64,000 nt of DNA from Candidatus Methylopumilus universalis (GTDB lineage Bacteria; Pseudomonadota; Gammaproteobacteria; Burkholderiales; Methylophilaceae), in assembly GCF_006365315.1 (NCBI RefSeq), contig NZ_CP040968.1:992001-1056000 (forward strand), given 5' to 3'. A model generated the notes under the pieces. That model did no database searches, had not been told where the DNA came from, and worked only from the letters and a program-made list of their open reading frames with translations. The position numbers and the translations under genes were made by a program. Shown here piece after piece: positions 1-64,000 of this stretch (its first letter is position 1; each line of letters starts with the position of its first letter).

Positions 1-516
1 GTGCACTCTACCTTATGGGGTTTTGCAGCCATCTCTATCATGATGATCATTTACTACATGGCCTTTGGTGGTGTTTCTATTTTCGCGCTTGCTGTGAATT
101 TATTATTACTAGTCGCTTTATTATCAATAATGCAAGCCACCCTAACACTTCCTGGACTAGCAGCGATTGCGTTGGCATTAGGTATGGCAATTGATGCAAA
201 CGTTCTCATTAATGAAAGAATCAGGGAAGAGCTTAGAAATGGCAACACGCCACAAGCAAGTATTCATGCTGGTTATGATCGAGCTTTTGATACTATCCTT
301 GACTCTAATGTCACTACTTTAATTGCAGGTCTTGCCTTATTTATGTTTGGCACAGGTCCGATTAAAGGATTTGCGGTTGTTCACGTGTTAGGCATCTTAA
401 CTTCTATGTTCAGTGCCATTTTAGTTTCACGAGCGTTAGTAAATATTATTTATGGTTATCGTCGCAAAATTGACAAATTGTCTATTGGTCAAATTTACAA
501 GCCACAAGAAGATTAA
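1..516 (+). CDS. secD: Protein translocase subunit SecD, C-terminal part (5' end outside window)
   Basis: SecD works with SecF and SecYEG in the inner membrane, using the proton gradient to help pull exported proteins across. The 171 visible residues are the C-terminal membrane domain. Several hydrophobic segments surround the family motif GMAIDANVLINERIREEL at about residues 61-78, which is typical of the SecD/RND fold. The frame is open from base 1, so the GTG at base 1 is not a credible start and the periplasmic part lies upstream of the window. secF follows after 2 bases, the usual secDF arrangement. Function is certain by family; only completeness is limited. Confidence 0.95.
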   Translation: MHSTLWGFAAISIMMIIYYMAFGGVSIFALAVNLLLLVALLSIMQATLTLPGLAAIALALGMAIDANVLINERIREELRNGNTPQASIHAGYDRAFDTILDSNVTTLIAGLALFMFGTGPIKGFAVVHVLGILTSMFSAILVSRALVNIIYGYRRKIDKLSIGQIYKPQED

Positions 517-518
517 TT

Positions 519-1457
519 ATGGAATTATTTAGAATAAAAAAAGATATCCCCTTTATGAGTTACGGCCGACTAACCACGACCATTTCTCTCATTACATTTA
601 TTATCTCTATTGTCTTTCTGAGTTTTAAAGGTCTTAATCTTGGTGTAGATTTTACTGGTGGCACGCTTATGGAAGTAAGTTATAGCCATCCAGCCGATAT
701 CGATAAGATTCGTCAAGTCATGGATAAAATTGACCTTAAAGATACGACGGTACAAAATTTCGGCACAAGTAAAGATGTATTGATTCGCTTACCTATTCTG
801 CAAGATCTATCTATCGCTCAATTGTCAGAAAAAGTATCCGCGGCACTTATTGAGAGTGATAAAGATACAAAAATACAAAGAGTAGAGTCTGTGGGATCAC
901 AAGTTGGGGAAGAGCTTTATGCAAATGGAGCACTTGCTCTCCTTCTCGTGTGCTTTGGAATTATTGCTTATCTCGCATTAAGATTTGAATGGCGTTTTGC
1001 AGTTGCTGCTGTGATTGCCAATATGCATGATGTCATTATTATTTTAGGCTTTTTTGCATTTTTCCAATGGGAATTTAACCTCACAGTCCTCGCGGCTATC
1101 CTTGCTGTCTTAGGCTATTCTGTGAATGAATCGGTTGTGGTTTTTGATCGCGTCAGAGAAAACTTTAAAAAGATGAGAAAAGCGAATGTAGTTGAAGTGA
1201 TTGATAATGCAATCACAAGAACAATGTCTCGCACTGTGATTACCCATTTGATGACTCAAACGATGGTGTGCTCGATGTTATTTTTTGGCGGGGAAACACT
1301 TCATAATTTCGCTCTAGCATTAACTATAGGTATTTTATTCGGCATCTATTCATCAGTACTTGTCGCATGTCCAGTTGCAATGTGGCTTGGCGTATCTCAA
1401 CGCAATCTCGGTCAAGTTCAACCTAAAGAAGATACGTCACAAGAAATCAATCCCTAA
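519..1457 (+). CDS. secF: Protein translocase subunit SecF
   Basis: SecF is the partner of SecD in the proton-driven SecDF complex. It is 312 residues, normal for stand-alone SecF. A first membrane helix (about residues 16-36) leads into the conserved DFTGGTLMEV motif near residue 45. A periplasmic domain follows, then five more helices carrying the signature SVNESVVVFDRVRENF near residue 205. The ATG lies 2 bases after the secD stop, so the genes are probably translationally coupled. The C-terminal tail is short, acidic and polar, as expected for a cytoplasmic end. Confidence 0.96.
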   Translation: MELFRIKKDIPFMSYGRLTTTISLITFIISIVFLSFKGLNLGVDFTGGTLMEVSYSHPADIDKIRQVMDKIDLKDTTVQNFGTSKDVLIRLPILQDLSIAQLSEKVSAALIESDKDTKIQRVESVGSQVGEELYANGALALLLVCFGIIAYLALRFEWRFAVAAVIANMHDVIIILGFFAFFQWEFNLTVLAAILAVLGYSVNESVVVFDRVRENFKKMRKANVVEVIDNAITRTMSRTVITHLMTQTMVCSMLFFGGETLHNFALALTIGILFGIYSSVLVACPVAMWLGVSQRNLGQVQPKEDTSQEINP

Positions 1458-1470
1458 GTTTTTTTAAACT

Positions 1471-2748
1471 TTGAATACCCTTTCTATTAGTTACCAATTT
1501 GTCATTCTTGTAGCCTTACTCGCTATAGCTGCTTTTTTCTCGCTTGCTGAAACAAGCTTAATGACTCTCAACCGCTATCGATTAAAACACTTGGTGTCTC
1601 AAGGGGATCGTGCGGCCAAGCTCACACATAAACTACTCTCTTCCCCTGCAAAGCTTTTAGGCGTTATTCTGCTTTGTAAAGAATTTGCAAGCGCTGCATC
1701 TGCAATGATTGTCACTATTATTACAGTGCGCCTCTACGGAGAAGGACAAATAGCTCTTATGGCTGGAACTCTAGTGACCACATTCTTAATTCTTATTTTT
1801 GGTGAAGTATCTCCAAAGGTTATTGCAGCTTCCAAACCAGAAAGATTTGCATTTTTTAGTAGCTATATACTCTTCCCTCTTTTAAAAATTCTCTATCCGA
1901 TAGTTGCTCTAGTTAACTTTTTTGTATTAAGTTTTGTAAAACTATTTAATGTGAAAATTGATTTGAATAATAATCTTCATGCAATATCGATGGATGAGTT
2001 AAGAAGTATTATTTCAGAAGCAGGTCAATTTATTCCGAATCAACATAGAAAAATCCTGCTGAATGTGTTTGAGCTTGAGCGCATTACAGTCGACGATATT
2101 ATGATTCCGCATACTTCCGTTGAAACTATTGATTTTGACTTAATGGATGAAGAAATTATTCAGAAATTAGTCACTTTCCAACACAGCAGAATATTGGTAA
2201 AAACAAATTCACCTGACAGTATCATAGGACTGCTTAATACTCAGAAAATTATTAAACAACTTAATATTCATGATGCATTAAGTAAAATTACAAAGGATGA
2301 TTTAAAGGCGCTCATTTCAGAACCATACTTCATTCCATCTGGCACACCTTTATATACTCAAATGCAGCACTTTCAAGATAAGCAAGAAAGAGTGGGTTTA
2401 ATTGTAAATGAACATGGTGAATTTATTGGGCTAATAAGCCTTGAAGATATTCTAGAAGAAATTGTTGGCGAATTTAACCTAGATTTTCTTTCAAAATCAT
2501 CTAAATTTAGTCAAGATGATGATGGGGGTTGGATTGTAGATGGTAGTGTAACAATTCGAACACTAAACAAAAAATTGAATCTTCAGTTTCCAATTGACGG
2601 CCCTAAGACATTAAATGGCTTGGTGTTAGAATACTTTGAAGATATCCCAGAACCGAATACAAGTTTCAAAATTGCAAACCATACTATGGAAGTTCTTCAG
2701 TCTCACGACCGAATTGTAAAGAGCATAAAAATCTATCCTCTGTCGTAA
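1471..2748 (+). CDS. CNNM/CorC-family membrane protein (DUF21, CBS pair, CorC_HlyC)
   Basis: This 425-residue protein has an N-terminal DUF21 membrane domain (about residues 1-190, several helices, beginning AIAAFFSLAETSLMTLNR). It is followed by a CBS-domain pair (about 200-330) and a C-terminal CorC_HlyC domain (about 340-425). Family members act in magnesium/cobalt efflux or metal tolerance at the inner membrane; the ion cannot be told from sequence. The start is a TTG at 1471, because no ATG or GTG lies upstream of the first membrane helix in this frame. No clear ribosome binding site is visible. It follows secF by 13 bases and may be co-transcribed. Confidence 0.85.
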   Translation: MNTLSISYQFVILVALLAIAAFFSLAETSLMTLNRYRLKHLVSQGDRAAKLTHKLLSSPAKLLGVILLCKEFASAASAMIVTIITVRLYGEGQIALMAGTLVTTFLILIFGEVSPKVIAASKPERFAFFSSYILFPLLKILYPIVALVNFFVLSFVKLFNVKIDLNNNLHAISMDELRSIISEAGQFIPNQHRKILLNVFELERITVDDIMIPHTSVETIDFDLMDEEIIQKLVTFQHSRILVKTNSPDSIIGLLNTQKIIKQLNIHDALSKITKDDLKALISEPYFIPSGTPLYTQMQHFQDKQERVGLIVNEHGEFIGLISLEDILEEIVGEFNLDFLSKSSKFSQDDDGGWIVDGSVTIRTLNKKLNLQFPIDGPKTLNGLVLEYFEDIPEPNTSFKIANHTMEVLQSHDRIVKSIKIYPLS

Positions 2749-2823
2749 TTTTTTAAAAATTCTCCTGAAGAATTGCTTGAGTTTTTATTTTTTTTAATCA
2801 CAATAATAAATAGGGTTTAGCTC

Positions 2824-3138
2824 ATGCCAAAAGTAAATGCAACTGAAGACCTAAAGCTTAGTCCAAAGAAAGCTAAGACTAAACTTCCAAGCATGTATAA
2901 AGTTATTATACTGAACGATGACTTTACGCCCATGGAATTCGTTGTGAATACAATTCAGCGTTTTTTTAATAAAAGTGTTGATGAGGCTACTCGTATAATG
3001 TTAAAAATACATACAGAGGGCTTGGGTGTTTGTGGAATATTCCCCGTAGATATTGCGGAAACAAAAATGAATCAGGTGCTAAACTATGCAAAAGAACACC
3101 AGCACCCTTTGCAATGTATTATTGAAAGAATTGATTAA
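2824..3138 (+). CDS. clpS: ATP-dependent Clp protease adaptor ClpS
   Basis: ClpS delivers N-degron substrates to ClpAP. It binds the ClpA N-domain and the destabilising N-terminal residue. The 104-residue protein has a flexible N-terminal arm and the typical core: [15 protein letters not shown] with the two Asp residues of the ligand pocket, then [19 protein letters not shown]. The ATG follows a short AT-rich spacer of 75 bases after the CorC-like gene, where a promoter could lie. clpA starts 9 bases downstream, so the adaptor and its unfoldase form one unit, as in most proteobacteria. Confidence 0.96.
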
Positions 3139-3147
3139 ATTTAAATT

Positions 3148-5415
3148 ATGATAGCTCAAGAACTCGAAGTTAGCCTGCATATGGCATTTATGGATGCGAG
3201 ACAAAAGCGTCATGAGCTTATTACGGTTGAGCATTTGCTTCTTGCTATGCTTGATAACCCTTCTGCAGCAGAAGTGCTTAAAGCCTGCGGTTCAAATATT
3301 GAAACACTCAGAAATGAATTAACCCAATATATCGACGATCATACGCCAACTATTTCTGGTGATGATGAAGTTGATACTCAGCCCACACTTGGATTTCAAA
3401 GAGTTATTCAAAGAGCAATGCTTCATGTTCAATCCTCTGGCAAAAAAGAAGTTAATGGAGCAAATGTATTAGTTGCAATCTATGGTGAAAAAGATTCGCA
3501 TGCTGTTTACTTTCTTCACCAACAAGGGGTAACCCGACTTGATGTCGTTAATTTTATTGCACATGGCGTTTCTAAATTAAATGAAGGTGAAACTCATAAA
3601 CCATCTGCCGAACAAGAGAATGATCAAGAATCATCCGCTAGCAAAGCACTAGAAACTTATGCTATTAATCTTAATAAAATGGTACTAGCGGGCAAAATTG
3701 ACCCTTTGATTGGTCGTGATTCAGAAATTGAGCGCGTGATTCAAACTCTCTGTAGAAGAAGAAAAAATAATCCACTTCTCGTAGGTGAAGCTGGTGTTGG
3801 AAAAACTGCAATTGCTGAAGGACTCGCAAAAAGAATTGTCGACAAAGAAGTGCCTAGCATTTTAGAAGGCACAACAATATTCTCGCTTGATATGGGCACA
3901 TTGTTAGCAGGCACAAAATACCGCGGCGACTTTGAGCAAAGACTTAAATCTGTGATGAAGCAACTCAATGAACATAAAGATGCTATTTTATTTATTGATG
4001 AAATTCACACGCTTATAGGGGCTGGATCTGCAAGCGGAGGCACGCTTGATGCATCTAACCTCCTTAAGCCTGCGCTATCGAATGGATCTATTAAATGTAT
4101 TGGTGCGACGACATATCAGGAATATAGAACAGTCTTTGAAAAAGATCATGCGTTAGCAAGAAGATTTCAGAAAATTGATGTGAATGAACCAAGCATTCTT
4201 GATACGATCAATATTCTCAAAGGGCTTAAAACCAGATTTGAAAAACATCATAATGTAAAATATTCTGTTGCAGCAATTCATAGCGCTGCAGAACTTTCTG
4301 CAAAATATATTAATGATAGACATCTTCCTGATAAAGCAATTGATGTCATTGATGAAGCTGGCGCTGCTCAGAGAATACTTCCAAAAAATAAACAGAAGAA
4401 AGTAATCACTAATAAAGAAATTGAAGAGGTCATAGCTAAGATTGCTAAGATCCCTCCAAAAAATATTTCTAATGATGACAAGCATGCGCTAAAGAATCTA
4501 GAGCGTGATCTTAAAGCAGTTATCTTTGGGCAAGATAAAGCCATTGAAAATTTAGCTAGTGCTATAAAAATGACAAGAAGTGGATTGGGCGTTCCAAACA
4601 AACCTATAGGTAACTTTCTTTTTAGCGGACCAACAGGTGTTGGAAAAACTGAAGTAGCTCGCCAACTTGCTTACATTCTAGGTATTGAACTCGTTCGTAT
4701 CGATATGAGTGAATATATGGAAAGGCATGCAGTTTCAAGACTTATAGGCGCTCCACCAGGCTACGTCGGATTCGAGCAAGGTGGTTTAATGACAGAAGCT
4801 GTTAATAAACAACCTTATTGTGTTCTTCTTCTTGATGAGATTGAAAAAGCACACCCTGATATCTTTAATATTCTCTTGCAAGTCATGGATCATGGATCTT
4901 TAACTGATAGCAATGGTAGAAAAACAGATTTCAGAAATGTGACCCTGATTATGACAACCAATGCTGGTGCAGAATCTATTTCTAAAACTTCTATGGGCTT
5001 TACCCAATCTAAAAAAATGGGTGACGAGCTAGCAGAAATTAAACGCTTATTTACGCCTGAATTTAGAAATAGACTTGATGCGACTGTATCATTTGCAGCC
5101 CTCGACCATGATGTCATTCTAAAAGTTGTTGATAAATTCCTTATGCAGCTTGAAGATCAATTACATGAGAAAAAAGTAGATGCAACTTTCACAGAAAATC
5201 TCAAATCATACCTAGCCAAAAACGGCTTTGATCCAAGTATGGGTGCTAGACCTATGTCACGCCTCATTCAAGATACAATTAGAAAAGCACTTGCAGATGA
5301 GTTACTGTTTGGTAAGCTCACTAATGGTGGTAATGTAATTATTGATATTGATAGCGATGACAAAGTGAAATTAATTTTCGAAGAAGAAAATAAAGCTATT
5401 CTTCAAGAATCTTAA
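3148..5415 (+). CDS. clpA: ATP-dependent Clp protease ATP-binding subunit ClpA
   Basis: ClpA is the AAA+ unfoldase that feeds substrates to ClpP. Its 755 residues match the family length. The order is: a double Clp-N domain (1-145), AAA-1 with Walker A GEAGVGKT near residue 214 and Walker B LFIDEIHTL near 282, then AAA-2 with Walker A GPTGVGKT near 494, the pore loop GYVG near 537 and Walker B LLLDEIEKAHPD. A C-terminal small domain ends the protein. It lies directly after clpS. Its stop codon overlaps that of the convergent GST-like gene (shared TTAA at 5412-5415), leaving no room for an intrinsic terminator. Confidence 0.97.
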   Translation: MIAQELEVSLHMAFMDARQKRHELITVEHLLLAMLDNPSAAEVLKACGSNIETLRNELTQYIDDHTPTISGDDEVDTQPTLGFQRVIQRAMLHVQSSGKKEVNGANVLVAIYGEKDSHAVYFLHQQGVTRLDVVNFIAHGVSKLNEGETHKPSAEQENDQESSASKALETYAINLNKMVLAGKIDPLIGRDSEIERVIQTLCRRRKNNPLLVGEAGVGKTAIAEGLAKRIVDKEVPSILEGTTIFSLDMGTLLAGTKYRGDFEQRLKSVMKQLNEHKDAILFIDEIHTLIGAGSASGGTLDASNLLKPALSNGSIKCIGATTYQEYRTVFEKDHALARRFQKIDVNEPSILDTINILKGLKTRFEKHHNVKYSVAAIHSAAELSAKYINDRHLPDKAIDVIDEAGAAQRILPKNKQKKVITNKEIEEVIAKIAKIPPKNISNDDKHALKNLERDLKAVIFGQDKAIENLASAIKMTRSGLGVPNKPIGNFLFSGPTGVGKTEVARQLAYILGIELVRIDMSEYMERHAVSRLIGAPPGYVGFEQGGLMTEAVNKQPYCVLLLDEIEKAHPDIFNILLQVMDHGSLTDSNGRKTDFRNVTLIMTTNAGAESISKTSMGFTQSKKMGDELAEIKRLFTPEFRNRLDATVSFAALDHDVILKVVDKFLMQLEDQLHEKKVDATFTENLKSYLAKNGFDPSMGARPMSRLIQDTIRKALADELLFGKLTNGGNVIIDIDSDDKVKLIFEEENKAILQES

Positions 5416-6014
5416 TCCTTCCTCATCACCTCTTGAAACATCCGGGTGTTTATTAAGTTGTGTAGCCATTTTTTTAATTCTTGATACTTAGAATTCAAAA
5501 ACCAATCCTCATCTACCAACGAAAATTGTCTTACAAATGGAAAGATTGCCGCATCAGCAAGGCTTATTCGCTCTACCATTAAGTAATTATTAGATTGCAA
5601 TTTATCGTTTAACAAATTCAAAAAAATTTCACATTCAGAACGATAGTATTCTTTTGAATGTTCCGGAAAGCGACCAGCATATTTATATCTATCTAAATTT
5701 TTCTTAAAATTAAAATCATTTTCATCAATAAGTTTTTGGCTAGCATTCTCATCATTTAAAAGCCAGCATTCTGGGTCATGTTGACTGAGGGCCCATAGCA
5801 TAATTTCCAGGCTCTCTTCGATGACTGCGCCATCGATATCAACTAATACAGGGACTGTACCTTTGGGACTTAAAGCTAAAAATTCGCTTGATTTATGCTT
5901 GAGTGAAATTTCTATAGGCTCATAAGCGATCTTAGCTTGATACAAGGCCAGTCTTGATCGAATGGCATAAGGACAGCGCCTATATGTATATAACCTTGGT
6001 TTAATCAATATCAT
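5412..6014 (-). CDS. Glutathione S-transferase-like protein
   Basis: A glutathione S-transferase fold protein. The thioredoxin-like N-domain starts LYTYRRCPYAIRSRLALYQ (a CPYA redox/GSH-binding motif). It includes the cis-Pro and GSH contacts in GTVPVLVD and EESLEIMLW. An all-helical C-domain follows (about residues 85-200). I chose the ATG at 6014, which overlaps the pyrD stop as TAATG, because the CPYA motif then sits near the N-terminus as in relatives; six extra residues are possible from an upstream ATG inside pyrD. Substrate unknown. It is probably translated with pyrD. The CxxA rather than CxxC motif points to a GST rather than a glutaredoxin. Confidence 0.8.
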   Translation of the reverse strand: MILIKPRLYTYRRCPYAIRSRLALYQAKIAYEPIEISLKHKSSEFLALSPKGTVPVLVDIDGAVIEESLEIMLWALSQHDPECWLLNDENASQKLIDENDFNFKKNLDRYKYAGRFPEHSKEYYRSECEIFLNLLNDKLQSNNYLMVERISLADAAIFPFVRQFSLVDEDWFLNSKYQELKKWLHNLINTRMFQEVMRKD

Positions 6015-7027
6015 TAGCCAATGGAATGGCAAGCATCAAGAATGAGCTTTCTTCCTTGGTAAACTAGACCTGAATAGATTTGAACAAGCTCAGCACCTGC
6101 TTTTATTTTCTCAACTGCATCTTCTCCAGAAAATATACCCCCCACACCAATGATTGGAACTTCTCCTTGAAGCCTTGAATAAAGCTCGCGAATAATTGAG
6201 TTGGACAAATTAAATAAGGGCTTGCCTGACATGCCGCCGGCTTCTTTTCCATTAAAAAGGTCATTTACCGAATCTCTATTAACAGTTGTATTAGTCGCTA
6301 TCACTCCATCAATTTTATTTTTGATGATGCTTTTCGATATTGCATCTAAATGCTTAAGGGTTAAATCAGGTGAAATTTTTAAAGCAATAGGAACATAGCG
6401 CCCATAATAATCATTCAATCTGGTTTGCTCTTGTTTAAGTTGTGCTAATAAAATATTAAGCGCTTTTGTTTCTTGCAGATCTCTTAAGTTTTTTGTATTG
6501 GGTGAGGAAATGTTGACTGCAATATAATTTGCATATTGATATACCTTTTTCATACATAAAATATAATCTTCTGCTGCTTTTTCTATGGGGGTATCAAAGT
6601 TCTTGCCAATATTAATTCCAAGAACACCTTTATATTTACTCAGTCTAATATTTTCAACTGCAGCATCTACGCCTATGTTATTAAAGCCAAATCGGTTGAT
6701 AATGCCCTGAGCCTCCGGCAACCTAAATAATCGAGGTCTTGGATTGCCTGGTTGAGCTCTTGGGGTGATCGTTCCAACTTCAATAAAACCAAAACCTAAT
6801 TTACCTAAGGCATCAATATGGCTTGCATTCTTATCTAGTCCTGCAGCTAATCCCACAGGGTTTTGAAAGGGGATGCCCATCACAGTTCTGAGCTTTGAAG
6901 GATGAGGGGCTTTTAAGAGGCCCAGTAAGCCCATTTTATTAGAAAGAGATAGTGCCTTAAGGGTTAAGTCATGCGAAAATTCTGCATCAAACTTAAATAA
7001 TAGCGAACGAATTAATTGGTGGCTCAT
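6014..7027 (-). CDS. pyrD: Dihydroorotate dehydrogenase (quinone), class 2
   Basis: PyrD oxidises dihydroorotate to orotate in pyrimidine synthesis and passes electrons to membrane quinone. The 337-residue length and the N-terminal amphipathic stretch (SHQLIRSLLFKFDAEFSHDL) are class 2 traits. Motifs include NPVGLAAGLDKNA, the FMN/active-site segment NISSPNTKNLRDLQ with the catalytic Ser, ALKISPDL, and the phosphate-binding GVGGIFSGEDA near the C-terminus. The start is an ATG facing the divergent roxA-like gene 46 bases away. pyrC lies far off at 55657, so pyrimidine genes are scattered. Confidence 0.97.
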   Translation of the reverse strand: MSHQLIRSLLFKFDAEFSHDLTLKALSLSNKMGLLGLLKAPHPSKLRTVMGIPFQNPVGLAAGLDKNASHIDALGKLGFGFIEVGTITPRAQPGNPRPRLFRLPEAQGIINRFGFNNIGVDAAVENIRLSKYKGVLGINIGKNFDTPIEKAAEDYILCMKKVYQYANYIAVNISSPNTKNLRDLQETKALNILLAQLKQEQTRLNDYYGRYVPIALKISPDLTLKHLDAISKSIIKNKIDGVIATNTTVNRDSVNDLFNGKEAGGMSGKPLFNLSNSIIRELYSRLQGEVPIIGVGGIFSGEDAVEKIKAGAELVQIYSGLVYQGRKLILDACHSIG

Positions 7028-7073
7028 AACTCTGTTATTTTAACTTAGGAAGTTATAAGGCTAAATAAATATT

Positions 7074-8225
7074 ATGCGATTAAATCCTAAAAATCATATT
7101 CTAGGAAAGATATCTAACGATGTCTTTCTTAAAAAATATTGGCAAAAAAAACCTCTTTTAATTAGGGGTGCCATTAAGAATTTTAAATCTCCAATTACAG
7201 AAAAAGATCTTTTTAAAATCGCGCAAAACGAAACCGCAATCTCTCGCCTAATTGAATACAAGCATGGTATTTGGCAAGTCAAATATGGCCCTTTTAAAAA
7301 ATCAGATCTCCCTAAAAAAACCAATACATCTTGGACAATGCTTGTACAAAATATTAACCATCATGTTCCTTTTGCTGAGTCATTTTTAAATCTTTTTAAA
7401 TTTATTCCTTATGCTCGTCTTGATGATTTAATGGTGAGCTTTGCTACAAAAAAAGGGAGTGTCGGCCCTCACTATGACTCTTATGATGTATTTCTATTTC
7501 AAGCACATGGCGAAAGAGAATGGAAAATTAGTGATCAAAAGAAATTTTCTTTAGATAAAAAATCGGCTATTAAAATAATTACTAATTTTAAGACTAAAAA
7601 TACATGGGTACTTAAGCCAGGTGACATGCTGTATTTGCCGCCCAATGTAGGTCACTGGGGTATATCTCAAAGTGATGATTGCCTAACTTATTCTATTGGA
7701 TTCAGAGCGCCTGGTACATTTGAGATCCAATCTAAATTTTTAGATTTTATTCAAGATAACCTCATTACAAATCAAAATGATCTTTATAAAGATCCGAATT
7801 TAAATCTTCAAAAAAATCCTGCTGAAATCAATTTAAATATGATAAAAAAAATTCAGCAGATTGTGAATCAATTGCGCTGGAATGCGAAATCAATTAATAC
7901 TTTTATTGGTCAATTACTGACAGAGCCAATTGAAGGAGCTGTTTTCGAGACTTCTAAACCTTTAACACTTGAAATTTTTAAAAAAGATCTCATAAAAAAA
8001 CCACTTAAACTTAACCCAAAAACAAGAATGCTTTTTATAAAAAATAATTTTTATATCAACGGTGAACTGATTGAGACTGATAAAAAGAGCGTCGTACATC
8101 TAAAGCAACTTGCAAATGACAGAGAAATATCAGTAAAGTCTACTTTGAACAAAAAGGATTTGAACGCTTTAGGGATAGTTTTGCTCCCCCTCTATCTCTC
8201 GGGATTTATTGATTTTATTGAATAA
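7074..8225 (+). CDS. roxA: JmjC/cupin ribosomal oxygenase (RoxA/YcfD-type, uL16 arginine hydroxylase)
   Basis: This 383-residue protein matches the RoxA/YcfD family, 2-oxoglutarate/Fe(II) oxygenases that hydroxylate an arginine of ribosomal protein uL16. The N-terminal part contains YWQKKPLLIRGAI. The JmjC core has the iron triad His133-x-Asp135 (GPHYDSYD) and the distal His near residue 194 (NVGHWGIS). The C-terminal part (about 230-383) is the dimerisation and winged-helix-like region. The body is rich in Lys, Asn and Ile, in line with its AT-rich setting. Family assignment is firm; the exact substrate is inferred. Confidence 0.88.
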   Translation: MRLNPKNHILGKISNDVFLKKYWQKKPLLIRGAIKNFKSPITEKDLFKIAQNETAISRLIEYKHGIWQVKYGPFKKSDLPKKTNTSWTMLVQNINHHVPFAESFLNLFKFIPYARLDDLMVSFATKKGSVGPHYDSYDVFLFQAHGEREWKISDQKKFSLDKKSAIKIITNFKTKNTWVLKPGDMLYLPPNVGHWGISQSDDCLTYSIGFRAPGTFEIQSKFLDFIQDNLITNQNDLYKDPNLNLQKNPAEINLNMIKKIQQIVNQLRWNAKSINTFIGQLLTEPIEGAVFETSKPLTLEIFKKDLIKKPLKLNPKTRMLFIKNNFYINGELIETDKKSVVHLKQLANDREISVKSTLNKKDLNALGIVLLPLYLSGFIDFIE

Positions 8226-8227
8226 TA

Positions 8228-8257
8228 TTAACTATCCCGCTTATTTTGTTGTAGAAT
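8228..8257 (+). promoter_or_regulatory. Candidate promoter for the 43-residue lipoprotein
   Basis: A weak -35 TTAACT (8228-8233) and a -10 TAGAAT (8252-8257) are separated by 18 bases, about 50 bases before the lipoprotein start. A purine-rich AAGGA (8304-8308) then precedes the ATG at normal distance. Seen by eye only. Confidence 0.35.
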
Positions 8258-8314
8258 AATTGGTAGGGAGTCTTTCATAGGCCCCGAATTCAACATTAAT
8301 TTTAAGGATTAAAA

Positions 8315-8446
8315 ATGACACGTTCACTACTTATCGCTTTATTATTAGCTATTGGTTTAACTGCTTGCGGCAAAAAAGAAGAAGCTGCTCCTGCTGCTGA
8401 TGCAGCTCCAGCTGCTGAAGCTGCTCCAGCTGCTGAAGCTAAGTAA
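8315..8446 (+). CDS. Small Ala/Pro/Glu-rich lipoprotein, 43 residues
   Basis: A short gene with a lipoprotein signal: MTRSLLIALLLAIGLTAC, a basic start, a hydrophobic core and a lipobox LTAC with Cys18. The mature part is only 26 residues: GKKEE followed by three six-residue repeats of the form A-P-A-A-(D/E)-A. At DNA level this is an 18-base unit repeated in tandem at 8387-8440; the last two copies are identical and the first has diverged. It has its own AAGGA ribosome site and is closed by a strong hairpin terminator at 8472, so it is a free-standing transcript. Function unknown. Small lipoproteins of this composition occur in many betaproteobacteria. Confidence 0.85.
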   Translation: MTRSLLIALLLAIGLTACGKKEEAAPAADAAPAAEAAPAAEAK

Positions 8447-8471
8447 TAGATAATTAATCTATTGTTTTAAT

Positions 8472-8501
8472 AAAAAAGCCGGTTTCTAACCGGCTTTTTT
8501 T
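8472..8501 (+). terminator. Bidirectional intrinsic terminator
   Basis: AAAAAAGCCGG-TTTCTAA-CCGGCTTTTTT: a GC-containing stem with A and T runs on the two sides, so it can stop transcription from the lipoprotein (+). On the minus strand it overlaps the last codons of the MBL hydrolase gene, so it may also end the dapA-bamC-MBL transcript. Confidence 0.9.
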
Positions 8502-9270
8502 ATATCATCTGCCACGACGTTCCCTCAGCTTGAGTTGCAATCTTTATCCAGTCTCGTTCACATCCTATTTTTCCTACAATAGCTTCTTTCACTAAGTCCT
8601 CAGTATTATTTTTCTCACTTAGATGTGCGGCTACAAGATGCTTTAATTGTTTAAATTGAATTTTCCCCAGAATGTCCGCCGCTGTTTGATTGTCTAAATG
8701 ACCCAGTTTGCCACTTATTCTTTTCTTTAGACTGTATGTATATTCGCTTGATTCAAGCAAGTTAAGATCATGATTAAATTCTATAATGAGGGCATCGAGC
8801 TGCTGAAGCATATTTTCAATATGAGGCGTTGAAGTGCCTGTGTCCGTTAAAATGCCTAATTTACGATTACCATCACTCAATGTAAATTGAGTCGGTTCTC
8901 TTGCATCATGAGGGACTGGAAAGGGTTGAATTGTAAAGTCTTCTATTTCAAATGCATTGTGGCTATCAATCATATGGAAATCAATTTCATAAGATTTAAT
9001 CATATGTTTTTCACACATTTTGAAAGTTCCATAAGAAAGCCAAATGGGAATCTTAAATTTGTTGGCTAGTTTAAAAGCGCCTTTGACGTGATCTTCATGC
9101 TCATGCGTTAGCAGAATCCCTGTAATATTTTCAGGAGTCTCATTCAGTCGATCTAATCGAGATATGACATCTTGAATTGCAAAACCACAATCAACCATTA
9201 AAAGTGATTTGTTTTGCTTAACTACAAATGAATTGCCGGCACTTCCGCTACCTAAAGATGCGAATTGCAT
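8500..9270 (-). CDS. MBL-fold metallohydrolase (YycJ/WalJ-like)
   Basis: A 256-residue metallo-beta-lactamase fold protein. The metal motif is LLTHEHEDHVKGA (HxHxDH) near residue 54. GSGSAGNSF lies at the start and further metal ligands in ILTDTGT, EFNHD and AAHLSEKN. This pattern matches the YycJ/WalJ group, proposed to be exonucleases or phosphodiesterases in DNA repair or cell-wall regulation; the substrate is not settled. It starts 2 bases after bamC ends and is probably the third gene of dapA-bamC-MBL. Confidence 0.82.
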   Translation of the reverse strand: MQFASLGSGSAGNSFVVKQNKSLLMVDCGFAIQDVISRLDRLNETPENITGILLTHEHEDHVKGAFKLANKFKIPIWLSYGTFKMCEKHMIKSYEIDFHMIDSHNAFEIEDFTIQPFPVPHDAREPTQFTLSDGNRKLGILTDTGTSTPHIENMLQQLDALIIEFNHDLNLLESSEYTYSLKKRISGKLGHLDNQTAADILGKIQFKQLKHLVAAHLSEKNNTEDLVKEAIVGKIGCERDWIKIATQAEGTSWQMI

Positions 9271-9272
9271 CT

Positions 9273-10550
9273 TTATTTCAATTGATCATAAAGAAGTGAG
9301 ATGATTCGATTTGCGGTAGAAGAGTTATTTTTCTTGCCGTCCTGATACTCAATGATAACTTGAGAGCCCCCATTGTCTATAGAGAGGATCTTAATGCGGT
9401 ATTGTTTTTCTGGATTAGTTTTTTCCTTCTCACTACCACCCCAGAATTTAAGCCTTTCAGACAATGGCTTTTCTTTAGTTTGGCTTGTATCTTTAGCTTG
9501 CTTATCTTTTTTATCGTCGTCACTCCAGAACATAAGGGAATCTATGACGCCTTTTTTCTTCTTAGGGCTGTCATCAATATCCACATCGGCATATTTTACA
9601 AAATAGATGCCGTTTGATCTGTCTTTATCTTCAATCACAAATCCAATAATGTCTAAAGCTAAGCCAACTCTGCGCCACGCGCGGTCAAATGGATCTTGAA
9701 TTTCGAGAGAGGTGCTTCCATCCGCCTCTTTTTTGATTTCGGCTCTCTTTTGACTAACAGGTGCAGCAATAATTTCTTTTGCTCGCTTATCTGCTACGCC
9801 GAGTTTTACCATAAGCCTTCTTAAAAGCTCTGCATCCAATTCATCGTCTTTTGAATCTCCCTTAACTTCCGGTTGCGTCTTGGCTTCATTTCTATAACCA
9901 TTTTCAACAACACCGTAAGGGGTTCTCACTCTTTCTTTTCCATCATCAGGAGCAGCATCGACACTTCGATGCGTCATATAGATCTCAGTAGTTCCCTCCT
10001 GCAGCCCCCTATCTAATCGAGTTCTAAATTTTTTACGATTAGCTGTACCTGATGCAAGCGAATCAAGCCATGCATCAAATCTATCTAATGCGCCTTTTTT
10101 ATCCTCAACTTTTAGGTCTTCTTGCTTAATCCATTCAGTCTCCATAACCCCTGTTTCTGGATTTTCTTTTTTAACTGCAAACCCCATATCTAACCAAAAA
10201 TCTCGGATCAATGGCCATATTTTCTCTGCAGGTGCATTAACGACGAGCCATCTTTGAGCGCCCGCTTTTACAATCTTCATACCCTCTGGATTAGGTAAAA
10301 TTTTTGGCTGACCGTTATCTTGTACCTGGCCACTTTTAAATTCTGAATAGCTCGTAGAGCCTGGAATCGCATATGCATCATTAGTTGTAGCTGAAGTTAA
10401 ATCAGGAGGCACTTCGAGTGGGCGAGATCTCCCAGTCGCTTTATAGTCAGGGGCGGTGACTTGTTCTACAAAAGGAATATTTTCGCAGCCATTCAAGAGT
10501 AAGAATAACGGTAGTGCATAGAGCCATTTACTTTGCGCGATTAATTTCAT
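9273..10550 (-). CDS. bamC: Outer-membrane assembly lipoprotein BamC (NlpB/DapX)
   Basis: BamC is a lipoprotein of the BAM complex, which inserts beta-barrel proteins into the outer membrane. The signal is KWLYALPLFLLLNGC (lipobox Cys near residue 22), followed by the conserved unstructured linker (YKATGRSRPLEVPPDLT). Two helix-grip domains follow (about 90-210 and 275-425). A charged Lys/Asp-rich insert at about 325-380 is probably disordered. It overlaps dapA by 4 bases (ATGA). The dapA-bamC pair is the same as in enterobacteria, where bamC was first named dapX. Confidence 0.9.
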   Translation of the reverse strand: MKLIAQSKWLYALPLFLLLNGCENIPFVEQVTAPDYKATGRSRPLEVPPDLTSATTNDAYAIPGSTSYSEFKSGQVQDNGQPKILPNPEGMKIVKAGAQRWLVVNAPAEKIWPLIRDFWLDMGFAVKKENPETGVMETEWIKQEDLKVEDKKGALDRFDAWLDSLASGTANRKKFRTRLDRGLQEGTTEIYMTHRSVDAAPDDGKERVRTPYGVVENGYRNEAKTQPEVKGDSKDDELDAELLRRLMVKLGVADKRAKEIIAAPVSQKRAEIKKEADGSTSLEIQDPFDRAWRRVGLALDIIGFVIEDKDRSNGIYFVKYADVDIDDSPKKKKGVIDSLMFWSDDDKKDKQAKDTSQTKEKPLSERLKFWGGSEKEKTNPEKQYRIKILSIDNGGSQVIIEYQDGKKNNSSTANRIISLLYDQLK

Positions 10551-11425
10551 TGAATATGAGCTTCCTTCATAGCAGTTTGAATAATTTTGTGATGCTCTTG
10601 ATTAAGTTCCACTAAAGGCAAACGAATGCCTTCTTTAATAAGGCCCATTATTTTAAGTGCCCATTTTACAGGGATTGGATTCGACTCTATAAATAGATTT
10701 GTGTGAAGAGAAAACAATTGCTGATTGATTTCGATGGCTTTTTCGTTCTGTTTAGACATGACACAAGCGTACATTTCATGCATTAATTTAGGGGCGACAT
10801 TTGCTGTAACGGAAATAACGCCTTTGCCACCAAGAAGCATAAAGGACAGCGCGGTAGCATCATCGCCACTTAAGATTGAAAAATGGGAAGGCAATCTTTT
10901 AATAAGATCTATGCCCCGAGTCATATCTCCTGTTGCATCTTTAATGCCAACAATGTTTGGAATTTCGCTCAATTTTAATACTGTATCGTTTTGTAAATCA
11001 CAGCCTGTTCTAGAAGGTACGTTATAAAGAATTTGATCAATGGCAACCTCATTAGCAATCTTAGTGAAGTGTTGCAAAAGCCCTGCCTGATTCGGTTTGT
11101 TGTAATAAGGTGTCACTAACAAACAAGCATCTGCACCCAGACGTTTTGCTTCTTTTGTGAGGTCTATAGCTTCCAGAGTTGAGTTTGCGCCCGTGCCCGC
11201 TATGACTGGAATCCTTTTATTGGCGTGCTTTACGGTCGTTTCAATAAGCTGGCAATGTTCTTCATAACTCACTGTGGGCGATTCGCCCGTTGTACCTACA
11301 ATCACAATGCCATCTGTACCTTCATTAATATGAAAATCAATTAATCCATGAAGCGCTTGGATATCAAGACTTCCATCAGGAAACATTGGGGTAACAATTG
11401 CAACAATACTGCCTTGAGGTGACAT
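10547..11425 (-). CDS. dapA: 4-hydroxy-tetrahydrodipicolinate synthase
   Basis: DapA condenses pyruvate and aspartate semialdehyde, the first step to meso-diaminopimelate and lysine. This feeds the peptidoglycan cluster at 46-54 kb. The 292-residue TIM barrel shows GTTGESPT, the catalytic Tyr in YNVPSRTGCDL, the Schiff-base Lys in VGIKDATGDM, and SGDDATAL. It is first in the dapA-bamC-MBL unit and divergent from rnfA across a 238-base spacer. Length and motifs are standard. Confidence 0.97.
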   Translation of the reverse strand: MSPQGSIVAIVTPMFPDGSLDIQALHGLIDFHINEGTDGIVIVGTTGESPTVSYEEHCQLIETTVKHANKRIPVIAGTGANSTLEAIDLTKEAKRLGADACLLVTPYYNKPNQAGLLQHFTKIANEVAIDQILYNVPSRTGCDLQNDTVLKLSEIPNIVGIKDATGDMTRGIDLIKRLPSHFSILSGDDATALSFMLLGGKGVISVTANVAPKLMHEMYACVMSKQNEKAIEINQQLFSLHTNLFIESNPIPVKWALKIMGLIKEGIRLPLVELNQEHHKIIQTAMKEAHIQ

Positions 11426-11537
11426 GAGATTGGCTATTAATTAGTAAAGTCGCTATTTTAACTTAAATAGCTAAACACCAAAAAAATTGATCATTTATTA
11501 TATATAAAATAGTTATATTGCTATAAAACTTTATTCT

Positions 11538-11566
11538 TTGAAGTAATATAGAATTATTGATATATT
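11538..11566 (+). promoter_or_regulatory. Candidate promoter for the rnf operon
   Basis: TTGAAG (11538-11543), a 17-base spacer and TATATT (11561-11566) give a reasonable sigma-70-like promoter, with about 90 bases of leader before rnfA. The 238-base spacer between dapA and rnfA holds nothing else convincing. A second TATAAT at 11650-11655 lies only 9 bases before the rnfA ATG and has no -35 partner that I can see. Confidence 0.4.
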
Positions 11567-11663
11567 TCAACTGGGAAAAAGATCCTAAACTTCCAAAAGA
11601 CATAATAGTCATAGTTCTTAGCTATAAATATTTTCTGCAATTTTAAACGTATAATTTAACTTT

Positions 11664-12245
11664 ATGATTCAACACTATTTCTTAATCATCATTAGTACGG
11701 TATTAGTCAATAATATTGTGTTAGTAAAAATATTAGGGCTTTGCCCTTTTATGGGGGTATCTAAGAAACTAGAAACATCAGTCAGCATGTCTGCCGCCAC
11801 AGCTTTTGTATTAACTATAGGCTCAATGACAAGCTGGGCAATTAATCATTACCTTCTTGAGCCAAATGATCTTGTCTACCTGAGAACGCTTTCATTTATT
11901 TTAGTCATTGCGGGTGTTGTCCAATTCACTGAAATGTTAATGGAAAAAAACTTTCCATTGCTTTATCAATTACTGGGTATTTTTCTACCCCTCATCACGA
12001 CCAATTGTGCTGTATTAGGCATCCCTCTTTTGAATGCGCAATCAAGCCATACTCTTATAGAATCCGCATTATTTGGATTCGGCGGTGCTATTGGTTTTTC
12101 AATAGTGCTCATTCTATTTGCATCCATAAGAGAGCGTTTAGAAGGCGCTGAAATACCAGTGCCATTTAAAGGGACTGCAATAGCGCTTGTAACAGCCTCC
12201 ATTATGAGTCTTGCATTTATGGGATTCGCGGGCTTGGATCGTTAA
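11664..12245 (+). CDS. rnfA: Electron transport complex subunit RnfA/RsxA
   Basis: RnfA is one of the two homologous membrane subunits (with RnfE) that hold the buried iron-sulfur site of the Rnf ion-pumping ferredoxin:NAD oxidoreductase. The 193-residue protein has six hydrophobic segments. It shows the family motifs [21 protein letters not shown] and [14 protein letters not shown], each carrying a conserved Cys in a membrane helix. The ATG lacks an obvious Shine-Dalgarno sequence. It starts the rnfABCDGE-nth unit and abuts rnfB by a one-base overlap (TAATG). Confidence 0.96.
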
Positions 12246-12802
12246 TGGTTACCGCACTTCTTGTGATGATTTTTCTCGCCATCCTTTTAGGATTGGTCTT
12301 AGGTTATTCCGCCATTAGATTTAAAGTGGATGGCGATCCTATGGTTGCCAGAATTGACGCTATTCTTCCTCAGACACAATGTGGCCAATGTGGCTTCCCA
12401 GGTTGCAAACCATACGCCAATGCGATTGCTAAAGGCGAAGCTGATATTAACCAATGTCCTCCTGGAGGCGATGCTGGCGCTAAAGCTTTAGCAGAACTCA
12501 TGGGGGTGGAGTTTAAACCGCTCAATCAAGAACATGGTGTTCAGAAACCAAAATCAGTTGCGCTTATCGATGAAGCTACTTGCATCGGATGCACCTTATG
12601 TATTCAAGCATGTCCAGTAGATGCTATCTTAGGTGCAGCAAAACAAATGCATACTATTATCGCAAGCGAATGCACCGGCTGCGAATTATGCTTACCTCCA
12701 TGTCCAGTAGACTGCATTACCATGGAGCCTGTTCATGAGAATTCTGCATCATGGAAATGGAAATATCCTATCTATAATATTCAAAAAACTCAAAAGGCCT
12801 GA
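12245..12802 (+). CDS. rnfB: Electron transport complex iron-sulfur subunit RnfB/RsxB
   Basis: RnfB is the ferredoxin-like entry subunit of Rnf. The 185 residues have an N-terminal membrane anchor (about 3-25). A 4Fe-4S domain follows with [18 protein letters not shown] (Cys from about 46, plus NQCPPG further on). Then come two 4Fe-4S ferredoxin motifs, [12 protein letters not shown] near 112 and [12 protein letters not shown] near 142. All expected cysteines are present. It lacks the long C-terminal extensions of some RnfB proteins. The ATG overlaps the rnfA stop. Confidence 0.96.
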
Positions 12803-12812
12803 TGGGTTTGTT

Positions 12813-14336
12813 ATGCAATTAGAAAATATTTTTAAATTTAATGGTGGCGTTCATCCGGATGAAAACAAAACCGTATCAACTCGCCTTCCTATTGCAAAAT
12901 TACCTATCCCAAAGAAATTAATACTTCCTTTAAGGCAGCATGTCGGTCATGTTGCAAAACTTAAAGTCAAACCCGGCGATCAAGTGCTTAAAGGTCAAAT
13001 TATTGCCGAAGCTGATGGTAATATTTCCGCGGCGATTCATGCGCCCACATCTGGGAAGGTCGTAAAAATCAGTGAGGAAATACTCCCTCATCCATCCGGC
13101 CTGCCTGATTTTTGTATCACAATCGAACCAGACTTTAAAGACACATGGGTTGAAAAAAAACCAATCTCATGGAAAACACTCGACCGCAATAAATTAATTG
13201 AAGCGATTTCTCAGTCAGGAATTGTGGGTTTAGGTGGCGCAGTTTTTCCAACCCACATGAAATTAAAAATAAATCAAAGTCAGCTCATCAATACTTTAGT
13301 TATTAATGCTGCAGAGTGCGAACCATTCATCACTTGTGACGATATGTTAATGAGAGAAAGAGCTGATGAAATTATTCAAGGGTCATTAATTGCCCAAACG
13401 ATCCTCGGCGCAAAAGAGTGTGTAGTCGGTATTGAAAATAATAAAACTGAAGCCTATGAAGCGCTAAAAAAAGCAGCTCAAAAAACGTCCATTGAAATTA
13501 AAGTGGTTCCAACACTTTATCCAAGCGGCGATGCAAAAAGACTCATTTATCTCTTAATGGGTATAGAAGTTCCAAAAGAAAAGCGCTCTGTAGATTTGGG
13601 TATTCAAGTATTTAATGTAGCTACGGTAGCAGCTATCTATAGATATCTTGAATTTGGGGAGCCATCTATCAGTCGAATTGTGACAATCACAGGGGCCGTT
13701 AAAGTACCTCAAAATTATGAAGCATTATTCGGAACACCTTTATCAGAACTCATAATTGCTGCAGGTGGTTCTCCGAACAAAACAAAAAAATTTATTATGG
13801 GTGGCCCTATGATGGGATTTGATTTGCCATCAATTCATGTGCCTGTTACTAAAGCGATGAATTGTGTTATCGAAAGTTCACCAGAATTATTCCCTGCGCC
13901 AAAACCTGTGATGCCATGTATTCGTTGTGCTCGATGTGCAGATGCCTGCCCAGTTAACTTACAGCCTCAAGAATTATATTGGTTTTCAAAATCTTCTCAG
14001 CTTGAAAAAGCCAGAGATTACAATTTATTCGATTGTATTGAATGTGGATGCTGTACTTATGTTTGCCCAAGTAATATTCCACTCGTACAATTTTATAGAT
14101 ATGCAAAAAGTGAAATTATTGCGCAAGATAAATCGAAAGAAGCTGCAAACACAGCCAGAGAAAGAAATGACTTTAGGCTTGCAAGAATAGAAAGGGAGAA
14201 AAAAGAACGTGCTGAAAGAAATGCACAAAAAGCCCTAGGAGCTCAGGAGAAGCAAGCTGATGATGAGAAAAAATCAACAATTGCTGCGGCTATGGATAGA
14301 GTTAAACAAACCCAACAAGAAAATATAAAAAACTAA
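12813..14336 (+). CDS. rnfC: Electron transport complex subunit RnfC/RsxC
   Basis: RnfC carries the NADH/FMN-binding domain and two 4Fe-4S clusters. I start it at ATG 12813, 10 bases after the rnfB stop. An upstream in-frame ATG at 12735 lies inside rnfB and would add 26 residues unlike the family. The visible order is: a short barrel-like domain (KLKVKPGDQVLKGQIIAEADG), the FMN/NADH domain with GIVGLGGAVFPTHMK and AAECEPFITCDD, a SLBB segment, and clusters CIRCARCADACP (about 369) and CIECGCCTYVCPSNIPL (about 408). The C-terminal tail is a short charged helix, much shorter than the long repeat tail of E. coli RsxC. Confidence 0.95.
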   Translation: MQLENIFKFNGGVHPDENKTVSTRLPIAKLPIPKKLILPLRQHVGHVAKLKVKPGDQVLKGQIIAEADGNISAAIHAPTSGKVVKISEEILPHPSGLPDFCITIEPDFKDTWVEKKPISWKTLDRNKLIEAISQSGIVGLGGAVFPTHMKLKINQSQLINTLVINAAECEPFITCDDMLMRERADEIIQGSLIAQTILGAKECVVGIENNKTEAYEALKKAAQKTSIEIKVVPTLYPSGDAKRLIYLLMGIEVPKEKRSVDLGIQVFNVATVAAIYRYLEFGEPSISRIVTITGAVKVPQNYEALFGTPLSELIIAAGGSPNKTKKFIMGGPMMGFDLPSIHVPVTKAMNCVIESSPELFPAPKPVMPCIRCARCADACPVNLQPQELYWFSKSSQLEKARDYNLFDCIECGCCTYVCPSNIPLVQFYRYAKSEIIAQDKSKEAANTARERNDFRLARIEREKKERAERNAQKALGAQEKQADDEKKSTIAAAMDRVKQTQQENIKN

Positions 14337-14337
14337 T

Positions 14338-15357
14338 ATGGAAAATAGATCTCCTTACGTTGTTAATGCACCTTCAATCAGCATAATTATGCTTAAGGTT
14401 TTGCTTGCTCTCATTCCTGGTATAGCTTTGTATGTTTATGTTTTTGGTTTAGGCGTCATTATAAATATTCTTCTCGCATCTGTTACAGTCATATTGACTG
14501 AAAGTGCCATTCTTGCCATAAGAAAATTACCGATCAAACCGTTTATTCTAGATGGCAGCGGACTCGTCACTGCTTGGCTTCTCGCCCTCTCTATTCCATC
14601 CATAGCCCCTTGGTGGATTATTGTCTTAGGTACAATTCTTTGTATTATTTTTGGTAAGCATTTATACGGCGGACTCGGCTACAACTTATTTAATCCAGCT
14701 ATGGTGGGATACGCAATCTTACTTATTTCATTTCCATCGATCATGACGCACTGGCAAATACCTTCCAATCTTATGATTGGTCATACAGACTGGTTGGATC
14801 AAATTAAAGTTATTTTTAATAGCAACTTATTGTCAAAAGAAACCTTCGATGCAATGAGCTCTGCGACTCCTCTTGATTACATTAAAACGCAACTGACTTT
14901 GAATCACCCTTTAGCAACGATTCAACAAGACAAAATATTTGGTTTTGTTGGTGGAAGAGGATTGGAGTTGATTAATTTAGGTTATCTTGCTGGTGGTCTT
15001 TATATGCTCAAAGAGAAAATTATTTCATGGCATTTACCTGTTGCTTTTTTATCCACCTTATTTGTTTCAGCTTTAGTATTTAACGTCATTTCACCTGATA
15101 CATTTGCTTCCCCCCTGTTTCACATTATGAGCGGTGGAAGTATCCTCTGCGCTTTCTTTATTATCACCGATCCAGTAAGCGCCCCAACAACGCCTAAAGG
15201 AAAAATCTATTTTGGTATGGGCATAGCTTTATTAGTACTTATCATTCGACTTTTCGGTGGTTATCCAGAAGGGATTGCATTTGCGGTATTGTTTTTAAAT
15301 ATCTGTGTGCCTCTTATTGACAGCCTCACTCAACCAAGAATTTTCGGTCATAAATAA
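14338..15357 (+). CDS. rnfD: Electron transport complex membrane subunit RnfD/RsxD
   Basis: RnfD is a large membrane subunit with about nine or ten helices and a covalently bound FMN. The 339-residue protein begins with SPYVVNAPSISIIMLKVLLALIPG. It includes the NPAMVGYAILLISFP signature, the flavin-attachment-type motif SSATPLDYIK near residue 180 (Thr as likely FMN site), and FFIITDPVSAPTTPKGK. It follows rnfC by one base and is followed by rnfG 4 bases after its stop. Confidence 0.95.
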   Translation: MENRSPYVVNAPSISIIMLKVLLALIPGIALYVYVFGLGVIINILLASVTVILTESAILAIRKLPIKPFILDGSGLVTAWLLALSIPSIAPWWIIVLGTILCIIFGKHLYGGLGYNLFNPAMVGYAILLISFPSIMTHWQIPSNLMIGHTDWLDQIKVIFNSNLLSKETFDAMSSATPLDYIKTQLTLNHPLATIQQDKIFGFVGGRGLELINLGYLAGGLYMLKEKIISWHLPVAFLSTLFVSALVFNVISPDTFASPLFHIMSGGSILCAFFIITDPVSAPTTPKGKIYFGMGIALLVLIIRLFGGYPEGIAFAVLFLNICVPLIDSLTQPRIFGHK

Positions 15358-15361
15358 ATAT

Positions 15362-15985
15362 ATGTTTAAAGATCACTTTAAGAAAATATCAATCACCGCA
15401 ACAATTATGATTATCTTTTCTTTGGCAGCATCAACGGCTCTTAGTATTTTCTACTTTATGACAAAATCTCCAATTGAAGAAAGTGATGCAAAAGCAAAAA
15501 GAATTTTTTTAAACCAAGTAATTCCGGCGAATCTTTATGATAACAATCTTGTCAAAGATACAATCTCTATTGAGCCTAATCCCCTCCTCGGAAACAAAAA
15601 AAATATTGATGTTTATCGAGCAAAAAAAAATAATCAAGTGATTGCAGTGATTATTGAAACTATTGCGCCTGATGGCTACAGTGGCGAAATCAAAACACTT
15701 GTAGGTATTGATCAAGAAGATAAAATATTGGGTGTAAGAGTTATTACCCACAAAGAAACACCAGGCTTGGGGGATTATATTGAGATTGATAAAAGCCAGT
15801 GGATTAAAAATTTTGATTTCAAATCTTTAGATAAATTATCAGAAAAACAATGGGCCGTTAAAAAAGATGGTGGTGATTTTGACTATGTATCTGGGGCAAC
15901 GATTACGTCTCGAGCTGTCGTTAAATCGACGTATAAATGTCTTCTTTACTCAAAAGAAAATAAAAAAAGGTTATTTGCATCATGA
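15362..15985 (+). CDS. rnfG: Electron transport complex subunit RnfG/RsxG
   Basis: RnfG is a periplasm-facing, FMN-carrying subunit of Rnf. I choose ATG 15362 (207 residues, starting MFKDHFKKISIT), since the longer frame from 15305 overlaps rnfD and adds residues that do not resemble the family. A single N-terminal membrane helix (about 10-32) precedes the FMN-binding domain. That domain has HKETPGLGDYIE and the covalent FMN motif SGATITSRAV near residue 180, with Thr as attachment residue. The stop overlaps the rnfE start (ATGA). Confidence 0.95.
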   Translation: MFKDHFKKISITATIMIIFSLAASTALSIFYFMTKSPIEESDAKAKRIFLNQVIPANLYDNNLVKDTISIEPNPLLGNKKNIDVYRAKKNNQVIAVIIETIAPDGYSGEIKTLVGIDQEDKILGVRVITHKETPGLGDYIEIDKSQWIKNFDFKSLDKLSEKQWAVKKDGGDFDYVSGATITSRAVVKSTYKCLLYSKENKKRLFAS

Positions 15986-16611
15986 GCGATATTAAGAAAA
16001 TTGCATTTGATGGATTTTGGAAGCAAAATCCCGGAGTAGTTCAACTGCTTGGACTATGCCCGACTCTTGCTGTCACAACTTCTTTGATCAATGGTTTAAG
16101 TCTTGGGATAGCAACAGCCCTGGTAATGGCTGCATCAAACGCCTCTGTTTCGCCGATTAGAAAATTTATACCCACTGAAATTAGAGTACCTGTTTTTATT
16201 CTTATCATAGCTTCACTTGTAACAATCATCGATTTCAGTATTCATGCTTATATTCATCCGCTTTACAAAGCTTTAGGCATTTTCATTCCTCTGATCGTTA
16301 CAAACTGTATTGTATTAGCGCGCGTTGAATCTTTTGCAGCCAAGAATGAAACAGTCCCTTCTTTTTTTGATGGCCTTTTTATGGGCCTTGGTTTAGCTCT
16401 GGTGTTGGCACTTCTTGGTGGAATGAGGGAATTTTTTGGTAAAGGTACTTTATTTTCTGGTATTGATCTCATATTTGGCGCTTCTACCAGCAATTTAGTA
16501 ATTCATTTTTTTAGTGATTACAACGGTTTTCTTTTGGCTATCTTACCTCCCGGAGCATTTATTGGGCTGGCTTGTCTCATCGCACTAAAAAATCGTATCG
16601 AAACACGTTAG
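15982..16611 (+). CDS. rnfE: Electron transport complex membrane subunit RnfE/RsxE
   Basis: RnfE is the homologue and partner of RnfA. The 209-residue protein has six predicted helices. It has the family start FWKQNPGVVQLLGLCPTLAVTTSL and the matched motif IPLIVTNCIVLARVESFA, each with the membrane Cys that joins the intramembrane cluster. The start overlaps the rnfG stop by 4 bases. nth follows 10 bases later, so DNA repair and Rnf are co-transcribed as in E. coli (rsxABCDGE-nth). Confidence 0.96.
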   Translation: MSDIKKIAFDGFWKQNPGVVQLLGLCPTLAVTTSLINGLSLGIATALVMAASNASVSPIRKFIPTEIRVPVFILIIASLVTIIDFSIHAYIHPLYKALGIFIPLIVTNCIVLARVESFAAKNETVPSFFDGLFMGLGLALVLALLGGMREFFGKGTLFSGIDLIFGASTSNLVIHFFSDYNGFLLAILPPGAFIGLACLIALKNRIETR

Positions 16612-16621
16612 TCCATTTCCT

Positions 16622-17257
16622 ATGAACCCTCAAAAGCGATTTAAAATTTTTGAGGCGCTATCTAAAGCTACACCCCATCCTACGACAGAGCTTATTTACC
16701 AGACACCTTTCCAGCTTCTGATCGCAGTTATTTTATCTGCTCAAGCCACTGATAAATCAGTCAATAAAGCAACCTTGTTGTTGTTTAATAAAGCGCCTAA
16801 TGCAAAACAACTTGCCCAAATGAAATTAAGCGATGTTGAGCTTTGTATAAAAACAATTGGGTTATATAAAACAAAAGCTAAAAACATACTTGAAACTGCG
16901 AAGATCATTGAAAAGGAATTTCAAGGTGAAGTACCTCAAGATCGATTAGCTCTTGAAGCGCTTCCTGGGGTAGGAAGAAAAACTGCGAACGTTATTTTAA
17001 ATACTATCTTTAATGAGCCGACTATTGCAGTAGACACTCATATATTTAGGATTGCGAATCGCATTAACTTAGCACCAGGAGAAAATGTGCTTCAAGTAGA
17101 AAAAAAATTAATTAAATTAACGCCTAAAGAATTTTTGCAAGATGCGCATCATTTATTGATACTACACGGAAGATACACTTGTATTGCAAGACAACCAAAA
17201 TGTGGTGTTTGCGTCATTTATGATTTATGCGAATATAAAAAAAAGCTTAAAAACTAA
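16622..17257 (+). CDS. nth: Endonuclease III (DNA glycosylase/AP lyase)
   Basis: Nth removes oxidised pyrimidines and cleaves the abasic site in base-excision repair. The 211-residue length matches E. coli Nth. The helix-hairpin-helix LPGVGRKTANVIL carries the catalytic Lys (about residue 121). The catalytic Asp lies in VDTHIFRIANR. The C-terminal 4Fe-4S cluster is CIARQPKCGVCVIYDLC (C-x6-C-x2-C-x5-C). It ends the rnf operon. Its stop overlaps that of the convergent DUF1289 gene within the shared CTAA at 17254-17257. Confidence 0.97.
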   Translation: MNPQKRFKIFEALSKATPHPTTELIYQTPFQLLIAVILSAQATDKSVNKATLLLFNKAPNAKQLAQMKLSDVELCIKTIGLYKTKAKNILETAKIIEKEFQGEVPQDRLALEALPGVGRKTANVILNTIFNEPTIAVDTHIFRIANRINLAPGENVLQVEKKLIKLTPKEFLQDAHHLLILHGRYTCIARQPKCGVCVIYDLCEYKKKLKN

Positions 17258-17430
17258 AACGAAATAAGCTTAATCTGTCTTTCAGATGCTAATTCAACAA
17301 TCTCTTTTTTTTGTGTTTCATCTAACGCTATCCATTGAGCAATTTCATCTTGGCTTCTAAAACACCCTTCACAAAAATGGTGCTCTTTATTGATGAGACA
17401 AACGCCAATACAAGGAGATTCAGTCAACAC
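17254..17430 (-). CDS. DUF1289 small cysteine protein, 58 residues
   Basis: A short reading frame after secA encodes 58 residues beginning (M)LTESPCIGVCLINKEHHFC. It has a Cys pattern C7-x3-C11-x8-C20-x2-C23 followed by FRSQDEIAQWIALDE. This is the DUF1289 signature (C-I-G-x-C ... C-x-G-C-x-R-x-x-D-E-I-x-x-W), a family of small proteins, possibly metal-binding, without firm function. The likely start is GTG at 17430 (TTG at 17427 is an alternative). An AAAGAAAG stretch upstream can serve as ribosome site. It sits 16 bases after secA on the same strand and shares its stop bases with nth. Confidence 0.85.
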   Translation of the reverse strand: MLTESPCIGVCLINKEHHFCEGCFRSQDEIAQWIALDETQKKEIVELASERQIKLISF

Positions 17431-17446
17431 AATTAACTTTCTTTGA

Positions 17447-20116
17447 CTATTCTAAAGCGCCATGGCAATGTTTATATTTTTTATCGCTTCCGCATGGACA
17501 TGGATCATTTCTACCCACTTTAGGTAACACGTCTTCTGTGTCAGCTTTTTTGCTCGATGACTTTTTAACTTCATCTTTATTTTTTTTATCAATCTCATTA
17601 ACTTCATCTTCGTTCTTAATCTTCACGACCATCGTAATGCGAGTCACTTCAGACTTCACGGTATCTAGAAGATACCCAAATAATTCAAAAGCTTCTTTCT
17701 TGTATTCTTGTTTCGGATTTTTTTGTGCATAAGAACGTAAATGAATCCCTTGTCTTAAATGATCAAGTGAAGATAAATGCTCTCTCCAATGGTGATCTAT
17801 ACTTTGCAACATAACCGTTTTTTCAAAATGTCGAATGACATCCGCACCTACCAAAGATTCTTTTTCTTGATATTGTTTATTCGCAAGAGAAATAACTCTG
17901 TCATAAATGTCTTCAATATTAATCTGGGGTTCTTTTTCTATCCATCCTTGGATAGAAAGACTTAATCCGTAATCTGAGAATAAGACTTTTTCTAAGGAAG
18001 GAATATCCCACATGTCTTCCATGCTGCCTTGTGGAATATGACTCTGTGAAAGATTACGAAGAACGTCAGCTCTCATTGCTGAAACTGTTTCAGCAGTTTG
18101 ATCTGAATCAAGCAATTCATTTCTTTGCTCATAAATCACTTTTCTTTGGTCATTTGCAACATCATCATATTCAAGCAACTGTTTCCTGATATCAAAATTA
18201 CGACCCTCGACTTTTCTTTGTGCATTTTCAATAGCTTTTGTGACCCATGAATGTTCGATCGCTTCACCTTCTGGCATTTTTAGCTTTTCCATAATGGCTG
18301 ACACGCGATCAGATGCAAATATTCTTAATAGCGAATCTTCTAATGATAAGTAGAAGCGACTCGAGCCAGGGTCTCCTTGTCTTCCTGCACGGCCTCTTAA
18401 TTGATTATCTACACGTCTTGATTCATGTCTTTCAGTGCCGATAATATGAAGACCGCCTGCTTTAACCACTAAGCTGTTTTGTTCTTTCCATGCATCTCTA
18501 ATGTCTTTAATTTCTTTTTCTTTTTTGCTTTCAGTTAATTTATCGTTTAATTTAATTTCATGAATATCAGCCTCGATACTTCCACCAAGTACAATATCTG
18601 TTCCGCGACCTGCCATATTCGTCGCAATAGTAATCATCCCAGGACGGCCTGCTTGCGCAATAATATGCGCTTCTTTTTCATGATGTTTTGCATTCAATAC
18701 TTGATGCTTTAATTTTACTTTTGTAAGTAATGCTGAAATGAGCTCTGAATTTTCAATCGAAGTAGTTCCGACTAATACGGGCTGATCAATTTTTTGACAT
18801 GCTTTAATATCTTCAATCACGGCAGCATATCTCTCTTGTGAGGTGCGATATACTTTATCCATCATATCTTTTCTTTGCGTGGTTCGATGCGGAGGAATAA
18901 TGATGGTTTCTAGTCCGTAGATTTGATTAAATTCAAAAGCCTCAGTATCAGCTGTGCCTGTCATACCAGATAATTTCTCATACATCCTAAAATAATTTTG
19001 GAATGTAATAGAGGCTAGCGTTTGATTTTCTTTTTGTATCTCAACGCCTTCTTTTGCTTCAACAGCTTGATGAATACCTTCTGACCATCTGCGGCCAGGC
19101 ATCATTCTTCCGCTAAACTCATCGACAATAATGATGCTATTGTCTTTCACCACGTAATGTTGATCTTTATTGAATAGGTTTCTAGCTTTTAATGATGCGT
19201 TGATATGGTGAACGAGCGAAATATTGGTTGCATCGTATAAGCTCGACTCCTCAGACAATAGACCTGCTTTAATTAATAGCTTCTCTACATTCTCATGACC
19301 ACTCTCGGACAGAACTACTTGATGTGCTTTTTCATCTATCCAATAATCACCGCCTTCTTCTTCGGTTTTTTGTTTAGAAAGCTTTGCCACAACTAAATTA
19401 ATTTTAGTATAAAGATCAACGTTATCTTCAGCCTGCCCTGAAATGATTAAAGGTGTCCGAGCCTCATCAATTAAAATTGAATCGACTTCATCTACTAAAC
19501 CGTAATGTAACTTTCTCTGAACACGCTCTTCTTTTGAGAAGATCATATTATCTCTGAGATAGTCAAAACCAAATTCGTTGTTTGTGCCATAGGTAATGTC
19601 AGCCTCATAAGCTTTTTTCTTCTCTTCGCTTGAAATATTAGATAGATTAATACCTACTTCAAGACCTAAGAATCTATAAATCTGGCCCATCCATTCTGCA
19701 TCTCTTTTAGCAAGATAATCATTGACAGTAATGACATGAACGCCCTTACCCAAAAGCGCATTAAGGTATATCGGTAAAGTTGCAACAAGCGTCTTACCTT
19801 CACCTGTTCGCATTTCTGAAATTTTTCCTTCATGAAGCGCCATGCCCCCAATGAGCTGAACATCGAAGTGTCTCATTTCTAATACGCGTCGACTTGTCTC
19901 TCTGACAACAGCAAAAGCCTCAATTAATAAATCATCTAACTTTTGTCCTTCGTTAAGCCGTTTTTTAAATTCAGTGGTCTTAGCTTTTAAAGCTGCATCA
20001 CTAAGTTTTTTAGTTGCATCTTCTAGTGCATTTATTTGCTGGGCTTTTTTGCCATAATCTTTGAGAAGCCTGTCGTTTCTGCTTCCAAATAAATTCTTAA
20101 CAAGGGTCTTTAACAT
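17447..20116 (-). CDS. secA: Preprotein translocase ATPase SecA
   Basis: SecA is the cytoplasmic motor of the Sec system. Its 889 residues are the normal length. The order is: NBD1 with Walker [16 protein letters not shown] (about 102-116), [13 protein letters not shown] (about 210), a preprotein cross-linking domain, NBD2 with [14 protein letters not shown] and [13 protein letters not shown], then the scaffold and wing. The protein ends in the zinc motif [14 protein letters not shown] used for SecB and lipid binding. A Lys/Glu/Asp linker precedes the zinc tail. The M23 peptidase gene lies 36 bases upstream. Confidence 0.98.
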
Positions 20117-20152
20117 AATGTGAATATTCTTAATCGAAATAATTTGAAATAA

Positions 20153-21043
20153 TTAATATTGTAGATATTTTCGAGGATCTAAAGACTCACCATTCATTCT
20201 GATTTCATAATGAAGATGAGGGCCTGTCGACCTTCCAGTATTGCCTACTAATGCTACAACTTGATTCTTTTTAATGCGATCACCTTCTTTAACTAATAAT
20301 TTAGACGCGTGCGCATATCTTGTTTCAAGGCCAGATCCATGAGAGATCCTAACCATATTGCCATACTCAGGCGTGACTTCAGCTGCTATCACTATGCCTG
20401 CAGCAGTTGCCTTAATGGGCTGGCCAGCGTCTGCACTAAAATCTAATCCTTCATGAAAAGCTCTCACACCTAAAAAAGGATCTACTCTCCAGCCATAGCT
20501 AGATGAATTAAAAGGTGCGTTAACCGGTGAAGCATTTGGCAAAGTATCTTTAAACACACTTTGTTTTAGATAAATAGCTTCTAAATTATTGTAGTGCTCT
20601 TCGTGTTTTTCAATATCGAGCGTTAACTTATCAATAAATGACTGAAGCTCAGCTTCTGAAAAATTCTTTCCAGGAACAAAAGGACCCCCTTGGCCAGATG
20701 ATTTGATAGGGGCTGGTTTGGGAATTTTTTCATTTGTTTTTAATTTTTCTTTAGCAAAGTCTTGCAGTCTTTGAGATTGATTATCTATGCGCATCAATCG
20801 GGCCTGGAGCTCGCCAATTTGAGTTGCATAAACATCTAAATTCTTTTGAAAACTTCCCAAATTAAGGTCAAGCTTAAGGTTAATTAATGATTTTTTTTCT
20901 TCAACGTCGCCGTTATATTTTGAATCAAGCCAGCTAATCCCTTGAATGAAACCAATAAAGAACAAAAATAGTATGGCAATAAAAGTCACTAAATGGACAC
21001 TTTTTGGCTTTGATGTACTATTTGTTACAAAGATAATTCGCAT
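20153..21043 (-). CDS. M23 family metallopeptidase (membrane-anchored, LytM domain)
   Basis: This 296-residue protein has an N-terminal membrane helix (about 19-40), a coiled-coil-prone stretch (about 55-110) and a C-terminal LytM/M23 domain (about 175-290). The zinc motifs are HEGLDFS (H-x(3)-D) and GPHLHYE (HxH). All metal ligands are present, so it may be an active peptidoglycan endopeptidase in the periplasm, unlike the degenerate EnvC/NlpD activators. An M23 gene before secA is a conserved betaproteobacterial arrangement. It is divergent from the dciA-like gene, 42 bases away. Confidence 0.88.
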   Translation of the reverse strand: MRIIFVTNSTSKPKSVHLVTFIAILFLFFIGFIQGISWLDSKYNGDVEEKKSLINLKLDLNLGSFQKNLDVYATQIGELQARLMRIDNQSQRLQDFAKEKLKTNEKIPKPAPIKSSGQGGPFVPGKNFSEAELQSFIDKLTLDIEKHEEHYNNLEAIYLKQSVFKDTLPNASPVNAPFNSSSYGWRVDPFLGVRAFHEGLDFSADAGQPIKATAAGIVIAAEVTPEYGNMVRISHGSGLETRYAHASKLLVKEGDRIKKNQVVALVGNTGRSTGPHLHYEIRMNGESLDPRKYLQY

Positions 21044-21085
21044 TGAAATCTAAAATTTAGCTTAAATAATAGATAATTATAACTT

Positions 21086-21529
21086 ATGAAGCCCGTGAAC
21101 AAGCTTTTGGAAAGTGAAGTATTTTCCTTGATTAGAGAGAAAAATCGCTCTATTTCTGGCTACCAAAAGCTATGGTCTATCAAAGCTCCAAGCAAACTAG
21201 CCCCTTTATCTCATGTCGGTGGGATTCAAGATGATGTTTTGACCATTTATGTTGAAAATAGTGGCATTGCGAGTAAATTAAAATTTATCGAGTCCACGCT
21301 GCTTAAGGACTTGAATGAAGGCATTAAAAAAGAAATCCCTTTTGCTAATCCCATTAAATCCTTAAAAATAAAATTAGTAATTAAAAACTCCAAAATCACC
21401 CCGCCTCGAGATAAAAGCTTTCCTGCTCAAGCTAAATTTGCCTTAGAAAATTTATTAAATAACCTCGAAGATTCGCCTTTAAGACATCGCCTTATTAAAT
21501 TGATTAAACATCATACCAATGCTGACTGA
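21086..21529 (+). CDS. DUF721/DciA-like protein (possible replicative helicase loader)
   Basis: This 147-residue protein shows the DUF721 (DciA) core: LSHVGGIQDDVLTIYVENSGIASKLKFIESTLLKDLN, then a basic strand FANPIKSLKIKLV. DciA proteins help load DnaB helicase at the origin in bacteria that lack DnaC. A polar, probably flexible tail follows (about 110-147). Its place beside the M23 peptidase and secA is known from other betaproteobacteria. It overlaps the next gene by 11 bases. Sequence similarity in this family is weak, so function is inferred. Confidence 0.72.
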   Translation: MKPVNKLLESEVFSLIREKNRSISGYQKLWSIKAPSKLAPLSHVGGIQDDVLTIYVENSGIASKLKFIESTLLKDLNEGIKKEIPFANPIKSLKIKLVIKNSKITPPRDKSFPAQAKFALENLLNNLEDSPLRHRLIKLIKHHTNAD

Positions 21530-22316
21530 AGCGATCATCCTTATCATTGCTGGAAGTATCGTCGGGATTTTATCAGGGCTCCTAGGTATTGGCGGCGGCC
21601 TTATCATCGTCCCCGTCCTGACCTTTGTCCTAGTTCATTTTCATCAACTTGCCTTTGATCAATCGATTTTAATGGCAATTGGGACATCACTCGCTTCCAT
21701 TGTTTTTACAGGAGGGATGTCAAGCTTCTACCATACAAAACGAAATAATATGAAATGGTCGACAGCCGTTCCCTATATCCCTGGGGTTTTATTAGGCTCA
21801 ACTATTATGGCTTTTGTCATGCCTCATTTAAATATCACACTTATTAAACATGTTTTTATTGCCTATACTTTTCTTGCTGCCTATGAGATTTTTAAGGCAC
21901 CTATAATCAAAAGTGTTGTTCAATTGCCGTCGGTATTTCTTGCTAACATTTATGGATTTACCATCGCTTCTATCTCGACCGTTATTGGGATTGGAGGCGG
22001 AACAATGTTTGTACCTTATTTCATTTATCATAAAGTTAATCCACGGCTTGCTGTCGGACTTTCAAGCTCATTAGGCATATTTATCGGGTTAGGCGCTTCT
22101 TTTGGATTTATCAAAAATGGCCTACACGCTAGCCAGCTTCCTCAATTTAGTATCGGTTACATCTATCTACCTGGACTTATATTGATGACATCCTCAAGTC
22201 TCATTTTCGTTAGATTAGCAACAAAATGGATTCATCAAATTTCCGTTTTATCATTAAAAAAAATATTCGCTTGTTTATTATTTTTAATCGGCTTGTCAAT
22301 GATTTTCGCAGGATAA
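21519..22316 (+). CDS. TauE/SafE (TSUP) family membrane transporter
   Basis: A 265-residue integral membrane protein with about eight helices. It has the family's repeated glycine motifs: GILSGLLGIGGGLIIVPVL at about 16-34 and TVIGIGGGTMFVPYF at about 155-169, one in each half. TSUP proteins export or import sulfite, sulfoacetate or other small anions; the substrate cannot be predicted here. Its start lies inside the end of the dciA-like gene (11-base overlap), so it is co-translated. A 102-base spacer then leads to hppA. Confidence 0.85.
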   Translation: MLTEAIILIIAGSIVGILSGLLGIGGGLIIVPVLTFVLVHFHQLAFDQSILMAIGTSLASIVFTGGMSSFYHTKRNNMKWSTAVPYIPGVLLGSTIMAFVMPHLNITLIKHVFIAYTFLAAYEIFKAPIIKSVVQLPSVFLANIYGFTIASISTVIGIGGGTMFVPYFIYHKVNPRLAVGLSSSLGIFIGLGASFGFIKNGLHASQLPQFSIGYIYLPGLILMTSSSLIFVRLATKWIHQISVLSLKKIFACLLFLIGLSMIFAG

Positions 22317-22360
22317 TTTGTAATTAAAATATCTAGTTTTCTAGTCACAAAGTTATTGAA

Positions 22361-22369
22361 TGTGATAAT
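22361..22369 (+). promoter_or_regulatory. Candidate extended -10 promoter for hppA
   Basis: TGTGATAAT is an extended -10 (TG-n-GATAAT). No good -35 is seen 17 bases upstream. The hppA ATG lies about 50 bases further on, preceded by a strong TAGGAGAA ribosome site at 22409-22416. Confidence 0.45.
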
Positions 22370-22418
22370 TTATTAAATTAGTTTTTCATTTTAAGATTTC
22401 CAAAATTTAGGAGAATGT

Positions 22419-24443
22419 ATGTCAGAACTTAACCTTATTATTGGCGCAGCACTATTGGCAATTCTTTATGGTGCAGTGATGAGCGCTTGGATATTTAAAC
22501 TGCCTGCTGGCAATGCAAAAATGCAAGAAATTGCCCTGGCTATTCAAGAAGGGGCAAAGGCTTATCTCGCAAGACAATACAAAGCCATATCGATCGTAGG
22601 TGTCGTGCTAGCCATTTTAATTGGCATCTTTATTTCAAAAGATACTGCGTTAGGTTTTGTCGTAGGCGCTTTCCTATCGGGCGCTTGCGGGTTTATTGGC
22701 ATGAATGTCTCAGTCAAAGCGAATGTCAGAACAGCACAAGCCGCCACAAAAGGCATCGTTCCAGCACTTGATGTAGCTTTCAAGGGTGGTGCTATCACGG
22801 GTTTATTAGTCGTTGGGCTTGGGCTTCTCGGAGTCACTGGATTTTATATGTACTTAGGCGGGGCTGACGCAACCAATTTAAATCCTCTTATTGGGCTCGC
22901 TTTTGGTTCCTCACTTATTTCAATTTTTGCCCGTTTAGGTGGTGGAATATTTACTAAGGGCGCCGATGTAGGTGCTGACTTGGTAGGTAAAGTTGAAGCT
23001 GGTATTCCAGAAGATGATCCAAGAAATCCTGCTGTGATTGCAGATAACGTCGGTGACAATGTGGGTGATTGCGCAGGTATGGCAGCAGATTTATTTGAAA
23101 CTTATGCAGTAACTTTAATTGCAACCATGCTCCTTGGTGGTCTCGTGATTACAAATAGTGGCGCAAGCGGAATTATTTATCCGCTTCTATTGGGTGCAGC
23201 TTCTATCGTGACATCGATTGTTGGATGTTTCTTTGTAAGAGCAACGCCTAAAATGAAAAATGTAATGCCTGCTTTATATAAAGGTCTCATCGTTGCCGGT
23301 GGACTTTCACTTATAGCTTTCTACTATGTAACAAACTTTGTATTTCCTGAAGGCGTTTCAATCCAAAATGTAAATGTTTCATCTATGGCTTTATTCCAAG
23401 CATGTATCGTAGGCCTAGTGCTAACAGCAGCTTTAGTATGGATTACGGAATATTATACGGGCACAGATTATGAGCCAGTAAGACACGTTGCACGTGCTTC
23501 TAAAACTGGTCACGCAACAAATATTATTGCTGGCATTGGCATCTCAATGAAATCAACAGCCTTGCCTGTTATATCTGTTTGTATTGCAATTTTCGTATCT
23601 CATGATCTTGCAGGTCTTTATGGTGTCGCAGTTGCTGCTACATCCATGTTAAGTATGGCTGGTATTATTGTTGCATTAGATGCTTACGGTCCTATCACCG
23701 ATAACGCAGGTGGCATTGCCGAAATGGCCGGCCTACCTAAAAGCGTTCGTGATGTGACTGATCCATTAGATGCTGTTGGCAATACAACTAAAGCAGTTAC
23801 TAAAGGTTATGCAATTGGCTCAGCCGGTCTTGCAGCGCTTGTTCTTTTTGCAGACTACACACATAAATTAGAATCGGTAGGTATTGCAACTACATTTGAT
23901 CTAAGTGACCCGTTAGTTATTATTGGATTAATTATTGGCGGTCTTATCCCTTACCTTTTTGCTGCGATGGCTATGGAAGCTGTAGGAAGAGCCGCAGGTG
24001 CAGTCGTTGAAGAAGTAAGACGTCAATTCAAAACGATTAAGGGCATTATGACTGGTAAAGGCAAACCTGATTATGCGCGCGCCGTAGATATGTTAACGAC
24101 AGCAGCAATTAAAGAAATGATTGTGCCTTCACTGCTTCCTGTTGCAGTGCCAATTGTTGTAGGTTTAACTTTAGGTCCTAAAGCATTGGGCGGTCTTCTC
24201 ATGGGAACGATTGTGACCGGTTTATTTGTAGCTATCTCGATGTGCACAGGTGGTGGTGCTTGGGATAATGCAAAAAAATACATTGAAGATGGTAACCATG
24301 GCGGTAAAGGTTCAGAAGCCCATAAAGCAGCCATTACAGGAGATACCGTAGGTGATCCTTACAAAGATACTGCTGGCCCAGCCATTAATCCGCTTATTAA
24401 AATTATAAATATAGTGGCTCTTCTTATTGTGCCGCTTCTTTAA
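22419..24443 (+). CDS. hppA: K+-independent, H+-translocating membrane pyrophosphatase
   Basis: HppA hydrolyses pyrophosphate in the cytoplasm and pumps ions across the inner membrane. The 674 residues form about 16 helices with the family motifs [47 protein letters not shown] and, near the end, [27 protein letters not shown]. Diagnostic residues: in [10 protein letters not shown] the residue after TT is Lys458, with Thr461 three places on. In this family Lys and Thr at these places mark the K+-independent, proton-pumping type, while the K+-dependent type has Ala. It recovers energy from biosynthetic pyrophosphate. It ends at a strong terminator. Confidence 0.95.
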
Positions 24444-24453
24444 TTGTTAAATG

Positions 24454-24485
24454 AAAAAAGGCGCCTTAATCAAGGCGCCTTTTTT
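24454..24485. terminator. Bidirectional intrinsic terminator between hppA and purC
   Basis: AAAAAAGGCGCCTT-AATC-AAGGCGCCTTTTTT: a perfect, GC-rich stem with A and T runs on opposite sides. It lies between the convergent hppA (+) and purC (-) genes and suits both. Confidence 0.95.
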
Positions 24486-24497
24486 ATTTCAGTCAAT

Positions 24498-25397
24498 TTA
24501 CTTTTTAATGTCTTGGCCTGTAAGTTTTTTAAAGGCTTCTAAATATTTTTGACTTGTTTTGTTAATAACATCTTCGGGTAATGAAGGGGGCGGCGGTGTT
24601 TTATTCCATCCGCTTTTTTCTAGCCAGTCCCTAATAAATTGCTTATCAAAACTTGGCTGAGAAGCGCCTTCGCGATATTGATCTAGCGGCCAAAACCGAG
24701 AAGAATCTGGCGTTAATATTTCATCAATAAGCACTAAACGATTTTGATCATCCAAACCAAATTCAAATTTAGTGTCTGCGATAATAATGCCCTTTGTGAG
24801 AGCGAAGTTTGATGCTTCTTGATATAACTTAATACTAATTTCTTGAATTTGGGATGCAATATCTTTTCCGACACGAGCTTCGCATTCCTCATATGAAATA
24901 TTTTCATCGTGACTGCCAACTGCTTCTTTGCTAGAAGGTGTAAATATAGGCTCACTTAATTTTGCAGACTCTTTTAAACCTTTTGGAAGTTTTATGCCAC
25001 ACACTGATTGTGTTTTTTGATAATCTTTCCAGCCACTACCTGACAAATAACCTCGGACAATTGCTTCAATAGGTAACGCCTTCAATTTTCGCGCCACAAT
25101 GGCGCGATTTTTTACTTGAATTACTTCATTTTCAGCTACGACGGTTTCCGGGGCAATACCAGACAAATGATTTGCAACGACAAAAGAGAGTTTATTAAAC
25201 CAAAAATCAGCCATTTGTGTAAGAACAAATCCCTTAAATGGAATCGGCTCACTCATTACAACGTCAAATGCAGATAGTCGATCTGTTGTAACAATCAATA
25301 GATGTTTATCATCAATTTCATAAATATCTCTTACCTTGCCTTTATGAAGTAAAGGCAGACTCTTAATTGATGTCGCTATTAATTGATTTTCTGGCAT
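24498..25397 (-). CDS. purC: Phosphoribosylaminoimidazole-succinocarboxamide (SAICAR) synthase
   Basis: PurC joins aspartate to CAIR in purine synthesis. The 299-residue protein is the longer form seen in betaproteobacteria and yeast. Motifs are LHKGKVRDIYEIDDKHLLIVTTDRLSAFDVVM at the N-terminus (phosphate-binding GKVRD), VRGYLSGSGWKDY, GSHDENISYEE, IADTKFEFGLD and DEILTPDSSRFW. It starts directly at the pgk stop (TAA followed at once by ATG), so it belongs to the tkt-gap-pgk-purC run. Confidence 0.97.
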   Translation of the reverse strand: MPENQLIATSIKSLPLLHKGKVRDIYEIDDKHLLIVTTDRLSAFDVVMSEPIPFKGFVLTQMADFWFNKLSFVVANHLSGIAPETVVAENEVIQVKNRAIVARKLKALPIEAIVRGYLSGSGWKDYQKTQSVCGIKLPKGLKESAKLSEPIFTPSSKEAVGSHDENISYEECEARVGKDIASQIQEISIKLYQEASNFALTKGIIIADTKFEFGLDDQNRLVLIDEILTPDSSRFWPLDQYREGASQPSFDKQFIRDWLEKSGWNKTPPPPSLPEDVINKTSQKYLEAFKKLTGQDIKK

Positions 25398-26573
25398 TTA
25401 AAATCTTCTTTCTAAGATTTCAATTGCAGGAAGTTTTTTTCCTTCTGCAAACTCTAAAAATGCGCCACCTGCTGTTGAAATATATGAAATATCTTTTGCA
25501 ACTTTAAATTTTTCAATTGCAGCAATAGTGTCACCGCCGCCTGCTAATGAAAATGCGGGCGAGTCTGCAATTGCTCGCGTCATTGTTTCAGTACCTTTTG
25601 CAAATTGAACGAATTCAAATACACCGATAGGACCGTTCCAAATGATAGTTTTAGCATTGTGAATACATTTCACAATTTCATCCACCGAGTCTTTTCCTAG
25701 ATCAAAGATCATGTCATCTTTGCTAATGTCTTTAATATTTTTTGTGGTGGCTCTTTCATTTGCGTCTAATTTCTTACCACAAACAACATCGGAAATAATA
25801 GGCAGCGATGCACCACGCTTAGATAGTTTATCAATAATTTTTTTTGCTGCAGGTACGAGTTCTTCTTCGAACAAAGAGCTACCGACTTCAAAACCCATCG
25901 CTTTGATAAAAGTATTTGCAATTCCACCGCCGACAATAAGCTGATCAACTTTGTCAGACAATGTATCTAATATACTTAACTTAGATGAGACTTTACTACC
26001 GCCTACAATAGCAATCATAGGTCTTGAGGGGTTTAATAGGGCTTTTTCAAGGGCTTCTAGTTCAGCCAAAAATAAAATACCTGCACATGCAATATCTACG
26101 TGTTCTGCAATACCATAAGTTGATGCTTCTTTGCGATGTGCTGTCCCAAATGCATCCATGACAAAAATATCTGCGAGTGAAGCATATTTTTTTGCTAAAA
26201 CTTCATCATTTCGTTTTTCGCCAATATTAAATCTACAATTCTCTAAAACTACTAGCTGGCCTGGAGCTGTATCAAAGGGAGTAATAGCCCAATCTGAAAC
26301 AAGACGCACTGGATAATCAAGATGATTTTTTAAGAACTCTACTACGGGCTTTAACGAATCACTCTCATTAAATTTTCCCTCTTCAGGCCTGCCCAGGTGA
26401 GAGGTCACCATAACACTTGCGCCTTTTTGAAGTGCAAATGTAATGCTCGGAATCGAAGCTAGAATTCTTTTAGGGGAGGTAATTTTTCCATCTTGAATAG
26501 GGACATTCAAGTCAGAGCGAATAAAAACTCTTTTATCTTTAAGATTTAAATCGACTAGTTTTTTGATGTTCAT
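25398..26573 (-). CDS. pgk: Phosphoglycerate kinase
   Basis: Pgk interconverts 1,3-bisphosphoglycerate and 3-phosphoglycerate with ATP. The 391-residue, two-domain protein has the N-terminal substrate motif [20 protein letters not shown], and the basic-patch segment ENCRFNIGE. The hinge and nucleotide part shows [25 protein letters not shown] and the C-terminal [11 protein letters not shown]. It lies 10 bases after gap on the same strand. purC begins at its stop codon. Confidence 0.97.
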
Positions 26574-26583
26574 TAATCAAATA

Positions 26584-27603
26584 TTATTTGGCAGCAATCA
26601 TAGCCAAAGCTGTATCAATCATTCGACAGCTAAAACCCCACTCATTGTCATACCATCCAAAAACTTTTACGAGCAATCCATCCTCACTCACTTTGGTGAG
26701 ATTAGCATCAAAATGAGATGAGGCTTCCGTGTGATTGAAATCAACAGATACCAATGGCTCGTCATTGTAAATTAATATATCTTTTAATACGCCTTGGTTG
26801 GCCGCTTCTTTCATGATGCGATTTACTTCTTCTTTTGATGTCGCTTTTTTAGGTGTGAAAGTAAGCTCTACTAATGATACATTTAATGTGGGTACTCTAA
26901 TTGCAATACCATCAAGCTTACCTTTTAATTCAGGTATGACTAATGCAACGCTCTCTGCGGCACCTGTTTTGGTAGGAATCATAGAGGCTGTTGCAGAACG
27001 CGCTCTTCTTAGATCTTTATGTTGATTGTCATTTAAATATTGGTCGTTTGTATATGAGTGAATGGTTGTCATAAGTCCTGTGACAATCCCCAGTTTTTCA
27101 TGCAATGGTTTTACCATTGGCGCCAAGCCATTCGTTGTGCAAGAAGCATTAGAAACAATAAGGTCAGAAGCTTTTAAAGTGAGATGGTTTACGCCATAAA
27201 CAATAGTTGCATCAACATCTTTATCTCCCGGGGAAGAAATCAATACTTTCTTAGCGCCTTGTTTCAAATGTATGTTGGATTTTTCTTTACTAGTAAAAGC
27301 GCCGGTACATTCCATAACCACGTCTACATTTAATTCGCCCCAAGGTAAGTCTTCAGGATTTCTTGTGCTATAAAATTTAATAACATCACCATTTATAATA
27401 ATTTCATGGTCATTGGTTTTGATATCAGCATTAAATTTTCCATGCGCGCTATCGTATTTTAATAAATGAGCATTAGATGCTGCATCACCCCGACTCGAAT
27501 TAATAGCAACTACTTTAATATCTTGATGATTTAACTCATAAATCGCTCTTAATATTAAACGGCCTATTCTTCCAAATCCTGTGATTGCTATCTTAACTGC
27601 CAT
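26584..27603 (-). CDS. gap: Glyceraldehyde-3-phosphate dehydrogenase, type I
   Basis: Gap oxidises glyceraldehyde-3-phosphate to 1,3-bisphosphoglycerate with NAD(P). The 339-residue protein starts with the Rossmann motif [17 protein letters not shown]. It carries the catalytic Cys in [12 protein letters not shown], and includes HSYTNDQ with the active-site His partner, and [12 protein letters not shown] near the end. The ribosome site is GAGGAAA. It begins only 15-20 bases after a terminator-like hairpin that follows tkt, which raises the question of how it is transcribed. Confidence 0.97.
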
Positions 27604-27617
27604 AAAGATTTCCTCGG

Positions 27618-27656
27618 TAAAAAATAAGGCATCTCAAAATTGAGATGCCTTATTAA
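27618..27656 (-). terminator. Terminator-like hairpin between tkt and gap
   Basis: On the minus strand AATAAGGCATCTCA-ATTT-TGAGATGCCTTATTTTTT forms a 14-bp perfect stem ending in a T run. It fills most of the 69-base spacer between the tkt stop and the gap start. It has the form of an intrinsic terminator, though it might instead act as an RNA stability or processing element. Confidence 0.75.
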
Positions 27657-27672
27657 ACTTACTCAATAATAA

Positions 27673-29664
27673 TTACAGAATTGATTTAACAGTTGAAACA
27701 ACATTTTCTACTGTAAATCCAAAGTGTTTAAATAATGCGCCGCCAGGAGCTGATTCGCCAAATGTATCGATACCAACAGCTGCGCCGTCTAAACCAATAT
27801 ATTTTCTCCAGAAGTCGGTCACACCCGCTTCAATCGATACACGTTTTACACCTTTAGTTAATACGCTATCTTTGTATGCCTGATCTTGGCGATCATATAC
27901 ATTTGTTGATGGCATAGAAACAACACGTGCTTTGATATTTTGCTCTTTTAATGCCGCTTGTGATTTCAATGCAAGATCGACTTCTGATCCAGTTGCTATC
28001 AGAATGATATCTGCCTTGCCGCCTTCAGCTTCTGATAATACATAAGCGCCTTTGCGAATTAAATCAATTTGCGCATCAGTTCTTTTTGTAAATGAAGTAT
28101 TTTGTCTGCTTAATACTAAGCTTGTTGGGTTATGAATACTTTCCACTGCAACTACCCATGCTACTGCTGTTTCAGTTGAGTCTGCTGGTCTCCATACATC
28201 CATTCTAGGAATGTAACGAAGACCTGAGGTAGTTTCGATCGGTTGATGTGTTGGTCCGTCTTCACCTTGACCAATGGAGTCATGCGTTAAAACATAGATC
28301 ACTCTTTGTTTCATAAGCGCTGCCATTCTCATGCCATTCTTCATATAGTCTGTAAATATATGGAAAGTGCCACCGAATGGAAGCACACCGCCATGAAGGG
28401 CCATGCCATTCATAATAGCTGCCATACCAAATTCACGTACGCCATAAGAAATATAATTGCCTGGTGTTTTGCCGCTTACATGCTGGAATGATGAACAGCT
28501 TGTTAAGTTAGACCCTGTTAAGTCTGCTGAACCACCAACAAATTCTGGCAATATTGGCGCAAGCGCAGCAATAGCGTTTTGTGAGGCTTTACGTGTCGCT
28601 AATACTTCAGCTTTTTCATTTACTGATTTAATCATGGCATCAGTTGATGCTTTCCAATTTTTTGGAAGATCGCCTTTCATGCGACGTTTAAATTCAGCAG
28701 CTAAATCTGGAAATTCTTTTTCATAAGCCGCGAATTTATCATTCCATGCTGCTTCAGCTTTAGCACCTTTATCTTTAGCGCTCCATCCTGCATATACGTC
28801 TTCAGGAATTACAAAAGGATCGTGCTTCCAACCAATGGCTTCTCTTGTAGCTGCGACTTCAGCATCACCTAATGCTGATCCATGACAATCATGTGATCCA
28901 GATTTATTAGGTGAGCCTTTGCCAATAATAGTTTTGCAACAAATTAATGATGGCTTGTCTGTTATTTTCTTTGCTGCTTCTACTGCTTTGTTAATGGCTT
29001 CAAAATCATGGCCATCTACATTTGGAATTACATGCCAACCATATGATTCGAAACGTTTAGCTGTATCGTCTGTATACCAACCTTCGATGTGGCCATCGAT
29101 AGAAATTCCATTGTCATCCCAGAATGCAATTAAATTTCCAAGGCCCCATGTTCCTGCAAGGGCAGAAGCCTCATGAGAAACACCTTCCATCATGCAACCA
29201 TCACCTAAAAATACATATGTGTGGTGATCTACAATTTTATGATTAGGTTTATTAAATTGGTTAGCGAGTAATTTTTCTGCCATTGCAAAACCTACCGCAT
29301 TGCTTATGCCTTGTCCTAAAGGTCCTGTGGTTGTTTCTACACCTGGTGCATAACCGTATTCGGGGTGGCCTGCACATTTAGAATGAAGTTGACGAAATGT
29401 TTTGATTTCATCCATTGGCAAATCGTAACCTGTGAGATGAAGTAATGAATAAATCAACATCGAACCATGTCCATTTGAAAGAATAAAACGATCACGATTA
29501 GCCCAGTTTGGATTAGAAGGGTTATGTTGTAAATGATGATTCCATAAAACTTCGGCAATTTCAGCCATACCCATAGGCGCGCCTGGGTGACCTGAGTTTG
29601 CTTTTTGAACTGCATCCATTGATAACGCACGAATCGCGTTAGCTAAATCTTGACGTGTTGCCAT
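27673..29664 (-). CDS. tkt: Transketolase
   Basis: Transketolase moves two-carbon units between sugar phosphates with thiamine diphosphate. In methylotrophs it serves the rearrangement phase of the ribulose monophosphate cycle. The 663-residue protein has [20 protein letters not shown], the TPP/Mg motif [20 protein letters not shown]...DDNGISIDG, then [18 protein letters not shown] and the C-terminal domain. A strong GGGAGG ribosome site precedes the ATG. The 168 bases upstream carry only AT-rich sequence where a promoter may lie; I see no clear boxes. Confidence 0.97.
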
Positions 29665-29832
29665 TATTGCCTCCCGAAATTGACAGCATTACAAATATTT
29701 TTTAAGTATTTGCGTACTAAATGTAAAGTTAAAAAATTGATGTTATTTTTACCTAAATTATTGCTTAAATACCCCTTTTCAGCAAGGTGAATAGGGTCTT
29801 TTTGCCCCTTGATTATTTGAGCTAAATGCTTT

Positions 29833-30387
29833 TCATTCTCGCCATTTGATTGAGCAACCTATACTCGATTTTTGGTCAACAGGGCCTTGCTGGGTCTTAG
29901 CAACAAGAAGCATTGCCTCATATAAATCTCGCGTATTATTGGGTGGCGGCTCTCCTCGACCAGTTGCATCGAAGCGGCCACGATATTGCAGTTCTAGATT
30001 ACGATTAAAACCAAAAAAATCAGGTGTACAAATAGCATTATAGGAACGCGCAGTTTCTTGATTGTGATCAATTGCGTAAGGAAAAGGAAAGTTAAATTGA
30101 TGCGCAACGAGTTTCATATTCTCAAATGAATCTTCAGGATAATTCTCAGTGTCATTACTTTGAATGGCAACCGTTTCAATGCCGAGATCTTTTAGTGCTC
30201 GAACATCTTTCACCAGTCTTGACAAAATTGCTTTCACATATGGGCAGTGGTTACATATGAACATGATAAGCAAACCATTAGCCCCTTTTGATTTTTCTAG
30301 GTTCCAAAAGGTATCATCGACCCCCTGCAAATTAAAATCGATCGCTTTCCAACCAAAATCGCAAAGTGGAGTATTTAAACTAACCAT
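29833..30387 (-). CDS. Thioredoxin-fold protein (AhpC/TSA-like)
   Basis: A 184-residue thioredoxin-fold protein. After strand FNLQGVDDTFWNL comes GLLIMFICNHCPYVKAI with a C45-N-H-C48 redox motif. SNDTENYPEDSFENMK, CTPDFFGFNRN (cis-Pro after TP) and YRGRFDAT follow. Such soluble CNHC proteins are widespread in proteobacteria and annotated as peroxiredoxin- or resA-like. No substrate is established. No signal peptide is seen, so it is probably cytoplasmic. It is divergent from rsmE, with about 43 bases between the starts. Confidence 0.8.
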   Translation of the reverse strand: MVSLNTPLCDFGWKAIDFNLQGVDDTFWNLEKSKGANGLLIMFICNHCPYVKAILSRLVKDVRALKDLGIETVAIQSNDTENYPEDSFENMKLVAHQFNFPFPYAIDHNQETARSYNAICTPDFFGFNRNLELQYRGRFDATGRGEPPPNNTRDLYEAMLLVAKTQQGPVDQKSSIGCSIKWRE

Positions 30388-30430
30388 GTTTTATGCCTTA
30401 ATATAGCTTATCTTTTTAATAGAATTGAGT

Positions 30431-31171
30431 ATGGAAGAAAATCGATTTTACCACTCCGAAAAGCTAGAACTCAAACATGTCGTTGAGTTAATTGCGCAGA
30501 CACATATCCATGCTACAAAAGTTTTAAGATTAAAGGTGGGCGATCAATTCGCACTCTTTAATGGTGACGGTTATGATTATGTCGCAAAAGTAATTGAATT
30601 ATCTAAGCATAAAACTTCTGTTGAGATTATCGATAGGTATCAAGTGAATCATGAGTCACCCTTAAAAATTACCCTCGCACAAGGTCTTGCAGCTGGAGAT
30701 AAAATGGACTGGATTATTCAAAAAGCGGTTGAGCTTGGTATCCAATCCATACAGCCTCTATTGACTGAACGATCTATTGTTAAGCTTGACCGTGAAAGAG
30801 CAGATAAAAAACTTGAGCACTGGAGAACTGTTGCTATTTCAGCCTGCGAACAAACCGGGCGAAGTATCATTCCGGATATTTTAAGTCCGATTCACATAGT
30901 CCAATGGCTCAGTAATCAAAACCAAATAGCTAACAGTTTGAAGTTAATCCTTACGCCAGCGAAAGCTCAAAATATCAATCATTTAGAAAAACCTTCTTCT
31001 CCTGTTGTTTTTATGGTGGGACCTGAGGGCGGCTTTTCAGAAAAAGAAATGAATTTAGCTTTAAGTAGCTCATTCGTTCCAGTAAATTTTGGCAAGAGAG
31101 TTCTAAGAACGGAAACCGCCTCCGTCGTAGCACTATCGATTATGCAAAATTTATGGGGTGATTTTGCATAA
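30431..31171 (+). CDS. rsmE: 16S rRNA (uracil1498-N3)-methyltransferase RsmE
   Basis: RsmE methylates U1498 of 16S rRNA. The N-terminal PUA-like domain (EENRFYHSEKLEL...HATKVLRLKVGDQFALFNGDGYDY) is followed by a SPOUT knot domain. That domain has GDKMDWIIQKAVELGIQSIQPLLTERSI, the AdoMet loop FMVGPEGGFSEKEMNLA and GKRVLRTETASVVAL. I use the ATG at 30431 rather than the TTG two codons upstream; with either choice the length is close to the family's (about 246 residues). Confidence 0.95.
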   Translation: MEENRFYHSEKLELKHVVELIAQTHIHATKVLRLKVGDQFALFNGDGYDYVAKVIELSKHKTSVEIIDRYQVNHESPLKITLAQGLAAGDKMDWIIQKAVELGIQSIQPLLTERSIVKLDRERADKKLEHWRTVAISACEQTGRSIIPDILSPIHIVQWLSNQNQIANSLKLILTPAKAQNINHLEKPSSPVVFMVGPEGGFSEKEMNLALSSSFVPVNFGKRVLRTETASVVALSIMQNLWGDFA

Positions 31172-31183
31172 AACGCAAAATTT

Positions 31184-31213
31184 TTGATTTTTTTATAAAA
31201 ATACATGTAAAAT
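31184..31213 (+). promoter_or_regulatory. Candidate promoter of the HTH-argA fusion gene
   Basis: TTGATT (31184-31189), an 18-base spacer and TAAAAT (31208-31213) lie 27 bases before the ATG. The -10 box is the left arm of an inverted repeat TAAAAT-ATGC-ATTTTA (31208-31223), a possible operator for the encoded HTH domain. The region is very AT-rich, so chance matches are likely. Confidence 0.45.
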
Positions 31214-31239
31214 ATGCATTTTAAGCAAATTATAAACCT

Positions 31240-32793
31240 ATGTCTCTTGGCGCAGCAATCAGAAAAAGAAGGAAGTCTCTAGGGTTCACCCTGCAGGCAT
31301 TAGCAAAAAAAATTGCGAGCGACCCCGGTAATCTTTCTAGAATAGAAAGGGGCGAGCAAAATATAGGTGAAGCGCAATTATTAAAAATATGTGAAGCGCT
31401 TAATTGTGCCCCCTCCAGTCTTTTTCAAAATAACGTGCCTGCAAACAATATTCCAAAACTAGATAGCCAAACATTTGCAAGATGGTTTAGATTAGCGGCC
31501 CCGTATATCAATACTTTTAGCAATAAAACATTTGTTATTGCTTTTGGCGGGGAGCTTCTTGATGAAGATCAGTTTACCGCTCTCTCTCACGACATCAACT
31601 TATTAACTTGCTTAAATGTCAAAATTATCCTCGTTCATGGGGCAAGACCTCAAATCGACCAGAAGCTAAAAGAGAGAAAAATTTCAACTCAGCTTGTAAG
31701 AAATGTTCGAGTCACTGATGATTTAAGTATGGAAGCTGTTAAAGAAGCTAATGGTCTGATTAAGATCAATATTGAATCAACACTTTCTTCAAGTCTTTTA
31801 AACTCGCCTATGGCGGGTAGTGATATTAAAGTCTCTAGCGGAAATTTTATTACTGCAAAACCTTTGGGTGTAATTGATGGTATCGATATGCAACATACAG
31901 GGGAAGTAAGAAAAATTGACAGCGCTGCCATCAAGAAAAAATTAGACAACAAAGAATTAGTAGTGATCTCACCCATCGGTTATTCGCCTACAGGTGAAGT
32001 ATTTAATCTCACAATGGAAGATGTAGCCCTCAAAACCTCTATAGCTTTAGAAGCGGATAAACTTATTCTTCTTATAGATTCCGATGGTATTTTTAATCTA
32101 AGGAATGAACTTCTGCATGAGATGACATTAGAAAAGGCAATTAATCTTTATAAAAGCACTTCAAAAAATAATCCAAAAAAACATGAGCTTATTAATATCA
32201 ACTCCAATGAGTTAGATCTTCTTGAAATTGCTATTAAAGCTTCTGAAGCAGGTATAAATAAAATTCATCTCATTAATAGGCATATTGATGGTGCGATTCT
32301 GCAAGAATTATTTACAGATGAAGGTGTAGGAACAGTTATTACCGAAAAAGCTCTAGATACTATTAGGCCAGCTTCACATAACGACGTTAAAGGAATTCAT
32401 AAGCTAATTAATCCACTGGAGGCTGGAGGGTATCTTGTTAAAAGAGGCAGAGAAAGAATTGATCATGAGATAGAAAACTTTTTAGTGATCGAGCATGATA
32501 ATAAAATTATCGGTTGTGCAGCTTTATATTCTTATGATGACCATGTTGAATTTGCATGCTTTGCTATTAACAAAAATTACCAGTCTAAAGGCTTTGGGTC
32601 AAAGCTCTATAATTATTGCGAAGAACTTGCGCGACAAAGAAATTATAAATATCTATTTGCCTTAACAACAAGAACTGAGCATTGGTTCATTGAGAAAGGT
32701 TTTAAAGAAGAGAATATTCAAAAGCTTCCTAAAAAAAGAATAGAGTCTTATTTGCCACAAAGAAATTCAAAATTTTTTATTAAAAAGCTTTAA
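31240..32793 (+). CDS. argA: XRE-type HTH domain fused to amino-acid N-acetyltransferase (ArgA)
   Basis: The 517-residue protein has three parts. Residues 4-64 are a full XRE/Cro-type helix-turn-helix (AAIRKRRKSLGFTLQALAKK, then DPGNLSRIERGEQ). Residues 75-360 are an amino-acid-kinase domain starting TFARWFRLAAPYINTFSNKT and VIAFGGELL, the typical N-terminus of classical ArgA. Residues 370-517 are a GNAT domain with NYQSKGFGSKLYNY (acetyl-CoA loop) and TTRTEHWFIEKGF. ArgA makes N-acetylglutamate, the first arginine step, and is fed back by arginine through the kinase domain. Ordinary ArgA lacks the HTH. The frame is continuous with no slip site. A GTG at 31435 could be an internal start giving ArgA alone, but has no clear ribosome site. 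argB follows 27 bases later. Confidence 0.9.
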   Translation: MSLGAAIRKRRKSLGFTLQALAKKIASDPGNLSRIERGEQNIGEAQLLKICEALNCAPSSLFQNNVPANNIPKLDSQTFARWFRLAAPYINTFSNKTFVIAFGGELLDEDQFTALSHDINLLTCLNVKIILVHGARPQIDQKLKERKISTQLVRNVRVTDDLSMEAVKEANGLIKINIESTLSSSLLNSPMAGSDIKVSSGNFITAKPLGVIDGIDMQHTGEVRKIDSAAIKKKLDNKELVVISPIGYSPTGEVFNLTMEDVALKTSIALEADKLILLIDSDGIFNLRNELLHEMTLEKAINLYKSTSKNNPKKHELININSNELDLLEIAIKASEAGINKIHLINRHIDGAILQELFTDEGVGTVITEKALDTIRPASHNDVKGIHKLINPLEAGGYLVKRGRERIDHEIENFLVIEHDNKIIGCAALYSYDDHVEFACFAINKNYQSKGFGSKLYNYCEELARQRNYKYLFALTTRTEHWFIEKGFKEENIQKLPKKRIESYLPQRNSKFFIKKL

Positions 32794-33705
<912 letters not shown>

Positions 33706-34332
33706 TTGTCAAAAATTTGGATTTTTGATTTAGATGACACGCTCCATGACGCAAGTTCTAAAATATTTCCACGCATTAATCAGTCTATGACTACATATGT
33801 AAGTCAAAAACTTAATATTAGCAATGATGCTGCACATGAAATTCGGGACCAATATTGGAAAGTCTATGGTGCGACTTTGAAGGGGCTCATGGGAATTCAC
33901 GGTGTCGATCCAAAAGAATTTTTACTGAAAACACACGATGCATATGAACTTTCTAAATTCGTTAAGCAATCTCACGCCTTAAAAAATACTTTAAAGAAAC
34001 TCAGGGGTAAAAAGATTGTTTTTACAAATGCCCCTCTCCATTATGCAATAGCAATTATTAAATCATTAAACATTGAAAAATATTTTTCAGCAATTTATAG
34101 CATTGAGTCAACGAAATATAATCCAAAACCTTCTCTCATTGCGTTTAGGAAAATTTTAAGGCATCTCGGAAAAAAGGCTTATCAATGCACAATGGTAGAA
34201 GATGATCTTGCTAATTTAAAAACAGCATACAAGATAGGCATGAAAACAATATTAGTCTCAAGACAGAATAAAAAAACAATTTTTGTAAATAAACGAATTA
34301 CAAAAATTACTCAGCTTACTCAGTCAAGCTAG
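33706..34332 (+). CDS. HAD-family pyrimidine 5'-nucleotidase-like hydrolase
   Basis: A 208-residue haloacid dehalogenase fold protein. Motif I is [10 protein letters not shown] right at the N-terminus, motif II is FTNA, the motif III Lys is in NPKPS and motif IV is VEDDLANL. A helical cap lies between motifs I and II. This pattern fits the SDT1/PPM1-like pyrimidine 5'-nucleotidase group. The start is TTG at 33706, immediately after the argB TAA, because motif I begins only five residues later. The stop overlaps that of the convergent cca (shared CTAG at 34329-34332). Confidence 0.82.
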
Positions 34333-35453
34333 ATAAGCTTGACCAATTCAGCAAGTCGCGCTTCATAAATAGCAGCCTTAATATCGACGCCACTTTTATT
34401 TTGGCTAATAGAGCCAAGATTTAATTTATTAAGGCGTTTCAAATACTTTTGTAATAATTTCAAAGCAGTCTGTGCTGTTTTTTTCTGACTTTGCTGGCCT
34501 TCGATATAAGCCTCGAAAATGCACATTACGTCTGGAAGAATGTCCGGATTCCTAAATAAATCCATTTTGTAGATCAAATCTAAAACTTGACGCGGTTTAA
34601 GTTTTTGAAATTGCTTCAATTCAGATAGATTAAATATTACCTTTTCTACTAATTTTTTTACGGCATTCGGTATAGAAAGTCTCATATAAATTTTGTCATT
34701 ACATTTAGTGCTGACTTTTAAAGGGTAGGTATACATAAAAAATATGGCTGCTCTAATATCATTTGAGTATTTTTTTTTAGCTGCATACTCTAAACTTTTT
34801 TTAATTGAGTTTTTATTTTTTTGATAATCTAATTCTGGTAGTATTAATTTAAGAGCACCACATCGGTTAAGCACATCAAGCATCAAATAGGATTTTTTCT
34901 CTGTAAAACCAACTGAAAATTCATGCCAGACTCTTTCAGACGCTACAGTTTCGATTTCTTTATTTTTTACAATCTTCTTGAGCAATGCTTCTGTCTTGGG
35001 ATGAATTTTAAACTTGTAAAATCGAGCAGAAAATCTGGCGATACGTAACACTCGAATTGGATCTTCCACAAAGGCAGGGCTCACATGGCGTAACACTCTA
35101 TTTTTAATATCTTTCATGCCACCAAAGGGATCAACAAACTGTCCTTTTTTGTCTTTTGCTATCGCATTAATTGTAAGATCTCGTCGTTGCAGATCTTCTT
35201 CTAGCGTCACCTCTTTTGAAGCGTAAACTTTAAAACCCTTATACCCTTTTGAAACTTTACGCTCCGTTCTTGCCAATGCATATTCTTGATGTGTTTTAGG
35301 ATGCAAGAAAACAGGGAAATCTTTGCCTACAGGCTTATAACCTAACTTCACCATTTCTTCTGAAGTCGATCCTACAACTACATAGTCTTTATCTTTAACA
35401 GATAAGCCCATAATTTGATCCCGAACAGCTCCACCTACAAGATATACTTTCAT
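34329..35453 (-). CDS. cca: CCA-adding enzyme (tRNA nucleotidyltransferase), HD motif degenerate
   Basis: Cca adds or repairs the CCA end of tRNA. The 374-residue protein has the class II nucleotidyltransferase motif [23 protein letters not shown] (GGxVRD...DxD), [24 protein letters not shown], and the base-selecting [17 protein letters not shown]. coli Cca (412 residues) has a C-terminal HD phosphohydrolase. Here the matching region (after ILPELD) is shorter and the place of the HD pair reads [13 protein letters not shown], with no His-Asp. So it should keep CCA addition but not the phosphatase activities. It is the last gene of the long minus-strand run. Confidence 0.9.
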
Positions 35454-36404
35454 TTATCTTCCAGATTTACTTCTATAAACATCATATTTTGACCGCGCTA
35501 GAGGTCTATTTTTCTTATTACATAGGTAATGCTCTAAGCGCTCTAAAGAATATCGGTAAGAGATTGCGCGTTTTGGATTCACTACATTATCAACTTGCAT
35601 AGATCTCCAATTGTCGCGCGTCAATATTTTAATTGGCATCATTTCCATACTTAAAGCAAATAGATATGAAAGGCTTCTATTGAGAGGGATGATTAGCCGA
35701 GTCAATTTCTCTGATCGAATAATAAGACGAATAATATCTTTAAGTGAATAAATATCAGGCCCACCAAGATCATAAATGTTGCCGTATGTCTTTTTATCAA
35801 AAAGTGTCTTAATTAGAATTTTTGATACATCCTCAATAAAAATGGGTTGAAATTTAGATTGAGGTGACAAAAGAACTATTCCTGGCAGCCACTTCACAAG
35901 AATTCTAAACATATTAATAAAGTTATCTTTTGCCCCGAAGATGATAGACGGTCTTAATATAGTTACGTTTAGATCTTTTTGTTTAAACAATTCAGACTCG
36001 CCAAGAGCTTTAGATTTAAGATATAAACTCGGAGCATTGCTACTTGCACCTAACGCGCTTACATGAAGCAATCGCTTAATACCTAAATCTTTCATGACTT
36101 TTGCCAAATGATCTGGCCAAATATGGTGAATATTCTCAAAAGTCTCTTTTTTAGACTGGTGAAGAATACCTAAAAGGTTAATTACAACATCTGTCTTTTT
36201 TAAATCTTTTTTTACTTGCGCAAGATTATCTAAATCCAAGTCAAATATTTGAACATATGGATTGACGGTCCATAATTTAATTTTTTCTTTATTTCTAGAG
36301 AATAATTTTAAATTGTGATTAGATTGGCTTAGAGCTAAAACGAGGCTGGACCCTAAAAATCCTGACGCTCCAAAAATTGCAATTGTTTTTTTTGAATTAG
36401 CCAA
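35454..36404 (-). CDS. NAD(P)-binding protein, complex I NDUFA9-subunit family
   Basis: A 316-residue short-chain dehydrogenase-like protein. It has the Rossmann motif IAIFGASGFLGSSLVLAL, VVINLLGIL, LLHVSALGASSNAPSLYLKSKALGE (Tyr-x3-Lys) and FQPIFIEDVSKIL. This is the atypical SDR group annotated as 'complex I NDUFA9 subunit family', common in bacteria but of unproven function; a quinone or NAD(P)-linked role has been proposed. It starts 7 bases after the 53-residue membrane protein and ends directly before cca, so all follow lpxC in one transcript. Confidence 0.78.
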   Translation of the reverse strand: MANSKKTIAIFGASGFLGSSLVLALSQSNHNLKLFSRNKEKIKLWTVNPYVQIFDLDLDNLAQVKKDLKKTDVVINLLGILHQSKKETFENIHHIWPDHLAKVMKDLGIKRLLHVSALGASSNAPSLYLKSKALGESELFKQKDLNVTILRPSIIFGAKDNFINMFRILVKWLPGIVLLSPQSKFQPIFIEDVSKILIKTLFDKKTYGNIYDLGGPDIYSLKDIIRLIIRSEKLTRLIIPLNRSLSYLFALSMEMMPIKILTRDNWRSMQVDNVVNPKRAISYRYSLERLEHYLCNKKNRPLARSKYDVYRSKSGR

Positions 36405-36411
36405 TTCGAAA

Positions 36412-36573
36412 TTAAAGCATTCTTAAGATAAATATAAGAATTAAAATTAATGTGACATTTGTAGTAAGTTTTAAATACTTCAAATATTTCTTATTCTTTG
36501 TATTTAGATACAAAAATGTAAATACAACTAATATTGCAAGCAATAAAAATATAAAAAGTCTTAAAATATTCAT
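36412..36573 (-). CDS. Small two-helix membrane protein, 53 residues, unknown
   Basis: A short gene overlaps the lpxC stop as ATGA (36570-36573) and ends 7 bases before the NDUFA9-like start. It encodes 53 residues: helix 1 LRLFIFLLLAILVVFTFLYL (about 4-23), a basic turn NTKNKKYLKYLK, and helix 2 NVTLILILIFILRML (about 39-53). The positive loop suggests both ends face the periplasm and the turn lies in the cytoplasm. The tight coupling on both sides and an uninterrupted frame in an AT-rich region argue that it is real. I do not recognise a family. Confidence 0.7.
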   Translation of the reverse strand: MNILRLFIFLLLAILVVFTFLYLNTKNKKYLKYLKLTTNVTLILILIFILRML

Positions 36574-37523
36574 TGATAAACTCCTGCCATTTCTTGATTT
36601 AAAATTCCATTCTTAGAATTAGCATAACGCATTGCTAAATTAGAAGTCTTGGGATCTTGGCTATCTAATGTTGTTAAGCTCCAGCATTTCTTATTTGAAA
36701 GTAATGCAAGTAATAATTTGTTATTCAATTCATGGCCAGATTTGTATGCTTTGAAATTACCTATGATTGAGTAGCCTAACATGTATAAATCGCCGACAGC
36801 ATCAAGTATTTTATGTCTCACAAACTCGTCGTTGTATCGTAATCCGTCTGTATTAATAATTTTGTACTCATCTAAGACAATCGCATTATCGAGTGAGCCA
36901 CCTCTAGCTAAACCATTAGATCTTAAGTATTCAACTTCCTGCATAAATCCAAATGTACGTGCTCGACTAATTTCTGTGATATAGGATTCATCGTAAAAGT
37001 CCAAAGCGACTTTGTTGGTAGATGTATCAAACACGGGATGGGGAAAATCGATAGTAAAATCAATTTTAAATCCATCGTATGGCTCAAACCTCGCCCACTT
37101 GTCTTTATCTTTTACTTCAATTACATCGTTAATCAAGACAAATTTTTTCGCAGCATCTAGTTCTTTAAGCTTCGCTGTTTGAAGAAGATAAATAAACGGT
37201 ATTGAGCTTCCATCCATAATGGGCACTTCAGGTCCATTCAGTTCAATAATAATGTTATCGACACCTGTGGCTGATAATGCAGACATTAAATGTTCAACGG
37301 TAGCTACACGCGAAGTATCTTGACCAATAGCTGAACACATTTTGGTATCTTTCACAGCATCAGGGCTTACTTTTATCTCATTACTTTTCTTTTGATCAAC
37401 TCTTCTAAAGACAATGCCTTGATCCGCTTCGGCAGGCTTTAAAGTCATAGTCACTTTTTCACCATTATGAAGGCCGACACCAGAAGTCTGCACAGATTTT
37501 TGAATAGTTCTTTGTTTAATCAT
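36570..37523 (-). CDS. lpxC: UDP-3-O-acyl-N-acetylglucosamine deacetylase
   Basis: LpxC catalyses the committed step of lipid A synthesis, so the cell makes lipopolysaccharide. The 317-residue zinc enzyme has TVEHLMSALSATGVDN (zinc His near 80), the active-site Glu region PIMDGSS, FVRHKILDAVGDLYMLG (zinc His and Asp), and the catalytic His in SGHELNNKLLLAL. It follows ftsZ by 7 bases, the classic end of the dcw cluster. Downstream, the cluster runs on into a small membrane protein, an NDUFA9-like gene and cca. Confidence 0.97.
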   Translation of the reverse strand: MIKQRTIQKSVQTSGVGLHNGEKVTMTLKPAEADQGIVFRRVDQKKSNEIKVSPDAVKDTKMCSAIGQDTSRVATVEHLMSALSATGVDNIIIELNGPEVPIMDGSSIPFIYLLQTAKLKELDAAKKFVLINDVIEVKDKDKWARFEPYDGFKIDFTIDFPHPVFDTSTNKVALDFYDESYITEISRARTFGFMQEVEYLRSNGLARGGSLDNAIVLDEYKIINTDGLRYNDEFVRHKILDAVGDLYMLGYSIIGNFKAYKSGHELNNKLLLALLSNKKCWSLTTLDSQDPKTSNLAMRYANSKNGILNQEMAGVYQ

Positions 37524-37530
37524 TGAGTAC

Positions 37531-38682
37531 TTACTCGCCTTTTTTTCTCAAAAATGCAGGAATATCATATTCTTCCATACCTGACATTTTCATGATTTCA
37601 ACTTGAGCCCTATTTTCATTAGAGCTAAATACATCTGGTTCGTCATCTAGAGATGGCTCTTCTTGGGTCGTGCTTTGTTTATTTTGCATCATAGATCTAG
37701 GTTCGATTCGGGGCATCCTTTGTTTTACGTTTTGAGCTAGTCCTGTCGCTACAACAGTAACTCGAATAGAGTCTCCCATTGCCTCGTCAATTACATTACC
37801 GACGATCACTGTGGAATCAATAGCTGCAAATTGCTTAATCGTTTCCATAACTTCATGGTATTCCTTGAGTGTAAATTTACTACTTGCAGAGATATTTACT
37901 AATACACCGCGCGCATTTACTAAATTCACATCCTCTAAAAGAGGACTTGCAACTGCAGCTTGAGAGGCTTTATATGCTCGATGTTCACCCTGAGCAACAC
38001 CAGAACCAATCATCGCCATTCCCATTTCACTCATAACAGTTTTAACGTCAGCGAAATCAACATTTACCAACCCTGGGCTATTAATAATTTCTGAAATACC
38101 TGAAACCGCGTTATGGAGAACATCATTCGCTGCATTAAAGGCTTCTAAGAATGGGATGTGTTCACCTAAAACTTCCATTAACTTTTCATTTGGAATAACA
38201 ATTAGAGAATCTACATGCTGAACTAATTCATTAATACCATCAGTAGCAATCGCTGTTCTTTTACCTTCAAATAAAAAAGGTTTAGTCACAACTGCAATAG
38301 TTAAAATACCTAATTCTTTTGCAATTTGTGCAATTACAGGTGCAGCGCCGGTACCAGTTCCGCCTCCCATCCCTGCTGTAATAAATAACATATCAGCACC
38401 TTTAATAGAGCTAATAATTTTTTCTTTATCATCAAGAGCGGCTTGTTTTCCAATTTCAGGCTTGGCCCCTGCGCCTAAACCTTTGGTCATCTCCTGACCA
38501 ATCTGCAATATATGGCTTGCCCGACTTTTTTTCAGGGCTTGCATATCAGTGTTGGCACAGATGAATTCAACGCCTGTTAAATTCTTATCGATCATATGAT
38601 CAATAGCATTTCCGCCACAGCCACCGACACCAATGACTTTTATGATGGCATTTTGTGACTTGCTATCAACAACTTCAAACAT
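37531..38682 (-). CDS. ftsZ: Cell division protein FtsZ
   Basis: FtsZ polymerises into the division ring. The 383-residue protein has IKVIGVGGCGGNAIDHM, the tubulin signature GGGTGTGAAPVIA, and the synergy-loop segment VDFADVKTVMSEMGMAMIGSG. An acidic, probably disordered linker (about 320-365) leads to the C-terminal peptide EEYDIPAFLRKKGE that binds FtsA and ZipA-like partners. It follows ftsA by 16 bases. Confidence 0.98.
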   Translation of the reverse strand: MFEVVDSKSQNAIIKVIGVGGCGGNAIDHMIDKNLTGVEFICANTDMQALKKSRASHILQIGQEMTKGLGAGAKPEIGKQAALDDKEKIISSIKGADMLFITAGMGGGTGTGAAPVIAQIAKELGILTIAVVTKPFLFEGKRTAIATDGINELVQHVDSLIVIPNEKLMEVLGEHIPFLEAFNAANDVLHNAVSGISEIINSPGLVNVDFADVKTVMSEMGMAMIGSGVAQGEHRAYKASQAAVASPLLEDVNLVNARGVLVNISASSKFTLKEYHEVMETIKQFAAIDSTVIVGNVIDEAMGDSIRVTVVATGLAQNVKQRMPRIEPRSMMQNKQSTTQEEPSLDDEPDVFSSNENRAQVEIMKMSGMEEYDIPAFLRKKGE

Positions 38683-38698
38683 ATCCTATCTCCAAGAA

Positions 38699-39937
38699 TT
38701 AAAAGTTACCTTGAAACCAATTCTTCATTTTCATAAAGATTTGATTTATTGAATTACCATCAATTTGATCCATCATTTCTTTCTCTAACTGCCCCTTACC
38801 CATCAGTAACAACCCAATACCTGTTGAGTACCTTGGATTGTCGACAACTTCAGACAAACCGCCTACATTTCTGGGCGTGCCAATTCTGACCGGCATCCTA
38901 AATACACTTTCTCCAAGGTTGACCATACCTTTCATCAATGATGATCCGCCAGTAATCACAATTCCAGAAGCTATCATATCTTCCATACCGCTTCGTTTCA
39001 ACTCGTGAGCTACAAGTTCATAAAGCTCAACTAGGCGAGCTTCAATGACCTCTGCCAATGAAAGTGTTGAGATAGTTTTAGATTCTTTTCCATCTACTAC
39101 AGGAATTTCAATTTGCTCTGAAGCAGAAGCCAAGCTTCTTGCGGCGTAACCATGTTTGATTTTTATCTCTTCTGCTGATGGTAAAGGTGTTCTAAATGCT
39201 ACTGCAATATCATTATTTATCTGATCACCTGCAATCGGAATCACAGCCGTATGTCGAATAGACCCATGTCTTAATACTGCGATATCAGTTGTACCTCCTC
39301 CAATATCAACCAAACAAACGCCCAATTCTTTTTCATCATCGGTAAGGACAGCCATGCTTGAAGCCAAAGGCTGAAGGACTAATTCAGACACTTCAAGCCC
39401 ACAACGCTTAATACATTTAACAATATTTTGCGCGGCTGCAATCGCGCCTGTGACAATATGAACCTTCACTTCTAACTTCATACCGCTCATACCAAGTGGC
39501 TGTCTAACATCTTCCTGCCCATCAATCACATATTCTTGCGTCAATATGTGTAGAACTTGTTGATCGTTGGGGAGTGTAATAGCACATGCAGTTTCAATCA
39601 CTTTATCAACGTCTAATTGAGAGACCTCAGCATCTTTAATTTTGACCATCCCATGAGAATTTATACTTTTTATATGGCTTCCTGCGATACCAGTATAAAC
39701 ATCGGCAATCTTACAATTTGCCATCAATTCCGCTTCTTCAATAGCTCTTTGAATCGCCTCCATAGTGGCATCAATATTAATGACCACACCCTTCTTTAAT
39801 CCTTTTGAGCTATGTTGACCTAATCCGATCACATTCAATAAACCATCTGGTTGTAATTCAGCGACAATAGCCACAATTTTGGATGTTCCAATATCAAGCC
39901 CTACGATGAGATTTTTTTCTTCTTTTTGTTTGATCAT
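38699..39937 (-). CDS. ftsA: Cell division protein FtsA
   Basis: FtsA is the actin-like tether of FtsZ to the membrane. The 412 residues include the ATP motifs IVGLDIGTSKIVAIVAE and VCLVDIGGGTTDIAVLRHG and the later GIVITGGSSLMKG. The 1C domain lies at about 85-165 and an amphipathic C-terminal helix (NQIFMKMKNWFQGNF) attaches to the membrane. The start overlaps the ftsQ stop by 4 bases. Confidence 0.98.
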   Translation of the reverse strand: MIKQKEEKNLIVGLDIGTSKIVAIVAELQPDGLLNVIGLGQHSSKGLKKGVVINIDATMEAIQRAIEEAELMANCKIADVYTGIAGSHIKSINSHGMVKIKDAEVSQLDVDKVIETACAITLPNDQQVLHILTQEYVIDGQEDVRQPLGMSGMKLEVKVHIVTGAIAAAQNIVKCIKRCGLEVSELVLQPLASSMAVLTDDEKELGVCLVDIGGGTTDIAVLRHGSIRHTAVIPIAGDQINNDIAVAFRTPLPSAEEIKIKHGYAARSLASASEQIEIPVVDGKESKTISTLSLAEVIEARLVELYELVAHELKRSGMEDMIASGIVITGGSSLMKGMVNLGESVFRMPVRIGTPRNVGGLSEVVDNPRYSTGIGLLLMGKGQLEKEMMDQIDGNSINQIFMKMKNWFQGNF

Positions 39938-40668
39938 ATAAGCGGCCTCTCACCACTATCAATCTTTTGGATTGGTTCAGTAGATTTCTTAATAGCAAAA
40001 CCATTTGGATATCTTAAGTCGGCAGAGCCAATTCGCTTAACTGAAGCCAAAATATTGTCGTACTGAGCCATAAAGCGAGATAGACTTTCTTCGACATTAT
40101 CTTTACTTAAAATTATTTTCATATTATTAGTGGTTCTAATGTCCCAAGTGTACCGAGAAGATAGAGAGACTTGCGCAATTTTTAATTGTTTTTTATCTAA
40201 AATACTTTGCATTTTTTTATACTCCAGTGCTATATAGTTCTCGGTACCTTCTGGTCCAAAAAATAAAGGGAGGTCTTCATCAGATGCTCCATGAAAAATT
40301 TCACCATTCTCATTCACTAAGGCAATGGCTCCCCACCTTCCTATAACTTGATGCTCCTCGACAAACACTTCCAATCGATCAGGCCAGACTCTTTTTAAAC
40401 TTACGTTTCTTATCCAAGGTAATTTTGTAAATGCCTCTTTAGTACTATATAAATCTAGTGAAAAAAAATTGCCTTTTACAAATCGGTCTGAAATCATACT
40501 TACCTGATCTTCATCAAGGTGCTGATATTGCCCTACTACCTTAATTTCTCTAATTGGAAATTTAGCAAAATGCATAAATTGGTAACTAATTAAAAAAAGT
40601 ATCAAAATAATATTAAGTAAAAAAACTAAATTGCCTAACCAATAAATTTTTAAATAGTTATTTAACAT
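39934..40668 (-). CDS. ftsQ: Cell division protein FtsQ
   Basis: FtsQ links early and late division proteins in the periplasm with FtsL and FtsB. The 244-residue bitopic protein has one membrane helix (about 10-32), a POTRA domain (FPIREIKVVGQYQHLDEDQV), the conserved PWIRNVSLKRVWPDRLEVFVEEHQVIGRWG, and a C-terminal beta domain. It overlaps ddl by 11 bases. Low sequence conservation is normal for this family; position in the cluster settles the identity. Confidence 0.95.
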   Translation of the reverse strand: MLNNYLKIYWLGNLVFLLNIILILFLISYQFMHFAKFPIREIKVVGQYQHLDEDQVSMISDRFVKGNFFSLDLYSTKEAFTKLPWIRNVSLKRVWPDRLEVFVEEHQVIGRWGAIALVNENGEIFHGASDEDLPLFFGPEGTENYIALEYKKMQSILDKKQLKIAQVSLSSRYTWDIRTTNNMKIILSKDNVEESLSRFMAQYDNILASVKRIGSADLRYPNGFAIKKSTEPIQKIDSGERPLI

Positions 40669-41566
40669 GTGCGGTTTTTAATATCTTCAAAACTAATTGA
40701 TCAAAATCTATGCCCATCTCCTTGGCAGCCATAGGAACTAAACTATGATTAGTCATTCCAGGAGACGTATTCACTTCTATAAAATAGTGATCACTTTTTT
40801 TATCCATCATAAAATCAACACGACCCCAGCTAGAGCACCCAATTGAGTTGAAGGCCGCCAAAGCTTCTTGAGCTATTAAAGCTTCTTTATTTTTTTCTAT
40901 CCCTGAAGGGCAAATATATTGCGTGTCATCTTTAAGATATTTTGCTTCGTAATCATAAAACTCATTGCTTGGCTTAATCTTAATGACTGGAAGGGTTTGA
41001 CCATCCACAATAGCCACTGTATATTCTTCGCCGTCCACAAATTTCTCAACGATTACATTTGCATCAATCCTCGATGTTTTTAAAAAAGCTTCTTTATATT
41101 GTTGTTCGTTTTTTATCTTATCAATACCTATACTTGAACCTTCATTTGATGGTTTAATAAAAAATGGTGATCCAATTGAATGAACGATTTCTGCATATAA
41201 GGTTTTCTCAGTTACCTGGAGAAAATCTGGTGTAGAAATGTTTAATGAACGCCATAATAATTTCGTTTTAAGTTTGTCCATTCCAATGGCAGAACTTAAG
41301 GAATCACTTCCGGTATATGCAACATTTTTCGACTTTAAAAAAGCTTGCATAGATCCATCTTCACCGCCTCTTCCGTGTAAGGCTATAAAAACTCTGTCGT
41401 AACTTTTAATATCTTCAATATCTCTAACTGAAGGATCAAAAGCTTCAGCATCAATGCCTAATCGGCTTAAAGCGCGAAATACAGCATCGCCACTGAGGAG
41501 TGAAACAGCTCTCTCATTAGAGTCTCCACCCATAAGCACTGCAACTTTTCCAAATTCATTCATCAA
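40658..41566 (-). CDS. ddl: D-alanine--D-alanine ligase
   Basis: Ddl makes the D-Ala-D-Ala dipeptide used by MurF. The 302-residue ATP-grasp enzyme (DdlB type) has VAVLMGGDSNERAVSLLSG, HGRGGEDGSMQAFLK, the ATP lid region FIKPSNEGSSIGIDKI, and the metal-binding EVNTSPGMTNHSLVP. The start overlaps the murB stop (ATGA). Its place between murB and ftsQ is the usual one. Confidence 0.97.
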   Translation of the reverse strand: MMNEFGKVAVLMGGDSNERAVSLLSGDAVFRALSRLGIDAEAFDPSVRDIEDIKSYDRVFIALHGRGGEDGSMQAFLKSKNVAYTGSDSLSSAIGMDKLKTKLLWRSLNISTPDFLQVTEKTLYAEIVHSIGSPFFIKPSNEGSSIGIDKIKNEQQYKEAFLKTSRIDANVIVEKFVDGEEYTVAIVDGQTLPVIKIKPSNEFYDYEAKYLKDDTQYICPSGIEKNKEALIAQEALAAFNSIGCSSWGRVDFMMDKKSDHYFIEVNTSPGMTNHSLVPMAAKEMGIDFDQLVLKILKTAHVK

Positions 41567-42441
41567 CCTAGAAAGTCCCCTAAAATTTTAATTTCCCTTT
41601 CGAGCTTAATACCTTTTCTTTTAAAGACTTCGCATTCAACATAGTCAATAATATTTTCAATGTCTTTTGCAGACGCATTACCTAAATTAATAATAAAATT
41701 GGCATGTTTATCTGAAACTTCAGCATTGCCAACTCTAAAACCTTTTAATCCGCAGTCTTCAATGAGTTTTGCTGCAAAAGTATCTTTTGGATTTCTAAAT
41801 GTTGAACCTGCTGTTGGCCAATTAAGGGGCTGAGTGTTTTTCCTATGATTAAGATATTCCTTGATCTTACCTTCTGGGTCGCCTGCCATATCTTTTTTAA
41901 AATTAAACCAGGCACCTACAAACCACTCTTTTGTATTTGGCTTAATTACTTCGCGGTAAGAAATTTTAAATTCATCTCTTAATCTTGTAACTATATTGCC
42001 ATTATCATCAATCATATTTACCTGGGTCACATAATTCCATGTTTCAGAACCGTAGCATCCGGCATTCATCGCCAAGGCTCCTCCGACTGTGCCTGGAATG
42101 CCAGCAAAAAATTCTCCGCCAACGTAATGCTCTCTAGCAAGAGTTTTTGCAATTTTTGCGCAAGTATTACCTGCTTCTGCATACACGCCCTTATCAGTCA
42201 TTTGAATTTCATTTAAAGCTGCATGCATTACAATAACCGTTCCCCGGATACCCCCATCTCTCACTAAAATATTTGATCCCAATCCAATAAAAGTGAGCGG
42301 CTTTAAATAGTGTTCATCTTTTAAGAAATTTTTTAAATCTTCTAAATTTTTAGGTATAAATAAAGCATCGGCAGCACCGCCTACCCGCCAACTGTTGTAT
42401 TTGGTTAATGGCACATTTTTTAATATCATTGCATTCGTCAT
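41563..42441 (-). CDS. murB: UDP-N-acetylenolpyruvoylglucosamine reductase
   Basis: MurB reduces the enolpyruvyl group to give UDP-MurNAc, with FAD and NADPH. The 292-residue protein has SWRVGGAADALFIPK, the FAD motif LGLGSN-type segment FIGLGSNILVRDGG, the central GIPGTVGGALAMNAGCYG, and PLNWPTAGSTFRNP with the active-site Ser. The domain order and size match the type IIa-like shorter form rather than the longer E. coli type. It overlaps murC and ddl by 4 bases each. Confidence 0.96.
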   Translation of the reverse strand: MTNAMILKNVPLTKYNSWRVGGAADALFIPKNLEDLKNFLKDEHYLKPLTFIGLGSNILVRDGGIRGTVIVMHAALNEIQMTDKGVYAEAGNTCAKIAKTLAREHYVGGEFFAGIPGTVGGALAMNAGCYGSETWNYVTQVNMIDDNGNIVTRLRDEFKISYREVIKPNTKEWFVGAWFNFKKDMAGDPEGKIKEYLNHRKNTQPLNWPTAGSTFRNPKDTFAAKLIEDCGLKGFRVGNAEVSDKHANFIINLGNASAKDIENIIDYVECEVFKRKGIKLEREIKILGDFLG

Positions 42442-43829
42442 GACTTCACAATATTCAATATATCTTTCGTCACTCTTCCTATTGAGCCTGCGCCCATCAC
42501 AATTAAGATGGAATCTTGTTCAATATGTTGAAGCGCTGTTTTAGCTAACTCTGCAATATCTTTTTCAAAAGAAACTTTTTTCATAATTTTATTCATACTA
42601 TCCATGATCGCTATGGAACTTACCCCTGGAATTACTTTTTCGCCAGCCGAATAAATATCAGTGAGAAGTGTTTTATCTGCTTTTTGAAGCACCCTTACAA
42701 ACTCATCAAAACAATCTCTCGTTCTGGTGTAGCGATGAGGCTGAAAAACAAGATAGATCGATTTACCTGGATATGCATCTCGCGCCGCGTCAAGGACTGC
42801 TTCAATTTCGACCGGGTGATGCCCATAATCATCAACCAGAGTAAAAGATTTTTTATCAAATATTAAATCTTTATAAGTCTCGAATCTTCGGCCTACACCT
42901 TTAAAATGCTTTAATGCATCGATTGTTTTTGAAATCGGTATCTCGAGCTCGTCTGCAAGTGCTATTGCTGCCAATGCATTTCTAACATAATGCTTGCCCG
43001 GTAGATTTAAAGTCATTGGTTTTTTAACAACATCAGTGTGTTTAATCGTCACTTTAAAATGCATTTTACCTGCATCTGCTAAAACTTCTTCAGCATGCAC
43101 ATCTGCATCATTTGATAAACCATAAGTTATGATAGGTCTAGAAATTTCAGGAAGTATAGATTTGATAACTGGATCATCGATACACACAATTACCACGCCA
43201 TAAAAAGGTAATCGATGTATGAATTCTATATATGTTTTTTTAAGTTTTTCAAAATCATTGTCATATGTTTCCATATGATCTTGATCAATATTTGTCACGA
43301 TAGAATATACAGGTGTCAAATGCAAAAATGATGCGTCTGACTCATCAGCTTCTACCACGATATACTCACCATTTCCTAATTTTGCATTTGCATTCAAGGA
43401 AGAAAGTCTTCCGCCAATTACATAAGTAGGATCCATTGAAGCTTCGGCCAAAATGGAAGCGATTAAACTCGTGGTGGTTGTTTTGCCATGAGTGCCGGCT
43501 ACTGCAATACCTTTTTTAAAGCGCATTAATTCTGAAAGCATTTCTGCCCTAGGCATAATTGGTATTTTATTTGTAATAGCAGCTTTTAACTCTGGATTAT
43601 CTTGATCGATTGCAGAAGAAATCACTAAAACATCAACATCTTTAATGTTGTCTGCTGCATGATTAATAAAAATCTTAATACCGATCTCTTTTAATCTTGA
43701 GGTTACTAGTGACTCCTGAATATCGGAGCCGGAAACAAAATAGCCTAGATTGTGCATCACTTCTGCAATGCCACTCATTCCTGAGCCGCCTATACCTACA
43801 AAATGAATTCGATTGATATTGTGTTTCAT
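42438..43829 (-). CDS. murC: UDP-N-acetylmuramate--L-alanine ligase
   Basis: MurC adds L-Ala to UDP-MurNAc. The 463-residue Mur ligase has an N-terminal Rossmann domain (IHFVGIGGSGMSGIAEVM), the ATP loop GIAVAGTHGKTTTTSL, EADESDASFL, the central HMETYDNDFEKL, and the C-domain LVDDYGHHPVEIEAVL. It overlaps murG (4 bases) upstream and murB downstream. Confidence 0.98.
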   Translation of the reverse strand: MKHNINRIHFVGIGGSGMSGIAEVMHNLGYFVSGSDIQESLVTSRLKEIGIKIFINHAADNIKDVDVLVISSAIDQDNPELKAAITNKIPIMPRAEMLSELMRFKKGIAVAGTHGKTTTTSLIASILAEASMDPTYVIGGRLSSLNANAKLGNGEYIVVEADESDASFLHLTPVYSIVTNIDQDHMETYDNDFEKLKKTYIEFIHRLPFYGVVIVCIDDPVIKSILPEISRPIITYGLSNDADVHAEEVLADAGKMHFKVTIKHTDVVKKPMTLNLPGKHYVRNALAAIALADELEIPISKTIDALKHFKGVGRRFETYKDLIFDKKSFTLVDDYGHHPVEIEAVLDAARDAYPGKSIYLVFQPHRYTRTRDCFDEFVRVLQKADKTLLTDIYSAGEKVIPGVSSIAIMDSMNKIMKKVSFEKDIAELAKTALQHIEQDSILIVMGAGSIGRVTKDILNIVKS

Positions 43830-44899
43830 TTGTTAATTAGTCGCTCGCAGGCTTTATAAATAACTTCTTCAGGTTTAGTTGCTTTATTTTCCAATGCAGC
43901 TTTTGCCATTTTTAAGCATTCATTTCTTGTCATACTTTGAAGTATGCTTCTCAATGATTCGGTTGTGAGCTCCTCCTGAATTATAAGTCGTGCGGCCTTC
44001 TTATCACTTAAGTATTTTGCGTTATAAAACTGATGGTTATCTACTGCAAAAGGGAATGGCACTAATATACTAGGAATTCCTGCTGCCGAAAATTCAGAGA
44101 CCGTGAGTGCGCCAGCTCTAGCTATGACAAGGTCTGCCCATTCATATAATTTTTCAATGTGATCCAAATAAGCCCTGCAATCGGCTTTAATTCCACTTTC
44201 CTTATAACTTGCTTTTAATTCTTCAAAGTGCTTCTCACCAGATTGATGAATAATCGCCGGTCTATTCTTAGGGCTGAGTTGTTTAACACTTAAAGGAATC
44301 GTATCGTTAAAAAATTTAGCTCCTAAACTACCGCCCACAACAAGAAGCCTCAAAGGGCCTTTTCTATTTTTAAATCTCTGGGCTGGCGGTTTAATTTGCC
44401 TAATGTTATCTCTCACTGGGTTGCCAATTTTTTGAGAGGCACGCATTAGTTTAATTGGAAATGCGGAATATATTTTTGTTGCGATTATTGCTAATAATCT
44501 ATTAGTTAGGCCTGGGATAGAGTTTTGTTCATGCACAATGAGTGGCTTACCCATAAGCCTCGACATAAGACCACCCGGAAATGAAACATAGCCCCCCATA
44601 GCAATGGCCACATCCGGCTTTTCTTTTTCAATTACTTTTGCACATTGTATTAACGCAATCAAAAGCATAAATGGAAGCTTTACCCAATTTAACAGGCCCT
44701 TGCCTCTGACGCCTTTAATATCAATCATGGCTTTTTGATAAGGCTTTTTATCGATTAACTTGTTTTCCATGCCATGAGAAGTTCCAAGCCAAGTGATTGA
44801 GTATCCTTTAGCTTTCAAATAATCGGCAATCGCAATTCCAGGATAGATATGTCCTCCGGTTCCTCCTGCGATAATCAATATTTTTTTATTGGGTTTCAC
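43826..44899 (-). CDS. murG: UDP-GlcNAc:lipid I N-acetylglucosaminyltransferase
   Basis: MurG turns lipid I into lipid II on the inner face of the membrane. The 357-residue GT-B enzyme has the first glycine loop IIAGGTGGHIYPGIAIA, GGYVSFPGG, HEQNSIPGLTNR, a second glycine loop VVGGSLGAKFFND, and the UDP-GlcNAc site ARAGALTVSEFSAAGIPSIL. It follows ftsW by 4 bases. Confidence 0.97.
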   Translation of the reverse strand: MKPNKKILIIAGGTGGHIYPGIAIADYLKAKGYSITWLGTSHGMENKLIDKKPYQKAMIDIKGVRGKGLLNWVKLPFMLLIALIQCAKVIEKEKPDVAIAMGGYVSFPGGLMSRLMGKPLIVHEQNSIPGLTNRLLAIIATKIYSAFPIKLMRASQKIGNPVRDNIRQIKPPAQRFKNRKGPLRLLVVGGSLGAKFFNDTIPLSVKQLSPKNRPAIIHQSGEKHFEELKASYKESGIKADCRAYLDHIEKLYEWADLVIARAGALTVSEFSAAGIPSILVPFPFAVDNHQFYNAKYLSDKKAARLIIQEELTTESLRSILQSMTRNECLKMAKAALENKATKPEEVIYKACERLINK

Positions 44900-44903
44900 T
44901 AAG

Positions 44904-46061
44904 TTAAATTCCTCTTAAGCCTCTTCGATTTTCCCAATCAATTCTGAGTAATATCGCAAGCGCAATCATATTGGCCAAAATACCACTACCACCGTAAGAA
45001 AGGAGTGGCAAGGTTAACCCTTTTGTAGGAAGAAGCCCCATGTTGACACCCATGTTAATAATGCCTTGCGTACCAAACCAAATGCCAATACCTTGAGATA
45101 ACAGAGCTGAGTAATAACTCTCATTAATAATAGCTTCTTTAGCAATACCAAAAGCTCTAATTACAAGCCATGAGAATAATCCAATGACAATAAGCACACC
45201 AAAGAAACCAAATTCTTCAGCTAATACAGCCAAAATAAAATCAGTGTGTGCTTCGGGCAAATAAAGTAATTTTTCGACACTACCACCTAACCCTACCCCA
45301 AAAAATTCGCCACGACCAAAAGCTATAAGAGCGTGAGATAACTGGTAACCTTTTCCATATGGGTCAGCCCATGGATTAAAAAAACCTACTAATCTTTGGT
45401 ATCTATAGTCAGAGCTATAAATTAAGGCTGCCATACCAATAGGTGCAACAATGGAAAGGCCCATCAGTATTTTTTTGTCTATGCCACCTAAAATTAAGGT
45501 ACACATTGCAATGACTAAGATTACAGCAAATGCTCCGAAATCTGGTTCAAGCAATAACAATGCTCCTAATAACATAATCACTGCTGCCATTGGAAGAAAC
45601 CCTTTCAGAAAACTCCCAATTTCTTTTGATTTTCTTAAAACATAATCTGAAGCGTACATAGCAGTAAATAATTTCATAAATTCCGAGGGCTGCATATTAA
45701 ATACAAATAATGAAATCCAACGCCTACTTCCATTCACAACATGGCCAATACCTGGAATGAGAACAAGAATAAGTAAGACCATGCCTGCCATAAATAAATA
45801 AGGCGACATCTTTTGCCACCAGCGAATAGGAATTTGGAAAATAATAAATCCGACAACAAATCCCAATGAAATATAAATTGATTGTCTTAATAAAAAAAAG
45901 TAATTTTGATGTTTAGTTAATTTGCTAGATTCAGCAAAAGAAATTGAGGATGAATAAACCATAATCAGGCCAATTGCAATTAATATTAATGAAACCCAGA
46001 AAAGGCCTTGATCAAAAGAAGGTTTATCTATTGTCGATTTATTAGAAAATTTATCGATCAT
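44904..46061 (-). CDS. ftsW: Septal peptidoglycan polymerase FtsW
   Basis: FtsW is the SEDS-family glycosyltransferase that polymerises septal peptidoglycan with FtsI. The 385-residue protein has ten membrane helices and an N-terminal cytoplasmic stretch. Motifs include [21 protein letters not shown], the catalytic-loop area [49 protein letters not shown] and [19 protein letters not shown]. It overlaps murD by 4 bases. Confidence 0.97.
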
Positions 46062-47407
46062 GATTTATTTTTTAACTTACTCACGCAATCCTTAAAAACT
46101 TCACCGCGATGTACGTAATTTTTAAACATATCGGTACTTGCACATGCTGGAGAGAGAAGAACTACATCTCCCGCTTTAGCAAGCTCAAATGATTTGATAA
46201 TTGCTGATTCAAGATTTTTTTCAATACTTGTTGGAATGGCCCCACCCTTAAATACTTCTTGTATTATTTTTGCGTCCTTACCAATCAAAGAAATATTTTT
46301 TACTTTATCCTTAGATGGGCCTATTAATGGCTTAAAATTTTGACTTTTGCCATCCCCTCCGGCAATCAGTAAGATTGGCTTGGACATGCTTTGAATAGCA
46401 GCAATCGTTGCTCCAACGTTTGTACCTTTTGAATCATTATAAAAATCAATACCTGATATAGAGTTAACATATTCGACTCGATGTGGGGGAGCGTTAAATT
46501 GACTTAGTACTTTTTTGATCACATCTTTTGAAATATTAAATGGCTCACAAAGAGCCAAAGCAGCCATTACATTTAGAATGTTATGTTCACCCTTAAGTTT
46601 AATGTCTTCTAAAGAAATAATTTCAGCGCTACCTTTTGCGATGAAATATTGGTTACCATTTTTTTTAATGCCATAATTTTTCTCGTCCAAATGAGTTCCG
46701 AATGTTAAAGAGCTTTCATTAATCTGAGATTTTAGATAATCGTCTTCTCTATTTAAGATAATATTTTTAGCATGATTAAATATCCTATACTTGGCTTTAG
46801 CATACTCTTCCATGGATCCGTATCGATCCATATGGTCTTCTGAAATATTTAAGACTGCAGCAGTTTCGAGCGCTAATGAATATGTCGATTCCAACTGATA
46901 GCTGGATAACTCAAGAACATATACCTCTGGCGCTTTTTGATTTAAAGTATTTAATATAGGGATCCCAATATTTCCTCCGACAATAGTTGATATGCCGGCC
47001 GCTTTTAATAAATCCCCAACAAGTGAAGTAACTGTCGTTTTGCCATTTGAACCTGTAATGCCAATCACTTTTGAACTCACAGATTTAACTTGCGCAAACA
47101 TTTCAATATCACCAATTACAGGTATGCCTTGATTTAATGCCTTTTGAATATAACTTTCTTTCAACGACATACCTGGGCTAATGATAATTAATTCAACATC
47201 ATGAATAATGGTATCGTTGAATTTTTTCCCGATCGTAAATTTAACGTCTTTAAATTTTTCTTTTATCGTCTCAAAATTATCAATTGTTGGCCTTGTATCA
47301 ATAGCTTGAATATCGCATTCTTTGTTTGCTAAAAAATGTAGGGCGGACTGCCCTGTCTCTCCAAGACCAATCACCAAGACTTTCTTTTTATTAAAATTGA
47401 TGCTCAT
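46058..47407 (-). CDS. murD: UDP-N-acetylmuramoyl-L-alanine--D-glutamate ligase
   Basis: MurD adds D-Glu. The 449-residue ligase has an N-terminal [18 protein letters not shown] domain, the ATP loop [38 protein letters not shown] and the C-domain [18 protein letters not shown] Lys-rich C-terminus is probably a compositional effect. It overlaps mraY by 4 bases and ftsW by 4. Confidence 0.97.
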
Positions 47408-48507
47408 CTAATTTTTAGCGATGAGATCCCAATTAATACAAGCATCATTGTTATGATCCAAAATCTAACAACGACCTGCGTTTCTTTCCAGCCTTTTTTC
47501 TCATAGTGATGGTGAAGTGGCGCCATAAGAAAAATTCGCTTACCAACACCATATTTAAATTTAGTATATTTAAAGTACATGACTTGAATAGCAACAGAAA
47601 AAGTCTCGACTACAAAAATACCGCCCATAATAAATAAAACAATCTCCTGTCTTACAATCACGGCAATTGTGCCAATAGCAGCGCCTAGAGCAAGTGCGCC
47701 TAAATCTCCCATGAATACTTCCGCAGGATAAGTGTTAAACCATAAAAATCCCAAACCAGCACCAGCCATTGCAGTGCAAAATATAGCCAACTCACCAGCA
47801 CCGCTGATATAGGGAATGCCTAAATATTTAGCAATAACATAATTACCTGCAACATAAGCAAAAACCCCTAAAGCACTTGCAACTAATACAGCCGGCATAA
47901 TTGCTAGGCCATCGAGGCCATCTGTAAGATTAACTGCATTGCTGCTCCCTACAATGACGATATAACTTAAAAGTATAAAAGCAGGTCCGCTCATCGTAAA
48001 ACTTACATCCTTAAAAAATGGAAGAATAAGCGAAGTCTGTTCGGGTGTAACAGCGTTAGACCAAAGATATATAGATGCACCAAGGCCTATAATTGATTGC
48101 CACAAATATTTTTGCCCGGCACTCATACCATTCGGATCTTTATAAATAACTTTTTTTAAATCATCAATAAATCCAATAAGGCCAAAACCAAGCGTGACAA
48201 TTAACAAAACCCAAATATAGTTGTTCCTTATGTCCGCCCAAAGTAATGTCGATACAATAATTGATACCAATATCAAGCCACCCCCCATTGTGGGTGTGCC
48301 TGTTTTAATTAAGTGATCTTTGGGGCCATCTGATCTAACAGCTTGTCCTATATTGAACTGATTAAGTTTCTTGATTAGCCAAGGGCCAAAAGCGAAAGAA
48401 ATAACTAATGATGTGATTGTCGCCATCACAGCTCTTAATGTAATGTAATTAAATACATTAAACCCATGGATCTCTTTTGCTAAAAACTTAAATAATTCGA
48501 GCAACAT
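47404..48507 (-). CDS. mraY: Phospho-N-acetylmuramoyl-pentapeptide transferase
   Basis: MraY makes lipid I by moving phospho-MurNAc-pentapeptide to undecaprenyl phosphate. The 367-residue membrane enzyme has ten helices, the Mg/prenyl motifs [10 protein letters not shown] and GFIDDLKKV (DD pair), [18 protein letters not shown] (NLTDG), [11 protein letters not shown], and the His motif [15 protein letters not shown]. It lies 23 bases after murF. Confidence 0.98.
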
Positions 48508-48530
48508 AATTTTTATCTTTCTTAAAAATT

Positions 48531-49877
48531 TTAAGTAAGTGCATCTACAACCTCTTCCATTTTCATGAATCTAGAGCCTTTAACAAGCACACATGAATTC
48601 TTTTTTATCTTGGTTTTGATGTAATTTATAAGTGCTTTTTTATCCTCAAACCATTTTGCATTCCCTTTACAATGGTCTATAACGTGTTTCGTCAATTTTC
48701 CTGTTCCAACTACTTCTAATATTTTATTTTTTTTGATATAAGCCCCTATTGATTTATGGTACTCAACTTCTTTTTTTCCTAACTCGCCCATATCACCAAT
48801 AATTAATATTTTTTCACAGTCTTGATTTGCAAGAACATCAATTGCAGCTCGCATTGAGGCAGGATTCGCATTGTAGGTATCATCAATCAAGATACAGCCA
48901 CGAAGTCCTTTTTTGAGTTCCAATCTTCCATGTACTGACTTGATAGATTCAATACCTCGCTTAATAGCCTTTAAGGGAATTTTTAGTGCAATAGAAGCGG
49001 CAATGGCTGCTAATGCATTTTTTAAATTATGCTCGCCCTTTAATTTGACTTTAATTTCCACGATTCCTTTTGGTGTTTTAATTTGAGAAATGCCTTGAAC
49101 CGTTTTCTTGACATATACATCGGATTTTGAAGTTAGTCCAAATGTCATAACTTTTTTACGAAGAGCAGCAGTCTTTAGTACGCTATAAAATTCATCTTCT
49201 CTATTTATAACTGCAATGCCATTCTTTTTGAGCCCTGAAAATATTTCTGATTTTGCTTTTGCAATACCTGCTTTTGAACCAAAAAATTCAATATGAGCCT
49301 CTCCTATATTTGTTATTACTGCGACATCAGGTTTTGCAATTTCACTTAAATATTTAATCTCGCCCTTATGATTCATACCCATCTCAACTACAGCAAATTT
49401 TTGAGTTTTTTTAATATTTAGTAAGGAAAGTGGAAGTCCTATATCATTATTGAAATTTCCTTTGCTCATCAGGACTTTTAATTTACTACCAACATAGCAA
49501 GAAATAATACTTCCAATCATTTCTTTAGTGGTGGTTTTACCATTACTTCCTGTGATAGCAACAAGAGGTATTTTAGATTGGGCTTTCCAATACTGAGCTA
49601 TCTTGCCTAAAGCTTCTCGCCCATTTTTAACGATTATTTTATTTTCTAAATTTTTAACGTCTTTCGATACAATTGCAGCTAATGCGCCTTTTTTAATAGC
49701 AATTTCTGCAAAATTATCCCCGTCAAATTTTTCGCCTTTAATACCTAAAAATAAATCATTATTTTTAATATCATTACTATTGATAGAAATGTTTTTTATT
49801 GTTTTATGAAGCAAAGCGGTATCGCCATAATATCGGCCAGAAACAAGTTTTTTAATCTTATTTAAAGTAATTCGCAT
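48531..49877 (-). CDS. murF: UDP-N-acetylmuramoyl-tripeptide--D-alanyl-D-alanine ligase
   Basis: MurF adds D-Ala-D-Ala, made by the Ddl encoded 7 kb further along the same transcript. The 448-residue Mur ligase has a short N-domain ([26 protein letters not shown]), the ATP loop [33 protein letters not shown], and [16 protein letters not shown]. It is notably rich in Lys. The start follows directly on the murE stop. Confidence 0.97.
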
Positions 49878-51308
49878 TCAGCTCGCCTTGTAAACTTTGA
49901 GCGCTTTTCTTGCACATGTTTGATCACTAAATGGATGCTTAATGCCTTTAATTTCTTGATAGGTTTCATGTCCCTTTCCAGCAATAAGGACGACGTCATC
50001 TTTTTTAGCATTCATAATTGCTTTTTCTATTGCCTTATGTCGATCAAATTCAATACGATAGGACCCTTTCATATGCTTGCTAATTTCTTTAATAATTTTT
50101 CCGGGACTTTCATTCCTTGGATTGTCTGACGTAATAAAATTAATATCAGCTAAGTTAGAAGCTATCTCTGCCATATCTTTTCTTTTTCCGGCATCTCTAT
50201 CTCCTCCGCAACCAAATACACAGATAAGATTACCGTCAGTTTGATTTTTAAGAGTTTGCAGTACTTTTTTTAAAGCGTCTGGTGTGTGGGCATAATCAAT
50301 AAAGATATTTGGGGTATTTTTAGATCTTAGTCTTTCCATTCTCCCTGGAACCTGAGATATATAACTTATTTGTTTCACAATTTTTTTTATTGAATTGCCA
50401 GATGCTATCAGTGAAGTAATTACTGCTAGTAAATTATATACATTAAACTCGCCTACCACAGGCGCTTCTACTTTGTATGTTTCTTTTTTATATGCAATTT
50501 GGAAACGTGTGCTCGAATTTGAATATTCAATGTGTGTCGCTTTAATATCGCCACTTTTTATTCCATAACTTAAAACTTTAGTTTTATTCTTTACAAGAAA
50601 ATTTTTTAGTTTTTTTCCATAAGAATCATCGATATTAATAACTGCAACTTTCAAAGATGGGAATTCAAATAACTTCTTTTTTTCATTGAAATAATTCCGA
50701 AAGTTAAGATGGTAATCTAGATGGTCCCTTGATAAATTGGTAAAAACTGCAATATCGAAAAGAATTCCATTCACTCTCCCCTGAGACAATGCGTGAGATG
50801 AAACTTCCATTACAGCTGACTTTATTTTTTGATTTTTAAATTGTCTTAAAATACGATGATTTGATATCGCATCAGGCGTTGTATACGTATGTGATTTTAA
50901 TTTTTTGTACCCAAACCCCAGCGTCCCTATGACGCCTGTTTTTTTGCCCAGGAGATTTTGTATTTCAGCTGTCCAGTACGCACAAGATGTTTTTCCGTTT
51001 GTGCCAGTGATACCTATAGTGAGTATTTGCTTCGAAGGCTTTTTAAAAAATGTATGGGCAATTTCACCTTCTTTATTTTTTAATTCTGATACAGCATAAT
51101 GTTCTGTATGCCATGTTTTTTTCCATACAAAATTTTTCTTTTCATAAAGTATTATTTTCGCGCCTTTTTTAATAGCCGCTTCAATATAAGTTCTTCCATC
51201 ATTATGCAGTCCAGGATAGGCTAAAAATAAAGAATTATTTTTTATATGCCTACTATCGTTTGATATATCAGAGAAGCGATGTCCAATTTTTTTTAACACA
51301 CTCTTCAT
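49878..51308 (-). CDS. murE: UDP-MurNAc-L-alanyl-D-glutamate--2,6-diaminopimelate ligase
   Basis: MurE adds the third residue of the stem peptide. The motif DNPRNESPGKI marks the meso-diaminopimelate type (DNPR binds DAP), so the wall is of the Gram-negative kind and draws on the dapA path at 10.5 kb. Other motifs are the ATP loop TIGITGTNGKTSCAYW, EVSSHALSQGRV, TNLSRDHLDYH and DYAHTPDALKKVL. The 476-residue protein overlaps ftsI by 4 bases. Confidence 0.97.
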   Translation of the reverse strand: MKSVLKKIGHRFSDISNDSRHIKNNSLFLAYPGLHNDGRTYIEAAIKKGAKIILYEKKNFVWKKTWHTEHYAVSELKNKEGEIAHTFFKKPSKQILTIGITGTNGKTSCAYWTAEIQNLLGKKTGVIGTLGFGYKKLKSHTYTTPDAISNHRILRQFKNQKIKSAVMEVSSHALSQGRVNGILFDIAVFTNLSRDHLDYHLNFRNYFNEKKKLFEFPSLKVAVINIDDSYGKKLKNFLVKNKTKVLSYGIKSGDIKATHIEYSNSSTRFQIAYKKETYKVEAPVVGEFNVYNLLAVITSLIASGNSIKKIVKQISYISQVPGRMERLRSKNTPNIFIDYAHTPDALKKVLQTLKNQTDGNLICVFGCGGDRDAGKRKDMAEIASNLADINFITSDNPRNESPGKIIKEISKHMKGSYRIEFDRHKAIEKAIMNAKKDDVVLIAGKGHETYQEIKGIKHPFSDQTCARKALKVYKAS

Positions 51309-53050
51309 ATCGTTTCTTTAATGTTTTTATTGTCTTGCGGTAAAACTTTATTTTGAGTTTTTATATCTTGTGGAATCTTTAATATCTTCATGACGTCAGC
51401 CATTACACTGCTAAAAACTGGAGCCGCTACTGCTCCTCCGTAATGACTTCCAATGCTTGGTTCATCTATCATCACTGCCATAATAATTCTTGGATTTGAA
51501 ACTGGGGCTAGACCTACAAATGACCCTATATTTTTATTCTTTTCATAAGCGCCATTTGCTCCAATTTTTTCAGCGGTACCTGTCTTGCCTGCAACTCTAT
51601 ATCCTATAATTTTTGCATTACCTCCAGTACCCTCTTCCACAACTTGTTCCATCATTTCTACCATAGTTCTCGCTGTTTGCTTTGTGAATACTTTTGTACC
51701 CATAGGAATTTCATCTTTTTTGAATAATGTAACTGGCTTCATTTCCCCGTCGTTAGCAAAAACTGTATAAGATTGAGCCAATTGAAGAAGTGTTAAATTA
51801 ATCCCATGTCCGAAAGATATAGTTGCCTGGTCTACTTTGCCCCAATTTTTATAATCACGAAGTCTTCCAGAGGCTTCCCCAGGAAACCCTGCCGAAGTTT
51901 GCATTCCAAACCCTACTTTATTTAAAGTAGACCACAAACTCTTGGGTGTTTGCATTAATCCAATTCTTGCTGCACCTACATTGGAAGACTTTGCAATCAC
52001 TTCTGAAACTGTCATAAAAGGTTTGCTACCATCAGCATGAGCATCATGTATTGTGGCTGATCCAATTTTCATCAATCCTGATGAAATTTCTACCAATGAA
52101 CTTGGATTAAGAATTCCAGCGTCTAACGCTGAAGACACTGTGAATGGTTTAATTGTTGACCCAGGCTCGAACACATCTGTCACTGCTCGATTTCTTGTGG
52201 GGCCGCCACCTTCCCTAAAATTATTAGGGTTATAAGAAGGAAGATTAGCCATAGCTAGCACCTCTCCCGTTTTTGCATCTAGCACTATAGCCGAGCCTGC
52301 TTTAGCTTTATGAATTTCGATTGATTTAGCTAATTCTCTATATGTTAAATATTGAATTCTTGCATCTATTGAAAGCTTTATGTCGTGCCCATCTTGCGGC
52401 AGTTTCACTTCCTGGAGATCATCCACAATCTTGCCAGCACGGTCTTTAATAACTTTTTTACTCCCGAGCTTACCGGAAAGAAATTTATTTTGAGAAAGCT
52501 CAATGCCTTCTTGCCCTATATTATCGAGATTAGTAAACCCAACTAAATTAGCAGTGATGTCAGCAGCCGGATAAAACCTCTTAAACTCTTTTTGAAAAAA
52601 GATTCCGGGTATTTTCAACGCTTGTAATCTTCTTGCATCTTCAGGCGAGATTTGTCTTTTGAGATATATAAATTCTTTTTTATTATTTAATAATTTTTGA
52701 TCAACCTCATTCGCACTTAACTTAAGAATATTTTCTAATTCTAATTTTTGATCTTTAGTTATTTTGACATTTGGTGGATTTACCCAAACTGACTCTACCG
52801 GACTACTGATCGCTAAGATATCTCCATTCCTGTCGGTAATTTTTCCTCTATCTGCGTAAAGAGAAATTACTCGAGTGCTCGTAGCATTTCCTTTCGACTG
52901 TAAAAATTTTTTATCTAAACTTTGTAAATAGAATGCTCTAAAAATAAGCGTTAGGAATCCAGCTAAGAATAAAAGCAAAATTAATCTTCTTCGAATACCC
53001 GAGAGCTCAAAAAATGTTTTCTCAACTTTATTGTTGATAAATAAACTCAA
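51305..53050 (-). CDS. ftsI: Septal peptidoglycan transpeptidase FtsI (PBP3)
   Basis: FtsI cross-links septal peptidoglycan with FtsW. The 581-residue class B penicillin-binding protein has a short cytoplasmic N-terminus, one membrane helix (about 24-45) and a pedestal domain (RGKITDRNGDILAIS). The transpeptidase domain has EPGSTIKPFT (SxxK), SSNVGAARI (SxN) and AGKTGTAEKI (KTG). All catalytic motifs are intact. It overlaps ftsL by 4 bases. Confidence 0.98.
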   Translation of the reverse strand: MSLFINNKVEKTFFELSGIRRRLILLLFLAGFLTLIFRAFYLQSLDKKFLQSKGNATSTRVISLYADRGKITDRNGDILAISSPVESVWVNPPNVKITKDQKLELENILKLSANEVDQKLLNNKKEFIYLKRQISPEDARRLQALKIPGIFFQKEFKRFYPAADITANLVGFTNLDNIGQEGIELSQNKFLSGKLGSKKVIKDRAGKIVDDLQEVKLPQDGHDIKLSIDARIQYLTYRELAKSIEIHKAKAGSAIVLDAKTGEVLAMANLPSYNPNNFREGGGPTRNRAVTDVFEPGSTIKPFTVSSALDAGILNPSSLVEISSGLMKIGSATIHDAHADGSKPFMTVSEVIAKSSNVGAARIGLMQTPKSLWSTLNKVGFGMQTSAGFPGEASGRLRDYKNWGKVDQATISFGHGINLTLLQLAQSYTVFANDGEMKPVTLFKKDEIPMGTKVFTKQTARTMVEMMEQVVEEGTGGNAKIIGYRVAGKTGTAEKIGANGAYEKNKNIGSFVGLAPVSNPRIIMAVMIDEPSIGSHYGGAVAAPVFSSVMADVMKILKIPQDIKTQNKVLPQDNKNIKETI

Positions 53051-53310
53051 GGCCGCTCCAATAAAATAATTTTTTTAGGTTCGGGGGTTTTCATTTTTAA
53101 TGATTTTTTTGCAACTTCTTCGATTCTTCCGTGCATTGCCCAAGTGCTCTGCTCAAGTTGCAATTGGCTATACTCAGAATTTAGCTTTTTGCCAATCTCT
53201 TTTTGTTGATCAAGTTCAAAATAAAGCTTTCTTGATTGATGTTGTGAGTTTATTTTTGCAAGCGCCATAAGTAGGATTACAAAAAATAAAATAAAATTCA
53301 CTTTTGTCAT
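53047..53310 (-). CDS. ftsL: Cell division protein FtsL
   Basis: FtsL is a small bitopic protein that forms a coiled coil with FtsB and activates FtsWI. The 87-residue protein has an N-terminal membrane helix (VNFILFFVILLMALAKINS). A coiled-coil stretch follows (KLYFELDQQKEIGKKLNSEY) with the family's short C-terminal IEEVAKKSLKMKTPEP. Identity rests on size, topology and position between rsmH and ftsI. It starts directly after the rsmH stop. Confidence 0.93.
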   Translation of the reverse strand: MTKVNFILFFVILLMALAKINSQHQSRKLYFELDQQKEIGKKLNSEYSQLQLEQSTWAMHGRIEEVAKKSLKMKTPEPKKIILLERP

Positions 53311-54261
53311 TTAATGCGCAGTCCTTTCAGCAACTCGCATAATTCCACTTCTTGCTCTTGGATTACGTTTTACCTCGGCTTCACTTGGCCTTATAGGTTT
53401 TGTCACAATATTCAATCGGGGTTTTGGTAACTCATCATTTCTAATTGGAAAATTAGGGGGTAAAGTATCTCTATTTTTTTCATCGTTAATAAATTGCTTC
53501 ACTATTCTGTCTTCAAGCGAGTGGAAACTAATCACTACCATAATGCCGTCGGTTTTTAATAACTCTAAAATTTTAGGCAGCGCTTCTTTTAACTCTTCTA
53601 GCTCTCGATTTACATAGATTCTTAATGCTTGGAATGTTCTTGTTGCAGGATCTTGTCCAATTTCTTTTTTGGGCATATGGTCTGCGACAATTTTTGCAAG
53701 CTGTTTCGTTGTTTCAATCGAACCTACTTCATCTCTCTCTTTAATGATTGCGGTAGAAATTCTTCGCGCAAATTTCTCTTCGCCATATTCTTTTAAAATC
53801 TTTTCTAATTCTTTTTGTTCGATCTTTTTTAAAAGTTCAGCTGCTGTTATGCCCTTTGTTTGATCCATCCGCATATCCAGGTGCGCATTGAATCTAAAAC
53901 TAAAACCACGATCGCCTTGATCAATTTGTGGTGACGAAATACCCAAATCAAGTAATACGCCATCTACTTTTGAAATGCCTTTAGCGGCTAAAACTTGATC
54001 GATTTCTGAAAAATGTGCGTGCACAATTTCGAATCTCGTATCTTTAATTTTCAAACCTTCTTCATATGCAGATTTATCTCGATCAATCGCGATTAATCTT
54101 CCTTCTTGATTTAACTTTTCTAGAATTAATTTGCTATGCCCGCCCCGCCCAAAGGTGCAATCTACATAAACACCATTTTTTTTTAAAACTAAATGCTCAA
54201 CTGCTTCGCTTAAAAGGACAGTAATATGCTCATGATTAAAATTATGTTGTGCTTGATTCAT
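53311..54261 (-). CDS. rsmH: 16S rRNA (cytosine1402-N4)-methyltransferase RsmH
   Basis: RsmH (MraW) methylates C1402 of 16S rRNA; RsmI, encoded at 57 kb, methylates the same nucleotide on the ribose. The 316-residue protein has HITVLLSEAVEHL, the AdoMet loop YVDCTFGRGGHSK, LLDLGISSPQIDQGDRGFSFR, the helical insert ITAAELLKKI, and the C-terminal ISFHSLEDRIVKQF. It follows mraZ by 24 bases. Confidence 0.98.
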   Translation of the reverse strand: MNQAQHNFNHEHITVLLSEAVEHLVLKKNGVYVDCTFGRGGHSKLILEKLNQEGRLIAIDRDKSAYEEGLKIKDTRFEIVHAHFSEIDQVLAAKGISKVDGVLLDLGISSPQIDQGDRGFSFRFNAHLDMRMDQTKGITAAELLKKIEQKELEKILKEYGEEKFARRISTAIIKERDEVGSIETTKQLAKIVADHMPKKEIGQDPATRTFQALRIYVNRELEELKEALPKILELLKTDGIMVVISFHSLEDRIVKQFINDEKNRDTLPPNFPIRNDELPKPRLNIVTKPIRPSEAEVKRNPRARSGIMRVAERTAH

Positions 54262-54285
54262 GAGGCATTAAATTAAATTGCATCG

Positions 54286-54732
54286 TTAAAGTGAGAATCC
54301 CTCGAGTTCAATTGGCATACTTGTAGCTTCTTGTTCTGTGGCATTTTGTATTTGCAGATCCCAAGCTTCTTTATCCCAAAGCTCAAAATGACTTCCCTGT
54401 CCGACTAACATGGCTTGCCTCTCTACCTTTGCAAATTCTCTTAACACTTGAGAGAGGAGTAATCGGCCTGCTGTATCTAATGAAATGTCTTCTGCATAAC
54501 CTACGAGCAATCTTTGTAACGCGCTCGATTTTTTATCAAAACTTGAAAGTGCCATGATCTTTGACTGGATAGGTTCCCAAGCAATCTGGGGGTAAATCAA
54601 TAAACATCCATGGGGGTGAGCTGTAATGACTAAGTCACCTGAAGACTGGACGAGCAAATCTTCTCTATGCTTTGTCGGCATTGCAATTCTGCCTTTAGCA
54701 TCAATATTCAAGAGATTAGCGCCTCTAAACAT
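54286..54732 (-). CDS. mraZ: Division/cell wall cluster transcriptional regulator MraZ
   Basis: MraZ is an AbrB-like DNA-binding protein that represses its own dcw operon. The 148 residues form two swapped-hairpin repeats: FRGANLLNIDAKGRIAMPTKHRE at the start and DISLDTAGRLLLSQVLREFA at about 80-100, each with the DxxGR DNA-contact motif. It is the first gene of a run of 20 genes on this strand. Three spaced GTGG repeats, the expected MraZ box, lie 75-100 bases upstream of the ATG. Confidence 0.97.
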   Translation of the reverse strand: MFRGANLLNIDAKGRIAMPTKHREDLLVQSSGDLVITAHPHGCLLIYPQIAWEPIQSKIMALSSFDKKSSALQRLLVGYAEDISLDTAGRLLLSQVLREFAKVERQAMLVGQGSHFELWDKEAWDLQIQNATEQEATSMPIELEGFSL

Positions 54733-54764
54733 AATTCCCGACCTAATTATTTAATTCAAAAAAA

Positions 54765-54810
54765 GTGGGAAATTACTAAATACCCTTAGTTCTACTTAGA
54801 AATTTCCCAC
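54765..54810. repeat. 10-bp inverted repeat in the mraZ leader
   Basis: GTGGGAAATT (54765-54774) and AATTTCCCAC (54801-54810) are perfect inverted copies 26 bases apart. The right arm contains the best GTGGG of the MraZ box, so the left arm may be an additional MraZ half-site in opposite orientation, or the pair may fold in the leader RNA. Confidence 0.6.
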
Positions 54811-54830
54811 AAAAAACCACTTTTTTCCAC
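54805..54830 (-). promoter_or_regulatory. MraZ box (three GTGG direct repeats)
   Basis: On the minus strand GTGG occurs three times at exact 10-base steps: GTGGAAAAAA, GTGGTTTTTT, GTGGGAAA (CCAC at 54827-54830, 54817-54820 and 54807-54810 on the plus strand). Repeats of this type with a one-turn spacing upstream of mraZ are the known MraZ operator. They sit just downstream of the predicted start site. Confidence 0.8.
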
Positions 54831-54837
54831 TAATGAC

Positions 54838-54866
54838 ACTATAGATAATAAAAAAGAGCTCTGCAA
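54838..54866 (-). promoter_or_regulatory. Candidate promoter of the mra/dcw operon
   Basis: On the minus strand TTGCAG (54866-54861), a 17-base spacer and TATAGT (54843-54838) precede the MraZ box. The -35 lies in the loop and inner stem of the rnpB terminator hairpin. The -10 is good, the -35 is only fair. Confidence 0.5.
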
Positions 54867-54876
54867 GCTCTTTTTT
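54850..54876 (-). terminator. Intrinsic terminator of rnpB
   Basis: AAAAAAGAGCT-CTGCA-AGCTCTTTTTT: an 11-bp perfect stem with flanking A and T runs, 65 bases after the mature 3' end of the RNase P RNA. It is symmetrical and could work on both strands, but only rnpB runs into it. Confidence 0.85.
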
Positions 54877-54940
54877 GAAGGTTTTTTCATATATGACAAG
54901 GGTTTGGAAGAATAAAGCTAGGGATTTTTAAGAAAAAGTT

Positions 54941-55227
54941 GAAGCCAACCGATAAGCCGGGTTCTGTCGTGGACAGTCATTCATCTAGGCACATGATTAC
55001 TCATGCACTCAAGCAGTCTACCCGGTAGCAACACGAGCCGTGCTATTACTACCCTATTTGACTTTGCTCCGAGTGGAGGTTACCGCGTTTCACCGTAACT
55101 AAATACGCTCGTCTCTGTGGCCCTATTCCTCGTTTCGCAACGTACGGCCGTTAGCCGTCACTCTGCTCTGTGGAGCCCGGACTTTCCTCTGCTTGAGTTA
55201 ACAAGCAGCGACTGTCTAGTCAGCTTC
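54941..55227 (-). ncRNA. rnpB: RNase P RNA, shortened bacterial type A
   Basis: The catalytic RNA of RNase P, which trims tRNA 5' ends. Read on the minus strand it starts GAAGCTGACTAGACAGTCGC. It contains the conserved GAGGAAAGTCCGGGCTCC and CCACAGAGA blocks, the P15-P17 region CAAATAGGG...CTACCGGGTAGACTGCTTGAG, then CCTAGATGAATGACTGTCCACGACAGAACCCGGCTTATCG near the end. The two ends pair as a 10-bp P1. It is about 287 bases, against 377 in E. coli. P3 is a plain 7-bp hairpin (CTGCTTG/CAAGCAG). The stretch after GGTGAAACG goes straight to CGGTAACCTCCAC, so P12-P14 seem absent. P18 with a GTAA loop is kept. Confidence 0.96.
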
Positions 55228-55233
55228 GCATGG

Positions 55234-55241
55234 ATTTTAAC
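55234..55241 (-). promoter_or_regulatory. Candidate extended -10 promoter of rnpB
   Basis: On the minus strand TGTTAAAAT (TG-n-TAAAAT) ends 7 bases before the first base of the mature RNA, the right distance for a start at GAAGC. No strong -35 is seen. An 8-bp inverted repeat AACACACC/GGTGTGTT spans the upstream half. Confidence 0.5.
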
Positions 55242-55311
55242 ACACCTATAAAACGTCCCTTTCGGGTGTGTTCAATTGACGTGGGACGCAAGCTATATAT
55301 TTGCTATTTAA

Positions 55312-55370
55312 AGTTTACAAAAAGCTATGTAACCCTTACTAGCATTTGGCTTCTTAAATTTTTGTAAACT
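55312..55370. repeat. 12-bp perfect inverted repeat upstream of the HTH pseudogene
   Basis: AGTTTACAAAAA (55312-55323) and TTTTTGTAAACT (55359-55370) are exact inverted copies with 35 bases between them, ending 44 bases before the HTH gene start. They could be paired operator half-sites for that regulator or a long-loop RNA hairpin. The 185-base spacer holds no other gene that I can see. Confidence 0.7.
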
Positions 55371-55414
55371 AAAGATGGAAGACGGTTCTGGGATAGTCAT
55401 TTAAGGTTGAGCCC

Positions 55415-55646
55415 ATGTCAACAAAAACAAAAGCTTTCGGTCGAGCTTTAAAAAAAATTAGACTCAAAAAAAAAATTAACACAAGAAGGTTTGTCGCTTG
55501 AAGCTCAGCTCGCAAGGGTTTATATATCTGAACTCGAATATGGGAAGAAAACACCTTCCATTGAGACTGTATTTAAAATATCCAAAGCTTTAAATGTCAA
55601 GTGTTCTAAGTTAATGGATTTAACTGAAGAAGAATTCATTGGATAA
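55415..55646 (+). pseudogene. XRE-family HTH regulator with a frameshift at an A10 run
   Basis: From ATG 55415 the frame reads MSTKTKAFGRALKKIRLKKK and then leaves the family sequence, ending at a TGA about 25 codons in. The next frame continues exactly where it broke: KLTQEGLSLEAQLARVYISE, then LEYGKKTPSIETVFKISKAL and NVKCSKLMDLTEEEFIG to TAA at 55644. Together they form a complete XRE/Cro-type DNA-binding protein of about 76 residues. The break lies at ten A (55466-55475); nine would restore the frame. So it is either a recent pseudogene, a sequencing error in a homopolymer, or a gene read by polymerase slippage. It lies between rnpB and pyrC. Confidence 0.8.
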
Positions 55647-55656
55647 TCAAACTTAT

Positions 55657-56694
55657 CTAATCAATTAAGCGCCAAGCAATTTTTCTTCCAGCATATAGCG
55701 GAACAATAGCTTCATCACCTACATTAATTTTTTCAGGAACAAGCCAGTCTTCTTTAACGAGATTAATTGACGATTTATTTCTTTCTAGTCCGTAGAAATC
55801 AGCTCCGTAGAAACTTGCAAAACCTTCTAATTTATCAAGCGCATTGAGCTCATCAAATACTGCAGCATAAAGCTCAATAGCGCTTGCCGCAGAAAAAATA
55901 CCTGCGCAACCACAAGCATTTTCTTTTGTTGATTTTAAGTGAGGTGCGCTGTCGGTACCTAAAAAGAATTTGGCATTGCCTGATGACACTGCATTTAAAA
56001 GTGCTTGACGATGTGTCTCTCTTTTTAAAACGGGAAGACAATAATGATGCGGATTGATACCGCCTATAAACATATGATTTCTGTTTAATAAAAGATGTTG
56101 TGGTGTGATCGTAGCTGCCAGTTTTTTAGAGGTACTTAAAATAAAGTCGGCAGCATCTTTTGTAGTGATGTGTTCCAATACAATTCTCAAATTGGGGAAT
56201 GTTTTATGTAGCCTTGATAAATGTTGATCAATGAATACTTTTTCACGATCAAAAATATCAACTGCTGAATCGACCACCTCACCATGAAGCAAAAGTGTTA
56301 CATCTAATTTTTCCATGAGTTCAAAAATATCGTAACGATCATCAATGTTTCTAACACCCGAATCTGAATTAGTTGTGGCACCGGCTGGGTAGTATTTAAT
56401 CCCTACAATGTTTTGATGCTCAGGAATTTTTTTAATTTCATCAGGTGAAGTGTTATCTGTGAGATATAAAGTCATGAGTGGCTGAAAGTGGGTATCACTT
56501 TTTAAAGCCTTTTTAATTCTTGATTCATATTGAATCGCTTGATCTACAGTCGTAATGGGCGGTTTTAAATTCGGCATCACGAGCGCCCTTGCAAATTGCT
56601 TCGCGGTATAAGGCACAACGGACGCCATAAGTGCATCATCTCTTAAGTGCACATGAAAATCATCCGGAGTAGTAATCGTTAAAGTTTTAGTCAT
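55657..56694 (-). CDS. pyrC: Dihydroorotase, class II
   Basis: PyrC cyclises carbamoyl aspartate to dihydroorotate, the step before PyrD. The 345-residue amidohydrolase begins TITTPDDFHVHLRDDALM (HxH zinc site). It has the carboxylated Lys in GIKYYPAGATTNS, LLLHGEV and VLEHITTKDA (zinc His residues), and LGTDSAPHLKSTKENACGCAG with the catalytic Asp. The single-domain form is free of PyrB. It overlaps rsmI by 8 bases on the same strand. Confidence 0.97.
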   Translation of the reverse strand: MTKTLTITTPDDFHVHLRDDALMASVVPYTAKQFARALVMPNLKPPITTVDQAIQYESRIKKALKSDTHFQPLMTLYLTDNTSPDEIKKIPEHQNIVGIKYYPAGATTNSDSGVRNIDDRYDIFELMEKLDVTLLLHGEVVDSAVDIFDREKVFIDQHLSRLHKTFPNLRIVLEHITTKDAADFILSTSKKLAATITPQHLLLNRNHMFIGGINPHHYCLPVLKRETHRQALLNAVSSGNAKFFLGTDSAPHLKSTKENACGCAGIFSAASAIELYAAVFDELNALDKLEGFASFYGADFYGLERNKSSINLVKEDWLVPEKINVGDEAIVPLYAGRKIAWRLID

Positions 56695-57535
56695 CTTTTT
56701 TTATTTTTAAAGCTTCGTCATATAAATAATTTTTGTTGATACTTAATATTTCTACGCCTAATTTCACAGCTGCATTCGTCGGCATATGATTGAGTAATAT
56801 TTTCAATATTCTATGCTGATCTTCGCTCAGTAATTCATTTTTTTCATGATGCATCGGGGATACCAAAATCACAAACTCACCTTTTTGAAAATTACTATCG
56901 CTTTCAATAATCTCTCTAACCTTTGAAACTTCGCCTCGATAAATACTTTCGAATGTTTTGGTGAGTTCTCGCGCCACCACAATATGATGTTTGTCCCCAA
57001 AAAAATCAGCCATATCATTCAAGGTTTTGATGATGCGGTGCGGTGCCTCATAAAAAATTATAGGGCATGTTTGCGTTTGAAGGTTTTCAAACGTCTTAAT
57101 TCTTTGGCTGCTCGACGTCGGTAAAAATCCATAAAAATGAAAGCTTGTATGTTCCATCCCTGAAATTGAATAAGCCGCTGTGACTGCAGAAACGCCTGGA
57201 ATAGGAATAACTTCAAAACCAGCAGCTGCAACCTCTTTGACGATAAGGCCACCAGGGTCGCTGATATTTGGGGTACCTGCATCTGATACCAACGCAATAT
57301 GTTTACCGTCTCTTAAATATTCAATGATTTTTTGTGCGGAAGCTTTTTCGTTATGCTGATGAACTGCAAACTGTTTTTTTTCAATGGAAAAATGAGACAA
57401 AAGGCCTTGGGTATGTCTCGTATCTTCTGAAGCAATGAGATCTACTGATTTGAAAGTTTCTAGCGCTCTATAAGTAATGTCATTTAAATTGCCTATAGGT
57501 GTCGCTACTACATACAATATTCCACTCATCATCAA
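56687..57535 (-). CDS. rsmI: 16S rRNA (cytidine1402-2'-O)-methyltransferase RsmI
   Basis: RsmI methylates the ribose of C1402 in 16S rRNA, the same base as RsmH. The 282-residue tetrapyrrole-methylase fold has LYVVATPIGNLNDITYRALE, SEDTRHTQGLLSH, ALVSDAGTPNISDPG, IPGVSAVTAAYS and FYEAPHRI. Three ATG codons in a row begin the frame (57535, 57532, 57529). None has a clear ribosome site, and the third is as likely as the first. The C-terminal part (about 225-282) is a small helical domain. Confidence 0.95.
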   Translation of the reverse strand: MMMSGILYVVATPIGNLNDITYRALETFKSVDLIASEDTRHTQGLLSHFSIEKKQFAVHQHNEKASAQKIIEYLRDGKHIALVSDAGTPNISDPGGLIVKEVAAAGFEVIPIPGVSAVTAAYSISGMEHTSFHFYGFLPTSSSQRIKTFENLQTQTCPIIFYEAPHRIIKTLNDMADFFGDKHHIVVARELTKTFESIYRGEVSKVREIIESDSNFQKGEFVILVSPMHHEKNELLSEDQHRILKILLNHMPTNAAVKLGVEILSINKNYLYDEALKIKKDD

Positions 57536-57556
57536 CAGCCCAATTATTTTTAAAGC

Positions 57557-57577
57557 ACTTAAAAAGCTCTTTTAAGT
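57557..57577. repeat. 8-bp inverted repeat between rsmI and dolP
   Basis: ACTTAAAA-AGCTC-TTTTAAGT, a perfect 8-bp inverted repeat in the 124-base spacer between divergent genes. A second palindrome, CTCTTTAAAAGAG (57592-57604), lies just before the dolP -10 box. Possible operator sites; AT-rich, so weakly supported. Confidence 0.4.
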
Positions 57578-57605
57578 CGCTTACTCAAGACCTCTTTAAA
57601 AGAGA

Positions 57606-57611
57606 TATAAT
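57606..57611 (+). promoter_or_regulatory. Candidate -10 box of the dolP-like gene
   Basis: A perfect TATAAT about 50 bases before the ATG. The best -35 is TTACTC (57581-57586) at a long 19-base spacing. A strong AGAGGAAACC ribosome site precedes the start codon. Confidence 0.5.
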
Positions 57612-57659
57612 CATTTTGTCACATATAAATGCTAAGTTAATAAAACTTTAGAGGAAACC

Positions 57660-58229
57660 ATGCTTAAACATATCAAATTATTTTTTATTTCATTTGTCTT
57701 GTTGCAACTCTTGGGATGCCCTGCTGCCATTATTGGTGGAGGCGCTATAGGTATGGATACAATGGCTGATCGCAGAACGCCAGGCGTCATTCTTGAAGAT
57801 TCTAATATTGAATTAAAGGCTTTTGCTGGCATTCAAAAACTCCAAGGTGACATTCATACAAATGTCACAAGCTATAACGCACATGTACTTGTATTAGGTC
57901 AGGTGCCGAGCGAGGAAATTAAATCAACCATTACAGCTCAGATTAAAGCGTTAGCTAACGTCAAATCGGTGATGAATGAGCTCACGATTGAGCCTGTGAA
58001 TTCTTTATCAGCAAGAGCGGAAGATACTTTAATTACATCCAGTGTGAAGGCCCGATTTTTCAAAGAAAATAAGGTTTCACCTTTTTACGTCAAAGTCATA
58101 ACTGAAAATAAGGTGGTCTATCTTATGGGTCTTTTGAACGAAAAAGAGGCCAAAGAAGCTGAAGAGATTGCGAAAAATACAAATAAAGTTATAAAAGTAG
58201 TGAAGCTTTTTGAATATATAAAAAATTAA
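57660..58229 (+). CDS. BON-domain lipoprotein (DolP/YraP-like)
   Basis: A 189-residue lipoprotein. The signal is LKHIKLFFISFVLLQLLGC with lipobox LLGC (Cys about 20), then GGGAIGMDTMADRRTPGVILEDSNIE, which is typical of DolP. Two BON domains follow (about 48-115 and 120-189), each with the HVLVLGQV or VVYLMGLL strand and glycine. DolP sits in the outer membrane, binds anionic lipid and supports envelope integrity and BAM function. In many relatives it lies near rsmI with yraN and diaA; those two genes are missing between rsmI and this gene here. Confidence 0.87.
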   Translation: MLKHIKLFFISFVLLQLLGCPAAIIGGGAIGMDTMADRRTPGVILEDSNIELKAFAGIQKLQGDIHTNVTSYNAHVLVLGQVPSEEIKSTITAQIKALANVKSVMNELTIEPVNSLSARAEDTLITSSVKARFFKENKVSPFYVKVITENKVVYLMGLLNEKEAKEAEEIAKNTNKVIKVVKLFEYIKN

Positions 58230-58313
58230 GCAAAAAATTTCTGTCTTAAGTCTTTGAAAATAAAAGACTATTAAATAGCCTAAGACTATTCTATGCCAGG
58301 CCTTACGCGCCAT

Positions 58314-58341
58314 TTGATTTAATTAAAGATGTTGTTATAAT
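58314..58341 (+). promoter_or_regulatory. Candidate promoter of trxA-rho
   Basis: TTGATT (58314-58319), a 16-base spacer and a perfect TATAAT (58336-58341) with an extended TG (58333-58334). About 100 bases of leader separate it from trxA. The rest of the 219-base spacer after the dolP-like gene holds only nested short repeats (AAGACTATT twice). Confidence 0.65.
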
Positions 58342-58448
58342 GTTTTTCATAAGTTTTTTCAAAAAATTCAAGTTAGTTCTAAATCCCAAAATAAATTGCC
58401 CGTAACGCTAGCTAGCTTAATTACAGAATTAATCCATTAAAGGTCATC

Positions 58449-58775
58449 ATGAGCAAAAATATTATCCATTTGTCAGACGCAACATTCGAAACTGAAGTGC
58501 TTCAATCTACCCTTCCTGTTCTAGTTGACTACTGGGCAGAGTGGTGTGGTCCTTGCAAAATGATTGCACCTATTCTTGATGAAATATGCAAAGACTACGA
58601 TGGTAAGTTAAAAATTGCTAAACTTAATATCGATGAAAATGCACAAACCCCAGCTAAGTTTGGCATCAGAGGCATTCCTACTTTAATGATTTTTAAAAAT
58701 GGCAATGTCGAAGCGACTAAAGTTGGCGCCTTATCAAAATCCCAATTAACAACATTTATCGATAGCAATATCTAA
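58449..58775 (+). CDS. trxA: Thioredoxin 1
   Basis: TrxA is the general cytoplasmic disulfide reductant. The 108-residue protein has the active site [13 protein letters not shown] (Cys33, Cys36), the buried Asp27 in LVDYW, and the cis-Pro in [14 protein letters not shown], all as in E. coli. A leader of about 100 bases precedes it. rho follows 58 bases downstream, the conserved trxA-rho order of proteobacteria. Confidence 0.98.
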
Positions 58776-58833
58776 AGCTTACCTCTCTCTTTAAAACCCC
58801 CCCCAACGTAAGACTAATCGGAAACCCCCAAAC
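58776..58833 (+). promoter_or_regulatory. C-rich, G-poor leader before rho (rut-like)
   Basis: The 58 bases between trxA and rho hold 23 C and only 5 G, including a run of eight C (58797-58804) and CCCCC just before the ATG. There is no Shine-Dalgarno sequence. Rho binds C-rich, G-poor RNA, and rho is known to control itself by early termination in E. coli, so this is a candidate autoregulatory rut site. Confidence 0.5.
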
Positions 58834-60093
58834 ATGCATTTATCTGAATTAAAACACCTCCCCATTGCACAACTTGTAGAAATGGCGATCACGGACGAAA
58901 TCGAAAATGCGAGTCGCATGAGAAAGCAAGATTTAATCTTTGCAATCCTAAAAAACAAAGCAAAAAAGGGAGATAGTATTTACGGGGATGGCACTTTAGA
59001 AGTATTGCAAGATGGGTTTGGATTCTTAAGATCACCCGACACATCTTACTTGGCAGGTCCTGATGATATTTATGTATCGCCTTCACAAATCCGTCGCTTC
59101 AATCTTCATACAGGAGACACCATTCAAGGTGAAATTAGAACACCTAAAGATGGAGAGCGTTACTTCGCACTTGTAAAAGTAGATGAAGTTAACAATGAAG
59201 CGCCAGAAAATACAAAAAATAAAATTCTTTTTGAAAACTTAACGCCCCTATTTCCAACTATACCTCTCACGCTTGAAAGAGATATTAACGGTGAGGAAAA
59301 TATTACAAGTCGCGTGATTGATATGATTGCGCCGATTGGTAAAGGTCAACGTGGCTTGATTGTAGCGAGTCCTAAAAGTGGTAAGACTGTCATGATGCAA
59401 AATATCGCACATGCCATCACATCAAATCATCCTGACGTATCTTTAATTGTGCTTCTAATTGATGAGAGGCCAGAAGAAGTGACTGAAATGACGAGGTCTG
59501 TAAAAGGTGAAGTTGTTGCGTCAACATTCGACGAACCTGCAACACGTCACGTTCAAGTAGCTGAAATGGTTCTTGAAAAAGCGAAGCGTCTTGTTGAACA
59601 CAAAAAAGACGTAGTGATCCTCTTGGATTCCATTACGCGATTGGCAAGAGCTTACAACACAGTCATCCCTTCATCCGGTAAAGTGCTTACCGGCGGTGTC
59701 GATGCCAATGCGCTTCAAAAACCAAAACGTTTCTTTGGGGCAGCCCGTAATATTGAAGAAGGTGGCTCGCTCACAATCCTTGCAACCGCTTTGATTGATA
59801 CAGGCTCACGCATGGATGATGTGATTTACGAAGAATTCAAAGGTACCGGTAATATGGAAATTCATCTTGATCGTAAAATGGCTGAAAAACGACTCTACCC
59901 AGCAATTAATGTAAATAAATCAGGTACTCGTAAGGAAGAACTTCTTATCCCTAAAGATAATTTACAAAAAATATGGGTACTTAGAAAACTTCTCCACCCT
60001 ATGGATGACTTGGAAGCGATGGAATTTTTGCTAGACAAGATTAAAGCCACTAAAAATAATAACGACTTCTTTGACAGTATGCGAAGGGGTTAA
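58834..60093 (+). CDS. rho: Transcription termination factor Rho
   Basis: Rho is the hexameric RNA helicase that ends transcription at unstructured C-rich RNA. The 419-residue protein matches E. coli in length. It has an N-terminal helical part ([17 protein letters not shown]) and the OSB/cold-shock RNA site [22 protein letters not shown]. The ATP loop is [12 protein letters not shown], Walker B is [16 protein letters not shown], the Q-loop is [23 protein letters not shown], and the R-loop follows. All motifs are intact. The start has no ribosome site and follows the C-rich leader. Confidence 0.98.
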
Positions 60094-60106
60094 GACGTAA
60101 AATTGA

Positions 60107-60135
60107 TTGATTTTTGGTCCTAAATCATTGATAAT
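60107..60135 (+). promoter_or_regulatory. Candidate promoter of rpmE
   Basis: TTGATT (60107-60112), a 17-base spacer and GATAAT (60130-60135), 32 bases before the rpmE start, in the 73-base spacer after rho. Confidence 0.55.
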
Positions 60136-60166
60136 GCGGATCTATTGAACTAAAGTTGGAAAAATT

Positions 60167-60367
60167 ATGAAAGCTGATACACACCCAAATTACGCTGAAA
60201 TTAATATCACATGTAGCTGTGGTAATAAGTTCAAAACACAATCAACAGTTGGAAAAGATATGAACATTGAAGTTTGCTCACAATGTCATCCTTTCTATAC
60301 AGGTAAACAAAAGATTTTAGATACTGCAGGCCGTGTTGAGAAATTCAAACAAAAATATGGCATGTAA
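60167..60367 (+). CDS. rpmE: 50S ribosomal protein bL31, zinc type
   Basis: bL31 binds the large subunit and bridges to the small subunit head. The 66-residue protein keeps all four zinc cysteines (Cys16, Cys18, Cys37, Cys40) in TCSCG and [13 protein letters not shown], so it is the C+ form, which in other bacteria is the main paralogue under zinc-replete growth. No zinc-independent copy is in this window. It has its own likely promoter and a strong terminator, so it is a single-gene unit. Confidence 0.98.
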
Positions 60368-60384
60368 GACATTATCCTTATATC

Positions 60385-60413
60385 AAAAGGCAGCATAGGC
60401 TGCCTTTTTTTTT
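60385..60413 (+). terminator. Intrinsic terminator of rpmE
   Basis: AAAAGGCAGC-ATAG-GCTGCCTTTTTTTTT, a GC-rich stem and a run of nine T. The ATG of the next gene lies only 5 bases after the T run. Confidence 0.92.
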
Positions 60414-60417
60414 AAAT

Positions 60418-62049
60418 ATGCGATTTCAACTCGAGCACGATTGGCAAGATAATATGGCTACCCCTCGCAGCCGATTAGGTGAGCGGGCCAAAATCCATTC
60501 CTTTGTCGTTTTATGTATTATTTGGGTATTTGCAGGACTTTTTGGTCATGCGCCCTGGAAAGGCTATGAGACGCAAAGTATCAGTGCGATTCATGCGGTA
60601 CTGAATGGTCATATATTAGCGCCAATGGCTGCCAGTGAAGACATACTTATCAATCCACCCCTTTACTATTGGACAGGGGCCATCCTTGGCAAACTTCTCA
60701 CACCCTTAATATCACTTCATGACGCGAGCAGAATGATTAATGCCTTGTGGATGGGTCTTACCATTTTAATGATAGGTATGTTGAATCGAGAGTTATGGGG
60801 TACCGGCTTTGGAAGACAAGCGGCTCTGATTTTTATAGGTTCAGTAGGTCTCATATTTAATGTGCATACGCTTATGCCTGGTATTGCCACATTAACAGGT
60901 CTTACCATGGCATTTTATGGTTTGGCTCTTTCTAAAAGACGCCCTTTTAGATCCGCCCTACTTTTAGGCTTTGGTTTAGGCATAAGTTTCTTATCAGGTG
61001 GGATCATGCCACTTCTTATTCTTATACTTTCAAGCCTTCTCTTACCTATGCTTTTTCAAGTATGGCGAACACGTCGTTATGCTCTAGTTCTCAGTTTAAG
61101 TCTTCTTGTGAGTCTACCCTTTCTAATAGTATGGCCAGTACTTCTATGGTGGTATCAACACGACATATTTATGAGATGGATTAATCATTTCCAATTATTT
61201 CAAACACAAAATTATATTTTTTATATCAAAAATCTTTCCTGGTTTGCTTGGCCAGCGCTCCCTCTTGCAGTCTGGGGCCTGTGGAAATTCAGAAGCAAGA
61301 TATGGTCTCAAACTAAATTTCAATTACCAATTATCTTTTTTGTATCTGCATTAATTCTTACTTCTTCTTATGCAACAAAGAACCAAGCTTTCCTAATGCC
61401 GTTTCTAATTCCACTATCAACAATTGCAGCGGGTAGTATTGAAAATTTAAGAAGAGGTGCTGCAAGCGCACTTAACTGGTTTGGCATCATTTTATTTTCG
61501 ACCATTATTTTTCTCATCTGGCTTGGATGGAATGCCATGCTCACAGGCTTCCCAAAAAAAACATACGAGCGTATGCAATTTTTAGCACAAACTAATGAAT
61601 CACATTTCAATATTTTTATTTTAACCATTGCGATACTTTTGACGCTAGTTTGGATTTTTTCTTTGGTAAAAACAAGAATTACAAATCGTTCATGTACGAC
61701 AAATTGGTCTATTGGCCTCACAGTGAGTTGGGCACTCCTGATGGCTTTATGGCTTCCATGGATTAATCATAAGAAAGATTTTAGTCCGCTTTTTTTATCC
61801 ATGGGAAAAGTGATGCAAGATAAAGCTTGTCTCACGACTCACAACATTAATAACGCACAAATTGATTTGATTGATTATTATTTAAATATAAAGGCTAGCA
61901 GAGAAGGTGATCGAAGTAATTGCAATTACTTACTTATTTACCAATTACACAAAAAAGATCTTCCACCGATTAGTGAAAATTGGAAACTAGTATGGAATGA
62001 AAAACAACCAGGCGATAAAAATAATTACAAATTATTTTATAAAGAATAA
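60418..62049 (+). CDS. GT39/ArnT-like membrane glycosyltransferase
   Basis: A 543-residue membrane protein with about eleven helices and a C-terminal soluble part (about 460-543). The first outer loop reads HAPWKGYETQSISAIHAVLNG and then INPPLYYWTGAILGK, the pattern of the ArnT/PMT family that moves sugars from a polyprenyl carrier onto lipid A or proteins. The usual acidic pair of that loop (DE) is YE here. The start is uncertain: the first ATG (60418) falls 5 bases after a terminator T run without a ribosome site, and an ATG at 60454 (MATPRSRLGERAKI) is a good alternative. Substrate unknown. Confidence 0.72.
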   Translation: MRFQLEHDWQDNMATPRSRLGERAKIHSFVVLCIIWVFAGLFGHAPWKGYETQSISAIHAVLNGHILAPMAASEDILINPPLYYWTGAILGKLLTPLISLHDASRMINALWMGLTILMIGMLNRELWGTGFGRQAALIFIGSVGLIFNVHTLMPGIATLTGLTMAFYGLALSKRRPFRSALLLGFGLGISFLSGGIMPLLILILSSLLLPMLFQVWRTRRYALVLSLSLLVSLPFLIVWPVLLWWYQHDIFMRWINHFQLFQTQNYIFYIKNLSWFAWPALPLAVWGLWKFRSKIWSQTKFQLPIIFFVSALILTSSYATKNQAFLMPFLIPLSTIAAGSIENLRRGAASALNWFGIILFSTIIFLIWLGWNAMLTGFPKKTYERMQFLAQTNESHFNIFILTIAILLTLVWIFSLVKTRITNRSCTTNWSIGLTVSWALLMALWLPWINHKKDFSPLFLSMGKVMQDKACLTTHNINNAQIDLIDYYLNIKASREGDRSNCNYLLIYQLHKKDLPPISENWKLVWNEKQPGDKNNYKLFYKE

Positions 62050-62053
62050 ATAC

Positions 62054-62266
62054 TCAAAGATGCTTTTGGATTGCATCAATCACAATTACTTCTAAACCTT
62101 TTCCTGCATTTTTTGCAACATGCTCTTTAATTTGATTGCGCATAGGTGGCGCCCAGAATTTTGTTAAATGATTTGCAATTTCTTCTTTCGCTTTTTCCTG
62201 ATCTGGGTAAGATTTAAAAAAAGAACCGATTTGATTGGCCATCGTGATAAGTTGATCAATGTTCAT
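62054..62266 (-). CDS. fdsD: Formate dehydrogenase delta subunit
   Basis: FdsD is a small subunit of the cytoplasmic, NAD-dependent molybdenum formate dehydrogenase (FdsABG). It is needed for assembly or stability. The 70-residue protein has the family core LITMANQIGSFFKSYPDQEKAKEEIANHLTKFWAPPMRNQI (IGxFF...A...I..H...FWxPxMR). It starts 2 bases after fdhD and ends the cluster; the convergent GT39-like gene stops 4 bases away. Confidence 0.93.
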   Translation of the reverse strand: MNIDQLITMANQIGSFFKSYPDQEKAKEEIANHLTKFWAPPMRNQIKEHVAKNAGKGLEVIVIDAIQKHL

Positions 62267-62268
62267 AA

Positions 62269-63087
62269 TTAATTTTTTGTAACTCTTTCAGTAAAAGTAT
62301 AAATCACATATTGAGGGGCTCTTGCAAAGCCAATCAAACATAGTCCATATTTTAACGCAGATCGAATTGCAAGTCCCGTGGGCGCTGATATTGCAATCAG
62401 CGTTGATGCACCTAGCATCACTGTTTTTTGAACCATCTCATAACTTGCTCGACTTGTAGTAATTACAAAACCTTTGCCATTAAAGCCTTTTTTTTGAAGG
62501 GCACCAATTAATTTATCCAAAGCATTATGTCGACCCACATCTTCGCGGACTAACTGAATTTCTCCTTGTTCATTTGCCCATGCGCATGCATGTGTAGCAC
62601 CTGTTTTCTTTTGGAGTGATTGCGTTGTATGAAGTGCCTCGAGTGCTTTTATAATCGCAGTCTCTTTAATTGAAAAAGTGATATCTATCTTTTTTTCTGG
62701 CAATCTTAAAGCTTGATCTAAGTTTTCAGCCCCACATAAACCGCAACCAGTTCGGCCAAGAAGATTTCTACGTTTATCTTTTAATGATTGAAAACGAGCT
62801 GATGCAATTTCAATTTGAAGTTCAATACCTTTCGGCTGATGAATAATTTCAATTCCATAAATATCGCTTTTATTTTCAATAATACCTTCTGAAAAAGAAA
62901 ATCCTAGAGCAAAATCTTCAAGGTCTGAGGGGGAGGCTAACATAACTGCATGTGATATGCCGTTATAGACAAATGCAATTGGCACTTCTTCTGCAATGTC
63001 ATCTTTTTCAACTGTTTTTGAATTACTTTTTAAAACTTCATAAGTCTTAAAACTATGTTCTGTGTCAATAAAAAGGTCTTGTGCCAC
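62269..63087 (-). CDS. fdhD: Sulfurtransferase FdhD (formate dehydrogenase maturation)
   Basis: FdhD passes sulfur from IscS to the molybdenum cofactor, which formate dehydrogenase needs for activity. The 272-residue protein has VASPSDLEDFALGFSFSEGII-like segments, the reactive loop GRTGCGLCGAENL (Cys115, Cys118), HACAWANEQG, REDVGRHNALDKLIGAL, and TTSRASYEMVQK. It lies between fdsA and fdsD, 9 and 2 bases away, so the maturation factor is made together with the enzyme. Confidence 0.96.
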   Translation of the reverse strand: MAQDLFIDTEHSFKTYEVLKSNSKTVEKDDIAEEVPIAFVYNGISHAVMLASPSDLEDFALGFSFSEGIIENKSDIYGIEIIHQPKGIELQIEIASARFQSLKDKRRNLLGRTGCGLCGAENLDQALRLPEKKIDITFSIKETAIIKALEALHTTQSLQKKTGATHACAWANEQGEIQLVREDVGRHNALDKLIGALQKKGFNGKGFVITTSRASYEMVQKTVMLGASTLIAISAPTGLAIRSALKYGLCLIGFARAPQYVIYTFTERVTKN

Positions 63088-63096
63088 TTGTTAAAT

Positions 63097-64000
63097 TTAA
63101 TGAATTTTTAATTCTTTAGATTTACCTGCAAATTCAATTTGTTCTTCACTAAAATGTTGGTATTGCTTCTGCCAATCAGATAATTGTGTCACTTTATTTA
63201 CCTGCACAGCTGTTACTTTAAATTCAGGGCAGTTTGTTGCCCAATCTGAATTATCAGTCGTGATCACATTAGCACCTGATTCGGGATGATGGAATGTGGT
63301 ATAAATCACACCAGGTTGAACTCGCTCTGTAATTTGAGCCCTTAATACAGTCTCACCTGATCGACTCACAATACCAACCCAATCACCTGATTGAATACCT
63401 CTTTCTTCAGCGTCATGAGGGTGAATCTCAACTAAATCTTCTTCATGCCACGCTACATTCTTCGTTCTTCTAGTCTGTGCACCCACATTGTACTGAGAAA
63501 GTATTCTTCCCGTCGTTAGGATTAGTGGGTATTTCTGAGTCACTTTTTCTGAAGTAGGCACATATTCAGTAATAATAAATTTACCTTTGCCGCGCACGAA
63601 TTCATCAATATGCATTGTCGGTGTGCCAAGAGGATGTTCATCATTGCAAGGCCATTGAATACTTCCTAATTCATCTAGCTTCTTATAACTTACACCTCTA
63701 AATGTTGGTGTGAGTCTTGCAATCTCATCCATGATGTCTGATGCATGGCTATAGTCCATTTTGTAACCTAAGGCATTAGAAAGCATCTGTGTGATCTCCC
63801 AATCTTCGTATCCATTTTTAGGAGGCATTACTTTTCTCACTCTAGAAATACGTCTTTCTGCATTTGTAAATGTGCCGTTCTTTTCTAAGAATGAAGAGCC
63901 TGGCAAAAATACATGCGCATACATGGCGGTTTCATTTAAAAATAAATCTTGCACAATCACGCACTCCATCGACTCCAATGCATGCGTTACATGTTGTGTA
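63097..64000 (-). CDS. fdsA: NAD-dependent formate dehydrogenase alpha subunit, C-terminal part (5' end outside window)
   Basis: FdsA is the molybdenum/iron-sulfur subunit that oxidises formate to CO2. The frame is open to base 64000, so this is the last third. It has VIVQDLFLNETAMYAHVFLPGSSFLEKNGTFTNAERRISRVRK (molybdopterin-oxidoreductase domain). Then comes the molydopterin dinucleotide-binding C-domain: LILTTGRILSQYNVGAQTRRT, VEIHPHDAEERGI, GDWVGIVSRSGE and TTFHHPESGANVIT. The N-terminal ferredoxin-like domains and the Mo ligand Cys lie outside. fdsG and fdsB are expected upstream. Confidence 0.95.
   Translation of the reverse strand, partial: TQHVTHALESMECVIVQDLFLNETAMYAHVFLPGSSFLEKNGTFTNAERRISRVRKVMPPKNGYEDWEITQMLSNALGYKMDYSHASDIMDEIARLTPTFRGVSYKKLDELGSIQWPCNDEHPLGTPTMHIDEFVRGKGKFIITEYVPTSEKVTQKYPLILTTGRILSQYNVGAQTRRTKNVAWHEEDLVEIHPHDAEERGIQSGDWVGIVSRSGETVLRAQITERVQPGVIYTTFHHPESGANVITTDNSDWATNCPEFKVTAVQVNKVTQLSDWQKQYQHFSEEQIEFAGKSKELKIH

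Follow-up and report, generated by a model that had tools for sequence, protein, structure and literature searches.

The N-acetylglutamate synthase (ArgA) of the Methylophilaceae carries an N-terminal helix-turn-helix (HTH) domain of the XRE type, and comparative analysis suggests that this enzyme also controls its own gene. In other words, HTH-ArgA is probably a trigger enzyme that represses argA through operator boxes in its own promoter, with arginine as the likely co-repressor. The gene was studied in a 64,000-nucleotide stretch of the Candidatus Methylopumilus universalis chromosome, referred to here as the window, whose features are listed in Table 1. The fusion itself and its conservation, the boxes and their restriction to the fusion's own promoter, the way they co-vary with the HTH, and the conservation of the arginine site were all computed. 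From them we infer repression, bridging of the boxes by the hexamer, and arginine as the signal, including the direction in which it acts.

In the proposed mechanism, the HTH of the synthase would bind two, in some genera three, TGY-N7-RCA palindromes arranged around its own promoter on the same face of the helix, thereby repressing argA and, in this genus, also argB behind it. The enzyme part is expected to form a D3 hexamer, as in classical ArgA, carrying three HTH pairs. A single hexamer could hold two or three boxes together, which would explain why the boxes are spaced at about 30, 42 or 50 bp. When bound beside the N-terminal helix that tethers the HTH, arginine would widen the ring, most likely favouring DNA binding in the manner of a co-repressor, and one ligand event would then both inhibit the enzyme and shut off its synthesis. 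The most likely role of the protein, as read from its promoters, is that of a dedicated autorepressor of its own promoter, with argB included in this genus.

Table 1. Recognized and predicted features of the argA-argB region (positions counted from the first nucleotide of the window).
Feature	Position	Strand	Basis or remark
Predicted operator box 1, TTTTGCATAAAACGCAAAA	31162..31180	.	Rank 1 in 64 kb, 17.4 bits
Predicted sigma-70 promoter TTGATT-18-TAAAAT, between the boxes	31184..31213	+	Consensus match only
Predicted operator box 2, ATATGCATTTTAAGCAAAT	31212..31230	.	Rank 2 in 64 kb, 16.8 bits
HTH-ArgA fusion gene, N-acetylglutamate synthase with N-terminal XRE-type HTH, 517 aa	31240..32793	+	ATG start, uninterrupted ORF
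HTH domain, residues 4-64	31249..31431	+	Pfam HTH_3, AlphaFold model, DxGNLSRIERG nearly invariant
Codon of HTH residue Gln40, co-varying with operator base	31357..31359	+	Best of 409 variable columns
Linker, residues 65-76 (12 residues), fast evolving	31432..31467	+	pLDDT <50
N-terminal hexamer helix and amino-acid-kinase-like arginine-sensing domain, residues 77-369	31468..32346	+	
GNAT acetyltransferase domain, residues 374-517	32359..32790	+	
argB (acetylglutamate kinase), probably co-transcribed	32821..33705	+	27 nt past argA stop, same strand

The sequence-only reading of this DNA had described a single open frame joining an XRE-type HTH to a complete ArgA, and this architecture proved to be real, with an uninterrupted frame and with Pfam HTH_3 and both NCBIfam ArgA models above their cut-offs. 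HTH_3 is matched at residues 7-59 (E 2e-10, 40.9 bits against a cut-off of 23) and the recognition helix is intact, which places the domain in the XRE/Cro-C1 group. AA_kinase (residues 96-309, 1.7e-28) and Acetyltransf_1 (residues 398-478, 2e-14) follow, and the full-length amino-acid-kinase-like and GNAT order of classical ArgA is present above the curated cut-off. The two NCBIfam ArgA models, NF003641 (residues 75-517, E 2e-174, 581 bits against a cut-off of 344) and TIGR01890 (residues 79-517, 1e-148, 496 bits against 203), both start downstream of the HTH and leave it uncovered. In the AlphaFold model, a monomer of moderate quality (mean pLDDT 74.8, pTM 0.54) from which no hexamer-DNA geometry was derived, the HTH block (pLDDT 83-90) consists of helices 3-13, 18-24, 29-36 (recognition), 44-53 and 58-62, followed by a disordered linker at 65-76 and the N-terminal helix at 76-89. 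The structural match of the enzyme part is to N. gonorrhoeae N-acetylglutamate synthase (NAGS; 2r8v and 3d2p), at 34% identity. The window belongs to a Methylophilaceae genome of 1.28 Mb; among records that carry a name, the nearest match comes from a Candidatus Methylopumilus genome (96% identity).

Judging from its substitution pattern, the HTH is genuine coding sequence under purifying selection. Within the genus, dN/dS is about 0.11 for the HTH and 0.064 around the recognition helix, while the linker reaches 0.21 and the enzyme domains lie at 0.02-0.035. In a set of 49 non-redundant proteins, the recognition helix D-x-GNLSRIERG hardly varies and the linker is unconserved; NLSR is invariant or nearly so across the fusion proteins, among which the linker varies greatly in both length and sequence. 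Translation only from the GTG at 31435 is ruled out by this selection on the HTH codons, together with box positions that are fixed relative to the ATG at 31240. In the HTH codons (31243-31431 in the window and the corresponding genus loci), dS is 0.75, about half of the 1.4-1.5 found in the remaining gene, which hints at an additional constraint near the gene start.

The same HTH-ArgA order extends through the whole family, as the follow-up to the earlier reading established. The fusion was found in 113 of 113 near-complete Methylophilaceae genomes and in 24 of 24 genera (matches over E 1e-40; 160 genomes searched); among the matches listed, the HTH either lies within the alignment or was confirmed by inspection. 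The six family genomes lacking a fusion match are all less than 90% complete. Apparent losses, in which the match began only at residue 52-76, were rejected, since all 17 such genomes that were fetched have the HTH behind a longer linker that had merely split the match; in an eighteenth case (G021) the HTH shows up as its own match within the one frame. Checked individually as a further set, the 17 fetched genomes all have the boxes too, with two strong boxes in 16 of them. Retention of the HTH throughout the Methylophilaceae also rules out a sequencing error, or separate genes, as the source of the fusion. Elsewhere in the order no close HTH-ArgA fusion was found, the matches there beginning near the enzyme's own start, and no fusion with this HTH type was found outside the family in a 369-genome sample of the class. 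The open-access literature, to which the search was confined, yielded no description of an HTH-NAGS fusion, and the architecture seems to be previously undescribed.

In the regions preceding 86 distinct fusion genes, an iterated palindromic matrix settled on W-W-W-T-G-Y-N7-R-C-A-W-W-W. A box of at least 12 bits occurs in 82 of 84 fusion promoters, against a mean of 1.1 of 84 in dinucleotide-preserving shuffles, and 53 of 73 promoters have a pair spaced at 28-32 bp, against none in the shuffles. Because the matrix was derived from the family's own fusion promoters, the independent test is the window, scored with a matrix from whose training its genus was left out: the window boxes take the top two positions of the 64 kb, and both lie at the fusion promoter.

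Two boxes whose starts are 30 bp apart represent the usual layout (50 promoters, with 29 or 31 bp in nine more). The spacing is 50-51 bp in the genus of the window and 42 bp in a marine clade (sites 1016454 and 1016496 of genome G044), so that spacings of about 30, 42 and 50 bp approximate whole numbers of helical turns (three, four and five). A weaker middle box is retained by members of the window's genus (L008, L009, L015, L035, L038), and in the Methylophilus promoters that were read the second box is weak or absent. Three tandem boxes at 28-32 bp were observed upstream of L097, L239, L244, L246, L247 and L248, the highest number found in any promoter and equal to that of the HTH pairs expected in a D3 hexamer. 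Box 1 of the window extends over the stop codon and final codons of rsmE, and operator and rsmE coding are constrained together there. The DNA probe suggested earlier, 31172-31239, would bisect this box, which starts inside the end of rsmE.

The position of the boxes around the predicted promoter points to repression. In the window, box 1 lies directly upstream of the predicted -35 element and box 2 covers the end of the -10 element and the expected transcription start. In a typical two-box promoter, such as that of L045, box 1 contains the -35-like TTGCAT or TTGTAT (TTGYAT), and, as read from the sequence, 17 bp separate this element from a -10-like hexamer that abuts box 2. An activating role, in which box 1 upstream of the -35 element would recruit RNA polymerase when arginine is scarce, could draw on the 50-bp spacing of the window's genus, where box 1 is just upstream of the predicted -35. 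Such a role is nevertheless improbable, given that box 2 overlaps the -10 end and the start, and that in most of the family box 1 contains the -35 element itself.

The boxes are confined almost entirely to the fusion gene. The exact IUPAC pattern occurs at 3 to 9 sites per genome in 11 genomes; the genome of the window has four, two of which are those at the fusion gene. A comparable pair is seen at no other promoter of the 11 scanned genomes. Most of the inspected sites elsewhere lie inside ORFs or beside unrelated genes, and the third-ranked site of the window (38317) falls inside an ORF. Additionally, the argA promoters of other families, whose enzyme is HTH-less (nineteen or more), have no box above 5 bits. 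Two recurrent single sites were also seen. One box-like palindrome is shared by three Methylopumilus-type genomes (L121 1800-1818, L127 1689-1707, L130 1456-1474), where it is flanked by a VIT-like gene and an 82-aa ORF, possibly a second target or a chance occurrence. Another lies at the junction of a metX-like and a metW-like gene in Methylophilus- and Methylotenera-type genomes (L133 1561-1579, L135 1541-1559, L123 2032-2050), where conserved coding overlap may account for it.

This confinement bears on the stronger claim of the sequence-only reading, namely that the fusion replaces ArgR. An ArgR-like master regulator of the arginine pathway would fit the membership of the fused enzyme in that pathway and the lack of ArgR in these genomes: the check for a missing argR found PF01316 above cut-off in 0 of 150 Methylophilaceae genomes. 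However, across the order as a whole, whether or not the fusion is present, the same search likewise gave 0 of 150, and a published survey describes ArgR as absent outside the gammaproteobacteria as classically defined (PMC5343134). Since the absence is order-wide and not specific to fusion holders, it does not explain the fusion. Moreover, in six genomes box scores at the carA, argC, argF, argG and argH promoters do not exceed about 6 bits, compared with 17-19 bits at argA. With ArgR missing from the entire order and the other arginine genes devoid of boxes, a substitute for the ArgR regulon was rejected, and master regulation of the pathway is extremely improbable.

A further question is whether it is the HTH of the fusion that reads the boxes. 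Residue 40, located in the turn after the recognition helix, is the best predictor of the third box base among the 409 variable columns of the whole fusion protein (adjusted R2 0.78; next-best column 0.65). Gln40 accompanies TGC (mean C fraction 0.82, 34 proteins) and Leu40 accompanies TGT (mean C fraction 0.15, 43 proteins), while on the separate branch of the marine clade Leu or Ile is again paired with TGT. This co-variation rests on about two to four independent changes and is therefore strong circumstantial evidence, not a formal test, that the HTH recognises the TGY-N7-RCA boxes. Paired boxes that are conserved, promoter-specific and co-varying with the HTH thus lend comparative support to the earlier suggestion of an enzyme that is also a DNA-binding autoregulator of its own promoter.

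Recognition by a separate, stand-alone regulator, with the ArgA HTH doing something else, such as nucleoid anchoring or serving a few other targets, is very improbable. XRE palindromes are generic, and some genomes do have a few single boxes elsewhere, as such a regulator would allow. Against it, double boxes occur only at the fusion promoter and are missing from HTH-less argA, residue 40 of the fusion HTH tracks the operator base better than 408 other variable columns, and altered recognition helices accompany altered promoters. In three members of the marine clade g31 (L213, L214, L216), the recognition helix is changed to INTSSLSR or INISSLCR and the boxes are missing, a marine subclade with the altered helix INTSSLSR having lost them. 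Ahead of the L214 start there is a long palindrome, ATAGCAATTATT-TAA-TAATAATTGCTAT, perhaps a new operator.

The sensory side of the mechanism relies on the arginine site. In N. gonorrhoeae NAGS, arginine sits next to the N-terminal helix, in a site that comprises an E-(L/I)-(F/M)-(T/S)-x-x-G-x-G-T loop, K201 and E270; when it binds, this helix shifts and the hexamer ring becomes about 10 A wider (PMC4490483). The corresponding loop of the fusion is ELFTDEGVGT at residues 356-365, with ELFTxxGxGT invariant across members. Its K274 and E356 align with K201 and E270 and are likewise invariant in all members. The HTH is attached directly to the N-terminal helix whose NAGS counterpart moves on arginine binding. 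Because the site is invariant, arginine is a plausible co-effector of DNA binding by the fusion, and by analogy with feedback logic it would be expected to promote that binding.

Autogenous repression could also operate with no response to arginine, the protein keeping its own amount constant or reporting the state of glutamate or acetyl-CoA. Boxes found only at the fusion's own promoter are what simple self-limitation would produce, and a loose tether is suggested by the linker, whose length and sequence vary; the differences in length may weaken any mechanical coupling between ring and HTH. The arginine-independent loop is nonetheless considered unlikely, because no member departs from ELFTxxGxGT or from the key Lys and Glu, and because in the homologue arginine moves the same helix that bears the HTH here (PMC4490483). 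Arginine-responsive autorepression remains the preferred reading.

A second ArgA fusion, with a different HTH and apparently of independent origin, was observed in another order of the same GTDB class, in 14 of 15 sampled genomes of one genus (loci L175-L182, from genomes G792, G820, G832 and others). The best Pfam matches of its HTH are P22_Cro and YdaS, both sub-threshold. Eight promoters were read, and in most of them a strong TTTGC-N7-GCAAA palindrome lies about 30-37 nt upstream, so that two different HTH types face similar palindromes. That the design occurs twice, each time with another type of HTH, speaks for its usefulness. The fuller picture, a hexameric biosynthetic enzyme acting as an arginine-responsive repressor whose ring places up to three HTH pairs on two or three operators of its promoter, and arisen at least twice with HTH domains of different families, is put forward tentatively, its chances being judged slightly short of even.

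Gene-level control of arginine synthesis is largely unassigned outside ArgR lineages, and the fusion gives one concrete answer, a committed enzyme that appears to read its own promoter, in a family that matters for the turnover of methanol and methylamine in lakes, in soils and at sea. Operators, recognition residue and sensor site are seldom all legible in the sequence, as they are here, and the coupling of feedback inhibition to repression within a single hexamer can thus be put directly to the test. The HTH, the boxes and the Gln40/Leu40 alternative also represent a tuning handle for arginine production in methylotrophs.

Among known systems, ArgR is a hexameric, arginine-responsive repressor that binds paired palindromes. 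HTH-ArgA resembles it in its paired palindromes and, by inference, in hexamer and arginine response, but it lacks homology to ArgR (the Pfam search found no PF01316 domain in the fusion) and a pathway-wide regulon. With classical ArgA it shares the entire catalytic and arginine-sensing part, including the conserved arginine site, whereas the classical enzyme has no HTH. Another parallel is offered by BzdR and BoxR, in which an XRE HTH sits on a shikimate-kinase-like domain (PMC6449761). Like HTH-ArgA, they are betaproteobacterial proteins with an XRE HTH on a kinase-like domain; they repress through TGCA-containing palindromes, for which cooperative binding has been proposed (PMC6449761). Their target is a catabolic operon, whereas HTH-ArgA is a complete anabolic synthase predicted to target its own gene.

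Enzymes with an acquired DNA-binding domain are called trigger enzymes, with PutA, NadR and BirA as examples in the part of the source consulted (PMC8249747). As in HTH-ArgA, a metabolic enzyme and a DNA-binding transcription regulator are combined in one chain, and PutA, which binds the putA-putP control region, is described there as controlling only its own locus, as predicted for HTH-ArgA (PMC8249747). The differences lie in enzymes, pathways and folds, none of the examples named in that part of the source being a committed enzyme of the arginine pathway (PMC8249747). PutA, NadR and BirA act as DNA-binding regulators, while DNA binding by HTH-ArgA is predicted from sequence. The features found in the fusion are those of a trigger enzyme, namely enzyme and DNA-binding domain in one chain and a conserved cognate operator at the target promoter. 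Trigger enzymes being already known as a kind, the novelty of HTH-ArgA, on the comparative reading given here, lies in the enzyme and its target, accompanied by operator evidence that spans the whole family.
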